A DNA stretch of 44,708 nt from Betaproteobacteria bacterium (GTDB lineage: Bacteria > Pseudomonadota > Gammaproteobacteria > Burkholderiales > CAIKXV01): assembly GCA_947457885.1 (NCBI GenBank), contig CANGXU010000011.1, positions 1 through 44,708 on the forward strand, read 5' to 3'. This document shows positions 1 through 44,708 of this stretch, in pieces. Under the pieces are notes generated by a model. It did no database searches. It worked only from the letters and a program-made list of their open reading frames with translations, and was not told where the DNA came from. A program made the translations under genes and the position numbers. Each line of letters begins with the position of its first letter. Position 1 is the stretch's first letter.

Positions 1-2026
1 CATCCCGATCAACCCGCGCGAGAAGGAGATCCTCGGCTTCACCGCCTACCCGTCGATCACCGATGCACCGGGCGAGCTCGACCTGGCCGTGGTTTGCACC
101 GCCGCGCACACCGTCAAGGCGGTGATCGAGGAATGCGGCAGGCGCAAGGTGAAGGGCGCGATCCTGCTCGCCGCCGGCTTCAGCGAGATCGGCGAGCAGG
201 GCCGCATCCTCGAGGACGAAGTCGTGGCGCTGGCGAGGCACTACGGCGTGCGCCTGATCGGCCCGAACACCAACGGCATGTTCAGCGCCCGGCTCGGCTG
301 CAACGCCTGGGGCCTGCCCGATATCCCGCGCGGCCCGCTCGGCCTGCTGTCGAACTCGGCCAACTGCGTCACCTCGATCGTGATGCAGGCGCGCACCCAC
401 GGCTTCATGGGCATCAACACGATGCTCAGCGTCGGGAACCAGGCGGACATCGAGTTCCACGAGTACCTCGAGTGCCTCGGCGAGGATCCGGCGGTCTCCG
501 CGGTGATGCTCTATCTCGAGGGATTCAAGAACGCAGCAGCCTTCCGCGAGGTCGCGCGCCGCACCACGCAGAAGAAACCGGTGGTGATGTACGTCGCAGG
601 ACGCACCAGCGAAGGCAAGCGTGCCGCGAAATCCCATAGCGGCTCGCTCGCCGGTGCCTACGCGATCAACCGCGGTGCGCTCTGGCAGTCCGGCGTCACC
701 GTGGTCGAGCGCCTGTACCACCTGTATCCGGTGGCCGAGGCGCTGAGCCTGTTCCCGCCGATGCGCGGCCGCCGCGTCGCGGTCGTCTCCGAAGGCGGCG
801 GGCCGCTGACCGTGGCCGCCGATGCACTGGTAGAACAGGGGCTGGTACTCGCGCAGCTGTCGCAGGAGACGCAGGCGCGCATCCATGAGGTCGTGCCCAA
901 TGCCACCGCGATCGACAACCCGGTCGATGCCGGTGGCGGCACCGATCCACGCGCCGAGTACTACGGTCCGATCGTGCGCGCGATCCTCGAGGATCCGGCG
1001 ATCGACGCGGTGCTGATCGTCGGCCTGCTGGGCGGCTATGCCGATCGCTTCGGCGTACAGGCGGCACCCGCGGAGCATGCGGTCTGTGCCGAACTGGGCG
1101 CGATGATGCGCCAGTACGGCAAGCCGGTGATCGTGCAGAGCCACTATGCCGACCTCAGGACGCAGTCGCTGCGCATCCTGCGCGAGGCCGGCGTGCCCTT
1201 CCAGCGCCATGTCGAGGTCGCGGTGCAGTGCCTCGCCAGCGCGGCAGATGCGTCCGCGGCGCGGGCGCGCAACGCTGCGGCGCCGCCTGCGGCAGCCGTG
1301 CCGCGCGCGGTGCCGGAGGCAGCAGGCATCATCGATACGGCGATGGCCGCAGGCCGCGACCTGCTGGAGACCGAGGCGCGCGACCTGCTCATCGCCTGCG
1401 GCATCGCGATGCCGGCCCACCTGCTGCTGCGCAGCGCCGACGACGTAGCCGCCGCGATCGACCGTTTTGGAGACTCACGGCTGGCAATGAAGGTCGTCTC
1501 CGCCGACATCCTGCACAAGTCTGAGGCGCAGGGCGTGCTGCTCGGCCTGCAGGGCGCAGGCGAGCTGGGCGAGGGCTGGCGGAAGATCGCGGCAAACGCT
1601 GAGTCCTACCGACCCGGCGCACGCCTCGAGGGCATGCTGGTGACGCCGATGGCCCCGCGCGGCACCGAGTTCATCATCGGCATCACCGACGACCCGCAGC
1701 ATGGCCCGGTGATGCTGTTCGGCCTGGGCGGCGTGTTCGTGGAGGTGATCGGGGATGTCGTGTTCCGCGCGCTGCCGCTGACGATGGACGACGCGCTCGA
1801 CATGATCGGCAGCCTGAAACATACGGCGGTGCTCGACGGCGTGCGCGGCGCCGCTCCGGTCGACCGCGCCGCGCTGGCAGATCTGCTGGTACGCCTGTCC
1901 CGCATCCGCGAACTGCATCCGCAGATCGCCGAGATCGATCTCAACCCGGTGATCGCGCATGCCGGCGGCCAGTCCGTCGTCGATGCGCGCATCGTCCTGC
2001 GCAGGAACGTTTCCACCCAAGCCTGA
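1..2026 (+). CDS. NDP-forming acyl-CoA synthetase (acetate--CoA ligase family), 5' end missing
   Basis: Makes acyl-CoA from a free acid with ATP (or recovers ATP from acyl-CoA) in the cytoplasm. The reading frame is already open at base 2 and reads IPINPREKEILGF, the end of a CoA-binding Rossmann domain, so the start codon lies before the window; the GTG at 89 is an internal valine. Next come the succinyl-CoA-ligase-like domains with the phosphohistidine motif SHSGSLAG (about bases 634-657), and a C-terminal ATP-grasp domain with MKVVSADILHKSE. This order (CoA-binding, ligase, ATP-grasp on one chain) is that of the ADP-forming acyl-CoA synthetases. Only 11 bases separate it from the Bug receptor at 2038, so the two are probably co-transcribed and the acid imported may be the acid activated. 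The substrate cannot be read from sequence. Confidence 0.92.
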   Translation, partial: IPINPREKEILGFTAYPSITDAPGELDLAVVCTAAHTVKAVIEECGRRKVKGAILLAAGFSEIGEQGRILEDEVVALARHYGVRLIGPNTNGMFSARLGCNAWGLPDIPRGPLGLLSNSANCVTSIVMQARTHGFMGINTMLSVGNQADIEFHEYLECLGEDPAVSAVMLYLEGFKNAAAFREVARRTTQKKPVVMYVAGRTSEGKRAAKSHSGSLAGAYAINRGALWQSGVTVVERLYHLYPVAEALSLFPPMRGRRVAVVSEGGGPLTVAADALVEQGLVLAQLSQETQARIHEVVPNATAIDNPVDAGGGTDPRAEYYGPIVRAILEDPAIDAVLIVGLLGGYADRFGVQAAPAEHAVCAELGAMMRQYGKPVIVQSHYADLRTQSLRILREAGVPFQRHVEVAVQCLASAADASAARARNAAAPPAAAVPRAVPEAAGIIDTAMAAGRDLLETEARDLLIACGIAMPAHLLLRSADDVAAAIDRFGDSRLAMKVVSADILHKSEAQGVLLGLQGAGELGEGWRKIAANAESYRPGARLEGMLVTPMAPRGTEFIIGITDDPQHGPVMLFGLGGVFVEVIGDVVFRALPLTMDDALDMIGSLKHTAVLDGVRGAAPVDRAALADLLVRLSRIRELHPQIAEIDLNPVIAHAGGQSVVDARIVLRRNVSTQA

Positions 2027-2037
2027 AAGGTCCGCCC

Positions 2038-3009
2038 ATGAATGCGTGCTGCAAGCGTGTGTTGCCCCTGTTGCTCGTCGCTGCATCGGCCGGCGCGGCC
2101 GCACAGCAGTACCCGTCCAAGCCGGTGCGCGTGGTCATCGGCTTCGCCGCCGGCGGCAGCGTGGACCTGGTCGGGCGCACGGTGGCCCAGGCGCTCGCGG
2201 GCGCATACGGCCGGCCGGTCGTGGTGGACAACCGGCCGGGTGCGGCGAGCCATATCGCGGGGGCACTCGTCGCCGCGTCGATCCCCGATGGCTACACGCT
2301 GCTGGTCAGCAGCCAGGGCGGCCTTGGCACGAACCTCGCGCTGTACACGAAGATGCCGTACAACCCGCTCAAGGACCTGACCCCGGTCACGCTGCTGGTG
2401 TTCCAGCCGCAGGTCGTCCTCGTCAACCCGAAGGTCGAGGCACGCAACATCAAGGAGCTGATCGCCCTCGCGCGCGCGAAGCCGGGCGGGCTCAACTACG
2501 GCTCGGCCGGTTCCGGTGGCGTGCTGCACCTCGCTGCCGAACTGTTCAGCAGCATGACCGGCACGAAGATGACGCACATCGCCTACAAGGGTGGCGCACC
2601 GGCGCTGGTCGACCTGATCGGCGGCCAGATCGACCTTACCTTCCAGCCGCTGCCCGAGGCACTGCCGCACCTGAAGAGCGGGCGCGTGCGGGCGCTGGCG
2701 ATGACCAGTGCCAGGCGCTCGGCCTCGGCGCCGGACATCCCTACCGTGATCGAGTCCGGACTGCCCGGGTTCACCTTCACCAGCTGGATGGGCGCTGCAG
2801 GGCCGGCCGGCATGCCTGCCGCGCTGACGGCGCAGATCAGCGCCGACTGGAACAAGGCGCTGAACGCACCCGAAGTGCGGCCACGCCTGATCGAAGCCGG
2901 ACTCGACATCGCCGGCGGCACCCCGGAGCAATTCGCCGCGCACATGCGCAGCGAAGTCGACGCGATGATGAAGCTCGTGAAGGAATCCGGCATTCCTCCA
3001 GTCGAGTAG
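2038..3009 (+). CDS. Bug/TctC-family periplasmic solute-binding receptor
   Basis: A 323-residue extracytoplasmic receptor of the tripartite tricarboxylate transporter (TTT) family, which delivers carboxylates or similar small molecules to TctAB-type permeases. It starts with a signal peptide (about residues 1-22, cut after AAAQQ). Family marks follow: YPSKPVRVVIGF after the signal, the DNRPGAAS loop, INYGS-like NYGSAGSGG, and HIAYKGGAPALVDL near the middle. The length is normal for the family. The gene is 11 bases behind the acyl-CoA synthetase and is followed by a strong terminator. No TctA/TctB gene is adjacent, so it must use a permease elsewhere, or it acts as a sensor, as some Bug proteins do. 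Confidence 0.93.
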   Translation: MNACCKRVLPLLLVAASAGAAAQQYPSKPVRVVIGFAAGGSVDLVGRTVAQALAGAYGRPVVVDNRPGAASHIAGALVAASIPDGYTLLVSSQGGLGTNLALYTKMPYNPLKDLTPVTLLVFQPQVVLVNPKVEARNIKELIALARAKPGGLNYGSAGSGGVLHLAAELFSSMTGTKMTHIAYKGGAPALVDLIGGQIDLTFQPLPEALPHLKSGRVRALAMTSARRSASAPDIPTVIESGLPGFTFTSWMGAAGPAGMPAALTAQISADWNKALNAPEVRPRLIEAGLDIAGGTPEQFAAHMRSEVDAMMKLVKESGIPPVE

Positions 3010-3016
3010 CCGACAT

Positions 3017-3049
3017 CCGGGTCTGACCCCGGGGTCAGACCCGGGTTTT
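3017..3049 (+). terminator. Perfect palindromic terminator between convergent genes
   Basis: The arms 3017-3030 (CCGGGTCTGACCCC) and 3031-3044 are exact reverse complements with no spacer, followed by G and TTTT (3046-3049). It ends the plus-strand Bug gene (stop at 3009); the converging Bug gene ends at 3057. The minus side lacks a T-run, so termination should be best for plus-strand transcripts. The GGTCTGACCCC core resembles dispersed palindromes that I recall from proteobacterial genomes. Confidence 0.7.
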
Positions 3050-3056
3050 GCATGGC

Positions 3057-4040
3057 CTACTCGGTCGGTATGCGGGCCTCGCGGATGGTCTGCCGCCAGC
3101 GCTTCAGTTCGGATTCGATCATCCGATGGAACTGGCCGGGGGCCTGCGCGGCGGGTTCGAGGCCGGTCGCCTGCAGCCGCTCGCGCACGTCGGTCGTGGA
3201 CATCGCACGACCGACCTCATCAAACAGCCTTTGCACCACCGCCTTCGGCGTGGCCGACGGCGCCACGATGCCGTACCAGTTCGTGACCACCACGTCGTAG
3301 CCGAGTTCGGTCATCGATGGCACCTCGGGCAGCGCCGCGCTTCGTTTCACGGAGGTCACCGCGAGCGGACGCAGCCGTTTGTTCTGCACGAACGGCAGCG
3401 AACCGCCCATGCCGATGAAGGTGCCCTGGATCTGGCCGGCGACCGTATCGTTCACCGCCGGGCCGCCGCCCTTGTACGGGATGTGGTTGAGATCGAGCCC
3501 CGCCCTGAGCTTGAACAGCTCGAGGGTCAGGTGCAGCCCGCCGCCGTTGCCCGACGAGCCGATGTTCAGCTTGCCCGGCTGTGCCCTGGCCAGCGCGACG
3601 AAATCCTTGAGGGTCGCGGCGGGCACCGTGGGGTTCACCATCAGTATGTACGGCGTCTCGGCAACCAGCGCAACGCCGGTGAAAGCCTTCACCGGATCGG
3701 CCGGTGGCTGCTTCACGAAGTAGGCAGGGTTGATCGTGAGCGCGAGGTCGGCGAGCAGCAGCGTGTAGCCATCGCCGGCAGCGCGCGCGACCACGTCGGT
3801 GCCTAGCATGCTCGCGGCACCCGGCCGGTTGTCGACCACGACCGACTGCGCGATCAACTCGGAAAGCTTCTGGCCGATGATGCGGCCGGTGACGTCGGAT
3901 CCGCCACCCGGCGCGAACGGTACGACCAGGCGGATCGGGCGGCTTGGCCAGGCATCGGCTGCGATCGCCGGCGTGGCGGGCATAGCCGCCATCGCAAGCA
4001 GCAGCGGGAGCAGCGGTGCGGTCGGACGCTTCGTGTTCAT
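3057..4040 (-). CDS. Bug/TctC-family periplasmic solute-binding receptor
   Basis: A 327-residue TTT-type receptor. I place the start at the ATG at 4040 (MNTKRPTAPLLPLLLA), because this puts a normal signal peptide (cut after AIAAD, about residue 27) at the N terminus; the frame stays open upstream to 4112 but adds no signal-like sequence. Family marks are WPSRPIRLVVPFAPGG, the loop DNRPGAASMLG, and HIPYKGGGPAVNDTV. It is the last gene of a minus-strand group behind the AcuI-like reductase (85-base gap). That pairing hints at uptake of a short acid whose CoA ester passes through acrylyl-CoA or a related enoyl-CoA, but this is inference. Confidence 0.92.
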   Translation of the reverse strand: MNTKRPTAPLLPLLLAMAAMPATPAIAADAWPSRPIRLVVPFAPGGGSDVTGRIIGQKLSELIAQSVVVDNRPGAASMLGTDVVARAAGDGYTLLLADLALTINPAYFVKQPPADPVKAFTGVALVAETPYILMVNPTVPAATLKDFVALARAQPGKLNIGSSGNGGGLHLTLELFKLRAGLDLNHIPYKGGGPAVNDTVAGQIQGTFIGMGGSLPFVQNKRLRPLAVTSVKRSAALPEVPSMTELGYDVVVTNWYGIVAPSATPKAVVQRLFDEVGRAMSTTDVRERLQATGLEPAAQAPGQFHRMIESELKRWRQTIREARIPTE

Positions 4041-4125
4041 GGCGGGGCCTTCGTTCGGGATGATGGAGGACTGCGCGGGCTGTATGCTGCGTGCGTTCCC
4101 TGCCGCCAGCAAGCCCCCGCCCGGC

Positions 4126-5112
4126 TCAGCCGTAGTGGACGATCGCCCGGCCCTGCACCTTCCCGTCGACCGAGCGTGAGCAGTGCTCGATCACCCGGTC
4201 GAGGGTGATCGGGAAGCCTATGCGATCGAGGTGGCGCGGCCGCAGGTCGGTTGCCACGCGCGCCCATACCTGCCGGCGCACCGCCATCGTCGCATTCGAG
4301 TTAACGCCGATCAGCCGGACCCCGCGCAGGATGAACGGAAACACCGAGGTCGCGAAGTCCGCTCCGCCGGCATTGCCGAAGGCCCCGATCACGCCGGTCT
4401 CGGTCATCGAGCGGGTCAGCCACGAGAGTTGCTCGCCGCCGACGGAATCCAGCGCACCGGCAAACTGCGCCCTCTCGAGTGCCTTCTTGCCCATCTCGAA
4501 CTCGCCGCGCACCAGGACCTCGGTTGCGCCGAGGTCCATCAGGTAATCGCGCGACGCAGCCTTGCCGGTGAGCGCAACCACCTGATAGCCGCGGCGCGCC
4601 AGCATGTCGATGCCGATGCTGCCGCAGCCACCGGTCGCCCCGTTGACCAGCACCCGGCCACTGTCCGGCGCAAGCCCGTTCAGTTCCATCAGATGGATCG
4701 CGAGCGCGGCGGTGAAACCGGCCACGCCCATCGTGCCCACATCGAGCAGCGTCATGCCCTGCGGCACCGGGATCACCCAGTCAGCGGGCACCCTCACGCG
4801 CTCGGAAAAACCTCCGTCATGGCTCACCCCGAGCCCGAATCCGTTGACGAACACCGGGTCGCCGGGCTTGAAGCGCGGATCGGCCGAGGACTCGACCACG
4901 CCCGCGACATCGATGCCGGCGATGCACGGAAAGCGGGTCATGATGCGGCCGCGGCCGGTTACGGCGAGCGCATCCTTGTAGTTGATGCTCGCGAAACGCG
5001 ACGCGATGACCACCTCGCCGGCAGCGAGTTCGTCGATCGTGACATCGACCAGCGCGCTGGTGACGGTCTTGCTGTCGTCCTGGCTGACTCTTACCGCCTT
5101 GAATGTGGACAT
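4126..5112 (-). CDS. acuI: AcuI/YhdH-type NADPH-dependent acrylyl-CoA reductase (MDR superfamily)
   Basis: A zinc-free medium-chain reductase of 328 residues; the family reduces acrylyl-CoA to propionyl-CoA with NADPH, which clears a toxic electrophile made from 3-hydroxypropionate or DMSP. It begins at the ATG at 5112 (MSTFKAVRVS); the open frame upstream to 5244 overlaps the HIT gene and is not needed. The GroES-like N-terminal half carries SINYKDALAVTGRG and GIDVAGVVE. The nucleotide-binding half has the glycine-rich VNGATGGCGSIGIDMLARRG. The ending DGKVQGRAIVHYG is typical of YhdH/AcuI. It sits between the HIT gene (40-base gap) and a Bug receptor. Substrate specificity within the family is inferred. 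Confidence 0.85.
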   Translation of the reverse strand: MSTFKAVRVSQDDSKTVTSALVDVTIDELAAGEVVIASRFASINYKDALAVTGRGRIMTRFPCIAGIDVAGVVESSADPRFKPGDPVFVNGFGLGVSHDGGFSERVRVPADWVIPVPQGMTLLDVGTMGVAGFTAALAIHLMELNGLAPDSGRVLVNGATGGCGSIGIDMLARRGYQVVALTGKAASRDYLMDLGATEVLVRGEFEMGKKALERAQFAGALDSVGGEQLSWLTRSMTETGVIGAFGNAGGADFATSVFPFILRGVRLIGVNSNATMAVRRQVWARVATDLRPRHLDRIGFPITLDRVIEHCSRSVDGKVQGRAIVHYG

Positions 5113-5152
5113 CGTTCTTCCTGTCGATGAAGTGTTCGGCAGCCGGATCGAC

Positions 5153-5491
5153 TCAGCCGGGTGGCCAGGCGAAAGACCTGCCACCGAGGATGTGCAGGTG
5201 CAGGTGGAAAACGCTCTGCCCGACCGCTGCGCCGTTGTTGACATTGAGCCGGAACGCGCCGCCCACGCCGAGTTTCTCGGCGATCGCCGGGGCGACCAGC
5301 ATCAGGTGGCCAAGCAGTGCCTGGTCTGCCGGTGCCGCATCTGCCAGGTTGACGATCGGCTTCTTCGGGATCAGCAGCACATGCACCGGTGCCTGTGGAT
5401 TGATGTCGCGGAACGCCAGGCAGAGGTCGTCTTCATGAACGATGTCCGCGGGAATCTCGCGCGCGATGATCTTGTCGAAAATGGTTGCCAT
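5153..5491 (-). CDS. HIT-family nucleotide phosphoramidase/hydrolase (HINT-like)
   Basis: A 112-residue histidine-triad protein; bacterial HINT proteins hydrolyse adenosine phosphoramidates and aminoacyl-adenylates. The start is the ATG at 5491 (MATIFDKIIAREIPA), which matches the family N terminus exactly; the frame runs on to 5731 but that part is unlike any HIT protein. The triad motif HLHLHILGG lies at residues 96-104 with nucleophile His98, and the upstream NVNNG and AFRDINPQAPVHVLLIPKK segments are standard. It is the first gene of the minus-strand group HIT-acuI-Bug. Confidence 0.93.
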   Translation of the reverse strand: MATIFDKIIAREIPADIVHEDDLCLAFRDINPQAPVHVLLIPKKPIVNLADAAPADQALLGHLMLVAPAIAEKLGVGGAFRLNVNNGAAVGQSVFHLHLHILGGRSFAWPPG

Positions 5492-5643
5492 GGAGCCCTT
5501 CCGTCGATGCTGCGGCGGTCGACCGCCCGACGCTGGAAGGTACCCCAAACCCGACAGCCATACAGTGGGGGCACAATGCCGCTGGAGGCACCGGTCGCTC
5601 AGCGGCGGTCTGCGCCCGTCGCAGCGGGCACGTACGTTGCGAA

Positions 5644-5664
5644 GCAGCATACACGGCATGCTGC
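5644..5664. promoter_or_regulatory. Inverted repeat GCAGCAT-N7-ATGCTGC, candidate operator
   Basis: Perfect 7-base arms lie at 5644-5650 and 5658-5664 around ACACGGC, ending 26 bases before the phasin -35 box. Phasin genes are commonly controlled by the polyhydroxyalkanoate-sensing repressor PhaR, whose known sites are rich in TGC/GCA. The repeat fits that style, but the assignment is inference. Confidence 0.35.
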
Positions 5665-5690
5665 GTCGGGCGATTTTCGCGCCGAAGGCC

Positions 5691-5741
5691 TTGACAATGC
5701 GGTTTGCGGCACTTACATTGGTTTTGTGCAACGCAACAAAA
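5691..5741 (+). promoter_or_regulatory. Phasin promoter with an inverted repeat at the start site
   Basis: A consensus -35 box TTGACA (5691-5696) and a -10 box TACATT (5714-5719, four of six matches) are 17 bases apart, placing transcription start near 5726. TTTTGT (5722-5727) and ACAAAA (5736-5741) form an inverted repeat right over that start point, where a repressor would block transcription. This is the best sigma-70-like promoter I found in the window, and it fits a strongly expressed storage-granule protein. Confidence 0.6.
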
Positions 5742-5888
5742 GGATGACGCGATCAGCGTGGTCCCTTGCAGATACCGTGATGCACACCCCAACTGCCGCC
5801 TTCACAGCGCGACCACCGCGCCGGTCACGACACCCGGTCTCTGAAACCGGTACCTGGTTGTGACGCCCCATTCCCCAAGGAGATCCAC

Positions 5889-6404
5889 ATGATTCAGGTT
5901 CCGGAACAAGTCGCCGCTGTCACCAAAGCCCAGGTCGAGGGCGCAACCAAGTTTGCATCGTTCGGCCTCGAGATGACCGAGAAGTTCGTCGCGTTCCAGC
6001 TGGCCCACGCCAAATCGGTTTTCGGCGACGCGGTGACCAGCGCCAAGGCCTTCACCGAGTTGAAAGAGCCGGCCGCGCTGCCGGACATCAAGGCGAGCGT
6101 CGAGCCGACCGTCGAGAAGATGACCGCCTACGCGAAAGGCCTGTACGAACTGTCGGCTTCGAGCCAGGTGCAGTTCTCCAAGCTGGTCGAAGAGCAGATG
6201 AACGCCGTCAACAGCCAGATGCTGTCGATGCTCGACACCGCCGCCAAGAACGGCCCGGCGGGCACCGATCTGGCCGTCTCGGCGATCAAGTCTGCCCTCG
6301 CCGCCGCCAACTCGGCCTACGACAACATCTCGAAGGCAACCAAGCAGGCGACCGAGATGGCCGAAGCCAACCTCGCGACGGTCACGAAGAAAAAGGCCGC
6401 CTGA
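5889..6404 (+). CDS. Phasin family protein (PhaP-like, PHA granule-associated)
   Basis: A 171-residue phasin; these coat polyhydroxyalkanoate granules and keep them small and separate. It begins MIQVPEQVAAVTKAQVEGA, has no signal peptide or membrane segment, and is alanine-, lysine- and glutamate-rich, mostly amphipathic helix (for example FGLEMTEKFVAFQLAHAKS). The lysine-rich tail TKKKAA is also typical. Length matches burkholderial phasins. It has a strong ribosome site and a near-consensus promoter, and is closed by a terminator at 6491, so it is transcribed alone. Its presence implies the organism stores PHA; no PHA synthase gene is in the window. Confidence 0.92.
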   Translation: MIQVPEQVAAVTKAQVEGATKFASFGLEMTEKFVAFQLAHAKSVFGDAVTSAKAFTELKEPAALPDIKASVEPTVEKMTAYAKGLYELSASSQVQFSKLVEEQMNAVNSQMLSMLDTAAKNGPAGTDLAVSAIKSALAAANSAYDNISKATKQATEMAEANLATVTKKKAA

Positions 6405-6490
6405 ACAGCGTCCTCGGCGGCGCCCGCTCGCGGGCGTCGTCCGGCAGGCCGCCGATTTGAGGCTGGCGACCGTGGCGTGAAGTGAACACC

Positions 6491-6527
6491 AACCCCGCTC
6501 CAGGAAGACCCTGCAGCGGGGTTTTTT
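6491..6527 (+). terminator. Rho-independent terminator of the phasin gene
   Basis: The arm 6491-6504 pairs with 6510-6523 (14 base pairs with one mismatch; the outer nine, AACCCCGCT/AGCGGGGTT, are perfect) around a 5-base loop, followed by a T-run to 6527. It lies 86 bases after the phasin stop, and the converging GGDEF gene ends at 6544. Confidence 0.9.
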
Positions 6528-6543
6528 ATGTCCGGACGGCTCC

Positions 6544-8589
6544 TCAGCCTGCAGCGGGCTCCTCGGCCGGCCCGGCAGCCGGCTTGTCCTGCGTCGGTGC
6601 GACGTGTACCCGGTTGCATCCGGCATGCCTGGCCGCCCGCAACGCTTCCTCGGCAAGACGGGCGAGCGACCTGGCATCGAGCACGGACCCGTCGCGCACG
6701 GCGACGCCGATCGACAGGGTCAATGCGGCCGCCTCCGGGTGCGCTTCGGCCGCACCTGGCCCGAACCGCTGCTCGACGGCGAAGCGCAGGCGGCTGGCTG
6801 CTGCCACGGCCTCGGCACGGTCTGCATCCGGGCAGATCACCATGAATTCCTCGCCGCCGACTCGGCAGATGACATCCTCCGCGCGCGCCGACTCTTGCAG
6901 GATAGTCGCCACCGTGCCCAGCGCCAGATCGCCAGCGGCGTGCACGAGCGCCGTGCTCACTCGCTCGAAGTGGTCGATACCGATCGACATGCACGACAGT
7001 GCCTGCCGGTTACGGGCCGTTTCCGACCACGCCTCCTCCAGCCGCTCGAACGCATGGCGGCTGTTCGGCAGCCCCGTGAGCGCATCGGTCAGGGCCGAAC
7101 GCCGGAGCCGCCGGTTCTCCGTCGCCAGACCGGACGCGAGCTCGCGCAGTTCGTCCTGCTGCTGGCAATGCACCGCTCGGGCGGCCAGCGTGCGGCGAGC
7201 GGCCCGGATCCGCAGTTCCAGCATCGCAGGAGCGATCGGCTTGAACAGGAAATCGTCCGGGCCGCTGACCGGATCACGGTCAGGATCCAACGCCGGATCG
7301 GCGACGGGGCAGGCATCCGGGTGCGGCGCCCGCGTGCCGATGATGTACGTACGCTCGCCGACCGACGCTGCGCGCAGGGCAGCGCACAGGTCGCGGCCGT
7401 CGACGCCCCCATCGGGCAGGTCGATCACCATCACATCGGGTGACTCGTCGAGCGCGGCGGCGAGCGCAGCATCGTGCGTGCCGAACCACATCACCTGGTG
7501 TCCCGCACCGACGAGCAGTTCGCGCATGCGCGCGGCACTGGCGCCATCCTCGGTCACCATGTGCACCCTCAGGCCGGGCGGTTCCACGGTTGCCATTCGG
7601 CCGTTTGCATCCGGCAGCCCTTCGGTGCTCGCGAAGTCAGTGACCGGCGCGGTGCCCGTGGACACATCGTCCGGAGCAGCCGGCTGTTCTCCATCCTCCG
7701 CGTCCAGCCCGTCCAACGGACCGAACGCGGAACCCAGCAGGCTGTTCCAGCATTGCCAGCTGTCCTGCACCGTATCGCACACCCGGGCCAGCGCATTGCC
7801 ATCGATGCCGATGCGCGCTGCTCGCAATCTCATGATCGGCGCGATGCGCCTGCGCGCATCCGGGCTGGCGACCAAGCATTCGCCGACCTGCCGCGACAGC
7901 GCGATCAGTTCGCACACCATCTGCGGGCGCGACGTGGCTTCGAATTCCGTCTGCATCGGCACTTCGCTGCGAAACACCGCATCGACGCAGATCTTCGGCA
8001 GGCGCCAGTCCTCCAGGAGCGCCGCGCCGAACTCGAGATGGTCGGCGCCGAAGACCTGCCGTTCAGCGGCCGACAGGTCGGCGCCAGTGGCACCTCTGGA
8101 AAGTACTTCGGTGAACTTCTCCGGATAGAGGGATGCCAGCACCAGTGAACCGATATCCGCAAGCAGGCCGCAGGTGAACCCCTCTTCGGGCGCCAGCACC
8201 CGCAACTGCGTGCACAACGCCTGCGCCGAGAGGCCGGTCGCCAGCGAGCGGGACCAGAACCCCTCGTAATCGAAGCCGGCACAGCCTCCGGTACGATTGG
8301 CGTCCAGTACCGAAAAGCCGATGCACAGCTGCCGCACGACCGCGAAGCCGAGCCGCTTGACCGCATCGGCGACCGAGAGCACCGGACGCACGGCACCGCC
8401 CTGCGTCGAGTTGGCGAACTTGATCAACCGGCCTGCAAGCGCAGGATCCGCCTGAAGTACGTTCGCAAGCTGGCTGACGGTTGCATCCTCGCTCTGGCTC
8501 AGCCGCAGGATCTCGAGCGCAACGCCTTTCGCCGTCGGCAATGCGCCGCTGGCTTTCAGTCGTTCGAAACGGGAAAAAACGTAGCTCAC
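6544..8589 (-). CDS. HDOD - receiver-like - GGDEF signalling protein
   Basis: A 681-residue cytoplasmic signalling protein. An HDOD domain fills about residues 18-215 (ALEILRLSQSEDATVSQLA; the HD-like catalytic residues are absent, as usual in HDOD). A linker leads to a receiver-like domain (about 341-465) with candidate phospho-acceptor Asp390 in VMVIDLPDGG and Lys450. A short coil leads to a GGDEF domain (about 497-665) with TDALTGLPN and the signature GGEEF at 578-582. The canonical DxDxFKxxND segment reads GIDHFERVST: the first metal-binding aspartate is Gly537 and the guanine-binding asparagine is Ser545, so cyclase activity is doubtful. The start is GTG at 8589 behind GAGG. It is transcribed towards the phasin and ends just past that gene's terminator. 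Confidence 0.9.
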   Translation of the reverse strand: MSYVFSRFERLKASGALPTAKGVALEILRLSQSEDATVSQLANVLQADPALAGRLIKFANSTQGGAVRPVLSVADAVKRLGFAVVRQLCIGFSVLDANRTGGCAGFDYEGFWSRSLATGLSAQALCTQLRVLAPEEGFTCGLLADIGSLVLASLYPEKFTEVLSRGATGADLSAAERQVFGADHLEFGAALLEDWRLPKICVDAVFRSEVPMQTEFEATSRPQMVCELIALSRQVGECLVASPDARRRIAPIMRLRAARIGIDGNALARVCDTVQDSWQCWNSLLGSAFGPLDGLDAEDGEQPAAPDDVSTGTAPVTDFASTEGLPDANGRMATVEPPGLRVHMVTEDGASAARMRELLVGAGHQVMWFGTHDAALAAALDESPDVMVIDLPDGGVDGRDLCAALRAASVGERTYIIGTRAPHPDACPVADPALDPDRDPVSGPDDFLFKPIAPAMLELRIRAARRTLAARAVHCQQQDELRELASGLATENRRLRRSALTDALTGLPNSRHAFERLEEAWSETARNRQALSCMSIGIDHFERVSTALVHAAGDLALGTVATILQESARAEDVICRVGGEEFMVICPDADRAEAVAAASRLRFAVEQRFGPGAAEAHPEAAALTLSIGVAVRDGSVLDARSLARLAEEALRAARHAGCNRVHVAPTQDKPAAGPAEEPAAG

Positions 8590-8795
8590 GGACGGGACCT
8601 CGGGACAGGCGGTGAGGTCGCTGGAGCGCGCTCTTCACCCTGCGGTCTTAACGACCGGTGGCCGGCCGACTTGAGCGCTGGCCGCCGTACCATCCCTCGC
8701 GCCGGACGAATCAGGGTGTCCCGGCGAGTTCCGGCGGGAGCGGATGGCCGGGCCAGCCGATCACCCGGATGCGCGGCAAGGGCAGCAGACGCGCG

Positions 8796-9548
8796 TCAGT
8801 CCAGTGCCAGCGTCACCCGCGGCTCAAAGGTGAAGCCGCCGGCCATGACACCCTCGCGCAGGAACGCGAGGCCCTGCTCGGCCAGTGCGGCCTCGCCGCG
8901 AACGCCAAGCTCGATGTACGGTCGTTCGGCGATACGCGGCAGGCTGAACAGCTTCAGCGCAGGATACCGACCGACACAGGCATTCATCAGGTCGATCAGC
9001 TGGCTCTCCCCGGCACCGTAGACCAGGATCGCGATATCGACTTCCGGCACCCGCGCCAGGTGTGGATAAACCGTGTCGAGCACCCAGTCGAGCATCGGCC
9101 AGGCCATCTGTGGGAAGCCGGGGAAGAAATGCACGTTGCGGAAGGTGAACCCCGGGATCCGGTTGTACGGATTCGGGATGATCGAGCTGCCTGCCGGAAA
9201 CACGCCCATCGCCAGCCGGTGCGCCGTGACCTCGTCGCCCCAACGGCCGCGGATCTCGCGCTCGGCGTCCGGATGCAGTTCCAGATCGACACCGCCCGCC
9301 GCCGCAGCGCACTGCCGGGTATGGTCGTCCGGCGTCGCACCGATGCCGCCGAACGAGAACACCACATCGTCGGTGGCGAGCGCCCGGGCGAGGGCATCGG
9401 TGATGCGCGCAGGCTCGTCCTGCAGGTAGGTGGACCAGGACAGTTCCAGGCCGCGCCGTCCGAGCGCGGCCACGACGGTCGAGAAGTGCTTGTCCTGCCG
9501 CTTGCCGGTGAGGATCTCGTCACCGATGATGATGCTTCCGAATCCCAT
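8796..9548 (-). CDS. MoCF/CinA-type molybdopterin-binding domain protein
   Basis: A 250-residue protein of the family annotated as competence/damage-inducible protein A N-terminal or molybdopterin-binding domain. The opening GSIIIGDEILTGKRQDKH and the loop DDVVFSFGGIGATPDDHT are the family's two signature segments. It lacks the C-terminal deamidase domain of full CinA, so a nicotinamide-mononucleotide deamidase role is unlikely; the true reaction of such stand-alone proteins is not settled. The ATG at 9548 follows a GGAAG/AAGG ribosome site. It lies 34 bases behind the CBS gene, so they are probably co-transcribed. From 8590 to 8795 I see no further gene. Confidence 0.85.
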   Translation of the reverse strand: MGFGSIIIGDEILTGKRQDKHFSTVVAALGRRGLELSWSTYLQDEPARITDALARALATDDVVFSFGGIGATPDDHTRQCAAAAGGVDLELHPDAEREIRGRWGDEVTAHRLAMGVFPAGSSIIPNPYNRIPGFTFRNVHFFPGFPQMAWPMLDWVLDTVYPHLARVPEVDIAILVYGAGESQLIDLMNACVGRYPALKLFSLPRIAERPYIELGVRGEAALAEQGLAFLREGVMAGGFTFEPRVTLALD

Positions 9549-9582
9549 TGCCTTGCTTCCTGTGCAGCGCCGCCGTGCGGCA

Positions 9583-10008
9583 TCAGGTCATTATGTAGCT
9601 TTCCAGCTGGGCGATCTGGAATTGCTGTTCGGAGATGGTCTCCTTCACCAGGTCGCCGATAGACAACACCCCGATCACGCGCTCGTCCTCGAGCACCGGC
9701 AGGTGGCGGCAGCGCTTCTCGGTCATCACGCCCATGCACTGGTCGACCGTCTGGTCGGGCCCGACGCAGACGACCTTGTGGGTCATGATCTCCGACACCC
9801 GGATGTCGCGCGAGGACTTGCCGAGCAGGATCACCTTCCGGGCATAGTCGCGCTCGGAAAGCATGCCGGCCAGCACCAGCCCGTCCAGCACCACCAGCGC
9901 ACCGATGTCGTGCTCGGCCATCCGCTCGAGCGCGGTGAACACGCTCTCGTGCGGCGCGATCGACACGATGCCCGGCTTGCGTTCGATCAACTGCCTGGCT
10001 GTCTTCAT
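9583..10008 (-). CDS. CBS-domain pair protein
   Basis: A 141-residue protein made of two CBS domains (about residues 8-63 and 72-130), which together form a Bateman module that binds adenine nucleotides (AMP, ATP, SAM or NAD) and usually regulates a partner. Typical segments are ESVFTALERMAEHDIGALVV, SERDYARKVILLGKSS, VSEIMTHKVVCV and HLPVLEDERVIGVLSIGDLVK. There is no enzyme domain. The ATG at 10008 sits behind a strong GGGGAGGA site. It leads the CBS-CinA-like pair; the partner it regulates is not evident. Confidence 0.93.
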   Translation of the reverse strand: MKTARQLIERKPGIVSIAPHESVFTALERMAEHDIGALVVLDGLVLAGMLSERDYARKVILLGKSSRDIRVSEIMTHKVVCVGPDQTVDQCMGVMTEKRCRHLPVLEDERVIGVLSIGDLVKETISEQQFQIAQLESYIMT

Positions 10009-10124
10009 GGGATCCTCCCCTGGCGACCGGGCTCAGGCGGTGTGCTCCATGGCACCACTGCTGCCCGCTCCTGCAGTATGGGCGCACGGGTCGCCGGTGC
10101 CAACAGCCGCAGCGCTACTCACGG

Positions 10125-10154
10125 GAAAAAGAACGGCCCCGCCGAAGCGGGGCC
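10125..10154 (-). terminator. Rho-independent terminator of the TerC gene
   Basis: Read on the minus strand, GGCCCCGC - TTCG - GCGGGGCC (10154 to 10135) is a perfect 8-base-pair stem with a stable UUCG tetraloop, followed by GTTCTTTTT. It lies 36 bases past the TerC stop and separates it from the CBS gene. Confidence 0.92.
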
Positions 10155-10190
10155 TGGATACTGCGTCGCGGAGGCTGCTCCGCCCTTCTA

Positions 10191-11231
10191 CTACTTCGTC
10201 TCGTCCCCGGCGGCGGACGCACCGCGCGGCGGGATCTTCAGGCTGAGGATCATCGACGCAGCCAGCACGGTGATGACAACGCCGAGCGACACGTACACCG
10301 GAATCTTGTAGACATCCAGCAGCAGCATTTTCGCGCCGATGAAGATCAGGATGATCGAGAGGCCGTAGTTGAGAAGGTGGAACTTGTCCTTCATGTTGGC
10401 GAGCAGGAAGTACATCGCACGCAGGCCGAGGATCGCGAAGATGTTCGAGGTCAGCACGATGAACGGGTCGAGCGTGATCGCGAAGATCGCCGGGATCGAG
10501 TCGACCGCGAACACCACGTCGATCACGCCGATCATGATCAGCACGACGAACATCGGCGTCGCGTACTTCACCCCGTCCTTCAGCACGAAGAACTTCTCGC
10601 CGGCGTACTCGCGCGTGATCTTCATCTTGCTGCGCAGGAACTTGAGCATCGGATTCTGCTCGAGGTCGGGTTCGTCATCCGCATGCGCCCACATCTTGTA
10701 GCCGGTGTAGACGAGGAACGCTCCGAACACGTACAGGATCCAGTGAAAGTGCTGGATCAGCCAGACGCCGACCAGGATCATGATCGCGCGCAGGATGATC
10801 GCCCCGATGATCCCGTAGATCAGCGCGCGCCGCTGGTACTCGGGTGGCGTCGCGAAGAACGTGAAGATCATCAGGAACACGAAGATGTTGTCGACCGCGA
10901 GCGACTTCTCGATCAGGTAGCCAGCGAGGAACTCGAGCGATTTTTCCCAGGCAACGAACCAGCCGAAGTCGGCTCCGAAACGGGCGACGTACTCGGGCGC
11001 GCTGTACTTGTCCCACAGGTAAAGGAAGAGCAGGCCGTTGAATACGAACGACAATGCGATCCAGAGGATCGACCAGTTCAGCGCTTCCTTGAAACTGACC
11101 GCCTTCGAACCCTTGCGTTCGAGCAGCAGGATGTCGATCGCCAGCGCGATCACGACAAACAGTGCAAATGCACCCCACATCCAGGGTTCCCCGACCTGGA
11201 TCTCGAAATCTGCAGCCTGTTCTAGGTTCAT
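10191..11231 (-). CDS. TerC/Alx-family integral membrane protein
   Basis: A 346-residue inner-membrane protein of the TerC family (Alx/YkoY relatives, linked to manganese and tellurite handling). It has about nine hydrophobic segments, beginning with MWGAFALFVVIALAIDILL. The family marks are acidic residues inside membrane segments: the conserved ERKGSKAVSFKEAL loop, LIEKSLAVDNIFVFLMIFTFF, and VVFAVDSIPAIFAIT with VLTSNIFAILGLRAMYF. The ATG at 11231 follows a weak GAAGAGAG site. It is transcribed alone, ending at the terminator above. The upstream 259 bases show an inverted repeat but nothing I can match to the yybP-ykoY manganese riboswitch that often precedes this family. Confidence 0.93.
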   Translation of the reverse strand: MNLEQAADFEIQVGEPWMWGAFALFVVIALAIDILLLERKGSKAVSFKEALNWSILWIALSFVFNGLLFLYLWDKYSAPEYVARFGADFGWFVAWEKSLEFLAGYLIEKSLAVDNIFVFLMIFTFFATPPEYQRRALIYGIIGAIILRAIMILVGVWLIQHFHWILYVFGAFLVYTGYKMWAHADDEPDLEQNPMLKFLRSKMKITREYAGEKFFVLKDGVKYATPMFVVLIMIGVIDVVFAVDSIPAIFAITLDPFIVLTSNIFAILGLRAMYFLLANMKDKFHLLNYGLSIILIFIGAKMLLLDVYKIPVYVSLGVVITVLAASMILSLKIPPRGASAAGDETK

Positions 11232-11428
11232 CTCTCTTCGCTCGCTACACCCGCCGGCACCGCCCCCGGGACCGCCGGGCAGGCGATCGCAGGCTGCGAC
11301 CAGTCAGGGATCGTTCGTTCTTGGTGGCGCCAATGGCGTACTTTGTTGATATCGGGCCCGCCATGCATGGTCGTGGCAACCGCCACGGAAGTCGTCAGGA
11401 CCCTGTGTCTTTGACAAAGTCTGTCGGC

Positions 11429-11452
11429 AAAGTTTCAATCGCGCGAAACTTT
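11429..11452. promoter_or_regulatory. Inverted repeat AAAGTTTC-N8-GAAACTTT
   Basis: Perfect 8-base arms lie at 11429-11436 and 11445-11452, in the gap between the CoA-ester lyase stop (11491) and the TerC start (11231). It has no T-run on the minus strand, so it is not an obvious terminator for the lyase; it may be an operator for the TerC gene. It is A+T-rich against the background. Confidence 0.4.
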
Positions 11453-11490
11453 CTTTTGGTGGTGCCGGCCGTGCCTGGCATTGACCCAGG

Positions 11491-12489
11491 TCAGCCAGCG
11501 GCCAGGATCGCCTCGGCGCGCGCGATCAGTTGCTCGGCCTGCCGGATGCTGACGATGTCCAGCATCCGGCCATCGAGCGACACCGCACCCTGCCCGGCAG
11601 CCTCGGCCGACCGCATCGCCTCGATGATACGGCGCGCCTGGACGACTTCGTCGTCGCGCGGACTGAAGACCTCGTTGACCGGGCCGATCTGCGCCGGGTG
11701 GATGCACATCTTGCCCTCGAAGCCGAGTGCCGCCGCGCGATGTGCGCTGGCGAGCAGGCCTTCGGCATCGCGAAAATCGGCGAACGGACCATCGAGCGGC
11801 CGCACGTTCCAAGCGCGCGCCGCAACTACCAGCCGGGAATGCACGGCATGCCACGGGTCGCCCCAGTGGAAACCGCGCGCGCCGCCAGGCTGCCCGCCGG
11901 CCGGATCGGTCAGGACGCCGTAATGCGGCGACACGCCGCCGATCGATGTCGTGCGCATCCGCGTGGAAGCGGCGAAGTCGCCGCTGCCGAAGGTGATGCC
12001 TTCGAGGCGCGACGCAGGCTGCGCGGCCGATGCTGCGATCGCCTCGATGTTCGCGATACCCATCGCGCTTTCAACGAGCGCCACGAGGCCAGTCCGTGTC
12101 GACCGGCCTGCCTCCATCTCCACCTGGCCGACGAGCATGTCGACTGCATGCAGGTCGGCAGGGTTGCCCACCTTCGGGATGATCAGTACGTCGATGCGCG
12201 GACAGCGCCCGACGATGTCGATCACGTCGCGGAACATGAATGGCGTATCCAGTCCGTTGACCCGCACCTCCAGCGTCCGGCGTCCCCAGTCGATCCCATT
12301 GAGCGCATCGACCACATTGGCACGGGCGGTGGCCTTGTCGGCGAAGGCCACCGCGTCCTCGAGGTCGAGGTAGACCGCATCGGCGGCCGAGCGTGCGGCC
12401 TTCTCGAACATCTTCGGTTGGGAGCCGGGCACCGCAAGTTCGCTGCGGAACAGGCGGGTCGGGCGTGCGGCTGTGGGGACTGGCGACAT
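11491..12489 (-). CDS. HpcH/HpaI aldolase, CitE/Mcl-type CoA-ester lyase
   Basis: A 332-residue TIM-barrel lyase that makes or cleaves malyl-CoA-like esters (malyl-CoA, beta-methylmalyl-CoA or citramalyl-CoA) with a divalent metal. Seen: RSELAVPGSQPKMFEKAARS with the substrate-loop start, VYLDLEDAVAF (metal-binding acid), RVNGLDTPF (the conserved RVN arginine), LIIPKVG, ALVESAMGIANIEAI (second metal-binding glutamate) and GFEGKMCIHPAQI near the end. All the core motifs are intact. It is monocistronic on the minus strand, with the small lipoprotein-like gene divergent from it. Which CoA ester it uses cannot be decided. Confidence 0.9.
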   Translation of the reverse strand: MSPVPTAARPTRLFRSELAVPGSQPKMFEKAARSAADAVYLDLEDAVAFADKATARANVVDALNGIDWGRRTLEVRVNGLDTPFMFRDVIDIVGRCPRIDVLIIPKVGNPADLHAVDMLVGQVEMEAGRSTRTGLVALVESAMGIANIEAIAASAAQPASRLEGITFGSGDFAASTRMRTTSIGGVSPHYGVLTDPAGGQPGGARGFHWGDPWHAVHSRLVVAARAWNVRPLDGPFADFRDAEGLLASAHRAAALGFEGKMCIHPAQIGPVNEVFSPRDDEVVQARRIIEAMRSAEAAGQGAVSLDGRMLDIVSIRQAEQLIARAEAILAAG

Positions 12490-12601
12490 CAGGCAGGGAA
12501 ATCCTGGCTCGTGGGTGGCCGGGAGTATAGCCAGTTGCCCACGCTGCCCGCCCTGATGTCTTTCGGCGCACCGGCGCTAAAGATGCCGCCGACACGCTCG
12601 T

Positions 12602-12616
12602 TATACTAGCCAAATG
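12602..12616 (+). promoter_or_regulatory. -10 box next to a start codon (possible leaderless transcript)
   Basis: TATACT at 12602-12607 lies six bases before the ATG at 12614, so transcription from it would begin at or next to the A of the start codon. No Shine-Dalgarno sequence precedes the ATG (AGCCAA), and I see no good -35 box at the right distance. Confidence 0.35.
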
Positions 12617-13186
12617 ATCGACCTGCCTGTCCCCGACCGTCCGGACCCGTCCCCTGCGCAGCCGGTTGCACCCGGCCGTGCAGCGCCCTCGCCGACTCCG
12701 GCACGCAGCCTTACGACCTGGTCGTTGGCGCTGGCCACCTGCGCCGCCGCGTTGCTGCTGACCACCGGTTGCAGCAGGACGTCGACCGAAGTCGCCAACC
12801 GGGTGCTGCCAGGGAGCACGCTGGTGCCGGACTACGCGCTGCCGGTCAGCCCCTCGCTGAGCATCCCGCTCGAGTCGGCGCTTGCAGCGGCACTGGTGTA
12901 CTGGTTCGTCGATCCGCTCGGCCCCAACTGGGAAGTCGCGGAGCGCCAGGTGTCGCCGACGCTCGTGCACCTGTCGCTGCGCAAGAAGCGCATCGCGACC
13001 GGCGGCGACGGCGAGCCGCCGCAGATCGTGCGCCGCCGCGCAACCGAACTGGCACTGAAGGCCGGGCTGGGCGGCTACCAGCTCCTCGAGTACAGCGAAT
13101 CCACCGATTCGGAGACCATCGGCGCCCGCCGCACCATCACGGCGCTGGTGAAGCTGACCGACGAACGCCCGGTACGCATGCCCTGA
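12614..13186 (+). CDS. Putative lipoprotein of unknown function
   Basis: A 190-residue protein with no family I recognise. A proline-rich first 30 residues precede a hydrophobic stretch (about 33-52, TWSLALATCAAALLLTTGC) ending in a lipobox-like TTGC with candidate lipid-modified Cys53; the position -3 residue is threonine instead of the usual leucine, so the site is imperfect. The rest has VYWFVDPLGPNWEVAERQV and LVHLSLRKKRIATGGDGE, then RRRATELALKAGLGGYQLLEYSE. Codon use and composition look like the neighbours, and the frame ends 28 bases from a convergent gene. The ATG at 12614 is the only methionine before the hydrophobic segment. Confidence 0.75.
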   Translation: MIDLPVPDRPDPSPAQPVAPGRAAPSPTPARSLTTWSLALATCAAALLLTTGCSRTSTEVANRVLPGSTLVPDYALPVSPSLSIPLESALAAALVYWFVDPLGPNWEVAERQVSPTLVHLSLRKKRIATGGDGEPPQIVRRRATELALKAGLGGYQLLEYSESTDSETIGARRTITALVKLTDERPVRMP

Positions 13187-13214
13187 GCATGGGGTATCGG
13201 TCGCGTCCGCCGAT

Positions 13215-14081
13215 TCAGTAGCGCCGGACGATGCCGAGGATCGCGGATGAGTCGAGCCGCTCCCCGCCGGCCTTCTGCAGTGCGCTGAACGTCTGCGTGG
13301 CGATCGCGGCGCCCGGCAGCGCGATGCCGGACCGGCGCGCGGCCTCCAGCACGATGCGCAGGTCCTTCCAGTGCAGCCTCGACTCCACGCCGGCCCGGGT
13401 GTCGCCGCTGGCCATCTTCGGTCCCATGACCTCGAGCATGCGGCTGGCCGTGGCTCCCCCGCGCAACGAATCGAGCAGTACCTGGGGATCGACGCCGTGC
13501 GCACCGGCGAGGCAGAACGCCTCGGCCATGCCCTGCAGGGTCACGCAGATCGCGAGCTGGTTCGCGGCCTTCGCCACCTGCCCCGCCCCGCTGTCGCCCA
13601 CGTGCACCAGCGTGCGGCCAACCGCCTCGAGCAGCGGCCGCGCGCGCTCGAACGCATCGGCATCGCCACCGGCCATGATCGACAGCGAGCCGGCAATCGC
13701 GCCCGCCTCGCCGCCGGACACCGGGGCATCGAGCATCTGCACCGATTGCCCCGCCAGCCGCGCGGCACACGCACGCACAGTCGACGGCGAGATCGTGCTG
13801 TGGTCGATCACCAGCGCGCCTGGCACAAGCCCCTCGGCAGCGCCACCGGGGCCGAACAGAACCTGCTCGACATCCGCGTCGGCGGTGACCATCGTGATGA
13901 CGGCGTCGCAGCGCGCGGCCAGCGCTGCCGGCGATTCGCAGGCCGTTGCGCCGTCGGCGACCAGCGATGCGGCCGACGCCGCACGCCGCGCGTACACCGC
14001 AACCGGAAAGCCGGCGCGCATCAGGTTGGCCGCCATCGGTCGGCCCATCACGCCCAGTCCGATCACGCCCACGCGCATCAT
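13215..14081 (-). CDS. Beta-hydroxyacid dehydrogenase (3-hydroxyisobutyrate/tartronate-semialdehyde reductase family)
   Basis: An NAD(P)-dependent dehydrogenase of the 6-phosphogluconate dehydrogenase-like superfamily, oxidising a beta-hydroxyacid. From the ATG at 14081 it starts MMRVGVIGLGVMGRPMAANL (Rossmann GxGxMG). It has the substrate loop DAPVSGGEAGA and the catalytic segment GAGQVAKAANQL with both lysine and asparagine in place, then LHWKDLRIVLEAA. An upstream in-frame GTG at 14126 would add 15 residues that the family lacks, yet would leave only 3 bases to the previous stop; I prefer the ATG but cannot exclude it. It is the last gene of the minus-strand operon that begins at 21872. 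The substrate is unknown. Confidence 0.9.
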   Translation of the reverse strand: MMRVGVIGLGVMGRPMAANLMRAGFPVAVYARRAASAASLVADGATACESPAALAARCDAVITMVTADADVEQVLFGPGGAAEGLVPGALVIDHSTISPSTVRACAARLAGQSVQMLDAPVSGGEAGAIAGSLSIMAGGDADAFERARPLLEAVGRTLVHVGDSGAGQVAKAANQLAICVTLQGMAEAFCLAGAHGVDPQVLLDSLRGGATASRMLEVMGPKMASGDTRAGVESRLHWKDLRIVLEAARRSGIALPGAAIATQTFSALQKAGGERLDSSAILGIVRRY

Positions 14082-14129
14082 TCGCCCCGGACCGGATGCC
14101 GCCCGCGGTGCCCCTGTCTCGTCCACTGT

Positions 14130-15053
14130 CTATTTCTTCCCGTGATAGACGGCGTCGGGCTGCCCGGGCCAGCCGAGCACGATCGCCTTGCGCAGCTCGC
14201 CCAGCGTCGCGAAGCCCTGCCGCGGGATTGCGTCGTAGACGATACCCTGCTGCCGATTGACGTCTTTCGCCGCGCTGCCGATCGCATGCAGCGACCAGCC
14301 CTGCAGCGACAGGCCGTCGGGCAGTTCCGGCGGCTTCTTCGCTTCGTGGCGCCAGGTGCCGCGAAGCGTCGTGTTGTTCGTGCCATTCGGGTCGGTGCGC
14401 GACCGGCTGACCAGCAGCAGGTCGAACTCGACCACTTCGCCATTGCGCCGCACCTTGCCGGTGAGTTGCCAGGGCGGCAGGAAGGTGCCTGAGGCGCTCG
14501 GCGTATCGACCGACAGCGGCTGCTTGTCGTCCTTCACCGTGACCGTACGCTCGCGTCGCAGCGACTGCGGCCCGTCAGGGACGCCGCGCTCGAGCAGGCG
14601 CAGGGTCAGGTTGAGCAGCAGCGTCGGGCCATCCACTGCGGGCATCAGCCCCCCCTGCCGCGCCAGTACGAGGTCGCGCGTGAGCAGCGCCTTCTGGCCG
14701 ATGATCAGGATGGTACCCGACTGGGGCCCGACCTTGCGCTGCTCGTCGAGCACAAGCTGGATGTCGTTTCCGGACGTGCGTTCGAAGGTCCAGCGCGCCT
14801 TGAAGCCAGCCCTGGGTTCGGACGCATCGAGGGTGATCAGGTTGCCGCGGTACCAGGCCGCGCCGGGCTTGCGGGCGGCTGCATCACGATCGGCCGCCGT
14901 CGCCGATGGCCGGGCCGGCGCCTGGGTCACCGCCGGAGGCGGCATCTGCGCGACCGCGCCCGCGCTGCCTAGAAGCAGCGCAGCGGCGGCCAGCAGCCCG
15001 CCGATCCGGTGCCTTCGCAGGCGGCCGCTGCCGCCCCCGGCCTGGCCGGTCAT
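14130..15053 (-). CDS. Exported protein of unknown function
   Basis: A 307-residue protein that I do not recognise. A basic N terminus (RLRRHRIGG) followed by LLAAAALLLGSAGAVAQ is a clear signal peptide, so the mature protein starts near residue 36 and is probably periplasmic. After a proline-rich linker come mostly strand-like segments: AWYRGNLITLDASEP, GFKARWTFERTSGNDIQLVL, VVEFDLLLVSRSRTDPNGT and a conserved-looking end GELRKAIVLGWPGQPDAVYHG. Its start overlaps the stop of the dehydrogenase paralogue by 4 bases (ATGA), so translation is probably coupled. Position in the operon suggests a role in the same process as the UbiD-family enzyme, but the sequence does not say which. Confidence 0.82.
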   Translation of the reverse strand: MTGQAGGGSGRLRRHRIGGLLAAAALLLGSAGAVAQMPPPAVTQAPARPSATAADRDAAARKPGAAWYRGNLITLDASEPRAGFKARWTFERTSGNDIQLVLDEQRKVGPQSGTILIIGQKALLTRDLVLARQGGLMPAVDGPTLLLNLTLRLLERGVPDGPQSLRRERTVTVKDDKQPLSVDTPSASGTFLPPWQLTGKVRRNGEVVEFDLLLVSRSRTDPNGTNNTTLRGTWRHEAKKPPELPDGLSLQGWSLHAIGSAAKDVNRQQGIVYDAIPRQGFATLGELRKAIVLGWPGQPDAVYHGKK

Positions 15054-15958
15054 CGCGATTCCCCGGCCATGCGCTCGAGCACCTTCACCAGCGCGGACGA
15101 ATCGAGCGCGCCGTCCCCGGCGCCCACCAGTGCATTGAGCTGCTGCGCGACCAGCGCGCTGCCCGGCAGGTCGAGCCCGAGCGCATGGGCTTCGTCCACG
15201 ACCACCCCGAGCGCATCGGCATGCGTACCGGCCATCAGCCCCGGCGCGAACGCGCGCGACAGCATGCGCGTACCGTGCACGTCGAGTACATGGCTGGCGG
15301 CGAACCCGCCGGCCAGCGCCGCGCGTACCCGCGCCGCATCCGCGCCCAGCCGCCGCGCGAGCGTCAACGCCTCGGCCACCGCTTCGACGGTGAGTGCCTC
15401 GACGATCCGGTGACAGCCCGCGACGACGCGGCCGGCGCCGATCGCGCCGACATGGCGGACATCGGCGCCGATCAGCGAAAGCACCGCACGCGCACGCTCG
15501 AACGCAGCCGCGCTGCCGCCGGCGCGCAGACCGATGCCGCCCGCCGCGCCCTCGGCGAGGTCGACCTGCGCAACGTCGAGCAGATCGATGCCGAGCGCGT
15601 ACAGGCGCACGGCCAGAGCCTGCACCTCACGCGGCGCAAGGGTGCCCAGTTCCACCACCAGCAGGTGCTGCGGCGGTGCGTGCGCAGCGCCGTCGAATCC
15701 GGCCAGCAGCGCGTCGGCATCGGCTGGCGTTGCGAATGCGGTCAACAACAGGTCGCAGCCCTGCACGAGCGCAGCGGGCGCCGGAGACCAGGCAGCGCCG
15801 GCCGCGAGCAGTGCCGCGACGTCCTCGCGCGCGGCCGCATGCACCGACAACGGATAGCCCGCGTCGAGCAGTGCCGGGCCGATGCAGCCGACCACCCCCG
15901 ATCCGCCGCCTGCGACGAGCCCGATGCGCGGCATTGTTTCGCCGGTCGGAGTAGTCAC
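15050..15958 (-). CDS. Degenerate beta-hydroxyacid dehydrogenase-like protein
   Basis: A 302-residue paralogue of the downstream dehydrogenase, with matching overall order (Rossmann domain, then an all-helical domain), but the reaction centre is altered. Where the neighbour has the catalytic lysine and asparagine (K and N of GAGQVAKAAN), this protein has GAGRVVAGCH, giving Ala180 and His183. The substrate loop DAPVSGG is replaced by DVAQVDLAEG, and the nucleotide loop is GGGSGVVG. It may do different chemistry or be a non-catalytic partner. The start is GTG at 15958, overlapping the UbiD-family stop by 4 bases; an ATG at residue 9 (MPRIGLV) is an alternative. It belongs to the long minus-strand operon. 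Confidence 0.85.
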   Translation of the reverse strand: MTTPTGETMPRIGLVAGGGSGVVGCIGPALLDAGYPLSVHAAAREDVAALLAAGAAWSPAPAALVQGCDLLLTAFATPADADALLAGFDGAAHAPPQHLLVVELGTLAPREVQALAVRLYALGIDLLDVAQVDLAEGAAGGIGLRAGGSAAAFERARAVLSLIGADVRHVGAIGAGRVVAGCHRIVEALTVEAVAEALTLARRLGADAARVRAALAGGFAASHVLDVHGTRMLSRAFAPGLMAGTHADALGVVVDEAHALGLDLPGSALVAQQLNALVGAGDGALDSSALVKVLERMAGESR

Positions 15959-17754
15959 TTGGTCTTCTTCTTTTTCTTGCGGTCCTTCGATCCCGACTTC
16001 GCCTTGCCGCCGGATCCGCCATAGCCGACGTCGCGCACCTCGGTGTTCATCTTCACATCGTTGCGGCGCTGGGTGGCGATCAGTTCGCCGGTCTGGAAGT
16101 AGTCACCAGCCACCGCGAGTTCTGCGGCCTTGTCGAACTCGGGCGACCATTCGCCGAGCGAGTAGCCGAACCAGGGCGCCTGCGGCCGCAGCGCGGGCAG
16201 GCCGAGTTCCTCCCATATGCGCTTCGCGTTCTCCATGTACTCCCGCTTGGGCAGCGAGATCGGCGGGAACTTCTCTTTCAGGGTCGCATCGATCAGCACC
16301 GACGCATCGGTGCCACCGTTGCGCTTGCTGCGCGGGCCGTGCCCCTGGTCGCGGTGCGCAAGGATCTCGATGTCGAGCGCCGGGTTGGCCCGATAGGACA
16401 TCGCCCACAGCAGCGCATCCGCGTTGTTCGGGTCGATGTCCTCGTTGACCGCGATCACGTACTTGCCGGCGGCCCGGTGCAGCGAGGCGGCGCCATACAT
16501 CGCGCGCCAGATCTCGTTGCGCGGCGTGTTCGTGTCCATGATCAGCGCGACCACCTTGCGCAGGTTGGTGAGCGGCTCGTGCATCACCACCTTCTTCACG
16601 CCCTGGATACCGAGCACGTTCTTCAGGTGGTTGTGGAACAGCGGCTCCATCGCGACGCGCTTGATCAGGCTCGATTCGCTCGGCGTCACCTGCGAAATGA
16701 TCGACGTGAGGATCGCCTTCTTCTTGCGCGTGATGCAGGTCACGTCCATGAACGCGTTGAATTCCTGCAGGTTCACATGGCCATGCGACTCGCCGAACGG
16801 AGCCTCGGGCTCCAGCCACTCGGTGTTGATGAACCCCTCGATGACCACCTCGGCCTCGGCCGGGACCAGCAGGTCCACCGTCTTCGCGCGCACCACGTTC
16901 ACCGGGGCGCCGACGAGGCCGCCTGCGACATGGAATTCGTCGACCGTCTCGGGCAGCTTCTGCACCGACGTGAACGTGATGCAGGGCGGTGCGCCGAGTA
17001 CCACGGCGGCGGGCAGGCGTTCCCCGCGCGCCTTCGCCTTTTCCCAATGGATGTAGATGCCGGGGCGCAGTTCCAGCGAGGGATTCATGCCCAGCCGCCG
17101 CTGCCCCTTCACCTGGCCGCGGTAGTTGCCCATGTTCTGCACGCCGGTCTCGGGGTCCTTCGTGATGTACTGCGACAGCGTCGTGTACGGCGCGTTGTCC
17201 CAGCCCGGCGTCGAGATCGGCACCGGGATCGCATCGAGCCCCATGCCCGGCTTGTCGAGATCATCGCCCATGATCACGATTTCGTGACAGGGCGCGTTCT
17301 CGACGATACGCGGTGGAATCGGGTTCGCGGCCGCCTTGTTCCAGGTGGCGTCGATCTGGTCGAGTTCGCAGCCGATGCCGATCCGGTAGATCTCGCGGTT
17401 GGCCGCGAGCGCGCCGACCACCACGGGGATGTCGTACTTGCGGCCCTTGGTGTCGACCACGTTGTTGAACAGGAAGGCCTTGCGGTCCTTCTCTTCGATG
17501 CCGCCGCGGAACTGCCAGCGCACCAGCGGGTGCATCTCGGTGTCCTTGTTGATCGGACGGTCGACGGTCACCAGCAGGCCCGCCTTGTCGAGTGCAGCGA
17601 TGTGGTCGTGCAGGTCCGGATAGGTGCGCGCAAGCGCAGCCCGCGCAGGCTTCGCTGCGGCGCCGCGCGCGCGCGTACGGGCCGATGCCGGGGCGGCGGC
17701 CCTGGTCTTCCTGTTGCCGGGCGCCTTCGCGGCGCCGCCTTTGCTGACTGCCAT
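15955..17754 (-). CDS. UbiD-family decarboxylase (prenylated-FMN dependent)
   Basis: A 599-residue member of the UbiD family, reversible decarboxylases of aromatic or alpha,beta-unsaturated acids that use prenylated FMN made by a UbiX partner (none in the window). The start is the ATG at 17754, 12 bases behind GGAGG; the frame stays open to 17967 without support. Seen: NMGNYRGQVKG in the cofactor region and PEAPFGESHGHV, in which the two glutamates five residues apart match the catalytic glutamates of this family. Unusual are an alanine/arginine-rich N-terminal extension (about 45 residues) and a very basic tail ending KDRKKKKKTK. It differs from the ubiquinone-pathway UbiD by length and context, so catabolism is likelier. 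It follows the kinase gene by 32 bases. Confidence 0.93.
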   Translation of the reverse strand: MAVSKGGAAKAPGNRKTRAAAPASARTRARGAAAKPARAALARTYPDLHDHIAALDKAGLLVTVDRPINKDTEMHPLVRWQFRGGIEEKDRKAFLFNNVVDTKGRKYDIPVVVGALAANREIYRIGIGCELDQIDATWNKAAANPIPPRIVENAPCHEIVIMGDDLDKPGMGLDAIPVPISTPGWDNAPYTTLSQYITKDPETGVQNMGNYRGQVKGQRRLGMNPSLELRPGIYIHWEKAKARGERLPAAVVLGAPPCITFTSVQKLPETVDEFHVAGGLVGAPVNVVRAKTVDLLVPAEAEVVIEGFINTEWLEPEAPFGESHGHVNLQEFNAFMDVTCITRKKKAILTSIISQVTPSESSLIKRVAMEPLFHNHLKNVLGIQGVKKVVMHEPLTNLRKVVALIMDTNTPRNEIWRAMYGAASLHRAAGKYVIAVNEDIDPNNADALLWAMSYRANPALDIEILAHRDQGHGPRSKRNGGTDASVLIDATLKEKFPPISLPKREYMENAKRIWEELGLPALRPQAPWFGYSLGEWSPEFDKAAELAVAGDYFQTGELIATQRRNDVKMNTEVRDVGYGGSGGKAKSGSKDRKKKKKTK

Positions 17755-17786
17755 GACGATGCACCCCCTCCGTGGTTGAGGCACGG

Positions 17787-20700
17787 TTATACCAAGTTCG
17801 GCACTTCCCGGCGCAGCGTCGCGTGCAACGCACCGGCGCCGCCGAAGCGGGCATCGAGCAGCGCGGCGGCATGGTCGAACTCGAGCCTGGCGAGGTATCC
17901 GGCGAGGTACCGGTGGTCGGCAGGATCCATCCGGCGCTGCAAAGCCGGCGAGAGGGCCTCGAAGCAATCGACGGCGGCCATGTCCTGCTGGCGCAGGAGC
18001 GCCACCAGGCGCAACAGCGCTGCCGGGTGCAGCTCGTCGCCCGCACCCGGCGCTCCCTCGGCGGCCGGCACCACCGGTCCGGTATCTGCATCCACCTCCG
18101 GCAGCAGCAACGCAGCAGACGCCCTCAACTGCCCGATGGCCTCGGCCACGCGCGACAAGCTGTCGATCACCCGCGCCTCATCCTGCCGCCGACAGGCCGC
18201 CTCGGCATCGGATGCAAGGGCATGGATACGGTTGGCCCCCAGCGTTCCTGCGGATCCCTTCAACCGGTGCATCCGCATCGCGCCGTCGGCGAATGCAGCG
18301 GCATCGAACGGCGCCGCGGGGATAGACGTGTCCACCGGATCGCGCAGCCAGCGCACCAGCATGCGCCGGAACAGGGCGAGGTCGTTGCCCATGCGGCGCC
18401 GGGCATCGGCCGTCTCGATACCCTCGATCTGCGGCCACGCAGCGGATGCATCGGTCGGCGTGGCAGCGAAGGCGACCGCCGAGGGCAGCACGACCGGTGG
18501 CGGATCGTGCAGGTGGCTGCGGATGCAGGCGACCGCGGCGGACGCTTCGAACGGCTTGCTGATGAAGCCGTCCATGCCCGCGGCCGCCGCGCGCTGGCGC
18601 TCGCTGGTCAGCGCACCCGCAGTCAGCGCGATGATCGGCAGCGCCGTCAGGCCGAGTTCGCCGCGGATGCGCCGGGTAGCCTCGTAGCCGTCGAGCACCG
18701 GCATCTGCACGTCCATGAGTACCACATCGTATGCCGCAGGCGGCGCGCGCAGTGCCTCGAGCGCCTCCTGGCCGTTGCGGGCCACGTCGACATGTGCGCC
18801 TTCGATCTCGAACAGCCGGCGCGCGACCTCGAGGTTCATCTCGCTGTCGTCCACCACGAGGATACGCAGCGCCTGCAGCCCGCGCGAACCCGACGGCGGC
18901 CGTTCGGTGGCCGGCGGCAGCCTCGAGGCATCTGACAGCGTGAGCGCCAGTTCGACCCGGAACACGCTGCCAGCCCCAGGCGTGCTCTCCAGCCCGACCG
19001 AGCCGCCCATCAGCCGCACCAGGCGCCGCACGATCGACAGTCCGAGCCCGGTGCCGCCGAAGCGCCGAGTGGTCGAGGCATCGGCCTGCGAGAACGGCGA
19101 GAAGATCAGCGCCTGTTCGTCGGCCGTGATGCCGATGCCGGTATCGCGCACGTCGAAGCGCAGCCTCGCCGTCGATCCGGCCCCGCGATCGTCGAGGCGC
19201 CGCACGATCAGGTCGACCCGCCCCTGCTCGGTGAACTTGATCCCGTTCGCGAGCAGGTTGCTCAGCACCTGGCTCAGCCGCAGCGGGTCGCCGTCGACCA
19301 CGTCCGGCAGGCCGGCATCCAGTTCGACGCCGAGGGCGATGCCTTTCGCATCGGCTTGCACCTGCGCGATGGCGACGATCTCCTCGACCAGCTTGCTCAG
19401 CCGGAACGGTCGGGATTCGAGGTAGAGTTCGCCAGCTTCGATCTTCGACAGGTCGAGCACGGCGTTGATCACGCCCAGCAGCGAACCGCTGGACAAGCGG
19501 ATCTTCCCGAGCAGGTCGGCCTGGGCCGGATCGAGAGCAGTCCTCCCGAGCAGGTAGGACAGTCCGATGACCGCATGGATCGGCGTGCGGATCTCGTGGC
19601 TCATGTTGGCGAGGAAACGGCTTTTCGCCTCGCTCGCCTGCTCGGCCTGCCGGGTACGCGCCTCGAGCGCCGCGTTGAGCGACTCCAGCTGGGCCTGGGC
19701 ATCCTTGAGGTCTGTGATGTCGAATACCAGGGTATAGAAGCCGACGACCGCTCCATCCTGCACGTCAGGCAGGTAGCGTACCCGCGCGTGCCGCTGGCCG
19801 TTGCCATCCAGGCGGGCGACGGTCCGCTCGAAGCTCTGTTCCTCGCCGCGCAGGGCAGCCTCCGCCTTCGGCCGGGATTCCTCGAAGCTGCCAGCTCCGA
19901 GTAACGCCTGCATGTGCATGCCCGGTATCCGCTCCGGAGGAATGCCGAACCAGTCCTCGAACGCCCGGTTGGCGAAGCGGCAGATCAGCCGCCGGTCCCA
20001 GTAGCCGATCATCGAGGGCGTGGCATCGAGGATCTTCTGAAGGTCGCGCCGTGCAGCCGCGAGCGAGGCCTCGCTCGCGCTCAGGCGCGCATTGGTCGCC
20101 TTCTGCGCGGCATCGCGCTCCTGCAGCCTGTAGATCATCGTATCGAAGGCCCGCGACAGGTCCCCGAACTCGTCACGAGATGCGTAACCGGTACGCACGG
20201 TCAGGTCGCCCGCCTCCACCGCAGCCGCAGTGCGCTGCAGGCGGTCCATCGGCAACAGCACCCGTCTGAGCACGACCAGCGCGAACATGCCGATCAGCGC
20301 GATGAATACAGCCTGGTTGCCCAGCGTGATCCGGCGCTGCACGCCCTCCCGCTGCCGGCGTACCTCGCTCAATCGCTCTTCCAGGTCGAACGCCGCATCG
20401 CTGATCCGTCGCGTTTCCGCGACCACGTTGTTGGACAGCATCTCGAGCCGCGGCTGTACTCGTGGACGGTCGGGATCGGTCGCGGTCTCCTCGATCGCGG
20501 CGAACAGGTCCGGCAGGGTGGCGGCCACGCGCAGGAGCATGTCGATGTCTTCATTGAAATCGTCCGACCGGCCCTGCAGCCGCGTCAGCGTTGCCGTCAC
20601 TTCGCCGTGCACCGCACGCCACTGCCGGCTCGCGCGCGGCGTCGTGTTCAGCAGGTAGTCCTGGGTCAGCACCAGCAGGCTGGCCGCGTCGCGCGAGATG

Positions 20701-20837
20701 CGCCCGAGTTCGAGCTGGAACTTGTCCAGCCGCTCGTCCTGGCCGATGCCTACCTCGAAGATGACCATACGCATGGACACCACCGCGAAGGCGACAGCGA
20801 TGCCCCATAGGATCAGGCGGCGGATGCGCACAGGCAA
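17787..20837 (-). CDS. Hybrid sensor histidine kinase (HAMP-PAS-HisKA-HATPase-REC-HPt)
   Basis: A 1016-residue inner-membrane kinase. TM1 (about residues 8-26), a periplasmic helical sensor (about 27-173) and TM2 (about 175-192) lead to HAMP (about 190-243) and a coil, then PAS (about 265-385). HisKA has NMSHEIRTP with phospho-acceptor His414; the ATPase has DTGIGI (565-570) and GGTGLGL (594-600). A receiver has Asp709 in LMDVQMP and Lys761; an HPt domain has MHRLKGSAG with His857. All phosphorelay residues are present, so the signal should pass to a separate response regulator, which is not in the window. The start is TTG at 20837, directly after the TAG of the binding-protein gene; an in-frame GTG at 20831 is equally possible. 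Its position behind a solute-binding protein suggests a sensing pair. Confidence 0.95.
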   Translation of the reverse strand: MPVRIRRLILWGIAVAFAVVSMRMVIFEVGIGQDERLDKFQLELGRISRDAASLLVLTQDYLLNTTPRASRQWRAVHGEVTATLTRLQGRSDDFNEDIDMLLRVAATLPDLFAAIEETATDPDRPRVQPRLEMLSNNVVAETRRISDAAFDLEERLSEVRRQREGVQRRITLGNQAVFIALIGMFALVVLRRVLLPMDRLQRTAAAVEAGDLTVRTGYASRDEFGDLSRAFDTMIYRLQERDAAQKATNARLSASEASLAAARRDLQKILDATPSMIGYWDRRLICRFANRAFEDWFGIPPERIPGMHMQALLGAGSFEESRPKAEAALRGEEQSFERTVARLDGNGQRHARVRYLPDVQDGAVVGFYTLVFDITDLKDAQAQLESLNAALEARTRQAEQASEAKSRFLANMSHEIRTPIHAVIGLSYLLGRTALDPAQADLLGKIRLSSGSLLGVINAVLDLSKIEAGELYLESRPFRLSKLVEEIVAIAQVQADAKGIALGVELDAGLPDVVDGDPLRLSQVLSNLLANGIKFTEQGRVDLIVRRLDDRGAGSTARLRFDVRDTGIGITADEQALIFSPFSQADASTTRRFGGTGLGLSIVRRLVRLMGGSVGLESTPGAGSVFRVELALTLSDASRLPPATERPPSGSRGLQALRILVVDDSEMNLEVARRLFEIEGAHVDVARNGQEALEALRAPPAAYDVVLMDVQMPVLDGYEATRRIRGELGLTALPIIALTAGALTSERQRAAAAGMDGFISKPFEASAAVACIRSHLHDPPPVVLPSAVAFAATPTDASAAWPQIEGIETADARRRMGNDLALFRRMLVRWLRDPVDTSIPAAPFDAAAFADGAMRMHRLKGSAGTLGANRIHALASDAEAACRRQDEARVIDSLSRVAEAIGQLRASAALLLPEVDADTGPVVPAAEGAPGAGDELHPAALLRLVALLRQQDMAAVDCFEALSPALQRRMDPADHRYLAGYLARLEFDHAAALLDARFGGAGALHATLRREVPNLV

Positions 20838-21872
20838 CTACCGGACCAGCCGTACAGCGCGTGCATCGAGCTGGCGCAGAGGTTCGAGCCGTATCATGTC
20901 CAGATACTCGGGCGCCCGGGACGACGACGGGACGAGCTTCTCGCGCAACGCCCAGCGGACTTGCGCCTCGAGCTGCGACACCAGGGGCTGTGCGAGTTGC
21001 AGCCTGTATTCGAACGCATCCCAGGTTCGTTCGATCTCCTTGACGTCGACCTTCAGTATGTCCGCCGCGAGCCTGCGCGCCTCGGCCGGATTGCGCCGGA
21101 TCAGGGCGTTGGCCCGCTCCACGGCACGCAGCAGTTTCACGACGATGGCGTCGGACACACCGGCGGAGGCCGGCGCGCTGACCAGGTTGAACATCACTGC
21201 GAAGAAATTCGGTCCGGGCACGATGCCTCCGCGCGGCCCCAGGCGGCGCAGGGCCTCGGATGCGAGCGTCCCGAACAGGCCGGCGGCGTCGATGTCCCCG
21301 CGCACCAGCGCGTCGGCTATCTGGGACGGCTCGAGCAGGACCAGCGTGATGTCCGCAGTCGTCAGACCGTAGTAGAGCAGGAACGTATCGACGAAGAAGT
21401 GTCCGCCTGAGGCGCGCGGCGTGCCTATCCGCTTGCCACGCAGGTCGGCCGGCCTGGCGATCCCGCGATCGGTACGAACGACCATGCTGTTGTCCCCGAT
21501 CGACCGGGTAATCGTGGCGATGATCGAGAAGTCGCTGCGCTGCAGGCTGGCGAACATGATCGGCGCGTCCGCCACGGTCGCGAACTGGAGTTCGCCGGCC
21601 AGCAGGCGCTCGAGCCCGATGCGCCCGACCGGTACATGCACGACCCGCAGCGGCAGTCCTTCCGCCGCGAACAGGTCCATGCGCTCGGCGATCAGAACGG
21701 GCAGCGCGTGCGGGCTGTCGGTCACGGCAAGCGTCATGGGGCCACGGGCGGGCACTGCCGCAAACCGTGCGGCCGCGTTACCGGGCAACCCGGCGAGCAT
21801 TGCACCTGCGGCGACCAGCCTGCGCCGTACGGCGCGATCACGCAGCACGTCGTACACCCCGGCGCCGAGCAC
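20838..21872 (-). CDS. ABC-type solute-binding protein (NMT1/THI5/SsuA-like)
   Basis: A 344-residue binding protein of the NMT1/THI5-like fold, which includes receptors for nitrate, sulfonates, taurine and thiamine precursors. Seen: AVTDSPHALPVLIAERMDLF, GELQFATVADAPIMFA, DLRGKRIGTPRASGGHFF and QIADALVRGDIDAAGLFG. The export signal is arginine-rich (VRRRLVAAGAMLAG). The GTG at 21872 is the first possible start; a second GTG seven codons in (before YDVLRD) also fits. No ABC permease or ATPase gene is near; instead the gene abuts the hybrid kinase with no spacer, so it may present a ligand to that kinase. It heads the operon that runs to 13215; the preceding 215 bases hold no gene. Confidence 0.88.
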   Translation of the reverse strand: MLGAGVYDVLRDRAVRRRLVAAGAMLAGLPGNAAARFAAVPARGPMTLAVTDSPHALPVLIAERMDLFAAEGLPLRVVHVPVGRIGLERLLAGELQFATVADAPIMFASLQRSDFSIIATITRSIGDNSMVVRTDRGIARPADLRGKRIGTPRASGGHFFVDTFLLYYGLTTADITLVLLEPSQIADALVRGDIDAAGLFGTLASEALRRLGPRGGIVPGPNFFAVMFNLVSAPASAGVSDAIVVKLLRAVERANALIRRNPAEARRLAADILKVDVKEIERTWDAFEYRLQLAQPLVSQLEAQVRWALREKLVPSSSRAPEYLDMIRLEPLRQLDARAVRLVR

Positions 21873-22087
21873 CGCAGGACCAGGTCGTCACGCAGTCGCA
21901 CCGGCCCGGCTGGATCCGTTGCAGGGTCATGTCGTTCATCTGGCGCTCAGGGCTCTGGAGCAGGCGGCGAATACTCGAATAGTGTTCACGTTTCGGCACG
22001 CACGGCGCATTCTTGAGGGCTGGAAGACCTGAAGATACAGGTACTGCCGGCGCGGTGGCCGGCGGTGTGGCGCCGGCCCGCCGTACG

Positions 22088-23074
22088 TCAGTCGGCGCGG
22101 ATGCCGGCAGCCTTCACGAGTTGCGTCCAGCGGACGATCTCGAGCCGGATCTGCGCCGCGAACTGCGCCGGCGTGCTGCCCACCGGCTCGGCTCCCTCGA
22201 TGGCCAGCAGCGCCTTCAGGTCGGGGCTGTTGACCGCCCTCACCGCTTCCGCATGCAGTCGATCGATCACCGGCCGTGGCGTCCGCGCCGGTGCCAGCAG
22301 GCCGGTCCAGGAAGCATATTCGAACCCGGGTACACCGGCTTCGGCGACCGTCGGGAGTTCGGGAAGCACCGTGGACCGGCGCGCCCCCGTGCTCGCCAGC
22401 GCACGCAGCCGGCCGGCCCGAACCTGCGGCAGCGCCGTCGAGATCGTTGCCATGTTGACCTGAACCTCGTTGGCCACCAGCGCCTGCACCGACGGTGCGC
22501 CGCCCTTGTACGGGACGTGCACCAATCGGGTCCCGGTCATCTGCATGAAGCGCTCCATCGACATGTGGGTGCCGGTGGCCGCGCCGCTGGTGCCGTAATT
22601 GAGCATGCCCGGCTTCGCGCGCGCGAGCGCGAGCAGGTCCTGCACGGACTTCACCGGCAGCGAGGGATGCACCACCAGCAGGTTGGGAAACGCCGACAGC
22701 ACCGTGATCGGCGCGAAATCGCGCTCGCTGTCGAACGACAGCTTCGGATGCAGCGCTGGCGTGGCCGTGAACGACGCCGCGATCGCGAGCAACGTATGCC
22801 CGTCGGGCGCCGCGCGTGCGACGATCTCGGTCCCGATCACGCTGCCAGCCCCGGGCCGGTTGTCGACCAGCACCGTCTGGCCGAGCGCCGCAGACAGTTG
22901 CTGCGCCAGCGGGCGCGCCACCAGGTCGGTCGACCCACCCGAGCTCTGCGGCACGATCAGGCGCACCGGCTTCGAGGGCCAGACGGGCTGCGCCGCGCAC
23001 ACGGGCTGCAGGAAGATCGCCAGCGCGGCAACGATGGCGGGCAACGCACCGGCGACAAGCGTCTGGATCGGCAT
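22088..23074 (-). CDS. Bug/TctC-family periplasmic receptor downstream of tctBA
   Basis: A 328-residue TTT receptor. The ATG at 23074 follows a strong GGAGGAACCG site and gives a signal peptide MPIQTLVAGALPAIVAALAI cut near AAQPV; the frame remains open to 23959, but that stretch lies inside tctA and is not coding. Family marks are WPSKPVRLIVP, the DNRPGAGSVIG loop, LNYGTSGAATGTHMS and HVPYKGGAPSVQAL. It sits 101 bases after tctA, so it is probably the last gene of the transporter operon and the second receptor in it. An inverted repeat (CCATGC-N7-GCATGG, 23098-23116) lies in the gap and may tune its expression. Confidence 0.93.
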   Translation of the reverse strand: MPIQTLVAGALPAIVAALAIFLQPVCAAQPVWPSKPVRLIVPQSSGGSTDLVARPLAQQLSAALGQTVLVDNRPGAGSVIGTEIVARAAPDGHTLLAIAASFTATPALHPKLSFDSERDFAPITVLSAFPNLLVVHPSLPVKSVQDLLALARAKPGMLNYGTSGAATGTHMSMERFMQMTGTRLVHVPYKGGAPSVQALVANEVQVNMATISTALPQVRAGRLRALASTGARRSTVLPELPTVAEAGVPGFEYASWTGLLAPARTPRPVIDRLHAEAVRAVNSPDLKALLAIEGAEPVGSTPAQFAAQIRLEIVRWTQLVKAAGIRAD

Positions 23075-23175
23075 CGGTTCCTCCGGCAGTGCGCCTGCCA
23101 TGCTCGAGCGGCATGGTCCGGCAGCATCGCGATCGGGCCGGCGTACGCCCGTCGCTGACACACCGCAAGCATACC

Positions 23176-24687
23176 TCAGTCGTCGCGCAATCTCTCCCGC
23201 TGGTGGCGCACCCCTGGCAGCAGCACGAACGCCAGCAGCAGCACGGCAGCGGCCAGCAGGGTCGCGCTGATCGGCCGCTGCAGGAAGATCATGTAGTCGC
23301 CGCCGGACACCGACAGCGAGCGGCGGAAGTTCTCCTCGAGCATCGGTCCGAGGATCAGGCCGAGCAGCAGGGGCGCCGGCTCGCAGCCGAGCTTGCGCAG
23401 CACGTATCCCGCCACGCCGGCCACCGCCATGAACACGACCTCCATCATGCTGTTGCGCAGGCTGTAGACGCCGACGCAGCAGAACACGATGATCGCGGGG
23501 TACAGGTAGCGGTAAGGCATCTGGAGCAGGCGCACCCACAGCCCGATCAGTGGCAGGTTGAGCACGACCAGCATGAGGTTGCCGATCCACATGCTGACCA
23601 CCAGGCCCCAGAACAGTTCCGGCTGCCTGGCGATGATCTGCGGCCCGGGCTGGATGCCGTGGATCATCAGGGCACCGACCAGCAGCGCCATGATCGCGTT
23701 GGGCGGGATGCCCAGCGCGAGCATCGGGATGAATCCAGCCTGTGCACCCGCGTTGTTCGCCGCCTCCGGCCCGGCCACGCCCTCGACCGCGCCCTGCCCG
23801 AAGCGCAACGGATCGCGCGCCAGCTTCTTTTCCATGCTGTAGGACGCGAACGACGGGATGGTCGAACCGCCACCGGGCAGGATGCCCATCACGATGCCCA
23901 GCAGCGTGCCGCGCACGGTCGCCGGTGTCGCACGCCGAAAGTCGTCGCGCGACGGCCACAACCGGTCGCGCAGGCGCGCAAGCCCGCCGTCCTGCGCGCG
24001 TGACTCGAGGTTGAGCATGATCTCGGAAAGGCCGAACAGCCCCATGGCCACCGGCACGAAGCCGACCCCGTCGAACAGGTCGTCGATACCGAAGGTGAAG
24101 CGCTGCTCCCCGGTGGTGACATCGGTGCCGATCAGCCCGACGAACACACCGAGGACGATCATCGCCATCGCCTTCACCAGCGAGCCGTGGGCGAGGACGA
24201 TGGCGGCCACCAGGCCGAGCACCATCACCGCGACATAGTCGGGGGACTGGAACAGAAGCGCGACGCTCGCGATGGCCGGACCCCCGATGGCAATCGCGAG
24301 CGTGGTGACCGTCCCGGCGAACAGCGATGCGAGCGCCGCGATCGCCAGCGCCGCGCCTGCCCGACCCTGCCTCGCCATCGCATGGCCATCGATGCAGGTA
24401 ACCACCGAGGACGATTCACCGGGCAGGTTGACCAGGATGGCGGTGGTCGACCCGCCGTACTGCGATCCGTAGAACACGCCGGCCAGCATGATCAGTGCCC
24501 CGGTCGGCTCGAGGTAGAAGGTTATCGGCATCAGCATCGCGATCGTCGCCGTCGGGCCGATGCCGGGCAGCACGCCGACCAGGGTGCCGAGCAGGCAGCC
24601 GACCAGGCACAGGCCGAGGTTCACCGGCGTCATCGCGACGACGAAGCCCTGCGCGAGGTTGCCGAGCAGCGCCGTGAGCAGGTCCAT
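23176..24687 (-). CDS. tctA: Tripartite tricarboxylate transporter large permease TctA
   Basis: A 503-residue membrane protein with about 11-12 hydrophobic segments, the large permease of a secondary transporter driven by an ion gradient and fed by a Bug receptor. The family signature lies in its first third: GVLPGIGPTATIAMLMPITF and GVFYGSQYGGSTTAILVNLPGE. A repeat of the same theme occurs in the second half (GILPGGGSTIPSFASYSMEKK and GVAGPEAANNAGAQAGFIP). The start is the ATG at 24687, 42 bases past the tctB stop. Flanked by tctB and a Bug gene on each side of the tctBA pair, this is the only TTT permease in the window. Confidence 0.96.
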   Translation of the reverse strand: MDLLTALLGNLAQGFVVAMTPVNLGLCLVGCLLGTLVGVLPGIGPTATIAMLMPITFYLEPTGALIMLAGVFYGSQYGGSTTAILVNLPGESSSVVTCIDGHAMARQGRAGAALAIAALASLFAGTVTTLAIAIGGPAIASVALLFQSPDYVAVMVLGLVAAIVLAHGSLVKAMAMIVLGVFVGLIGTDVTTGEQRFTFGIDDLFDGVGFVPVAMGLFGLSEIMLNLESRAQDGGLARLRDRLWPSRDDFRRATPATVRGTLLGIVMGILPGGGSTIPSFASYSMEKKLARDPLRFGQGAVEGVAGPEAANNAGAQAGFIPMLALGIPPNAIMALLVGALMIHGIQPGPQIIARQPELFWGLVVSMWIGNLMLVVLNLPLIGLWVRLLQMPYRYLYPAIIVFCCVGVYSLRNSMMEVVFMAVAGVAGYVLRKLGCEPAPLLLGLILGPMLEENFRRSLSVSGGDYMIFLQRPISATLLAAAVLLLAFVLLPGVRHQRERLRDD

Positions 24688-24729
24688 CAGCAGGTATGCG
24701 CCATCGCGCGCCCGGGACGCCTGCCCATG

Positions 24730-25185
24730 TCATCCACCGCCCAGCCGGGGCAGGGCATGCAACGGCAGGCCCAGGCCCCAGACGAAGATCGCCAGCACCG
24801 CCAGAGACAGCACCGCAGCCGGCAGCAGCACCGAACGCAGCGCCACGCCGGGCACTGCACGGGCCGCGCACAGCGCGGACGCGAAGATCGCGATCACGAC
24901 GCCGAGCGGCTCGAGCGCGAACGCAAAGGCGAGCACGGCGGCGGTGACCGCCAGCAGCGGCCGCAGGCGACCGGGTTCGACCGCCGGCGCCGACGCACGC
25001 ACACCACCGGCGGCGATGAGCAGGCCGAGCCCGACCATCAGCCAGCAGGCAGCGAGCGGCACGTAGCCCTCGCCCATCGCATCGGCGGTACCGACGTTCA
25101 GCGAGCGGCCGGCAACCAGACCACCCGCACCGATCGCCAGGAACAGCGCACCGGCGAGGGTGTCCTGGTTGAGCCAGCGGGACAT
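24730..25185 (-). CDS. tctB: Tripartite tricarboxylate transporter small permease TctB
   Basis: A 151-residue membrane protein with four hydrophobic segments, as expected for the small TTT subunit: AGALFLAIGAGGLVAGRSL, PLAACWLMVGLGLLIAAGG, LLAVTAAVLAFAFALEPLGV and AVLSLAVLAIFVWGLGLPL. TctB is poorly conserved, and the identification rests on length, topology, the PEDVLAG-like opening SRWLNQDTLAGALF and its place directly before tctA. The Bug gene 25223 ends 37 bases upstream, so the order receptor-tctB-tctA is the classical TTT operon. Confidence 0.92.
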   Translation of the reverse strand: MSRWLNQDTLAGALFLAIGAGGLVAGRSLNVGTADAMGEGYVPLAACWLMVGLGLLIAAGGVRASAPAVEPGRLRPLLAVTAAVLAFAFALEPLGVVIAIFASALCAARAVPGVALRSVLLPAAVLSLAVLAIFVWGLGLPLHALPRLGGG

Positions 25186-25222
25186 CGTCCGAGGACCGCC
25201 GACAGCCGTATCGGACAGGTGC

Positions 25223-26251
25223 CTACTTCTGACGGGCCCGAACCAGGCCGGCCTCCAGGAACACCGGGTACATCGCCGCGTCCTCGGCCACCAGCCGCTT
25301 CGCGGTGTCGGCGCGGTTCAGCGGCTCTACGATGAAGCCTGCCGCGCGTGCCTTCTCGATGAATCCCTTGTCGCGCATCGTCTCGAGCAACCTCGCCTCG
25401 AGGATGGCGAGCCGGTCGGCTGGCGTTCCCCGGGGTGCTGCGATGTAGCGCCAGGTACCGGCGATGAAGTCGATGCCCTGCTCGCGGAACGTCGGCACGT
25501 CGGGCAGCAGGAAATGGCGCTGGGCCCCGGCAATCGCGAGGCTGCGCGCAGCACCCGACTTGTGGTGCTGCGAGATGTCCGGCGCCGGCACGGTCGCCGA
25601 GTCGATCTCACCCGAGAGCAGCGCCTGCACGGTCGGCGCAAACCCGGCGTAGGCGATCTTGTTGATCTTTGCCCCGATGGTGCGCTCCATCAGGGACGCT
25701 GCCACATGCGAAGAACCGCCCGGCTGGTCATTGCCATTGCGCAGCTTGCCGGGGCTCGCCTTCGCCGCAGCGACGTAGTCGGCGAGGGTCTTGATGCTGG
25801 TCTTCGCACCGATGGACAGCACCACCGGGTCATCGCCGAAGAAGGCGATCGGCTCGAAGTCGGACAACGCGTTCGCGTTCGGGTTGTTGTATTGCGCGAA
25901 CACGGCGCCCGTGGCCACCATGGCGATCGTGTAGCCATCCGGCCTGGACGACGCCATCTCCTTCAGTCCGATGGTGCCGCCGGCGCCCGGCTTGTTGACC
26001 ACCACCATGGGCTGGCCCATGCGCTTCGACGCCGCATCCGCGACCAGGCGCATCGCGATGTCGCTGCCGCCGCCGGGCGGCCACGGTACGATCATGGTGA
26101 TCGGCTGCGACGGGAAGGCCTGGGCCATCGCGGAGGGCAGCGCGATGACTGCGCATCCGGCGGCCAGTGCCGCGGCCATCGTGCGTCGGACGGCTGCGAG
26201 GCGGCGGTGGCGTCGATGGGTCGAGGAACGGCTGCATTCGAGGCTGTTCAC
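25223..26251 (-). CDS. Bug/TctC-type receptor of the tctBA operon
   Basis: A receptor of about 342 residues and the likely cognate partner of TctBA. I choose the GTG at 26251, which follows GGGAGAGC at good spacing; the ATG at 26284 overlaps the LLM gene stop by 4 bases but lacks a ribosome site and adds 11 residues. The signal peptide has a long arginine-rich n-region (HRRHRRLAAVRR) and ends at AMAQA. After FPSQPITMIVPWPPGGGSDIAMRL comes VNKPGAGGTIGL. It is divergent from the other five Bug proteins: the usual NYGSSG segment reads RNGNDQPGGSSH and the pocket strand reads KIAYAGFAPTVQAL, so it probably binds a different ligand. Confidence 0.9.
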   Translation of the reverse strand: MNSLECSRSSTHRRHRRLAAVRRTMAAALAAGCAVIALPSAMAQAFPSQPITMIVPWPPGGGSDIAMRLVADAASKRMGQPMVVVNKPGAGGTIGLKEMASSRPDGYTIAMVATGAVFAQYNNPNANALSDFEPIAFFGDDPVVLSIGAKTSIKTLADYVAAAKASPGKLRNGNDQPGGSSHVAASLMERTIGAKINKIAYAGFAPTVQALLSGEIDSATVPAPDISQHHKSGAARSLAIAGAQRHFLLPDVPTFREQGIDFIAGTWRYIAAPRGTPADRLAILEARLLETMRDKGFIEKARAAGFIVEPLNRADTAKRLVAEDAAMYPVFLEAGLVRARQK

Positions 26252-26280
26252 GGCGTGCTCTCCCGGATGGATGGCTGATT

Positions 26281-27276
26281 TCATGCTAGCGCGAATTCGC
26301 GGATCACCGCCAGCGACTCGCTGCGATCCGATTCGGTGCCGGTCAGGTAGAGCACCGGCTCGGTCACCCCGGCATCGATGTAGTCCTGCAGGCGGCGCGC
26401 ACAGCGCTTGCGGTCGCCCCACACCGCGAACGCCTCGACCGCGGCCTCCGGCACCAGCCGCGTGGCTTCGTCCATGTCGCGCCGGGAAACCGCGTCGATG
26501 ATCGCTTCCTGGTCGATCGGGATGCCCGAATGGGCGATGCCATCGTCGATGTAGCGGTTGCGCAGCACAAAGGCGAGCTTGGTACGGCTCTTCTGCATCG
26601 CGTCGCGCTCGTCCTTCGAGGCGACGAAGAAGATGTAGGCGGCCTTGCGCACCGACGCCGGGTCGCGCCCGGCAGCGGTGGCACCCTCGTCCACCAGCGC
26701 GTAGGAAGCCTTTACGAATTCAGCGGACAGGCCGGCAGACAGCACCGCGCCGTCCGCCGACTTTCCGGCAAAGCGCAGCATCTGCTCCTTCATCGGGGCG
26801 AGGTAGACCGGTATCGGCTGCGGCGGCCGGAACATCATGCGGGCACCGGCGAGCTTGTGCAGCATCGCCTCGGGCTGCTGCACCGGCTCGCCCGACCAGA
26901 GGCCACGCAGGGCCGCGAGATACTCGCGGTTGGCCACCAGCGGCTTCTCGAGCTTGAGCCCGGCCTCGGCGAGGAACAGCGGGTTGCCGACACCGATGGC
27001 GATCGCGACGCGACCGGGCGCGGCTTCGGCAAGCGTCGCCATCGCCATCGCGAGCGGCACCGGATTGCGCAGGAACGGGCTGATGGCGGTGGGCACCACC
27101 GTGGCACGCTGCGTGGCCATCGCGAATGCCATGCAGGAGGTGAGCGGATCGCGATACCCGAGGTGCTCGGCCATCCAGAAGCTGGAAGCGCCGGCCGCCT
27201 CGGCCTCGCGCGCGGTGTCGAGGGATTCGCCGAAGGTAGAGAATCCGTCGAAGCTGATGCCGATATCTACTGTCAC
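26281..27276 (-). CDS. LLM-class oxidoreductase, candidate F420-dependent enzyme
   Basis: A 331-residue TIM-barrel enzyme of the luciferase-like monooxygenase class, nearest in layout to the Mer-like F420-dependent branch (methylene-tetrahydromethanopterin reductase relatives). Members use either F420H2 or FMNH2. Seen: IGISFDGFSTFGESLDTAREAE, FWMAEHLGYRDPL, ISPFLRNPVPLAMAMATLAE, GRVAIAIGVGNP and PPQPIPVYLAPMKEQMLRFAG. Sequence alone does not settle the cofactor, but a whole F420 operon lies 4.6 kb away and no other LLM protein is in the window, so F420 is the better guess. The start is GTG at 27276. It lies 22 bases behind the opine-dehydrogenase-like gene and before the Bug receptor. Confidence 0.9.
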   Translation of the reverse strand: MTVDIGISFDGFSTFGESLDTAREAEAAGASSFWMAEHLGYRDPLTSCMAFAMATQRATVVPTAISPFLRNPVPLAMAMATLAEAAPGRVAIAIGVGNPLFLAEAGLKLEKPLVANREYLAALRGLWSGEPVQQPEAMLHKLAGARMMFRPPQPIPVYLAPMKEQMLRFAGKSADGAVLSAGLSAEFVKASYALVDEGATAAGRDPASVRKAAYIFFVASKDERDAMQKSRTKLAFVLRNRYIDDGIAHSGIPIDQEAIIDAVSRRDMDEATRLVPEAAVEAFAVWGDRKRCARRLQDYIDAGVTEPVLYLTGTESDRSESLAVIREFALA

Positions 27277-27298
27277 GCAATCACCCTGCTGGTGTGGT

Positions 27299-28384
27299 TC
27301 AACCGCGGACCCGGCGCAGCAGCGCTGCCCGGTCCATGCCCTCGATGCCCATCGTCGTCGCGGTGCGCCCGGCCGCCGCGAAATCCGTGCCAGTCAGCGC
27401 GCCACCGAGGCGGTAGAGCGCCTCGGCGACCGGAGTCGGTACGCCTGCGATCCGTGCCAGTTCGATGAACGGCAGCAGCCCGTGCCCGAAGTCTTCACGG
27501 TAGTAGCGGTGTTCGAGCGAATCGGGCGCACGGATGCGGCGGTTGGCTTCGCCGCTGGCGATCGCGTTCAGCAGGTCGTCGGTATCGGTGACCCAGGGTT
27601 CGACCGTACCGTAGCGCTGCATCTCGGCTGCCACGCCGGGCAGCGCATGCCCGAAGGCCGCCGCCACCGCGATGCGTTCGGCATCGAGCTGGCGCATCAC
27701 CCGGATGACACCGGGCGTCATGCCCTGCACGTAGAACGTGAAGTCACCACGGGTCGCCTCGACCCACGCTGCGCCGAGTACCGCGCCGGGCGCATGCAGC
27801 ACCATGTTGAGGTTGGACAGGCTGGAGTCGAGCACGTCGCCGACGCGCTGCGCGACCGGGTAGAGCACGGTCGCGGCAGCCGCCGCGGCCTCGCCGCCGG
27901 GGAGTACGCCCAGGCGCAGGAATTTCGCACGGCCGGTGATCGTCACCCGCGCCGGCTGGTACTTGCGCGCGATGTACGACAGCGTATGGAACTCCGCGAC
28001 CGGCGGTATCGCCCCCCCGCTCGCCACGGCATACGCATGCGAGAACTCGAGCGCGCCGCCGGTATGGCCGGGATTGAGCACGACCGGCAGCCGGTGCGCA
28101 CCGGCTCGCGCCAGGTCGCGCGCCACGGCCACATGGGACAGCGTCGGCAGGCATACCAGCGCGACATCCGCACCGTCGATCGCGTGCCCGATGTCCGCGG
28201 TCATCAGGCCCGGCTCGGCGAAGCCTTCGCCAAGCACGCCTTCATACTCGACGCCGCCGCGTGCGATGAACGGTTCCAGCGTGCGCTCGGAGCGGTTCCA
28301 AAGGCTGACCCTGTGTCCCGCCAGCGTCACCTCGGCGACGGCCGCCGCACCTCCGGCACCAGCCCCGATCACGGCCACGTGCAT
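27299..28384 (-). CDS. NAD/NADP octopine/nopaline dehydrogenase-family protein
   Basis: A 361-residue protein with an N-terminal Rossmann domain (MHVAVIGAGAGGAAAVAEV, then HRVSLWNRSE) and the helical C-terminal domain typical of opine dehydrogenases (SNLNMVLHAPGAVLGAAWVE; later the DFGHGLLPFIELARIAGVPTP segment). The family reductively condenses an amino acid with a 2-oxo acid or does the reverse; related proteins act as general 2-oxo or hydroxyacid dehydrogenases. The ATG at 28384 follows GGGAGG at 8 bases. It lies 49 bases behind the Rieske ferredoxin and 22 before the LLM gene. The substrate is unknown; in this operon it may release an amine or oxidise an alcohol. Confidence 0.9.
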   Translation of the reverse strand: MHVAVIGAGAGGAAAVAEVTLAGHRVSLWNRSERTLEPFIARGGVEYEGVLGEGFAEPGLMTADIGHAIDGADVALVCLPTLSHVAVARDLARAGAHRLPVVLNPGHTGGALEFSHAYAVASGGAIPPVAEFHTLSYIARKYQPARVTITGRAKFLRLGVLPGGEAAAAAATVLYPVAQRVGDVLDSSLSNLNMVLHAPGAVLGAAWVEATRGDFTFYVQGMTPGVIRVMRQLDAERIAVAAAFGHALPGVAAEMQRYGTVEPWVTDTDDLLNAIASGEANRRIRAPDSLEHRYYREDFGHGLLPFIELARIAGVPTPVAEALYRLGGALTGTDFAAAGRTATTMGIEGMDRAALLRRVRG

Positions 28385-28433
28385 GTTCAGTACCTCCCGC
28401 CGGACGTCGGCACCACGATGGTGCGAAGGTCGC

Positions 28434-28742
28434 TCACGCCTGCACCAGCACGCGCCCGCCATCGACGCGCACCGGATAGACCTTCAGGTCGATGGTGCAC
28501 GGCGCGGTCAACGCACGACCGGTGCGGATGTCGAACAGGCCACTGTGGATCGGGCATTCGATCTTGCCGTCGGTGATGAAACCATCGGCCAGGCTCGCCG
28601 ACGCATGGGTGCACCGATCGTGCGTGGCGAACACCTCGCCGTCCAGGTTGTACAGGCAGACCTGCTCGCCCTCGACGCGCACCAGAAGGGTGCCGTCTTC
28701 CGGCACGTCGCCGTGCGCGCATACGTCGATCCACTCCCTCAT
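28434..28742 (-). CDS. Rieske-type ferredoxin (small electron carrier of an oxygenase)
   Basis: A 102-residue cytoplasmic [2Fe-2S] protein that passes electrons to a Rieske oxygenase. The cluster ligands are all present: Cys44 and His46 (RCTHASAS), Cys63 and His66 (ECPIHSGLF). The start is the ATG at 28742 behind GGGGAAG; the frame stays open to 28901, over the divergent promoter region, without coding value. It is the first gene of the minus-strand operon and stands back to back with the oxygenase genes (146-base gap). No ferredoxin reductase gene is found nearby, so the electron donor is unknown. Confidence 0.95.
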   Translation of the reverse strand: MREWIDVCAHGDVPEDGTLLVRVEGEQVCLYNLDGEVFATHDRCTHASASLADGFITDGKIECPIHSGLFDIRTGRALTAPCTIDLKVYPVRVDGGRVLVQA

Positions 28743-28789
28743 CAATCTTCCCCCGCCGTCTTCCAGGTGTAAGCCCAAAGGCGACAAAC

Positions 28790-28795
28790 AGGATA
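28790..28795 (-). promoter_or_regulatory. Candidate -10 box of the ferredoxin operon
   Basis: On the minus strand this reads TATCCT, 48 bases before the ferredoxin ATG. No good -35 box is found at 16-18 bases. Transcription from here would start near 28784, which places the palindrome TGTGATCACA about 43 bases upstream, a position usual for an activator. Confidence 0.3.
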
Positions 28796-28822
28796 CACGA
28801 CGGAAGGCTGGAAGCGCCGGCC

Positions 28823-28832
28823 TGTGATCACA
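28823..28832. promoter_or_regulatory. Palindrome TGTGATCACA, candidate operator (copy 1)
   Basis: A perfect 10-base palindrome (12 with the flanking C and G) at the centre of the divergent gap between the Rieske ferredoxin and oxygenase operons. An identical 10-mer occurs at 31782, upstream of the F420 operon, and I found no third copy. On the plus strand it overlaps the -35 region for the TACATT-like -10 box TACGAT at 28850-28855. The GT-N-AC style symmetry would suit a GntR-like or similar dimeric regulator; no regulator gene lies in the cluster. Confidence 0.6.
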
Positions 28833-28849
28833 GTCCGGGCCATTCCATG

Positions 28850-28855
28850 TACGAT
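28850..28855 (+). promoter_or_regulatory. Candidate -10 box (TACGAT) of the oxygenase operon
   Basis: TACGAT lies 33 bases before the oxygenase start at 28889; the same hexamer occurs at 31843 before fbiC. The -35 region at 17 bases coincides with the palindrome at 28823-28832 instead of a TTGACA-like box, as expected for a regulated promoter. Confidence 0.35.
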
Positions 28856-28888
28856 CGTGCGCTTGAAACCCGTGCGGAGGCAGTCCCG

Positions 28889-30145
28889 ATGAACACTCCA
28901 TCCCCGGTCGAGACCGACGGCATGTTCCGATGGCCCGACGAAGGGCTGGCCCGCGTGCCGTTCCGGGTCTACAACGACCCGCAGATCGCCGAGGCCGAGC
29001 AGAAGCTGCTGTTCCAGGGCGAGACCTGGAACCTGGTCTGCCTCGACCTCGAGGTCTCCGAACCCGGCCAGTACCGCACCAACTGGATCGGCGAGACGCC
29101 AGTGATCGTGGTGCGCGACCCGGTGGCCGACCGCATACGGGTCTTCGTGAACCGCTGCGTGCACCGTGGCTCGATGCTCTGTCTCGAGCAGCACGGCAAG
29201 GCGGAGAACTTCACCTGCATGTACCACAACTGGGTATACAGCCTCGACGGCAAGCTGCAGAGCATCGCGTTCAAGCGTGGCGTGCGCGGCCAGGGCGGCA
29301 TGCCGGCCGACTTCGACATCACGAAGCACGGGCTGCGCGAGCTGCGCGTCGACACCATCCGGAACCTGGTGTTCGCGACCTTCTCCGACCAGCTGCCGCC
29401 GGCCGCCGACTGGTTCGGCCCGCGCATGGTCTGGAGCCTGGAGCGCTTCTTCCACAAGCCGATACGGCTGATCGGTGGCTACACCCAGGTGCTGCCCAAC
29501 AACTGGAAGCTCTACGCCGAGAATGTCCGCGATTCGTACCACGCGAGCCTGCTGCACACCTTCTTCGCCACCTTCGGCGTGAACCGGCTGTCGATGGACG
29601 GTGCGGTCGAGGTGAACGAGGCCGGCGGCTCGCACCTGAGCTGGTCGAAGATGGCCACCGACGACGCCGAAGGCACCGACTACGCGTCCGGCGGCCTGCG
29701 CTCGATGCGCGACCTGGCGATCGAGGACCGGCGGCTGCTCAAGACCTGGCCCGAGTTCCCCGACGGCATCACGCACATGATCCAGACGCTGTTCCCGAAC
29801 GTGTTCCTGCAGCAGATCCAGAACACGCTCGCCGTGCGCCTGCTGGTGCCGCGCGGCCTCGACCGATGCGACCTGCAGTGGTGGGTGTTCGCCTACGAAG
29901 ACGACACGCCGGAACAGCTGCGCATGCGGTTGATGCAGAGCAACCTGGTCGGGCCGGCCGGGCTGGTCTCGCTGGAGGATGGCTTCATCGGCAACGCGGT
30001 ACAGCGCACCACCCGCGGCGACCAGGGCCACGGTGCGATCGTCGAGATGGGTGGCCATGGCGTAGGCACCGAACGGCAAAGCCGCGTGTCGGAGGCTGCG
30101 GTACGCGGGTTCTGGCAGCAGTGGCGCGGACTGATGGGATTCTGA
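28889..30145 (+). CDS. Aromatic-ring-hydroxylating (Rieske) oxygenase, alpha subunit
   Basis: A 418-residue catalytic subunit that uses O2 and two electrons to hydroxylate an aromatic or related ring. The ATG at 28889 follows GGAGG by 8 bases; an ATG at 28847 in the same frame lacks a ribosome site. Rieske cluster ligands: Cys90, His92 (RCVHRGS), Cys110, His113 (TCMYHNW). The mononuclear iron site has ENVRDSYHASLLH with bridging Asp215 and ligands His218 and His223, and EDGFIGNAVQR supplies the probable third ligand. This layout fits the large group of benzoate/toluate-, salicylate- or anthranilate-type oxygenases; the substrate is not readable. The beta subunit follows after 2 bases. Confidence 0.95.
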   Translation: MNTPSPVETDGMFRWPDEGLARVPFRVYNDPQIAEAEQKLLFQGETWNLVCLDLEVSEPGQYRTNWIGETPVIVVRDPVADRIRVFVNRCVHRGSMLCLEQHGKAENFTCMYHNWVYSLDGKLQSIAFKRGVRGQGGMPADFDITKHGLRELRVDTIRNLVFATFSDQLPPAADWFGPRMVWSLERFFHKPIRLIGGYTQVLPNNWKLYAENVRDSYHASLLHTFFATFGVNRLSMDGAVEVNEAGGSHLSWSKMATDDAEGTDYASGGLRSMRDLAIEDRRLLKTWPEFPDGITHMIQTLFPNVFLQQIQNTLAVRLLVPRGLDRCDLQWWVFAYEDDTPEQLRMRLMQSNLVGPAGLVSLEDGFIGNAVQRTTRGDQGHGAIVEMGGHGVGTERQSRVSEAAVRGFWQQWRGLMGF

Positions 30146-30147
30146 GC

Positions 30148-30669
30148 ATGGCGACCACGATGGGTTACACCGCAGCCGACCGCGAGTTCCTGCTCGCCGC
30201 CGGGCAGGCATGCACCGACTGTGCCGGTGCGATCGACGACGACAACCTCGAGGCCTGGCCCGACTACTTCTCGGAAGACTGTCTGTACCGGGTCGAGACG
30301 CGCGAAGGACGTGCGAACGGCTGGCAGATCGGGCTGATGCATTGCGAAGGTCGGGGCATGCTGCGCGACCGCGTCCTGGCGATCCGGCATGGCAACGTGT
30401 TCGATCCCCACACTTACCGCCACGTGCTGTCGATGCCGCGCTTCGCGCCGGCCGCGCCCGACAGCGATGGCACGGAGTTTGCATCTGCACGGAGGGTACT
30501 GACCAGCTTCAACGTGACCCGGGTAATGAAGACCGGCGAGACAACGCTGTTCGCGGTCGGAACCTACGACGATCTGTTCGTCGAAGCCGAAGGCCGGTTG
30601 CTGATCCGCAGCCGCACGGTGGTCCTGGATTCGCGCAACCTCGACACGCTGCTGGTCATCCCGCTCTGA
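30148..30669 (+). CDS. Aromatic-ring-hydroxylating oxygenase, beta subunit
   Basis: A 173-residue structural subunit with the SnoaL/NTF2-like cone fold that caps alpha in alpha3beta3 oxygenases. Characteristic are the acidic start EAWPDYFSEDCLYRV, the conserved IRHGNVFDPHTYRHVLS with arginine and tyrosine-histidine pairs, and the closing GRLLIRSRTVVLDSRN. The ATG at 30148 lies 2 bases after the alpha stop. The frame is open far upstream inside alpha (to 28930) but only this part resembles a protein. Together with alpha and the ferredoxin it makes a nearly complete three-component system lacking a reductase. Confidence 0.95.
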   Translation: MATTMGYTAADREFLLAAGQACTDCAGAIDDDNLEAWPDYFSEDCLYRVETREGRANGWQIGLMHCEGRGMLRDRVLAIRHGNVFDPHTYRHVLSMPRFAPAAPDSDGTEFASARRVLTSFNVTRVMKTGETTLFAVGTYDDLFVEAEGRLLIRSRTVVLDSRNLDTLLVIPL

Positions 30670-30683
30670 GGAGAAACCGTTCC

Positions 30684-31712
30684 ATGCCCGCCGCCGCAGC
30701 CCTGCCGTACACCAGGCCCGTTCATCCGAGACTCGCGCTGGCGGCAGGTACCGCAGCCGCGCTGTCGCTGTTCATGCTGGCGGGGCCGGCGCAGCCAGCC
30801 GAGCGTCCCTCCGGCTACCCGGCCCAGCCGGTGCGGCTGGTGGTGCCGTTCCCGCCGGGGGGCACCAGCGACATCGTCGCGCGGGTAATCGGCCAGCGGC
30901 TGTCGACGACGGTGGGGCAGCGCTTCGTGGTCGAGAACAGACCCGGCGCCGGTGCGGCCATCGGTATCGTCGCGGTGACCTCGGCCAGCCCCGACGGGCA
31001 CACGCTGCTCCTCGGGGCCGCCGGCCCGCTGACGATGAGTCCGCACATGGGCAAGGTTCCCTATGTCGTCGACCGCGACCTCGCACCGATCGCGTTGATC
31101 ACGGCGGTGCCCAACATCGCGGTGGTGCACCCCAGCGTGCCGGCGAAGACGCTGGCCGACATGGTGAAGCTGGTCAATGCCCGCCCCGGCAGCGTGAGCT
31201 TCGGCTCGGCCGGACAGGGCACGACTGCCCACCTGTCCGGCGAGCTGTTCCGCACGTTGGCCGGCGCACAGATGATCCACGTCCCATACAAGGGCACCTC
31301 GGCTGCGGTCGCTGACCTCGTCGGCGGCCAGATCGACATGCTGATCGACAACCTTCCCGGAGTACTGCCGCAGGTGCGAGCAGGCAAGCTGCGCGCGCTG
31401 GCGCTGACCAGCCCGATACGTTCGAAGGCTGCGTCGGACGTGCCCTCGGCCGGCGAGGCCGGCATGAAGGACCTGATCGTCAGTGGCTGGTTCGGGTTCC
31501 TGTCGCCGGCGAAGACTCCGGCACCGGTCAACGACTGGCTGGCGCAGGAGATGATCGCCGCCGCCCGGGTGCCCGAGGTGCAGGCACAGCTCGCCGACCT
31601 CGGCGGCGAGCTCGACCTGAAGGGCCCGGCGGAGTTCCGCACCTACCTGCGCGTCGAGTTCGAGCGCTGGGGAAAGATCATCGCCGCTGCGAAGCTGGCG
31701 ATACCGCAGTAG
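30684..31712 (+). CDS. Bug/TctC-family periplasmic receptor of the oxygenase operon
   Basis: A 342-residue TTT receptor, third gene of the plus-strand oxygenase operon, 14 bases after the beta subunit, with ribosome site GAGGAGA overlapping that stop. The signal peptide spans about residues 1-40 (LALAAGTAAALSLFMLAGPA, cut near QPAER). Family marks: YPAQPVRLVVPFPPGGTSD, ENRPGAGAAIG, VSFGSAGQGTTAHLSGEL and HVPYKGTSAAVADL. Its place with the oxygenase suggests that it binds the oxygenase's growth substrate or a related acid, and it could feed the TctBA permease encoded on the divergent operon. The stop is followed by 165 bases before fbiC without a clear terminator, so read-through is possible. 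Confidence 0.94.
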   Translation: MPAAAALPYTRPVHPRLALAAGTAAALSLFMLAGPAQPAERPSGYPAQPVRLVVPFPPGGTSDIVARVIGQRLSTTVGQRFVVENRPGAGAAIGIVAVTSASPDGHTLLLGAAGPLTMSPHMGKVPYVVDRDLAPIALITAVPNIAVVHPSVPAKTLADMVKLVNARPGSVSFGSAGQGTTAHLSGELFRTLAGAQMIHVPYKGTSAAVADLVGGQIDMLIDNLPGVLPQVRAGKLRALALTSPIRSKAASDVPSAGEAGMKDLIVSGWFGFLSPAKTPAPVNDWLAQEMIAAARVPEVQAQLADLGGELDLKGPAEFRTYLRVEFERWGKIIAAAKLAIPQ

Positions 31713-31781
31713 ACGGGGCCGGGCGGTCAGGCGTCACGCTCGTGCGGCCGCAGGGCCCAAGGCCCGGTCAATGCAGCCAGG

Positions 31782-31791
31782 TGTGATCACA
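31782..31791. promoter_or_regulatory. Palindrome TGTGATCACA, candidate operator (copy 2)
   Basis: An exact copy of the palindrome at 28823, also followed by G, placed 87 bases before the fbiC start in the 165-base gap behind the Bug gene. A TACGAT -10-like box lies at 31843-31848 with TTGGGA at 31822-31827 (15-base spacer, short of ideal). The palindrome would sit upstream of that promoter, where an activator binds. Sharing the site with the oxygenase operons suggests one regulon. Confidence 0.6.
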
Positions 31792-31877
31792 GATGCACGT
31801 TCGCCAGCCTGTGCGGCGGGCTTGGGAATGGTCGATTCGGGTTACGATAGCTGTAGACCCTGCAGAGGCAGCAAGCC

Positions 31878-34412
31878 TTGTCCACGACCGAAGACCCGAT
31901 CCGCCTGCTGACCCGCCTGGTCGCCGAGTCCAGCGCGGCCGCAGGTCCGGCGCGCGCCGCCGCGGCAACCGCCGAGATGCTCGAGCGTGCACGTGCGCTG
32001 CGCGATGTCGGCCACGGCCGACGCATCACGTACTCGCGCAAGGTCTTCATACCGCTGACCCGCCTTTGCCGGGATGTCTGCCACTACTGTACGTTCGCCA
32101 CCGTACCGCACGCGCTGCCGGCACCGTTCCTGTCCGAGGCGGAAGTGCTGGCGATCGCGCGCGCCGGTCGCGACGCCGGCTGCGACGAGGCGCTCTTCAC
32201 GCTCGGCGACAAGCCGGAGCTGCGCTGGCCGGAGGCCAGGGTCTTCCTCGACCGTGCGGGCCATGAGACCACCATCGACTACCTCGCCGCGATGTGCCGG
32301 CGAGTGCTCGACGAAACCGGCCTGCTGCCTCACGCCAACCCGGGCGTGATGTTGCCTGCGGACATCGCGAAGCTGCGCCGGGTCAGCGTGTCGCAGGGAC
32401 TGATGCTCGAGTCGAGCGCCCAGCGGCTGTGCGAACGCGGTGGCCCGCACTTCGGCTCCCCCGACAAGGCGCCTGCAGCGCGGCTGGCGACCCTCGCCGC
32501 TGCGGGCGAACTGCAGGTGCCGTTCACCAGCGGCATTCTGATCGGCATCGGCGAGACCCGTGAAGAGCGCCTCGACGCGCTGCTCGCGCTGCGTGCCCTG
32601 CACATTGAACACGGCCACCTGCAGGAAGTGATCGTGCAGAACTTCCGCGCCAAGCCGCGCACCGCGATGGCCGGTGCACCGGATGCCGGACTCGGCGAGC
32701 TCGCCTGGACGATCGCGCTGGCGCGCCTGGTCTTCGGTCCATCGATGAACATCCAGGCGCCACCCAACCTGAGCCCAGGCGAAGCGCGTACGCTGATCGA
32801 TGCCGGCATCAACGACTGGGGCGGCGTGTCCCCGGTCACGCCCGACCATGTGAACCCCGAGGCGCCCTGGCCGACCGTCGCGGCGCTGCGCGAGGCCACC
32901 GCAGACGCCGGCTTCCGGCTGGTCGAGCGGCTCGCCGCCTACCCTGCGTGGTGCATGCAGCCGGCGCGATGGTTCGACGAGCAGGTACGGCCGGCCCTGC
33001 TGCACCGGATGGACACCGAGGGCCTCGCCCGCAGCGACAACTGGTCCGCAGGGCGCACCGGCCCGGTGCCGTCGATCGACGGCGAAGGCACGGCAGCGCA
33101 CGCCTCGTCGCGGCCGGCGATCGTCGAGCGCGGCATTGCCGACGCGCTGGCCTCGGTACGGCGCGGCGATCCGCTGCACGAGGTGCAGATGGTGCGACTG
33201 TTCTCGGCTCGCGATGGCGAGGTGGCCGATGTCGCAGCCGCCGCCGACGAACTGCGCCGCGCGCGCAACGGCGATGCAGTGAGCTACGTGGTGAACCGCA
33301 ACATCAACTACACCAATGTCTGCCACTACGGCTGCCGCTTCTGCGCGTTCTCGAAAGGGCGGCACAGCGCGCAGCTGCGCGGCCCGGCCTACGACCTTGA
33401 CGATGGCGAGATCGCACGCCGGGTCTCCGAGGCGTGGGCGCGCGGTGCCACCGAAGTCTGCATGCAGGGCGGCATCCATCCCGATTACACCGGCGACACC
33501 TACCTGCACATCCTGCGCGTGGCGAAGGAGGCCGCCCCCGGCATCCATGTGCATGCGTTCTCGCCGCTCGAAGTCAGCCACGGTGCGGCCACGCTCGGCC
33601 TGTCGCTCGACACCTTTCTCGGACGCCTGCGCGATGCCGGGCTGGGCACCCTGCCCGGCACCGCCGCCGAGATCCTCGACGACGAGGTGCGAGACGCACT
33701 CTGCCCCGACAAGCTGCGCACCGCGCAGTGGCTCGACGTGATGGCCGCGGCGCACCGCGTCGGGCTGCGGTCGACGGCGACGATCATGTTCGGCCACCTC
33801 GAGCGCAGCGAACACTGGGCGCGCCACCTGCTGCGCATCCGCGCGCTGCAGGAGCGTACCGGCGGCTTCACCGAGTTCGTGCCGCTGCCGTTCATCCACA
33901 TGGAGGCGCCGGTGTACCTCAAGGGACGTGCACGGCCGGGGCCGACCTGGCGCGAGGCGCTGCTGATGCATGCGGTCGCCCGTCTGGCGCTCGCCCCTGC
34001 CATCGGCAACATCCAGTGCTCCTGGGTGAAGCTCGGTCCCGAGGGCGTGCGCGCCGCGCTCGGTGCCGGCGTCAACGACCTCGGCGGCACGCTCATGAAC
34101 GAAAGCATCTCGTTCGCCGCTGGCAACCAGCATGGCCAGGAACTGGCTCCACCGCAGATGGAAGCGCTCGTGCGCCTTGCCGGGCGCACGCCGGTACAAC
34201 GCACGACCACCTACGGCGAGGTACCGGCCGAACGCGTATCCGCAGCATGGGCGGCACAACCACTGTTGCCGGTCGTGCAGACACCATTGCGCCCGCGCAG
34301 CCGGGCAGCGCGGGCGCAGAACCTTCCGGCCCATGCGTCTGCGCCATCGGCGACAATCGCGACCTCCCGCGGCCTGGCCGCAACTCACACAGCGACGACC
34401 ACTGACGCATGA
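31878..34412 (+). CDS. fbiC: FbiC, FO synthase (CofG-CofH fusion) of coenzyme F420 synthesis
   Basis: An 844-residue fusion of two radical-SAM enzymes that together make 7,8-didemethyl-8-hydroxy-5-deazariboflavin (FO), the chromophore of F420, from tyrosine and a riboflavin precursor. The CofG half comes first: cluster motif Cys64-x3-Cys68-x2-Cys71 (CRDVCHYC). The CofH half follows, with Cys482-x3-Cys486-x2-Cys489 (CHYGCRFC) after NRNINYTN. This order and length match actinobacterial FbiC. The last ~60 residues are a low-complexity Ala/Arg/Thr tail with no counterpart I know. The start is a TTG at 31880 side (31878) behind AGAGG. The stop overlaps npdG by 4 bases (ATGA). It opens the F420 operon. 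Confidence 0.96.
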   Translation: MSTTEDPIRLLTRLVAESSAAAGPARAAAATAEMLERARALRDVGHGRRITYSRKVFIPLTRLCRDVCHYCTFATVPHALPAPFLSEAEVLAIARAGRDAGCDEALFTLGDKPELRWPEARVFLDRAGHETTIDYLAAMCRRVLDETGLLPHANPGVMLPADIAKLRRVSVSQGLMLESSAQRLCERGGPHFGSPDKAPAARLATLAAAGELQVPFTSGILIGIGETREERLDALLALRALHIEHGHLQEVIVQNFRAKPRTAMAGAPDAGLGELAWTIALARLVFGPSMNIQAPPNLSPGEARTLIDAGINDWGGVSPVTPDHVNPEAPWPTVAALREATADAGFRLVERLAAYPAWCMQPARWFDEQVRPALLHRMDTEGLARSDNWSAGRTGPVPSIDGEGTAAHASSRPAIVERGIADALASVRRGDPLHEVQMVRLFSARDGEVADVAAAADELRRARNGDAVSYVVNRNINYTNVCHYGCRFCAFSKGRHSAQLRGPAYDLDDGEIARRVSEAWARGATEVCMQGGIHPDYTGDTYLHILRVAKEAAPGIHVHAFSPLEVSHGAATLGLSLDTFLGRLRDAGLGTLPGTAAEILDDEVRDALCPDKLRTAQWLDVMAAAHRVGLRSTATIMFGHLERSEHWARHLLRIRALQERTGGFTEFVPLPFIHMEAPVYLKGRARPGPTWREALLMHAVARLALAPAIGNIQCSWVKLGPEGVRAALGAGVNDLGGTLMNESISFAAGNQHGQELAPPQMEALVRLAGRTPVQRTTTYGEVPAERVSAAWAAQPLLPVVQTPLRPRSRAARAQNLPAHASAPSATIATSRGLAATHTATTTDA

Positions 34413-35101
34413 ACGATACTGCCCCCCCCTCCTTCTCCCCCCTCTCGATCGCCGTGCTCGGTGGCTCCGGCAAGGAAGGCTCTGGTCTCGCGTTCCGCTG
34501 GGCACATGCCGGACACAACGTGACGATCGGCTCGCGCGACCCGGCGAAGGCCGTCGCAGCTGCCGCCGAACTCGACACGCTGCTGGCTGGACGGGCGACG
34601 GTGAACGGTAGCGACAACCTGTCCGCCGCAAGGACGGCGCAGGTGGTCGTACTCGCCGTTCCTTATGCCGCGCAGCGCGAGACGGCGATGTCGGTGCGGG
34701 ATGCACTCGAAGGAAAGGTGCTGGTCGACGTGACAGTGCCACTGGCGCCGCCGAAGGTGGATCGCGTGCAGCTTCCGGGCGCAGGCTCGGCGGTACAGCA
34801 GTTGCAGGCGGATCTGGGCGCAGGCGTGAAGGTCGTGTCGGCATTCCAGAACGTGTCGGCGGTACACCTGAAGGATCCCTCGCACCCGATCGACTGCGAC
34901 GTGCTGGTCTGCGGCGACGATGCGGATGCGCGCGAGCTGGTAGTCGGGCTCGCACGCGACGCCGGCATCGCGGCCTGGCATGCCGGAGTGCTCGCGAATT
35001 CCGCGGCCAGCGAGGCGCTGACCTCGGTGCTGATCGCGATCAACAAGCGCTACAGGATTCCCGGCTCGGGCATCCGCATCACGGGCCTGCCGCGGCCCTG
35101 A
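34409..35101 (+). CDS. npdG: NADPH:F420 oxidoreductase (Fno/NpdG)
   Basis: A 230-residue enzyme that moves hydride between NADPH and F420. The N-terminal Rossmann fold reads IAVLGGSGKEGSGLAFRWA and is followed by VTIGSRDPAKA, whose serine and arginine after the second strand suit the NADPH 2'-phosphate. VVVLAVPYAAQ and KVVSAFQNVSAVHL are family segments. In a bacterium its usual task is to regenerate F420H2 from NADPH, as in nitroaromatic degraders. It overlaps fbiC by 4 bases, which ties F420 synthesis to F420 reduction; a 51-base gap without a ribosome site leads to cofE. Confidence 0.92.
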   Translation: MNDTAPPSFSPLSIAVLGGSGKEGSGLAFRWAHAGHNVTIGSRDPAKAVAAAAELDTLLAGRATVNGSDNLSAARTAQVVVLAVPYAAQRETAMSVRDALEGKVLVDVTVPLAPPKVDRVQLPGAGSAVQQLQADLGAGVKVVSAFQNVSAVHLKDPSHPIDCDVLVCGDDADARELVVGLARDAGIAAWHAGVLANSAASEALTSVLIAINKRYRIPGSGIRITGLPRP

Positions 35102-35152
35102 GCCCGCCCCCCCGAACGCGCCGCAACGCCCGCGCCACCCACGACCGCCGCG

Positions 35153-35905
35153 ATGCCGTCGCTGACCCTCACTGCGCTCGAAGGCATGCCGGAAGTCGTC
35201 GCGGGGGACGACCTTGCACGGCTGGTACGGGACGCACTGGCACGCAGCCGCATCCGCTCAGCCGACGGCGACGTGCTGGTCGTCGCGCAGAAAGTGGTGT
35301 CGAAGAGCGAAGGTCGCCGGGTCGCCCTGTCGAGCGTCGAGCCGTCGGCGCGCGCTCGGGAACTCGCGGTCGTCACGCGCAAGGATCCCAGGCTGATCGA
35401 GCTCGTGCTGCGCGAGTCGGTCGACGTACTGCGGGCGAACCGTGACGTGATCGTCGTCGAACACCGCCGTGGCTGGATCATGGCCAACGCCGGCATCGAC
35501 ATGTCGAACGTGGATGCCGGGGGCGAACATGTGCTGCTGCTGCCGGAAGATCCCGATGCGAGCTGCAGGGCGCTGCGCGCAGCGCTCGCCGACGTCGCCG
35601 ACTTCGGCGTGATCGTCAACGACAGTTTCGGTCGCGCCTGGCGCAACGGCGTCACCGGCACGGCGCTCGGTGTCGCCGGGTTACCCGGCGTGGTCGACCT
35701 GCGTGGCAGGCGCGACCGATTCGGCCGTGAGCTCCGGACCACCGAGGTCGCGATCGCAGACGAACTCGCCGCGGCAGCCTCGCTGCTGATGGGCCAGGCC
35801 GACGAGGGCCGCCCGGTGATCCATGCTCGCGGTGTTCCCTACGACCGGCGCGACGGTAACGGCCGCGAGCTGCTGCGGCCGAAATCCATGGACATGTTCC
35901 GCTGA
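35153..35905 (+). CDS. cofE: CofE, coenzyme F420-0:L-glutamate ligase
   Basis: A 250-residue GTP-dependent ligase that adds the first gamma-linked glutamates to F420-0. Family segments are all visible: VVAQKVVSKSEGR near the start, MANAGIDMSNVDAGGEHV and VNDSFGRAWRNGVTGTALGV, the metal and nucleotide regions of CofE. It is a single-domain protein; it lacks the C-terminal FMN-reductase-like domain of mycobacterial FbiB, which extends the tail and reduces dehydro-F420-0. So either the tail stays short, or another protein does those steps. The stop shares one base with the cofD start (TGATG). Confidence 0.95.
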   Translation: MPSLTLTALEGMPEVVAGDDLARLVRDALARSRIRSADGDVLVVAQKVVSKSEGRRVALSSVEPSARARELAVVTRKDPRLIELVLRESVDVLRANRDVIVVEHRRGWIMANAGIDMSNVDAGGEHVLLLPEDPDASCRALRAALADVADFGVIVNDSFGRAWRNGVTGTALGVAGLPGVVDLRGRRDRFGRELRTTEVAIADELAAAASLLMGQADEGRPVIHARGVPYDRRDGNGRELLRPKSMDMFR

Positions 35906-36852
35906 TGATCCTCGCGCTCGCGGGTGGTGTCGGCGGCGCCCGGATGGCTCAGGGCCTGGTGCAGGTCCTCGGTGCCGATGAGCTCGCGATCGTGGTCAAC
36001 GTCGGCGACGACTTCGAGCACCTCGGGCTCCATGTGTCGCCCGACCTCGACACGGTGATGTACACGCTGGGCGGGGTGCACAACCCCGAGACCGGCTGGG
36101 GCCGCGCCGGCGAGACGTGGAACTTCCTCGATGCGCTGGGCGCGATCGGCGGAGACAGCTGGTTCAGACTCGGCGATCGCGACCTCGCGGTGCATGTCGA
36201 GCGCACCCACCGGCTGCGATCGGGCGAGCGACTGTCGGGCATCACCGCCGACCTCTGCCGTGCCTTCGGCATCCGGCACCCGGTGATCCCGGCCACCGAC
36301 GACCGGCTGCGTACCTTCGTCGATACCGACGAAGGCGAACTGGCGTTCCAGGACTATTTCGTTCGCCGGCGCTGCGAACCCGTGGTGCGCGGCTTCCGCT
36401 TCGATGGCGCGTCGACCGCCCGCATCGCAGCGCCGCTGGCGGCACTGCACGGCAGCCCTGCGCGCATAGCGGGCATCGTGCTCTGCCCGTCCAACCCGTG
36501 GCTGAGCGTCGCACCCATGCTGGCGCTGCCCGCCATCGCCGCGCTGCTCGACGCGCCGGACATTCCCGTCGTTGCGGTATCGCCGATCGTCGGCGGTGCG
36601 GCGGTCAAGGGTCCGGCGGACAAGATCATGCGCGAACTGGGCCATGCGGTCGACGTATCGGGGGTGGTCGCGCACTACGGTGCGCGCGTGGACGGCTGGG
36701 TGATCGACGAGCGCGACCGCAGCCACGCCGGGGCGATCGCCGCGGCGGGCCATGGCGTCTGCGTGACCGACACCATGATGACCACTCCGGCACGCTCGGC
36801 CGCGCTCGCACTCGAGGCGATCGACCTGCTGCGCACGCTGGGCCGACGCTGA
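35905..36852 (+). CDS. cofD: CofD, 2-phospho-L-lactate transferase (F420-0 forming)
   Basis: A 315-residue enzyme that transfers the phospho-acid moiety from its guanosine-diphosphate carrier to FO, giving F420-0 or its dehydro/glycerate analogue. The opening ILALAGGVGGARMAQGL and the segment NVGDDFEHLGLHVSPDLDTVMYTLGG are diagnostic, together with PSNPWLSVAPML and SPIVGGAAVKGPADKI further on. The length is normal. It begins in the stop of cofE (TGATG overlap) and ends directly before the cofC start codon with no gap, so cofE, cofD and cofC should be translated in near-equal amounts. Confidence 0.96.
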   Translation: MILALAGGVGGARMAQGLVQVLGADELAIVVNVGDDFEHLGLHVSPDLDTVMYTLGGVHNPETGWGRAGETWNFLDALGAIGGDSWFRLGDRDLAVHVERTHRLRSGERLSGITADLCRAFGIRHPVIPATDDRLRTFVDTDEGELAFQDYFVRRRCEPVVRGFRFDGASTARIAAPLAALHGSPARIAGIVLCPSNPWLSVAPMLALPAIAALLDAPDIPVVAVSPIVGGAAVKGPADKIMRELGHAVDVSGVVAHYGARVDGWVIDERDRSHAGAIAAAGHGVCVTDTMMTTPARSAALALEAIDLLRTLGRR

Positions 36853-37506
36853 TTGGATACGCAGCAGGTGTGGACGATCGTGCCGGTCCGGGGGCTGGCC
36901 ACGGGCAAGACCCGGCTGGAGCCGGTGCTCGACGCCGATGGCCGCAGGCAGTTGTGCACGCACATGCTGCTCAACACGCTCGCTGCAGTCGAAGGGACGT
37001 TCGACGACCTCGGCCGTTGCATCGTGGTCAGTGCCGACCCGGCCGCACGCGCGACGGCGGCCGCGCGTGGCGCGCGCGTGGTCGGCGATCCGCCGGGTGC
37101 TGCGGCGGGCAGGACTCTGGATGCAGCGCTCGACGCAGCACGCGAAGTCGCCCGCGCAGCCGGGGCCCGGCAACTGCTGCTGATTTCCGCGGACATGCCG
37201 GACATCGATACGCATGCGCTGCGGGCGCTGCTGCAGGACACGCCGGACGGGGCGACCGTGCTGCTCGCAGACAAGTCCGGCAGTGGCACCAACGGCATGC
37301 TGCTCCCGGCCACCCTGCCGCTGCGGTTCGCCTTCGGCCCCGGCAGCCTGGACCGTCACGCGCGCGCGCTGGCAGCGTTCGGCGTCGATACAACCCGCTG
37401 CGGCGATCGAAGGCTCGCATTCGACATCGATACCCCCGCAGACCTGGATGCCTGGCAGCGGGCCGGCGGCCGGATACCGTGCCGCCCGACCCGCGCGGGC
37501 TGCTAG
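36853..37506 (+). CDS. cofC: CofC, phospholactate (or phosphoglycerate) guanylyltransferase
   Basis: A 217-residue nucleotidyltransferase that activates the F420 side-chain acid with GTP. The start is TTG at 36853, immediately after the cofD stop, and the protein reads VWTIVPVRGLATGKTRL, the nucleotide-binding N terminus of the family; SADMPDID is the metal-binding segment and GSGTNGMLL the substrate loop. In archaea CofC uses 2-phospho-L-lactate, in mycobacteria phosphoenolpyruvate, and in Mycetohabitans (Paraburkholderia) rhizoxinica 3-phospho-D-glycerate. Which of these applies here is open; the betaproteobacterial setting makes the last worth testing. It ends the operon, 25 bases from the converging asparaginase-like gene. 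Confidence 0.93.
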   Translation: MDTQQVWTIVPVRGLATGKTRLEPVLDADGRRQLCTHMLLNTLAAVEGTFDDLGRCIVVSADPAARATAAARGARVVGDPPGAAAGRTLDAALDAAREVARAAGARQLLLISADMPDIDTHALRALLQDTPDGATVLLADKSGSGTNGMLLPATLPLRFAFGPGSLDRHARALAAFGVDTTRCGDRRLAFDIDTPADLDAWQRAGGRIPCRPTRAGC

Positions 37507-37531
37507 AGAAGGATCATCCGCGGGCCAGGGT

Positions 37532-38524
37532 TCAGCAGCCCCCGGCGATACGGAAGAGCTCGCGTAGCCGGTCGGGGTCTTTCGTATGCCCGAGCGCAAC
37601 CATCAGCAGGATGCGCGCCTTGATGCCGCTCAGGTAACCCGACGAGATCGCCCCCTTGCGAACCAGACTCTGCCAGGAGCCCGGGTATCCCTTGCCGGGA
37701 TGGGGGGCGCCGGAGGGCAGGCGCGAGCCGGCAATCACCGGGATGCCGGCATCGATCGCCATGCACACCCCTTCGTAGAACGGCAGGTTCACGTTGCCGC
37801 CGCCCGTGGCCTCGACCACGATGCCGTCGACCTTCGCATCGACGCAGGCGCGAAACAGCAGGTTGCTCGAGCCCTGCACCATGCGGATCACGTGCACGTC
37901 CGGGCAGATGTGATCGACTTCCAGGTGCAGCCTGCGCCCCGGCGTGGAGAAGAACGTCACGCCCTGGCTGCTGACCGAACCGATCGGCCCGCCGTCGCGG
38001 CCGCCGAAGCAGGTGAGCAGTTCCGGGTTGACCTTCGTCGCATCGACCGCGGAATGGATCTCGCTGCCCAGCGCGACCATCACGCCGCGATCGCGCGCGG
38101 ACGGGTCGGCCGCGATGCGCACGGCGCAGAGCAGGTTGCGCGGTCCGTCGGCGTCCTTCTCGTCGGCATTGCGCTGCGCGCCGGTCACCACGATCGGACG
38201 CTCGCTGCCCACCGTGAGATCCATCAGGTAGGCAGTCTCTTCCAGCGTCGCCGTGCCATGGGTGACCACCACGCCGGCGACTTCCCGGTCCGCCAGCACG
38301 CGGCGCAGCGTATCGCGCAGCCCGAACGCGGTCCCGCTGTCCATCAGCGCGCTGTTGATGTTCGAGTGCTCGACGATGCGCACCTCGGCTACCTCGCCGA
38401 GTTCCGGGATGGCGGACACCAGGTCGGCAGCCGATGCCGCCGACACATGGCCGCCGAGTTGCGCGTCGTACTTCGACGCAATGGTGCCGCCGGTGCCGAC
38501 GACACAGACCAGTGGTTTCTTCAT
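37532..38524 (-). CDS. Asparaginase/glutaminase-family protein with altered active site
   Basis: A 330-residue protein of the bacterial L-asparaginase family (amide hydrolysis by a threonine nucleophile). Present: CVVGTGGTIASK with Thr14, NINSALMD with Ser58, the second threonine Thr91, and EIHSAVDATK with Lys164. But the canonical HGTDT reads HGTAT: the aspartate that holds the substrate's amino group and joins the Thr-Lys-Asp triad is Ala92. No export signal is seen, so it is cytoplasmic. It therefore probably acts on a different amide, or is weak. It lies 11 bases behind the amidohydrolase and is probably co-transcribed. A working lactamase-like or amide-opening role is possible but not shown. 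Confidence 0.9.
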   Translation of the reverse strand: MKKPLVCVVGTGGTIASKYDAQLGGHVSAASAADLVSAIPELGEVAEVRIVEHSNINSALMDSGTAFGLRDTLRRVLADREVAGVVVTHGTATLEETAYLMDLTVGSERPIVVTGAQRNADEKDADGPRNLLCAVRIAADPSARDRGVMVALGSEIHSAVDATKVNPELLTCFGGRDGGPIGSVSSQGVTFFSTPGRRLHLEVDHICPDVHVIRMVQGSSNLLFRACVDAKVDGIVVEATGGGNVNLPFYEGVCMAIDAGIPVIAGSRLPSGAPHPGKGYPGSWQSLVRKGAISSGYLSGIKARILLMVALGHTKDPDRLRELFRIAGGC

Positions 38525-38535
38525 GCAGGCTTTCC

Positions 38536-39525
38536 TCAGTCCAGTTTAAGAAGGCGGCGGGCGGACAGGCCGAGGATCGCCGCGCGATCCGCCGGATCGA
38601 TCCGCGCCAGCCGTTCGACCACGTCGACCGGCCGCGTATAGCTCATGTCGGCCGGGCAGTCGCTGCCCATCAGGACGCGGTCGGCGCCCACCTGCCGGAT
38701 CAGGTTCGACAGCGTCTCGTCGTCGTGCGTGATCGTGTCGTAGTAGAAGCGGCGCAGGTAGGACGACGGCGGCCGGGGCAGGTGTGCGAGTTCCTTGCGT
38801 ACCTTGTGCCCGTGGTCCCAGCGTCCGGCGAGCACCGGCAGCGCGCCGCCGGCATGGGGCAGCACGAAATCGAGCTTCGGGAAACGGTCGAGTACGCCGC
38901 CGAAGATCAGCGATGCGGCGGCGATCGCGGTGTCGGTCGGGTTGCCGATCAGGTTGCGCAGGTGGTACTTGCGCATGCGCTCGGCACCGACCGGGTTCAC
39001 CGGGTGCAGGAAGATGGGCAGGCCGAGTTCCTCGCAGCAGGCATACACCGGGTCGAAGGCCGATTCGTCCAGGTTGAGGTCCATCACATGAGTACACAGG
39101 TAAACGCCGCGGATGCCGGGAAGCGCCGCGGCGCGCCGCACCTCGGCCACTGCCAGTTCGGGCGCCTGCATCGGCAGGGTCGCCAGCCCGACCAGTCGCT
39201 CTGGATGCAGCAGGTGCGCCTCGGCCAGGCCGTCGTTGTACGCGCGCGCGAGCCGGTCGCCGAACTCGGGCGAGGCCCAGTAGACCATCGGCTGCGTCAG
39301 CGACAGCGCATGGATGTCGACCCGGGCAGCATCCATCTCGCGCAACCGGGATGGCAGGTCGATGTAGGTCTGCTGGAAGGTCGCCTTGTACTCTGGCACC
39401 GCGAAGGTGACGTTACCGCGAGGGTTGTGGCCGATCTGCACGCCGTTCGAGGGTCCTTCGGCTTCGAGCAGCCTGACCCAGGCCTCGGGATACCAGTGCG
39501 CATGAATGTCGATACTGGTCGTCAT
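38536..39525 (-). CDS. Amidohydrolase-2 / ACMSD-like metal-dependent hydrolase or decarboxylase
   Basis: A 329-residue TIM-barrel enzyme of the aminocarboxymuconate-semialdehyde decarboxylase-like family, which decarboxylates or hydrolyses ring-derived acids with a zinc or manganese ion. The metal site is intact: His8 and His10 (IDIHAHWYP), then a histidine in LPIFLHPVNP and another in VLPHAGG, and the aspartate in MGSDCPADM. The ATG at 39525 follows GGAGC; the frame is open to 39948 across the divergent Bug gene without merit. It is followed by the asparaginase-like gene and is divergent from a Bug receptor (91-base gap). The substrate is unknown. Confidence 0.92.
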   Translation of the reverse strand: MTTSIDIHAHWYPEAWVRLLEAEGPSNGVQIGHNPRGNVTFAVPEYKATFQQTYIDLPSRLREMDAARVDIHALSLTQPMVYWASPEFGDRLARAYNDGLAEAHLLHPERLVGLATLPMQAPELAVAEVRRAAALPGIRGVYLCTHVMDLNLDESAFDPVYACCEELGLPIFLHPVNPVGAERMRKYHLRNLIGNPTDTAIAAASLIFGGVLDRFPKLDFVLPHAGGALPVLAGRWDHGHKVRKELAHLPRPPSSYLRRFYYDTITHDDETLSNLIRQVGADRVLMGSDCPADMSYTRPVDVVERLARIDPADRAAILGLSARRLLKLD

Positions 39526-39576
39526 CGGAACGTGCTCCAGTGGCCTGCGGTTGCGGAAACGGAAACGCTGCGGGAA

Positions 39577-39582
39577 TATACT
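39577..39582 (+). promoter_or_regulatory. Candidate -10 box of the Bug-bicupin operon
   Basis: TATACT lies 34 bases before the Bug ATG at 39617, in an A-rich stretch followed by seven A residues. No clear -35 box at 16-18 bases; TTGCGG at 39551-39556 is 20 bases away. Confidence 0.35.
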
Positions 39583-39616
39583 TAAAAAAACAACAGGCGC
39601 CGCGACCGGAGGACGG

Positions 39617-40633
39617 ATGCAACGAGTCACACGCAGGGGTACAACGGCAGCGGGGCGTGCATTGGCCGTTGCAGGCGCAGCCGCGACAGGCGCGATCGCA
39701 CTGATGGCGGCCACGGGTACGGCAGCATGGGCGCAGGCCTGGCCGACCAAGCCGATACGCCTGGTCGTCCCGTTCGCGCCTGGCGGGGGCACCGACCTCA
39801 CCGCGCGCCTGATCGGTGCACGCCTGACCCAGCGGCTCGGCCAGCCGGTGGTCATCGACAACCGTCCGGCCGCCTCTGGCGTTGTCGGCGCCGACCTGGT
39901 GGCCAAGGCGGTTCCCGACGGCCATACGATCCTGACCGCCTCGGTCACCTTCGTGATCAGTTCGGCCCTGCAGAAGGGACTGCCCTACGACGGCTTCCGC
40001 GACTTCGCGCCGGTCACGCTGCTGATCGCGGCACCGCTCGGCGTGCTGGTGCATCCGTCGGTACCGGCGAAGACGATGCCGGAACTCATCGCGCATGCGA
40101 AGGGCCAGCCCGGCCGCATCAACTACGGCTCGTCGGGGCCGGGCAGCATCGCCCACCTGTCGACCGAGGTGATGGCGTCGATGGCCGGCATCAGACTGAC
40201 CCACGTGCCATACAAGGGGGTCGCCGCATACACCTCCGCGGTGCTCTCCAACGAGATCCAGGTGGGCCTGACCAACCTGTTCTCGACCGAGAGCTTCTGG
40301 AGGCCGGGACGGCTGCGGCTGATCGCGCACACCGGCGCTCGGCGACTCGAAACGCTGCCCGACGTGCCCACCGTGGCCGAGTCGGGAGTACCCGGCTACG
40401 ATGCCACCATCTGGTACGGCTTCATGGCACCTGCGAAGACCCCGCCCGCCATCGTGCAGCAGCTCTATCGCGAGATCCGCGCGATCGCGGAGACGCCCGA
40501 CGTGCGCCAGACGCTGGTCGCGCAGGGCAACGACGTGATCGCGAACACGCCACAGGAATTCGCGAAGTTCATCCGCGCCGAGGCAACCCGGTGGGGCGAT
40601 GCCGGGCGGCGCCTCGGCGTGGCGATCGAATGA
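39617..40633 (+). CDS. Bug/TctC-family periplasmic solute-binding receptor
   Basis: A 338-residue TTT receptor. The ATG at 39617 follows GGAGGA; the frame open to 39506 belongs to the divergent gene's start region. The signal peptide spans about residues 1-40 (LAVAGAAATGAIALMAATGTAAWAQ-like core, cut near AWAQA). Family marks: WPTKPIRLVVPFAPGGGTD, DNRPAASGVVG, INYGSSGPGSIAHLS and HVPYKGVAAYTSAV. It is followed after 28 bases by a bicupin gene with which it is probably co-transcribed, and is divergent from the amidohydrolase and asparaginase-like pair. The four genes may serve one acid or amide substrate. Confidence 0.93.
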   Translation: MQRVTRRGTTAAGRALAVAGAAATGAIALMAATGTAAWAQAWPTKPIRLVVPFAPGGGTDLTARLIGARLTQRLGQPVVIDNRPAASGVVGADLVAKAVPDGHTILTASVTFVISSALQKGLPYDGFRDFAPVTLLIAAPLGVLVHPSVPAKTMPELIAHAKGQPGRINYGSSGPGSIAHLSTEVMASMAGIRLTHVPYKGVAAYTSAVLSNEIQVGLTNLFSTESFWRPGRLRLIAHTGARRLETLPDVPTVAESGVPGYDATIWYGFMAPAKTPPAIVQQLYREIRAIAETPDVRQTLVAQGNDVIANTPQEFAKFIRAEATRWGDAGRRLGVAIE

Positions 40634-40661
40634 AGCCGGCACGCACAGGACGAGACCGCAC

Positions 40662-41558
40662 ATGACCCTCGATGTACAGCACGTCTACGACTTCGACCTG
40701 CTCGGCGAAGTGCCGGCCAACCCGACCAGCCTGGAGGTGACGGCGCGACGGCTGCTTTCCGGGCCGGACATCGCCAGCGGCAAGTCGTCGACCGTCGGTG
40801 CGGTACTGCGTGGCGAGCACATCATCTGCACGCTCGGGCGCCAGGCGCGCGGCACCGGCGCCAAGGCGCACTCCCATCCGAACGAACAGTTCAACTTCAT
40901 CCTGCAGGGGATGATGATGAACGACATCGAAGGCGACCGCGTGTTTGCAGGGCCCGGCAGCATCCTGCACACGCCGGGGATGGTGGTGCATACGGGCCTT
41001 GCCTGCCCGGATGAAGACCTCGTGTTCCTCGCAGTCAAGGATACCCGTCACGGCATCGTCGGCCCGCCGGTCGACGGCCGCTACGACGGGCCGAACTGCT
41101 TCGCGGGCTTCGGCAGCCGCAGCGCCGAGCCGCCGGCCACCACCGCGCAGGCGCTGGCAGAATGGCGCTCGATGCCGCCCGGTCCGGGCCGGCGTTATGT
41201 GTACGGCATGGTCGACGCCGACGGCCTGCGCGACGGTCCTTCCAGCGCATCGCTGTCGCTGGCTGGCGAACAGGCACTGGCACCGGGCGTGCAGGGCCGG
41301 TTGCTCACCGGCGAGCGCATCCATGTCGGCGTGCTGCGGCTCGCGCCGGGCGCGGCCCTGCCAGCGCATGCGCACGACAACGAACAGTTCACCTTCGTGG
41401 TGGACGGCAGCCTGCAGGCCGACCTCGACGGTGCCCGGGTGGAAGTGCCGAAGTACAACATGCTGCACCTGCCGGCCGGCCGGCGACATGCGCTGCATGC
41501 GCCGCACGGCGCGCTGGTCGTGCTGGCACAGGATGCGCGGTCGCGATACGCCGGCTAG
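40662..41558 (+). CDS. Bicupin protein
   Basis: A 298-residue protein with two cupin domains. The first has the metal-binding motif HSHPNEQFNFILQG (about residues 68-81) and the second PAHAHDNEQFTFVVDG (about 234-249), each supplying His-x-His and a glutamate, with the second-motif histidine in LPAGRRHALH. Both domains keep metal ligands, whereas many ring-cleaving bicupins such as gentisate dioxygenase keep only one. It could be a dioxygenase, isomerase or oxalate-type enzyme; the sequence does not decide. It starts at the ATG at 40662 with a weak site, 28 bases behind the Bug gene. Confidence 0.88.
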   Translation: MTLDVQHVYDFDLLGEVPANPTSLEVTARRLLSGPDIASGKSSTVGAVLRGEHIICTLGRQARGTGAKAHSHPNEQFNFILQGMMMNDIEGDRVFAGPGSILHTPGMVVHTGLACPDEDLVFLAVKDTRHGIVGPPVDGRYDGPNCFAGFGSRSAEPPATTAQALAEWRSMPPGPGRRYVYGMVDADGLRDGPSSASLSLAGEQALAPGVQGRLLTGERIHVGVLRLAPGAALPAHAHDNEQFTFVVDGSLQADLDGARVEVPKYNMLHLPAGRRHALHAPHGALVVLAQDARSRYAG

Positions 41559-41603
41559 GCCGGCGCGGCAGCCGCCACAGGAACCGGTGGCCGCATGAGA
41601 AAC

Positions 41604-41627
41604 TTCGGCTGTTTCCACGCAGCCGAA
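41604..41627 (+). promoter_or_regulatory. Inverted repeat in the leader of the TPR gene
   Basis: TTCGGCTG (41604-41611) and CAGCCGAA (41620-41627) form an 8-base-pair stem with an 8-base loop, seven bases before the ATG at 41635. There is no T-run after it, so a terminator is unlikely. No Shine-Dalgarno sequence is visible in the remaining gap (CCCACCC), so the stem could affect translation start. Confidence 0.35.
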
Positions 41628-41634
41628 CCCACCC

Positions 41635-43422
41635 ATGGATAGTTTCGAACAGGCCCGGCAATTGTTCCTCGAGGGGCTCTCCTGCCTCGGCCGGGGCGAT
41701 CCCGAAGGTGCCGAGTCACGCTTCTCGGGCTCGCTGGAGCTGCTGCCCGACCGTCCGTCGACGCTGACCAACCGCGCTGCGGCGCGCCTCCGGCTAGGCC
41801 GGCTGGAGGAAGCCGAAGCTGATGCGCGCAGGGCGGTGACAGTCGACGATCGTTACACCGAGGCCTGGTTGAACCTCGCGCTGATCGCGCTCGAGCGGGG
41901 CGATACCGACGCTGCGGCCAGCCACCTGCAGACGCTGGTCTGGCTCGACCGCAATCACCACCAGGGCTGGCTGCTGTCGGCGCGGGTGCGCGACCTGCAG
42001 GGCCGGTTCGAGGATGCTGCCGACTGCTACCGGAAGGCGCTGGCGATCAAGCCGGACGATTTCGGGCCCCTGATGAACCTGGGTGCCGCACTGAACGATC
42101 TCGGCCAGTTCGCCGAAGCCCTCGATCAGCATGACCGGGCGCTGCAGATCGATCCCCGGCATGTCGAGGTGCTGTCCAACCGTGCCGTCGCGCTCGCAGG
42201 CCTCGGCCGGTACGACGACGCACTCGCGGGTTTCGAACACTGCCTGTCGATCGATCCGCTGCGGCCAGAAGGCTGGATGGGCAAGGCGATGGCGCTCATG
42301 TCGCTCAAGCGCCCGGCCGATGCGCTGCCCTGCCTCGAGGAAGCCAACCGGGTGCAGCCGGGCTTTGCACCGGCGTGGTCGATACGCGGCGCAGTGCTGG
42401 CCGGGCTGGACCGGCCGGACGAAGCGCTGCCGATGATAGAGAAAGCCGTGGCGCTCGCGCCGGCCAACGCCGAAGACCAGCTCAGCCTGTCGCACCTTTA
42501 CCTGGCGCGATTCGATTTCCAGCGCGGATGGCCCGCCTATGAGGCGCGCCTGCGCCGCCCGGGCTCCGAACGCCTGCGCACATCCCGGCCGCGCTGGGAC
42601 GGTAGCCCCACCGCGGCGCGCCTGTTCGTGTGGGCCGAACAGGGTATCGGCGACCAGGTGCTCTACTCGACGATGTTCCGGGAACTCATCGACCGTGCGC
42701 CCACCGCGACGATCTCGCTCGACGAAAAGCTGCTGCCGCTGTTCCGCCGGTCCTTCCCGCAAGTCGGGTTCACCGCGCGCAACCAGCCGCCCATTGAGGC
42801 GAGTTACGACCTGCAGTTTCCGGTCGGCAGCCTGGGCGCGCTCTTCAGGCCGACCGCCGACGCGTTCCCGACCGCTCGCGACAGCGTGCTGGTAGCCGAC
42901 CGCGACCGCGCACGGCAGGTACGCGAACTGAAGCCGTTCCGCAACCGGAAGGTCTGCGGTCTGTCGTGGAAGAGCATCAATGCGCAGGTCGGCGACGACA
43001 AGAGCATGCCGCTCGAGCGCATGCGCGACCTGCTGATGCTCGACGGCTTCGCGTTCGTCAACCTCCAGTACGGAGACGTCAGCGGCGAAGTCGCGCGCAC
43101 GTGTGCGCTGACCGATGCGCCGATCGAGACCGTTCCGGGCGTCGACCTGTTCGACGACATCGACGGGCTGGCCACGCTGATCGAGGCCTGCGACATCGTC
43201 GTGACCATCAGCAACTCGACCGCGCACCTGGCCGGCGCGCTGGGCAAGCCGACGCTGCTGCTGGTGCCGCGCTTCACCGGCCGCATGTGGTACTGGAACA
43301 CGCGTGCCGGCGAAGCCAGTCCGCCCTGGTATCCGACGGTGCGCGTACTGCGTCAGCACCGCCAGGGCGACTGGTCCGGACCGTTGTACGAAGCGCAGGC
43401 CGTGCTGGAGCAACTGCGTTGA
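41635..43422 (+). CDS. TPR-repeat protein with C-terminal glycosyltransferase-like domain
   Basis: A 595-residue soluble protein. About residues 1-290 are some eight TPR repeats (for example AWLNLALIALERGDTDAA, ADCYRKALAIKPDD, LDQHDRALQIDPRHVEV). The rest resembles the family-9/41-type GT-B domain seen behind TPRs in many proteobacterial proteins: FVWAEQGIGDQVLYSTMFREL, VCGLSWKSIN and CDIVVTISNSTAHLAGALGKPTLLLVP, the latter a nucleotide-sugar-binding segment. Such proteins are often tied to flagellin or surface-protein glycosylation, but the acceptor is unknown here. There is no signal peptide. Its stop overlaps the next gene's TTG start. Confidence 0.88.
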   Translation: MDSFEQARQLFLEGLSCLGRGDPEGAESRFSGSLELLPDRPSTLTNRAAARLRLGRLEEAEADARRAVTVDDRYTEAWLNLALIALERGDTDAAASHLQTLVWLDRNHHQGWLLSARVRDLQGRFEDAADCYRKALAIKPDDFGPLMNLGAALNDLGQFAEALDQHDRALQIDPRHVEVLSNRAVALAGLGRYDDALAGFEHCLSIDPLRPEGWMGKAMALMSLKRPADALPCLEEANRVQPGFAPAWSIRGAVLAGLDRPDEALPMIEKAVALAPANAEDQLSLSHLYLARFDFQRGWPAYEARLRRPGSERLRTSRPRWDGSPTAARLFVWAEQGIGDQVLYSTMFRELIDRAPTATISLDEKLLPLFRRSFPQVGFTARNQPPIEASYDLQFPVGSLGALFRPTADAFPTARDSVLVADRDRARQVRELKPFRNRKVCGLSWKSINAQVGDDKSMPLERMRDLLMLDGFAFVNLQYGDVSGEVARTCALTDAPIETVPGVDLFDDIDGLATLIEACDIVVTISNSTAHLAGALGKPTLLLVPRFTGRMWYWNTRAGEASPPWYPTVRVLRQHRQGDWSGPLYEAQAVLEQLR

Positions 43423-44123
43423 GCCTGCCGCACGGGGGACGCATCTCACTGGTGGTCGGCTTCGACCAGCGGGAAGCGGTCGCCTACCACACGTTCTGCC
43501 AGAGCGTACTCGAGAAGTCCTCGCTGCCGGTCCAGTTCACCCCGCTCGCGGAGAACACGCTCGCCGGCTACAAGGAAACGCACACCGACGGCAGCAACCG
43601 CTTCATCTACTCGCGCTTCCTGACCCCGTACCTTTCCGACTACAGCGGCTGGGCCCTGTTCGCCGACGGCGACATGGTCTGCCAGGCGGACATCGCCGAA
43701 CTCTGGGCACTGCGCGACCCTGCGAAGGCAGTGCAGGTCGTCAAGCACGACTACCAGACGAAGGCAAACGTGAAGTACCTTGGCAACCGCAACGAGAACT
43801 ACCCGCGCAAGAACTGGTCGAGCGTGATCCTCTGGAACTGCGCGCACGAGGCGCACCGCGTGCTTACGCCGGAGTTCATCCAGCGCATGCCGGGCTCCTA
43901 CCTGCACCGATTCTCCTGGCTGGACGATTCGCTGGTCGGGGAACTGCCACGGGAGTGGAACTGGCTCGCGATCGAATATCCCGAGAACCTGCATGCCAAG
44001 CTCATCCATTACACGCTAGGCACCCCGTGCTTCGCGGAGTACCGGGAGCGGGAAATGTCCCCGATCTGGTATGCGGCCTGGAACCGCCTCCGCCAGGGTT
44101 TCGACGGAGACGGCGAGGGCTGA
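43419..44123 (+). CDS. Glycosyltransferase, GT-A-like (GT8-type)
   Basis: A 234-residue protein read from the TTG at 43419, which overlaps the TPR gene stop (TTGA) and has GGAG eight bases upstream; the frame is open further back inside the TPR gene without coding value. It shows the pattern of GT-A enzymes: ISLVVGFDQREAVAYHTFCQSVL at the start, the acidic metal motif FADGDMVC (DGD), SSVILWNCAHEA, and HRFSWLDDSLVGELPREWNWL with the later histidine in AKLIHYTLGTPCF. Paired with the TPR/GT-B protein, it probably acts on the same glycan. Donor and acceptor are not readable. Confidence 0.85.
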   Translation: MSLPHGGRISLVVGFDQREAVAYHTFCQSVLEKSSLPVQFTPLAENTLAGYKETHTDGSNRFIYSRFLTPYLSDYSGWALFADGDMVCQADIAELWALRDPAKAVQVVKHDYQTKANVKYLGNRNENYPRKNWSSVILWNCAHEAHRVLTPEFIQRMPGSYLHRFSWLDDSLVGELPREWNWLAIEYPENLHAKLIHYTLGTPCFAEYREREMSPIWYAAWNRLRQGFDGDGEG

Positions 44124-44213
44124 ACACGGACCAGCCCTCGGACGCAGCCGGCGGCACGGCCCCGTCCATGGCGTACCATCGACAGCCGCTCCTGCAGGAA
44201 ACGTCCACCGCAC

Positions 44214-44708
44214 ATGTCCAACGAAACACGAACCGCCACGTCGCGGGCCATCCTCGTAGCCGTGCAGTTGCCCGATGTGAGCGACACCGAATTCGAGTCG
44301 TCCCTGAAGGAGCTGGGCGAACTCGCCCGCACGCTGGGCTTCGAGGTCGTCGGCACGTTCACCCAGAAGCGCACGAGTTTCGATGCCACGGCTTACGTGG
44401 GCACCGGCAAGCGCGAAGAGATGCGTCTGTTCGCGGAGAACGGTGCCGACTTCGTGCTGGTCGACCACGACATCTCGCCGTCGCAGGCCGGCAACCTCGA
44501 GAAGGAGGTCGGCTGCCAGGTGATGGACCGCGCGATGGTCATCCTGGAGATCTTCCACCGGCATGCCCGCTCGAACGCCGCGCGCGCGCAGGTCGAGATC
44601 GCACGGCTGCGCTACCTCGCCCCGCGCCTGCGCGAGGCGGCAAAGCTGGCGGGCCCCCAGGGTCGGCAGCGCAGCGGCGTCGGTGGCCGTGGCGCGGGCG
44701 AGTCGGCC
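44214..44708 (+). CDS. hflX: HflX-family ribosome-associated GTPase, 3' end missing
   Basis: The first 165 codons of an HflX-type GTPase, which binds the 50S subunit and rescues stalled or inactive ribosomes. The ATG at 44214 begins MSNETRTATSRAILVAVQL. Seen are the HflX N-terminal domain segments SFDATAYVGTGKREEM, DHDISPSQAGNLEKEVG, DRAMVILEIFHRHARS, AQVEIARLRYLAPRL and the linker GVGGRGAGES that precedes the G domain. The G domain itself lies beyond the window. The usual betaproteobacterial neighbour hfq is absent; the gene follows a glycosyltransferase after 90 bases, so it may be a second copy or an unusual arrangement. Confidence 0.9.
   Translation, partial: MSNETRTATSRAILVAVQLPDVSDTEFESSLKELGELARTLGFEVVGTFTQKRTSFDATAYVGTGKREEMRLFAENGADFVLVDHDISPSQAGNLEKEVGCQVMDRAMVILEIFHRHARSNAARAQVEIARLRYLAPRLREAAKLAGPQGRQRSGVGGRGAGESA

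Follow-up and report, generated by a model that had tools for sequence, protein, structure and literature searches.

A 10-bp palindrome as the probable operator of an FCD-type GntR repressor of scattered catabolic operons, among them F420 biosynthesis, in a betaproteobacterium

The palindrome TGTGATCACA, which occurs twice in the 44,708-nt stretch of DNA analysed here (the window), is best explained, and we think probably so, as the operator of an FCD-family GntR repressor acting on scattered catabolic operons that include F420 biosynthesis. Judged by sequence comparison, it is a real operator of a genome-wide regulon of about ten such operons, and its most likely owner is an FCD-type GntR of the VanR group encoded on another contig. 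The two exact copies lie at 28823-28832 (operator 1) and 31782-31791 (operator 2), both in non-coding DNA and both followed by G, just as a preliminary description had reported; its reading that the window holds no third copy was borne out as well, and one-mismatch copies are also absent. Exact copies are expected at 0.029 per window under a first-order Markov model and at 0.007-0.012 under higher-order models, which makes the earlier hand estimate of roughly 0.01 a fair one. The window contains 75 distinct palindromic 10-mers, 9 of whose 118 occurrences are intergenic, and TGTGATCACA is the sole one with two intergenic copies.

Operator 1 sits inside a 146-bp gap (28743-28888) between divergent ferredoxin and oxygenase genes, all identified, like their neighbours, with Pfam and NCBIfam profiles. 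The leftward unit (minus strand) begins with a Rieske-type ferredoxin (28434-28742; Pfam Rieske at 73.7 bits, and Rieske_2) and continues with an octopine-dehydrogenase-like NAD(P) enzyme (27299-28384; Pfam Octopine_DH) and a luciferase-like (LLM) oxidoreductase (26281-27276; Pfam Bac_luciferase), which is possibly F420-dependent as among NCBIfam models it comes nearest to mer-type F420 enzymes, though below their cut-offs. A TctC-type receptor gene further downstream (25223-26179, minus strand), recognized from the gene call and its sequence, presumably belongs to the same operon. The rightward unit (plus strand) encodes the large subunit of a ring-hydroxylating dioxygenase (28889-30145; Pfam Rieske and Ring_hydroxyl_A; AndAc-like at 404 bits, below the equivalog cut-off of 750), its small subunit (30148-30669; Pfam Ring_hydroxyl_B; AndAd-like, below the cut-off) and a TctC-type solute receptor (30684-31712; Pfam TctC, 215 bits). 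The longest dioxygenase reading frame begins at 28847; we prefer the start at 28889 because of a conserved TACGAT at 28850 and a GGAGG preceding 28889. Operator 2 lies 70 bp 3' of this tctC gene and 87 bp 5' of the TTG start of fbiC, the bifunctional FO synthase (CofGH, 31878-34412; NCBIfam equivalog at 1145.8 bits, cut-off 1018). On the same plus strand follow an F420-dependent NADP oxidoreductase-like gene (34409-35101; Pfam F420_oxidored), cofE (F420-0:L-glutamate ligase, 35153-35905; TIGR01916), cofD (2-phospho-L-lactate transferase, 35905-36852; TIGR01819) and cofC (guanylyltransferase, 36868-37506; TIGR03552), so that fbiC, CofE, CofD and CofC of the biosynthesis operon all score above their equivalog cut-offs.

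The whole genome (a 4.03-Mb assembly of 289 contigs, 89.9% complete) contains ten exact copies of TGTGATCACA, and all ten are intergenic and precede catabolic operons, with genes at the surrounding loci called by a codon-usage script. Besides the two window promoters and a site on contig 40 in front of a GntR gene and a dehydrogenase, the targets are tctC receptor genes on contigs 82, 50, 33, 6, 222 and 221, together with a second dioxygenase (contig 221), an amidohydrolase and an M20 peptidase (contig 33) and a CoA-transferase (contig 222). Contig 221 carries a 19-bp pair of operators (1300-1328). Two adjoining inverted repeats of another type, TGTGAAATTCACA and TGTGAAG...CTTCACA, were seen between two genes on contig 82 (12871-12911). 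The reversed control word of TGTGATCACA has no copy in the genome; as it includes CTAG, a tetramer seldom met in bacterial DNA, this control was not relied on alone. The half-sites TGTGA and TCACA occur 10 times at spacer 0 and only 5 times over spacers 1-20 combined, which marks spacer 0 as special. Their resemblance to CRP half-sites could suggest that a CRP/FNR-type protein binds here, an idea we regard as highly improbable: CRP needs six bases between its half-sites, and TGTGA-N6-TCACA has no copy in the genome.

Across the genus we found 84 copies in 11 genomes totalling 45.9 Mb (1.8 per Mb), against 23 in 30 genomes drawn from the order's other families, most of which have two copies at most. 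In 482 kb of genus loci, none of 29 palindromes matched in base composition occurs even once, and 69 of the 78 copies of TGTGATCACA read in such loci are intergenic although the loci are 92% coding. Eight orthologous oxygenase promoters and six orthologous fbiC promoters all preserve the ten bases unchanged amid drifting flanks, and the genus sites have no conserved bases outside the ten, which sets the site at exactly 10 bp. That the repeats arose by chance, or reflect a GATC-centred signal for restriction or methylation, is barely credible: TGTGATCACA is a short word and TGATCA is a known restriction site, but neither reading accounts for its placement before catabolic genes, its restriction to spacer 0, its invariance in drifting promoters and its association with one regulator gene across many lineages (see below). 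A separate site before fbiC is missing from three genomes (G001, G005 and G008); there the gene begins 56, 4 and 99 bp after tctC, respectively, and is apparently part of the oxygenase operon. The oxygenase and fbiC are gone from G004, which keeps the ferredoxin, the octopine-dehydrogenase-like gene and the operator before the ferredoxin (L176, 2625-3008). One of the contigs assigned to the genus (L196, CAMDXD010000301.1), from a metagenome-assembled genome, bears the public title Bordetella parapertussis, a label that looks wrong. The preliminary description had tied specificity to rarity in the genome and to conservation before orthologous genes. The second holds for the oxygenase and fbiC genes; as to the first, ten copies in 4.03 Mb reach beyond the cluster, yet each lies between genes and ahead of a catabolic operon, which together with the ortholog conservation suggests the operator of a wider regulon rather than one private to the cluster.

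The only regulator gene found repeatedly beside TGTGATCACA in the genus is that of an FCD-type GntR, encoded outside the window on the minus strand of contig 40 (5373-6221, equivalent to 2374-3222 of locus L015). The site lies upstream of the GntR gene itself in six of seven genus orthologs (G000, the genome studied here, and G001, G002, G003, G006 and G010). In G010 there are two sites 31 bp apart (L105) and the neighbouring gene differs, being tctC. The seventh, G004, keeps the GntR with a degraded site in front of it, and its genome has only two exact sites. Among the genus genomes an ortholog was not found in G005, G007, G008 and G009. G005 has another gene at the GntR place and a single site, which is intragenic; such a near-complete joint absence is what would be expected of an owner and its sites. 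The earlier guess of a GntR-type regulator thus agrees with the FCD-type GntR of contig 40, and its proposal of one dimeric regulator for oxygenase, transporter and F420 genes alike is supported by the conserved footprints in the eight oxygenase and six fbiC promoters; it was incomplete in that the regulon appears to be genome-wide and the regulator is encoded on another contig.

It could be argued that the operator is real but belongs to another regulator, the contig 40 FCD-GntR being merely one more target. Three genomes in which the GntR gene was not found still have sites (6, 6 and 10 in G007, G008 and G009), most targets are tctC genes, and the neighbour of the GntR in G010 is itself a tctC. 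We consider this unlikely, since the contig ends at the expected GntR position in two of these three genomes (G007 and G008; G009 is without the locus) and the same 10-mer precedes GntR relatives with different neighbours in other families and classes. A HutC-type (UTRA) GntR, considered because known HutC-type operators also have GT-N4-AC, was rejected as owner: three such groups in the genus have conserved operators of their own (TTTGTCCGGACAAA and others), and just one isolated copy of TGTGATCACA, in G001 only, lies beside a UTRA-type GntR. A second FCD-GntR group present across the genus (contig 105 in this genome) was rejected too, with no TGTGATCACA near the gene.

These searches also brought out other candidate pairs. 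In most or all genus genomes a HutC-type GntR gene that adjoins an enolase-superfamily gene is preceded by a strictly conserved TTTGTCCGGACAAA (L160, L168, L167, L151, L157 and L158; contig 58 of this genome), which by its conservation appears to be a second clear operator-regulator pair. Two further UTRA-type groups (L144, L145, L152, L147 and L148; L169, L159 and L166) have the conserved candidate operators ACTCATCTATATGAAT and ATTGTCAAGATGATTGC.

Support for the FCD-GntR as owner extends well beyond the genus. In every one of nine named orthologs (L201-L209, 61-35% identity) from Betaproteobacteria, Nitratireductor, Rhizobiales, Pelagibacterium, Methylobacterium and Limimaricola, the GntR gene is preceded by a copy that is exact or has one mismatch, and five of them have two copies 13 bp apart (L202 at 5937/5950, L203 at 5808/5821, L204 at 5924/5937, and L206 and L207 at 5858/5871). 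In a genome from another family (G020, locus L107; 41% identity) the sole exact copy is found 110 bp before the GntR gene. Of ten class-wide relatives with 32-38% identity, nine likewise have a copy with at most one mismatch upstream of the gene, and the lineages with such a site before GntR relatives comprise other Beta-, Alpha- and Gammaproteobacteria; 22 loci of less related FCD-GntRs have no TGTGATCACA copy. Glutamine-synthetase-like and aldehyde dehydrogenase genes are frequent flanks among the class-wide relatives with readable neighbours, and in four loci from other Gammaproteobacteria (L212, L213, L214 and L216) the GntR relative and TGTGATCACA lie between two such genes. Relatives in this setting probably act in polyamine catabolism.

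The regulator combines an N-terminal GntR winged helix-turn-helix domain (PF00392, 44.5 bits, cut-off 27) with a C-terminal FCD domain (PF07729, 74.5 bits, cut-off 24.3). FCD proteins of the VanR group have six effector-domain helices and those of the FadR group seven (PMC7797058). The predicted model, which is of moderate confidence (pLDDT 61), has six (residues 116-260), the number of the VanR group, to which the protein would accordingly be assigned. Sequence and fold searches return McbR, PmiR, Atu1419 and other repressors of the VanR group, with FadR ranking far lower.

How the site lies relative to promoter elements bears on the direction of control. A conserved TTGACC-17-TAGTGT promoter precedes tctC on contig 82 and the orthologous genes, six genomes in all, and its last three bases are also operator bases; here the operator covers the probable start of transcription, lies 23 bp upstream of the start codon and has no other target on its far side. 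Joint scoring of -35 and -10 elements with the operator masked revealed five further unrelated promoters in which a -10-like hexamer, weak in two of them, ends on the first operator base, and other -10 offsets were found in at most two groups each at a lower threshold. Plain counting over all sites gave no single common -10 offset, and no match to the sigma-70 consensus turned up when the window promoters were scanned. Overlap of operator and -10 box, seen in six promoters unrelated to one another, is the geometry of a repressor site. In the oxygenase promoter, a putative -10 box TACGAT (28850-28855, plus strand; GTACGAT is conserved in six of eight genomes) would put operator 1 over the -35 region. 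At fbiC, the best -10 box, a putative TACGAT (31843-31848, plus strand) within a conserved GTACGATA or GTAGCATA, comes some 56 bp downstream of operator 2. The upstream position of this operator would suit an activator site, as would the divergent ferredoxin promoter, where the -35 is weak and a candidate -10 box lies some 37 bp from operator 1. Activation is nonetheless improbable in our view, given the -10 overlap in six unrelated promoters, the position 23 bp before the start codon of a single-target tctC gene, and the repressor role of the most closely related regulators studied that use sites of this kind (PMC7797058, PMC8249747).

We therefore favour repression, and infer it together with dimer binding, autoregulation and the existence of an inducer. 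Without inducer, a GntR dimer would occupy the 10-bp palindrome over or beside the promoter elements of about ten operons and block RNA polymerase, controlling its own gene as well. Binding of a small molecule to the FCD domain would release the repressor, leading to joint induction of uptake receptors, oxygenases and, in this organism, F420 biosynthesis. The unusual part is that F420 biosynthesis should be under a catabolic repressor, so that the supply of this rare cofactor seems to be turned on and off along with the degradation of certain nutrients. Taken to its full extent, with one FCD-GntR repressor over the uptake and oxygenase operons plus the complete F420 operon, F420 might be made in the genus only when substrate is present (cofactor on demand), a tentative proposal to which we give somewhat less than an even chance. 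If true, F420 synthesis in a betaproteobacterium would be conditional on a catabolic signal, unlike that of a cofactor in constant supply; the role of F420 in a betaproteobacterium is an open question (PMC8498797). For uncultured, mostly freshwater Betaproteobacteria rich in tctC-linked catabolic operons, the analysis supplies a regulator, an operator and a set of targets open to testing; a shared inducer of the operons would ease the finding of substrates. It also predicts TGTGATCACA as the operator of a widespread FCD-GntR branch, including the relatives beside glutamine-synthetase-like and aldehyde dehydrogenase genes.

In the literature searched, which leaves most subscription journals outside, TGTGATCACA was not recognized as a described operator: its occurrences were mainly non-bacterial by title, and the bacterial one was inside a cloning primer. 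TATGATCACA was likewise not recognized there as a regulator's operator, judged by title. The best match by both sequence and fold is McbR/YncC of Escherichia coli (PDB: 4p9f; E-value 4.9e-21, Foldseek E-value 5.1e-11), and the surroundings of E. coli mcbR contain no TGTGATCACA within two mismatches. NpdR of Rhodococcus, from picrate degradation, is reportedly a repressor controlling F420-linked genes inside a catabolic cluster; it is said to differ in belonging to the IclR family and in controlling genes that use F420, not the biosynthesis operon. E. coli RspR/YdfH is an FCD-GntR repressor whose target rspA belongs to the enolase superfamily, as does one conserved target here, but its operator is ATACnnGTAT with a single target (PMC8249747), and our GntR scores 90.2 bits against PRK11414, below the equivalog cut-off of 225. 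Atu1419 from Agrobacterium fabrum (PDB: 6z74, 6za3), an FCD-GntR of the VanR group, represses an aromatic-acid catabolic cluster via ATGTATACAT palindromes overlapping -10 boxes (PMC7797058). Both systems share a 10-bp palindrome on the -10 box and two copies at some promoters, and Atu1419 represses its own gene, as the GntR described here would. Atu1419, which is a tetramer, differs in its operator, ATGTATACAT instead of TGTGATCACA, and in its local one-cluster regulon, and the two proteins have about 19% identity in the fold alignment. Set against these systems, the operator, regulator and regulon are new and the mechanism is a known one.
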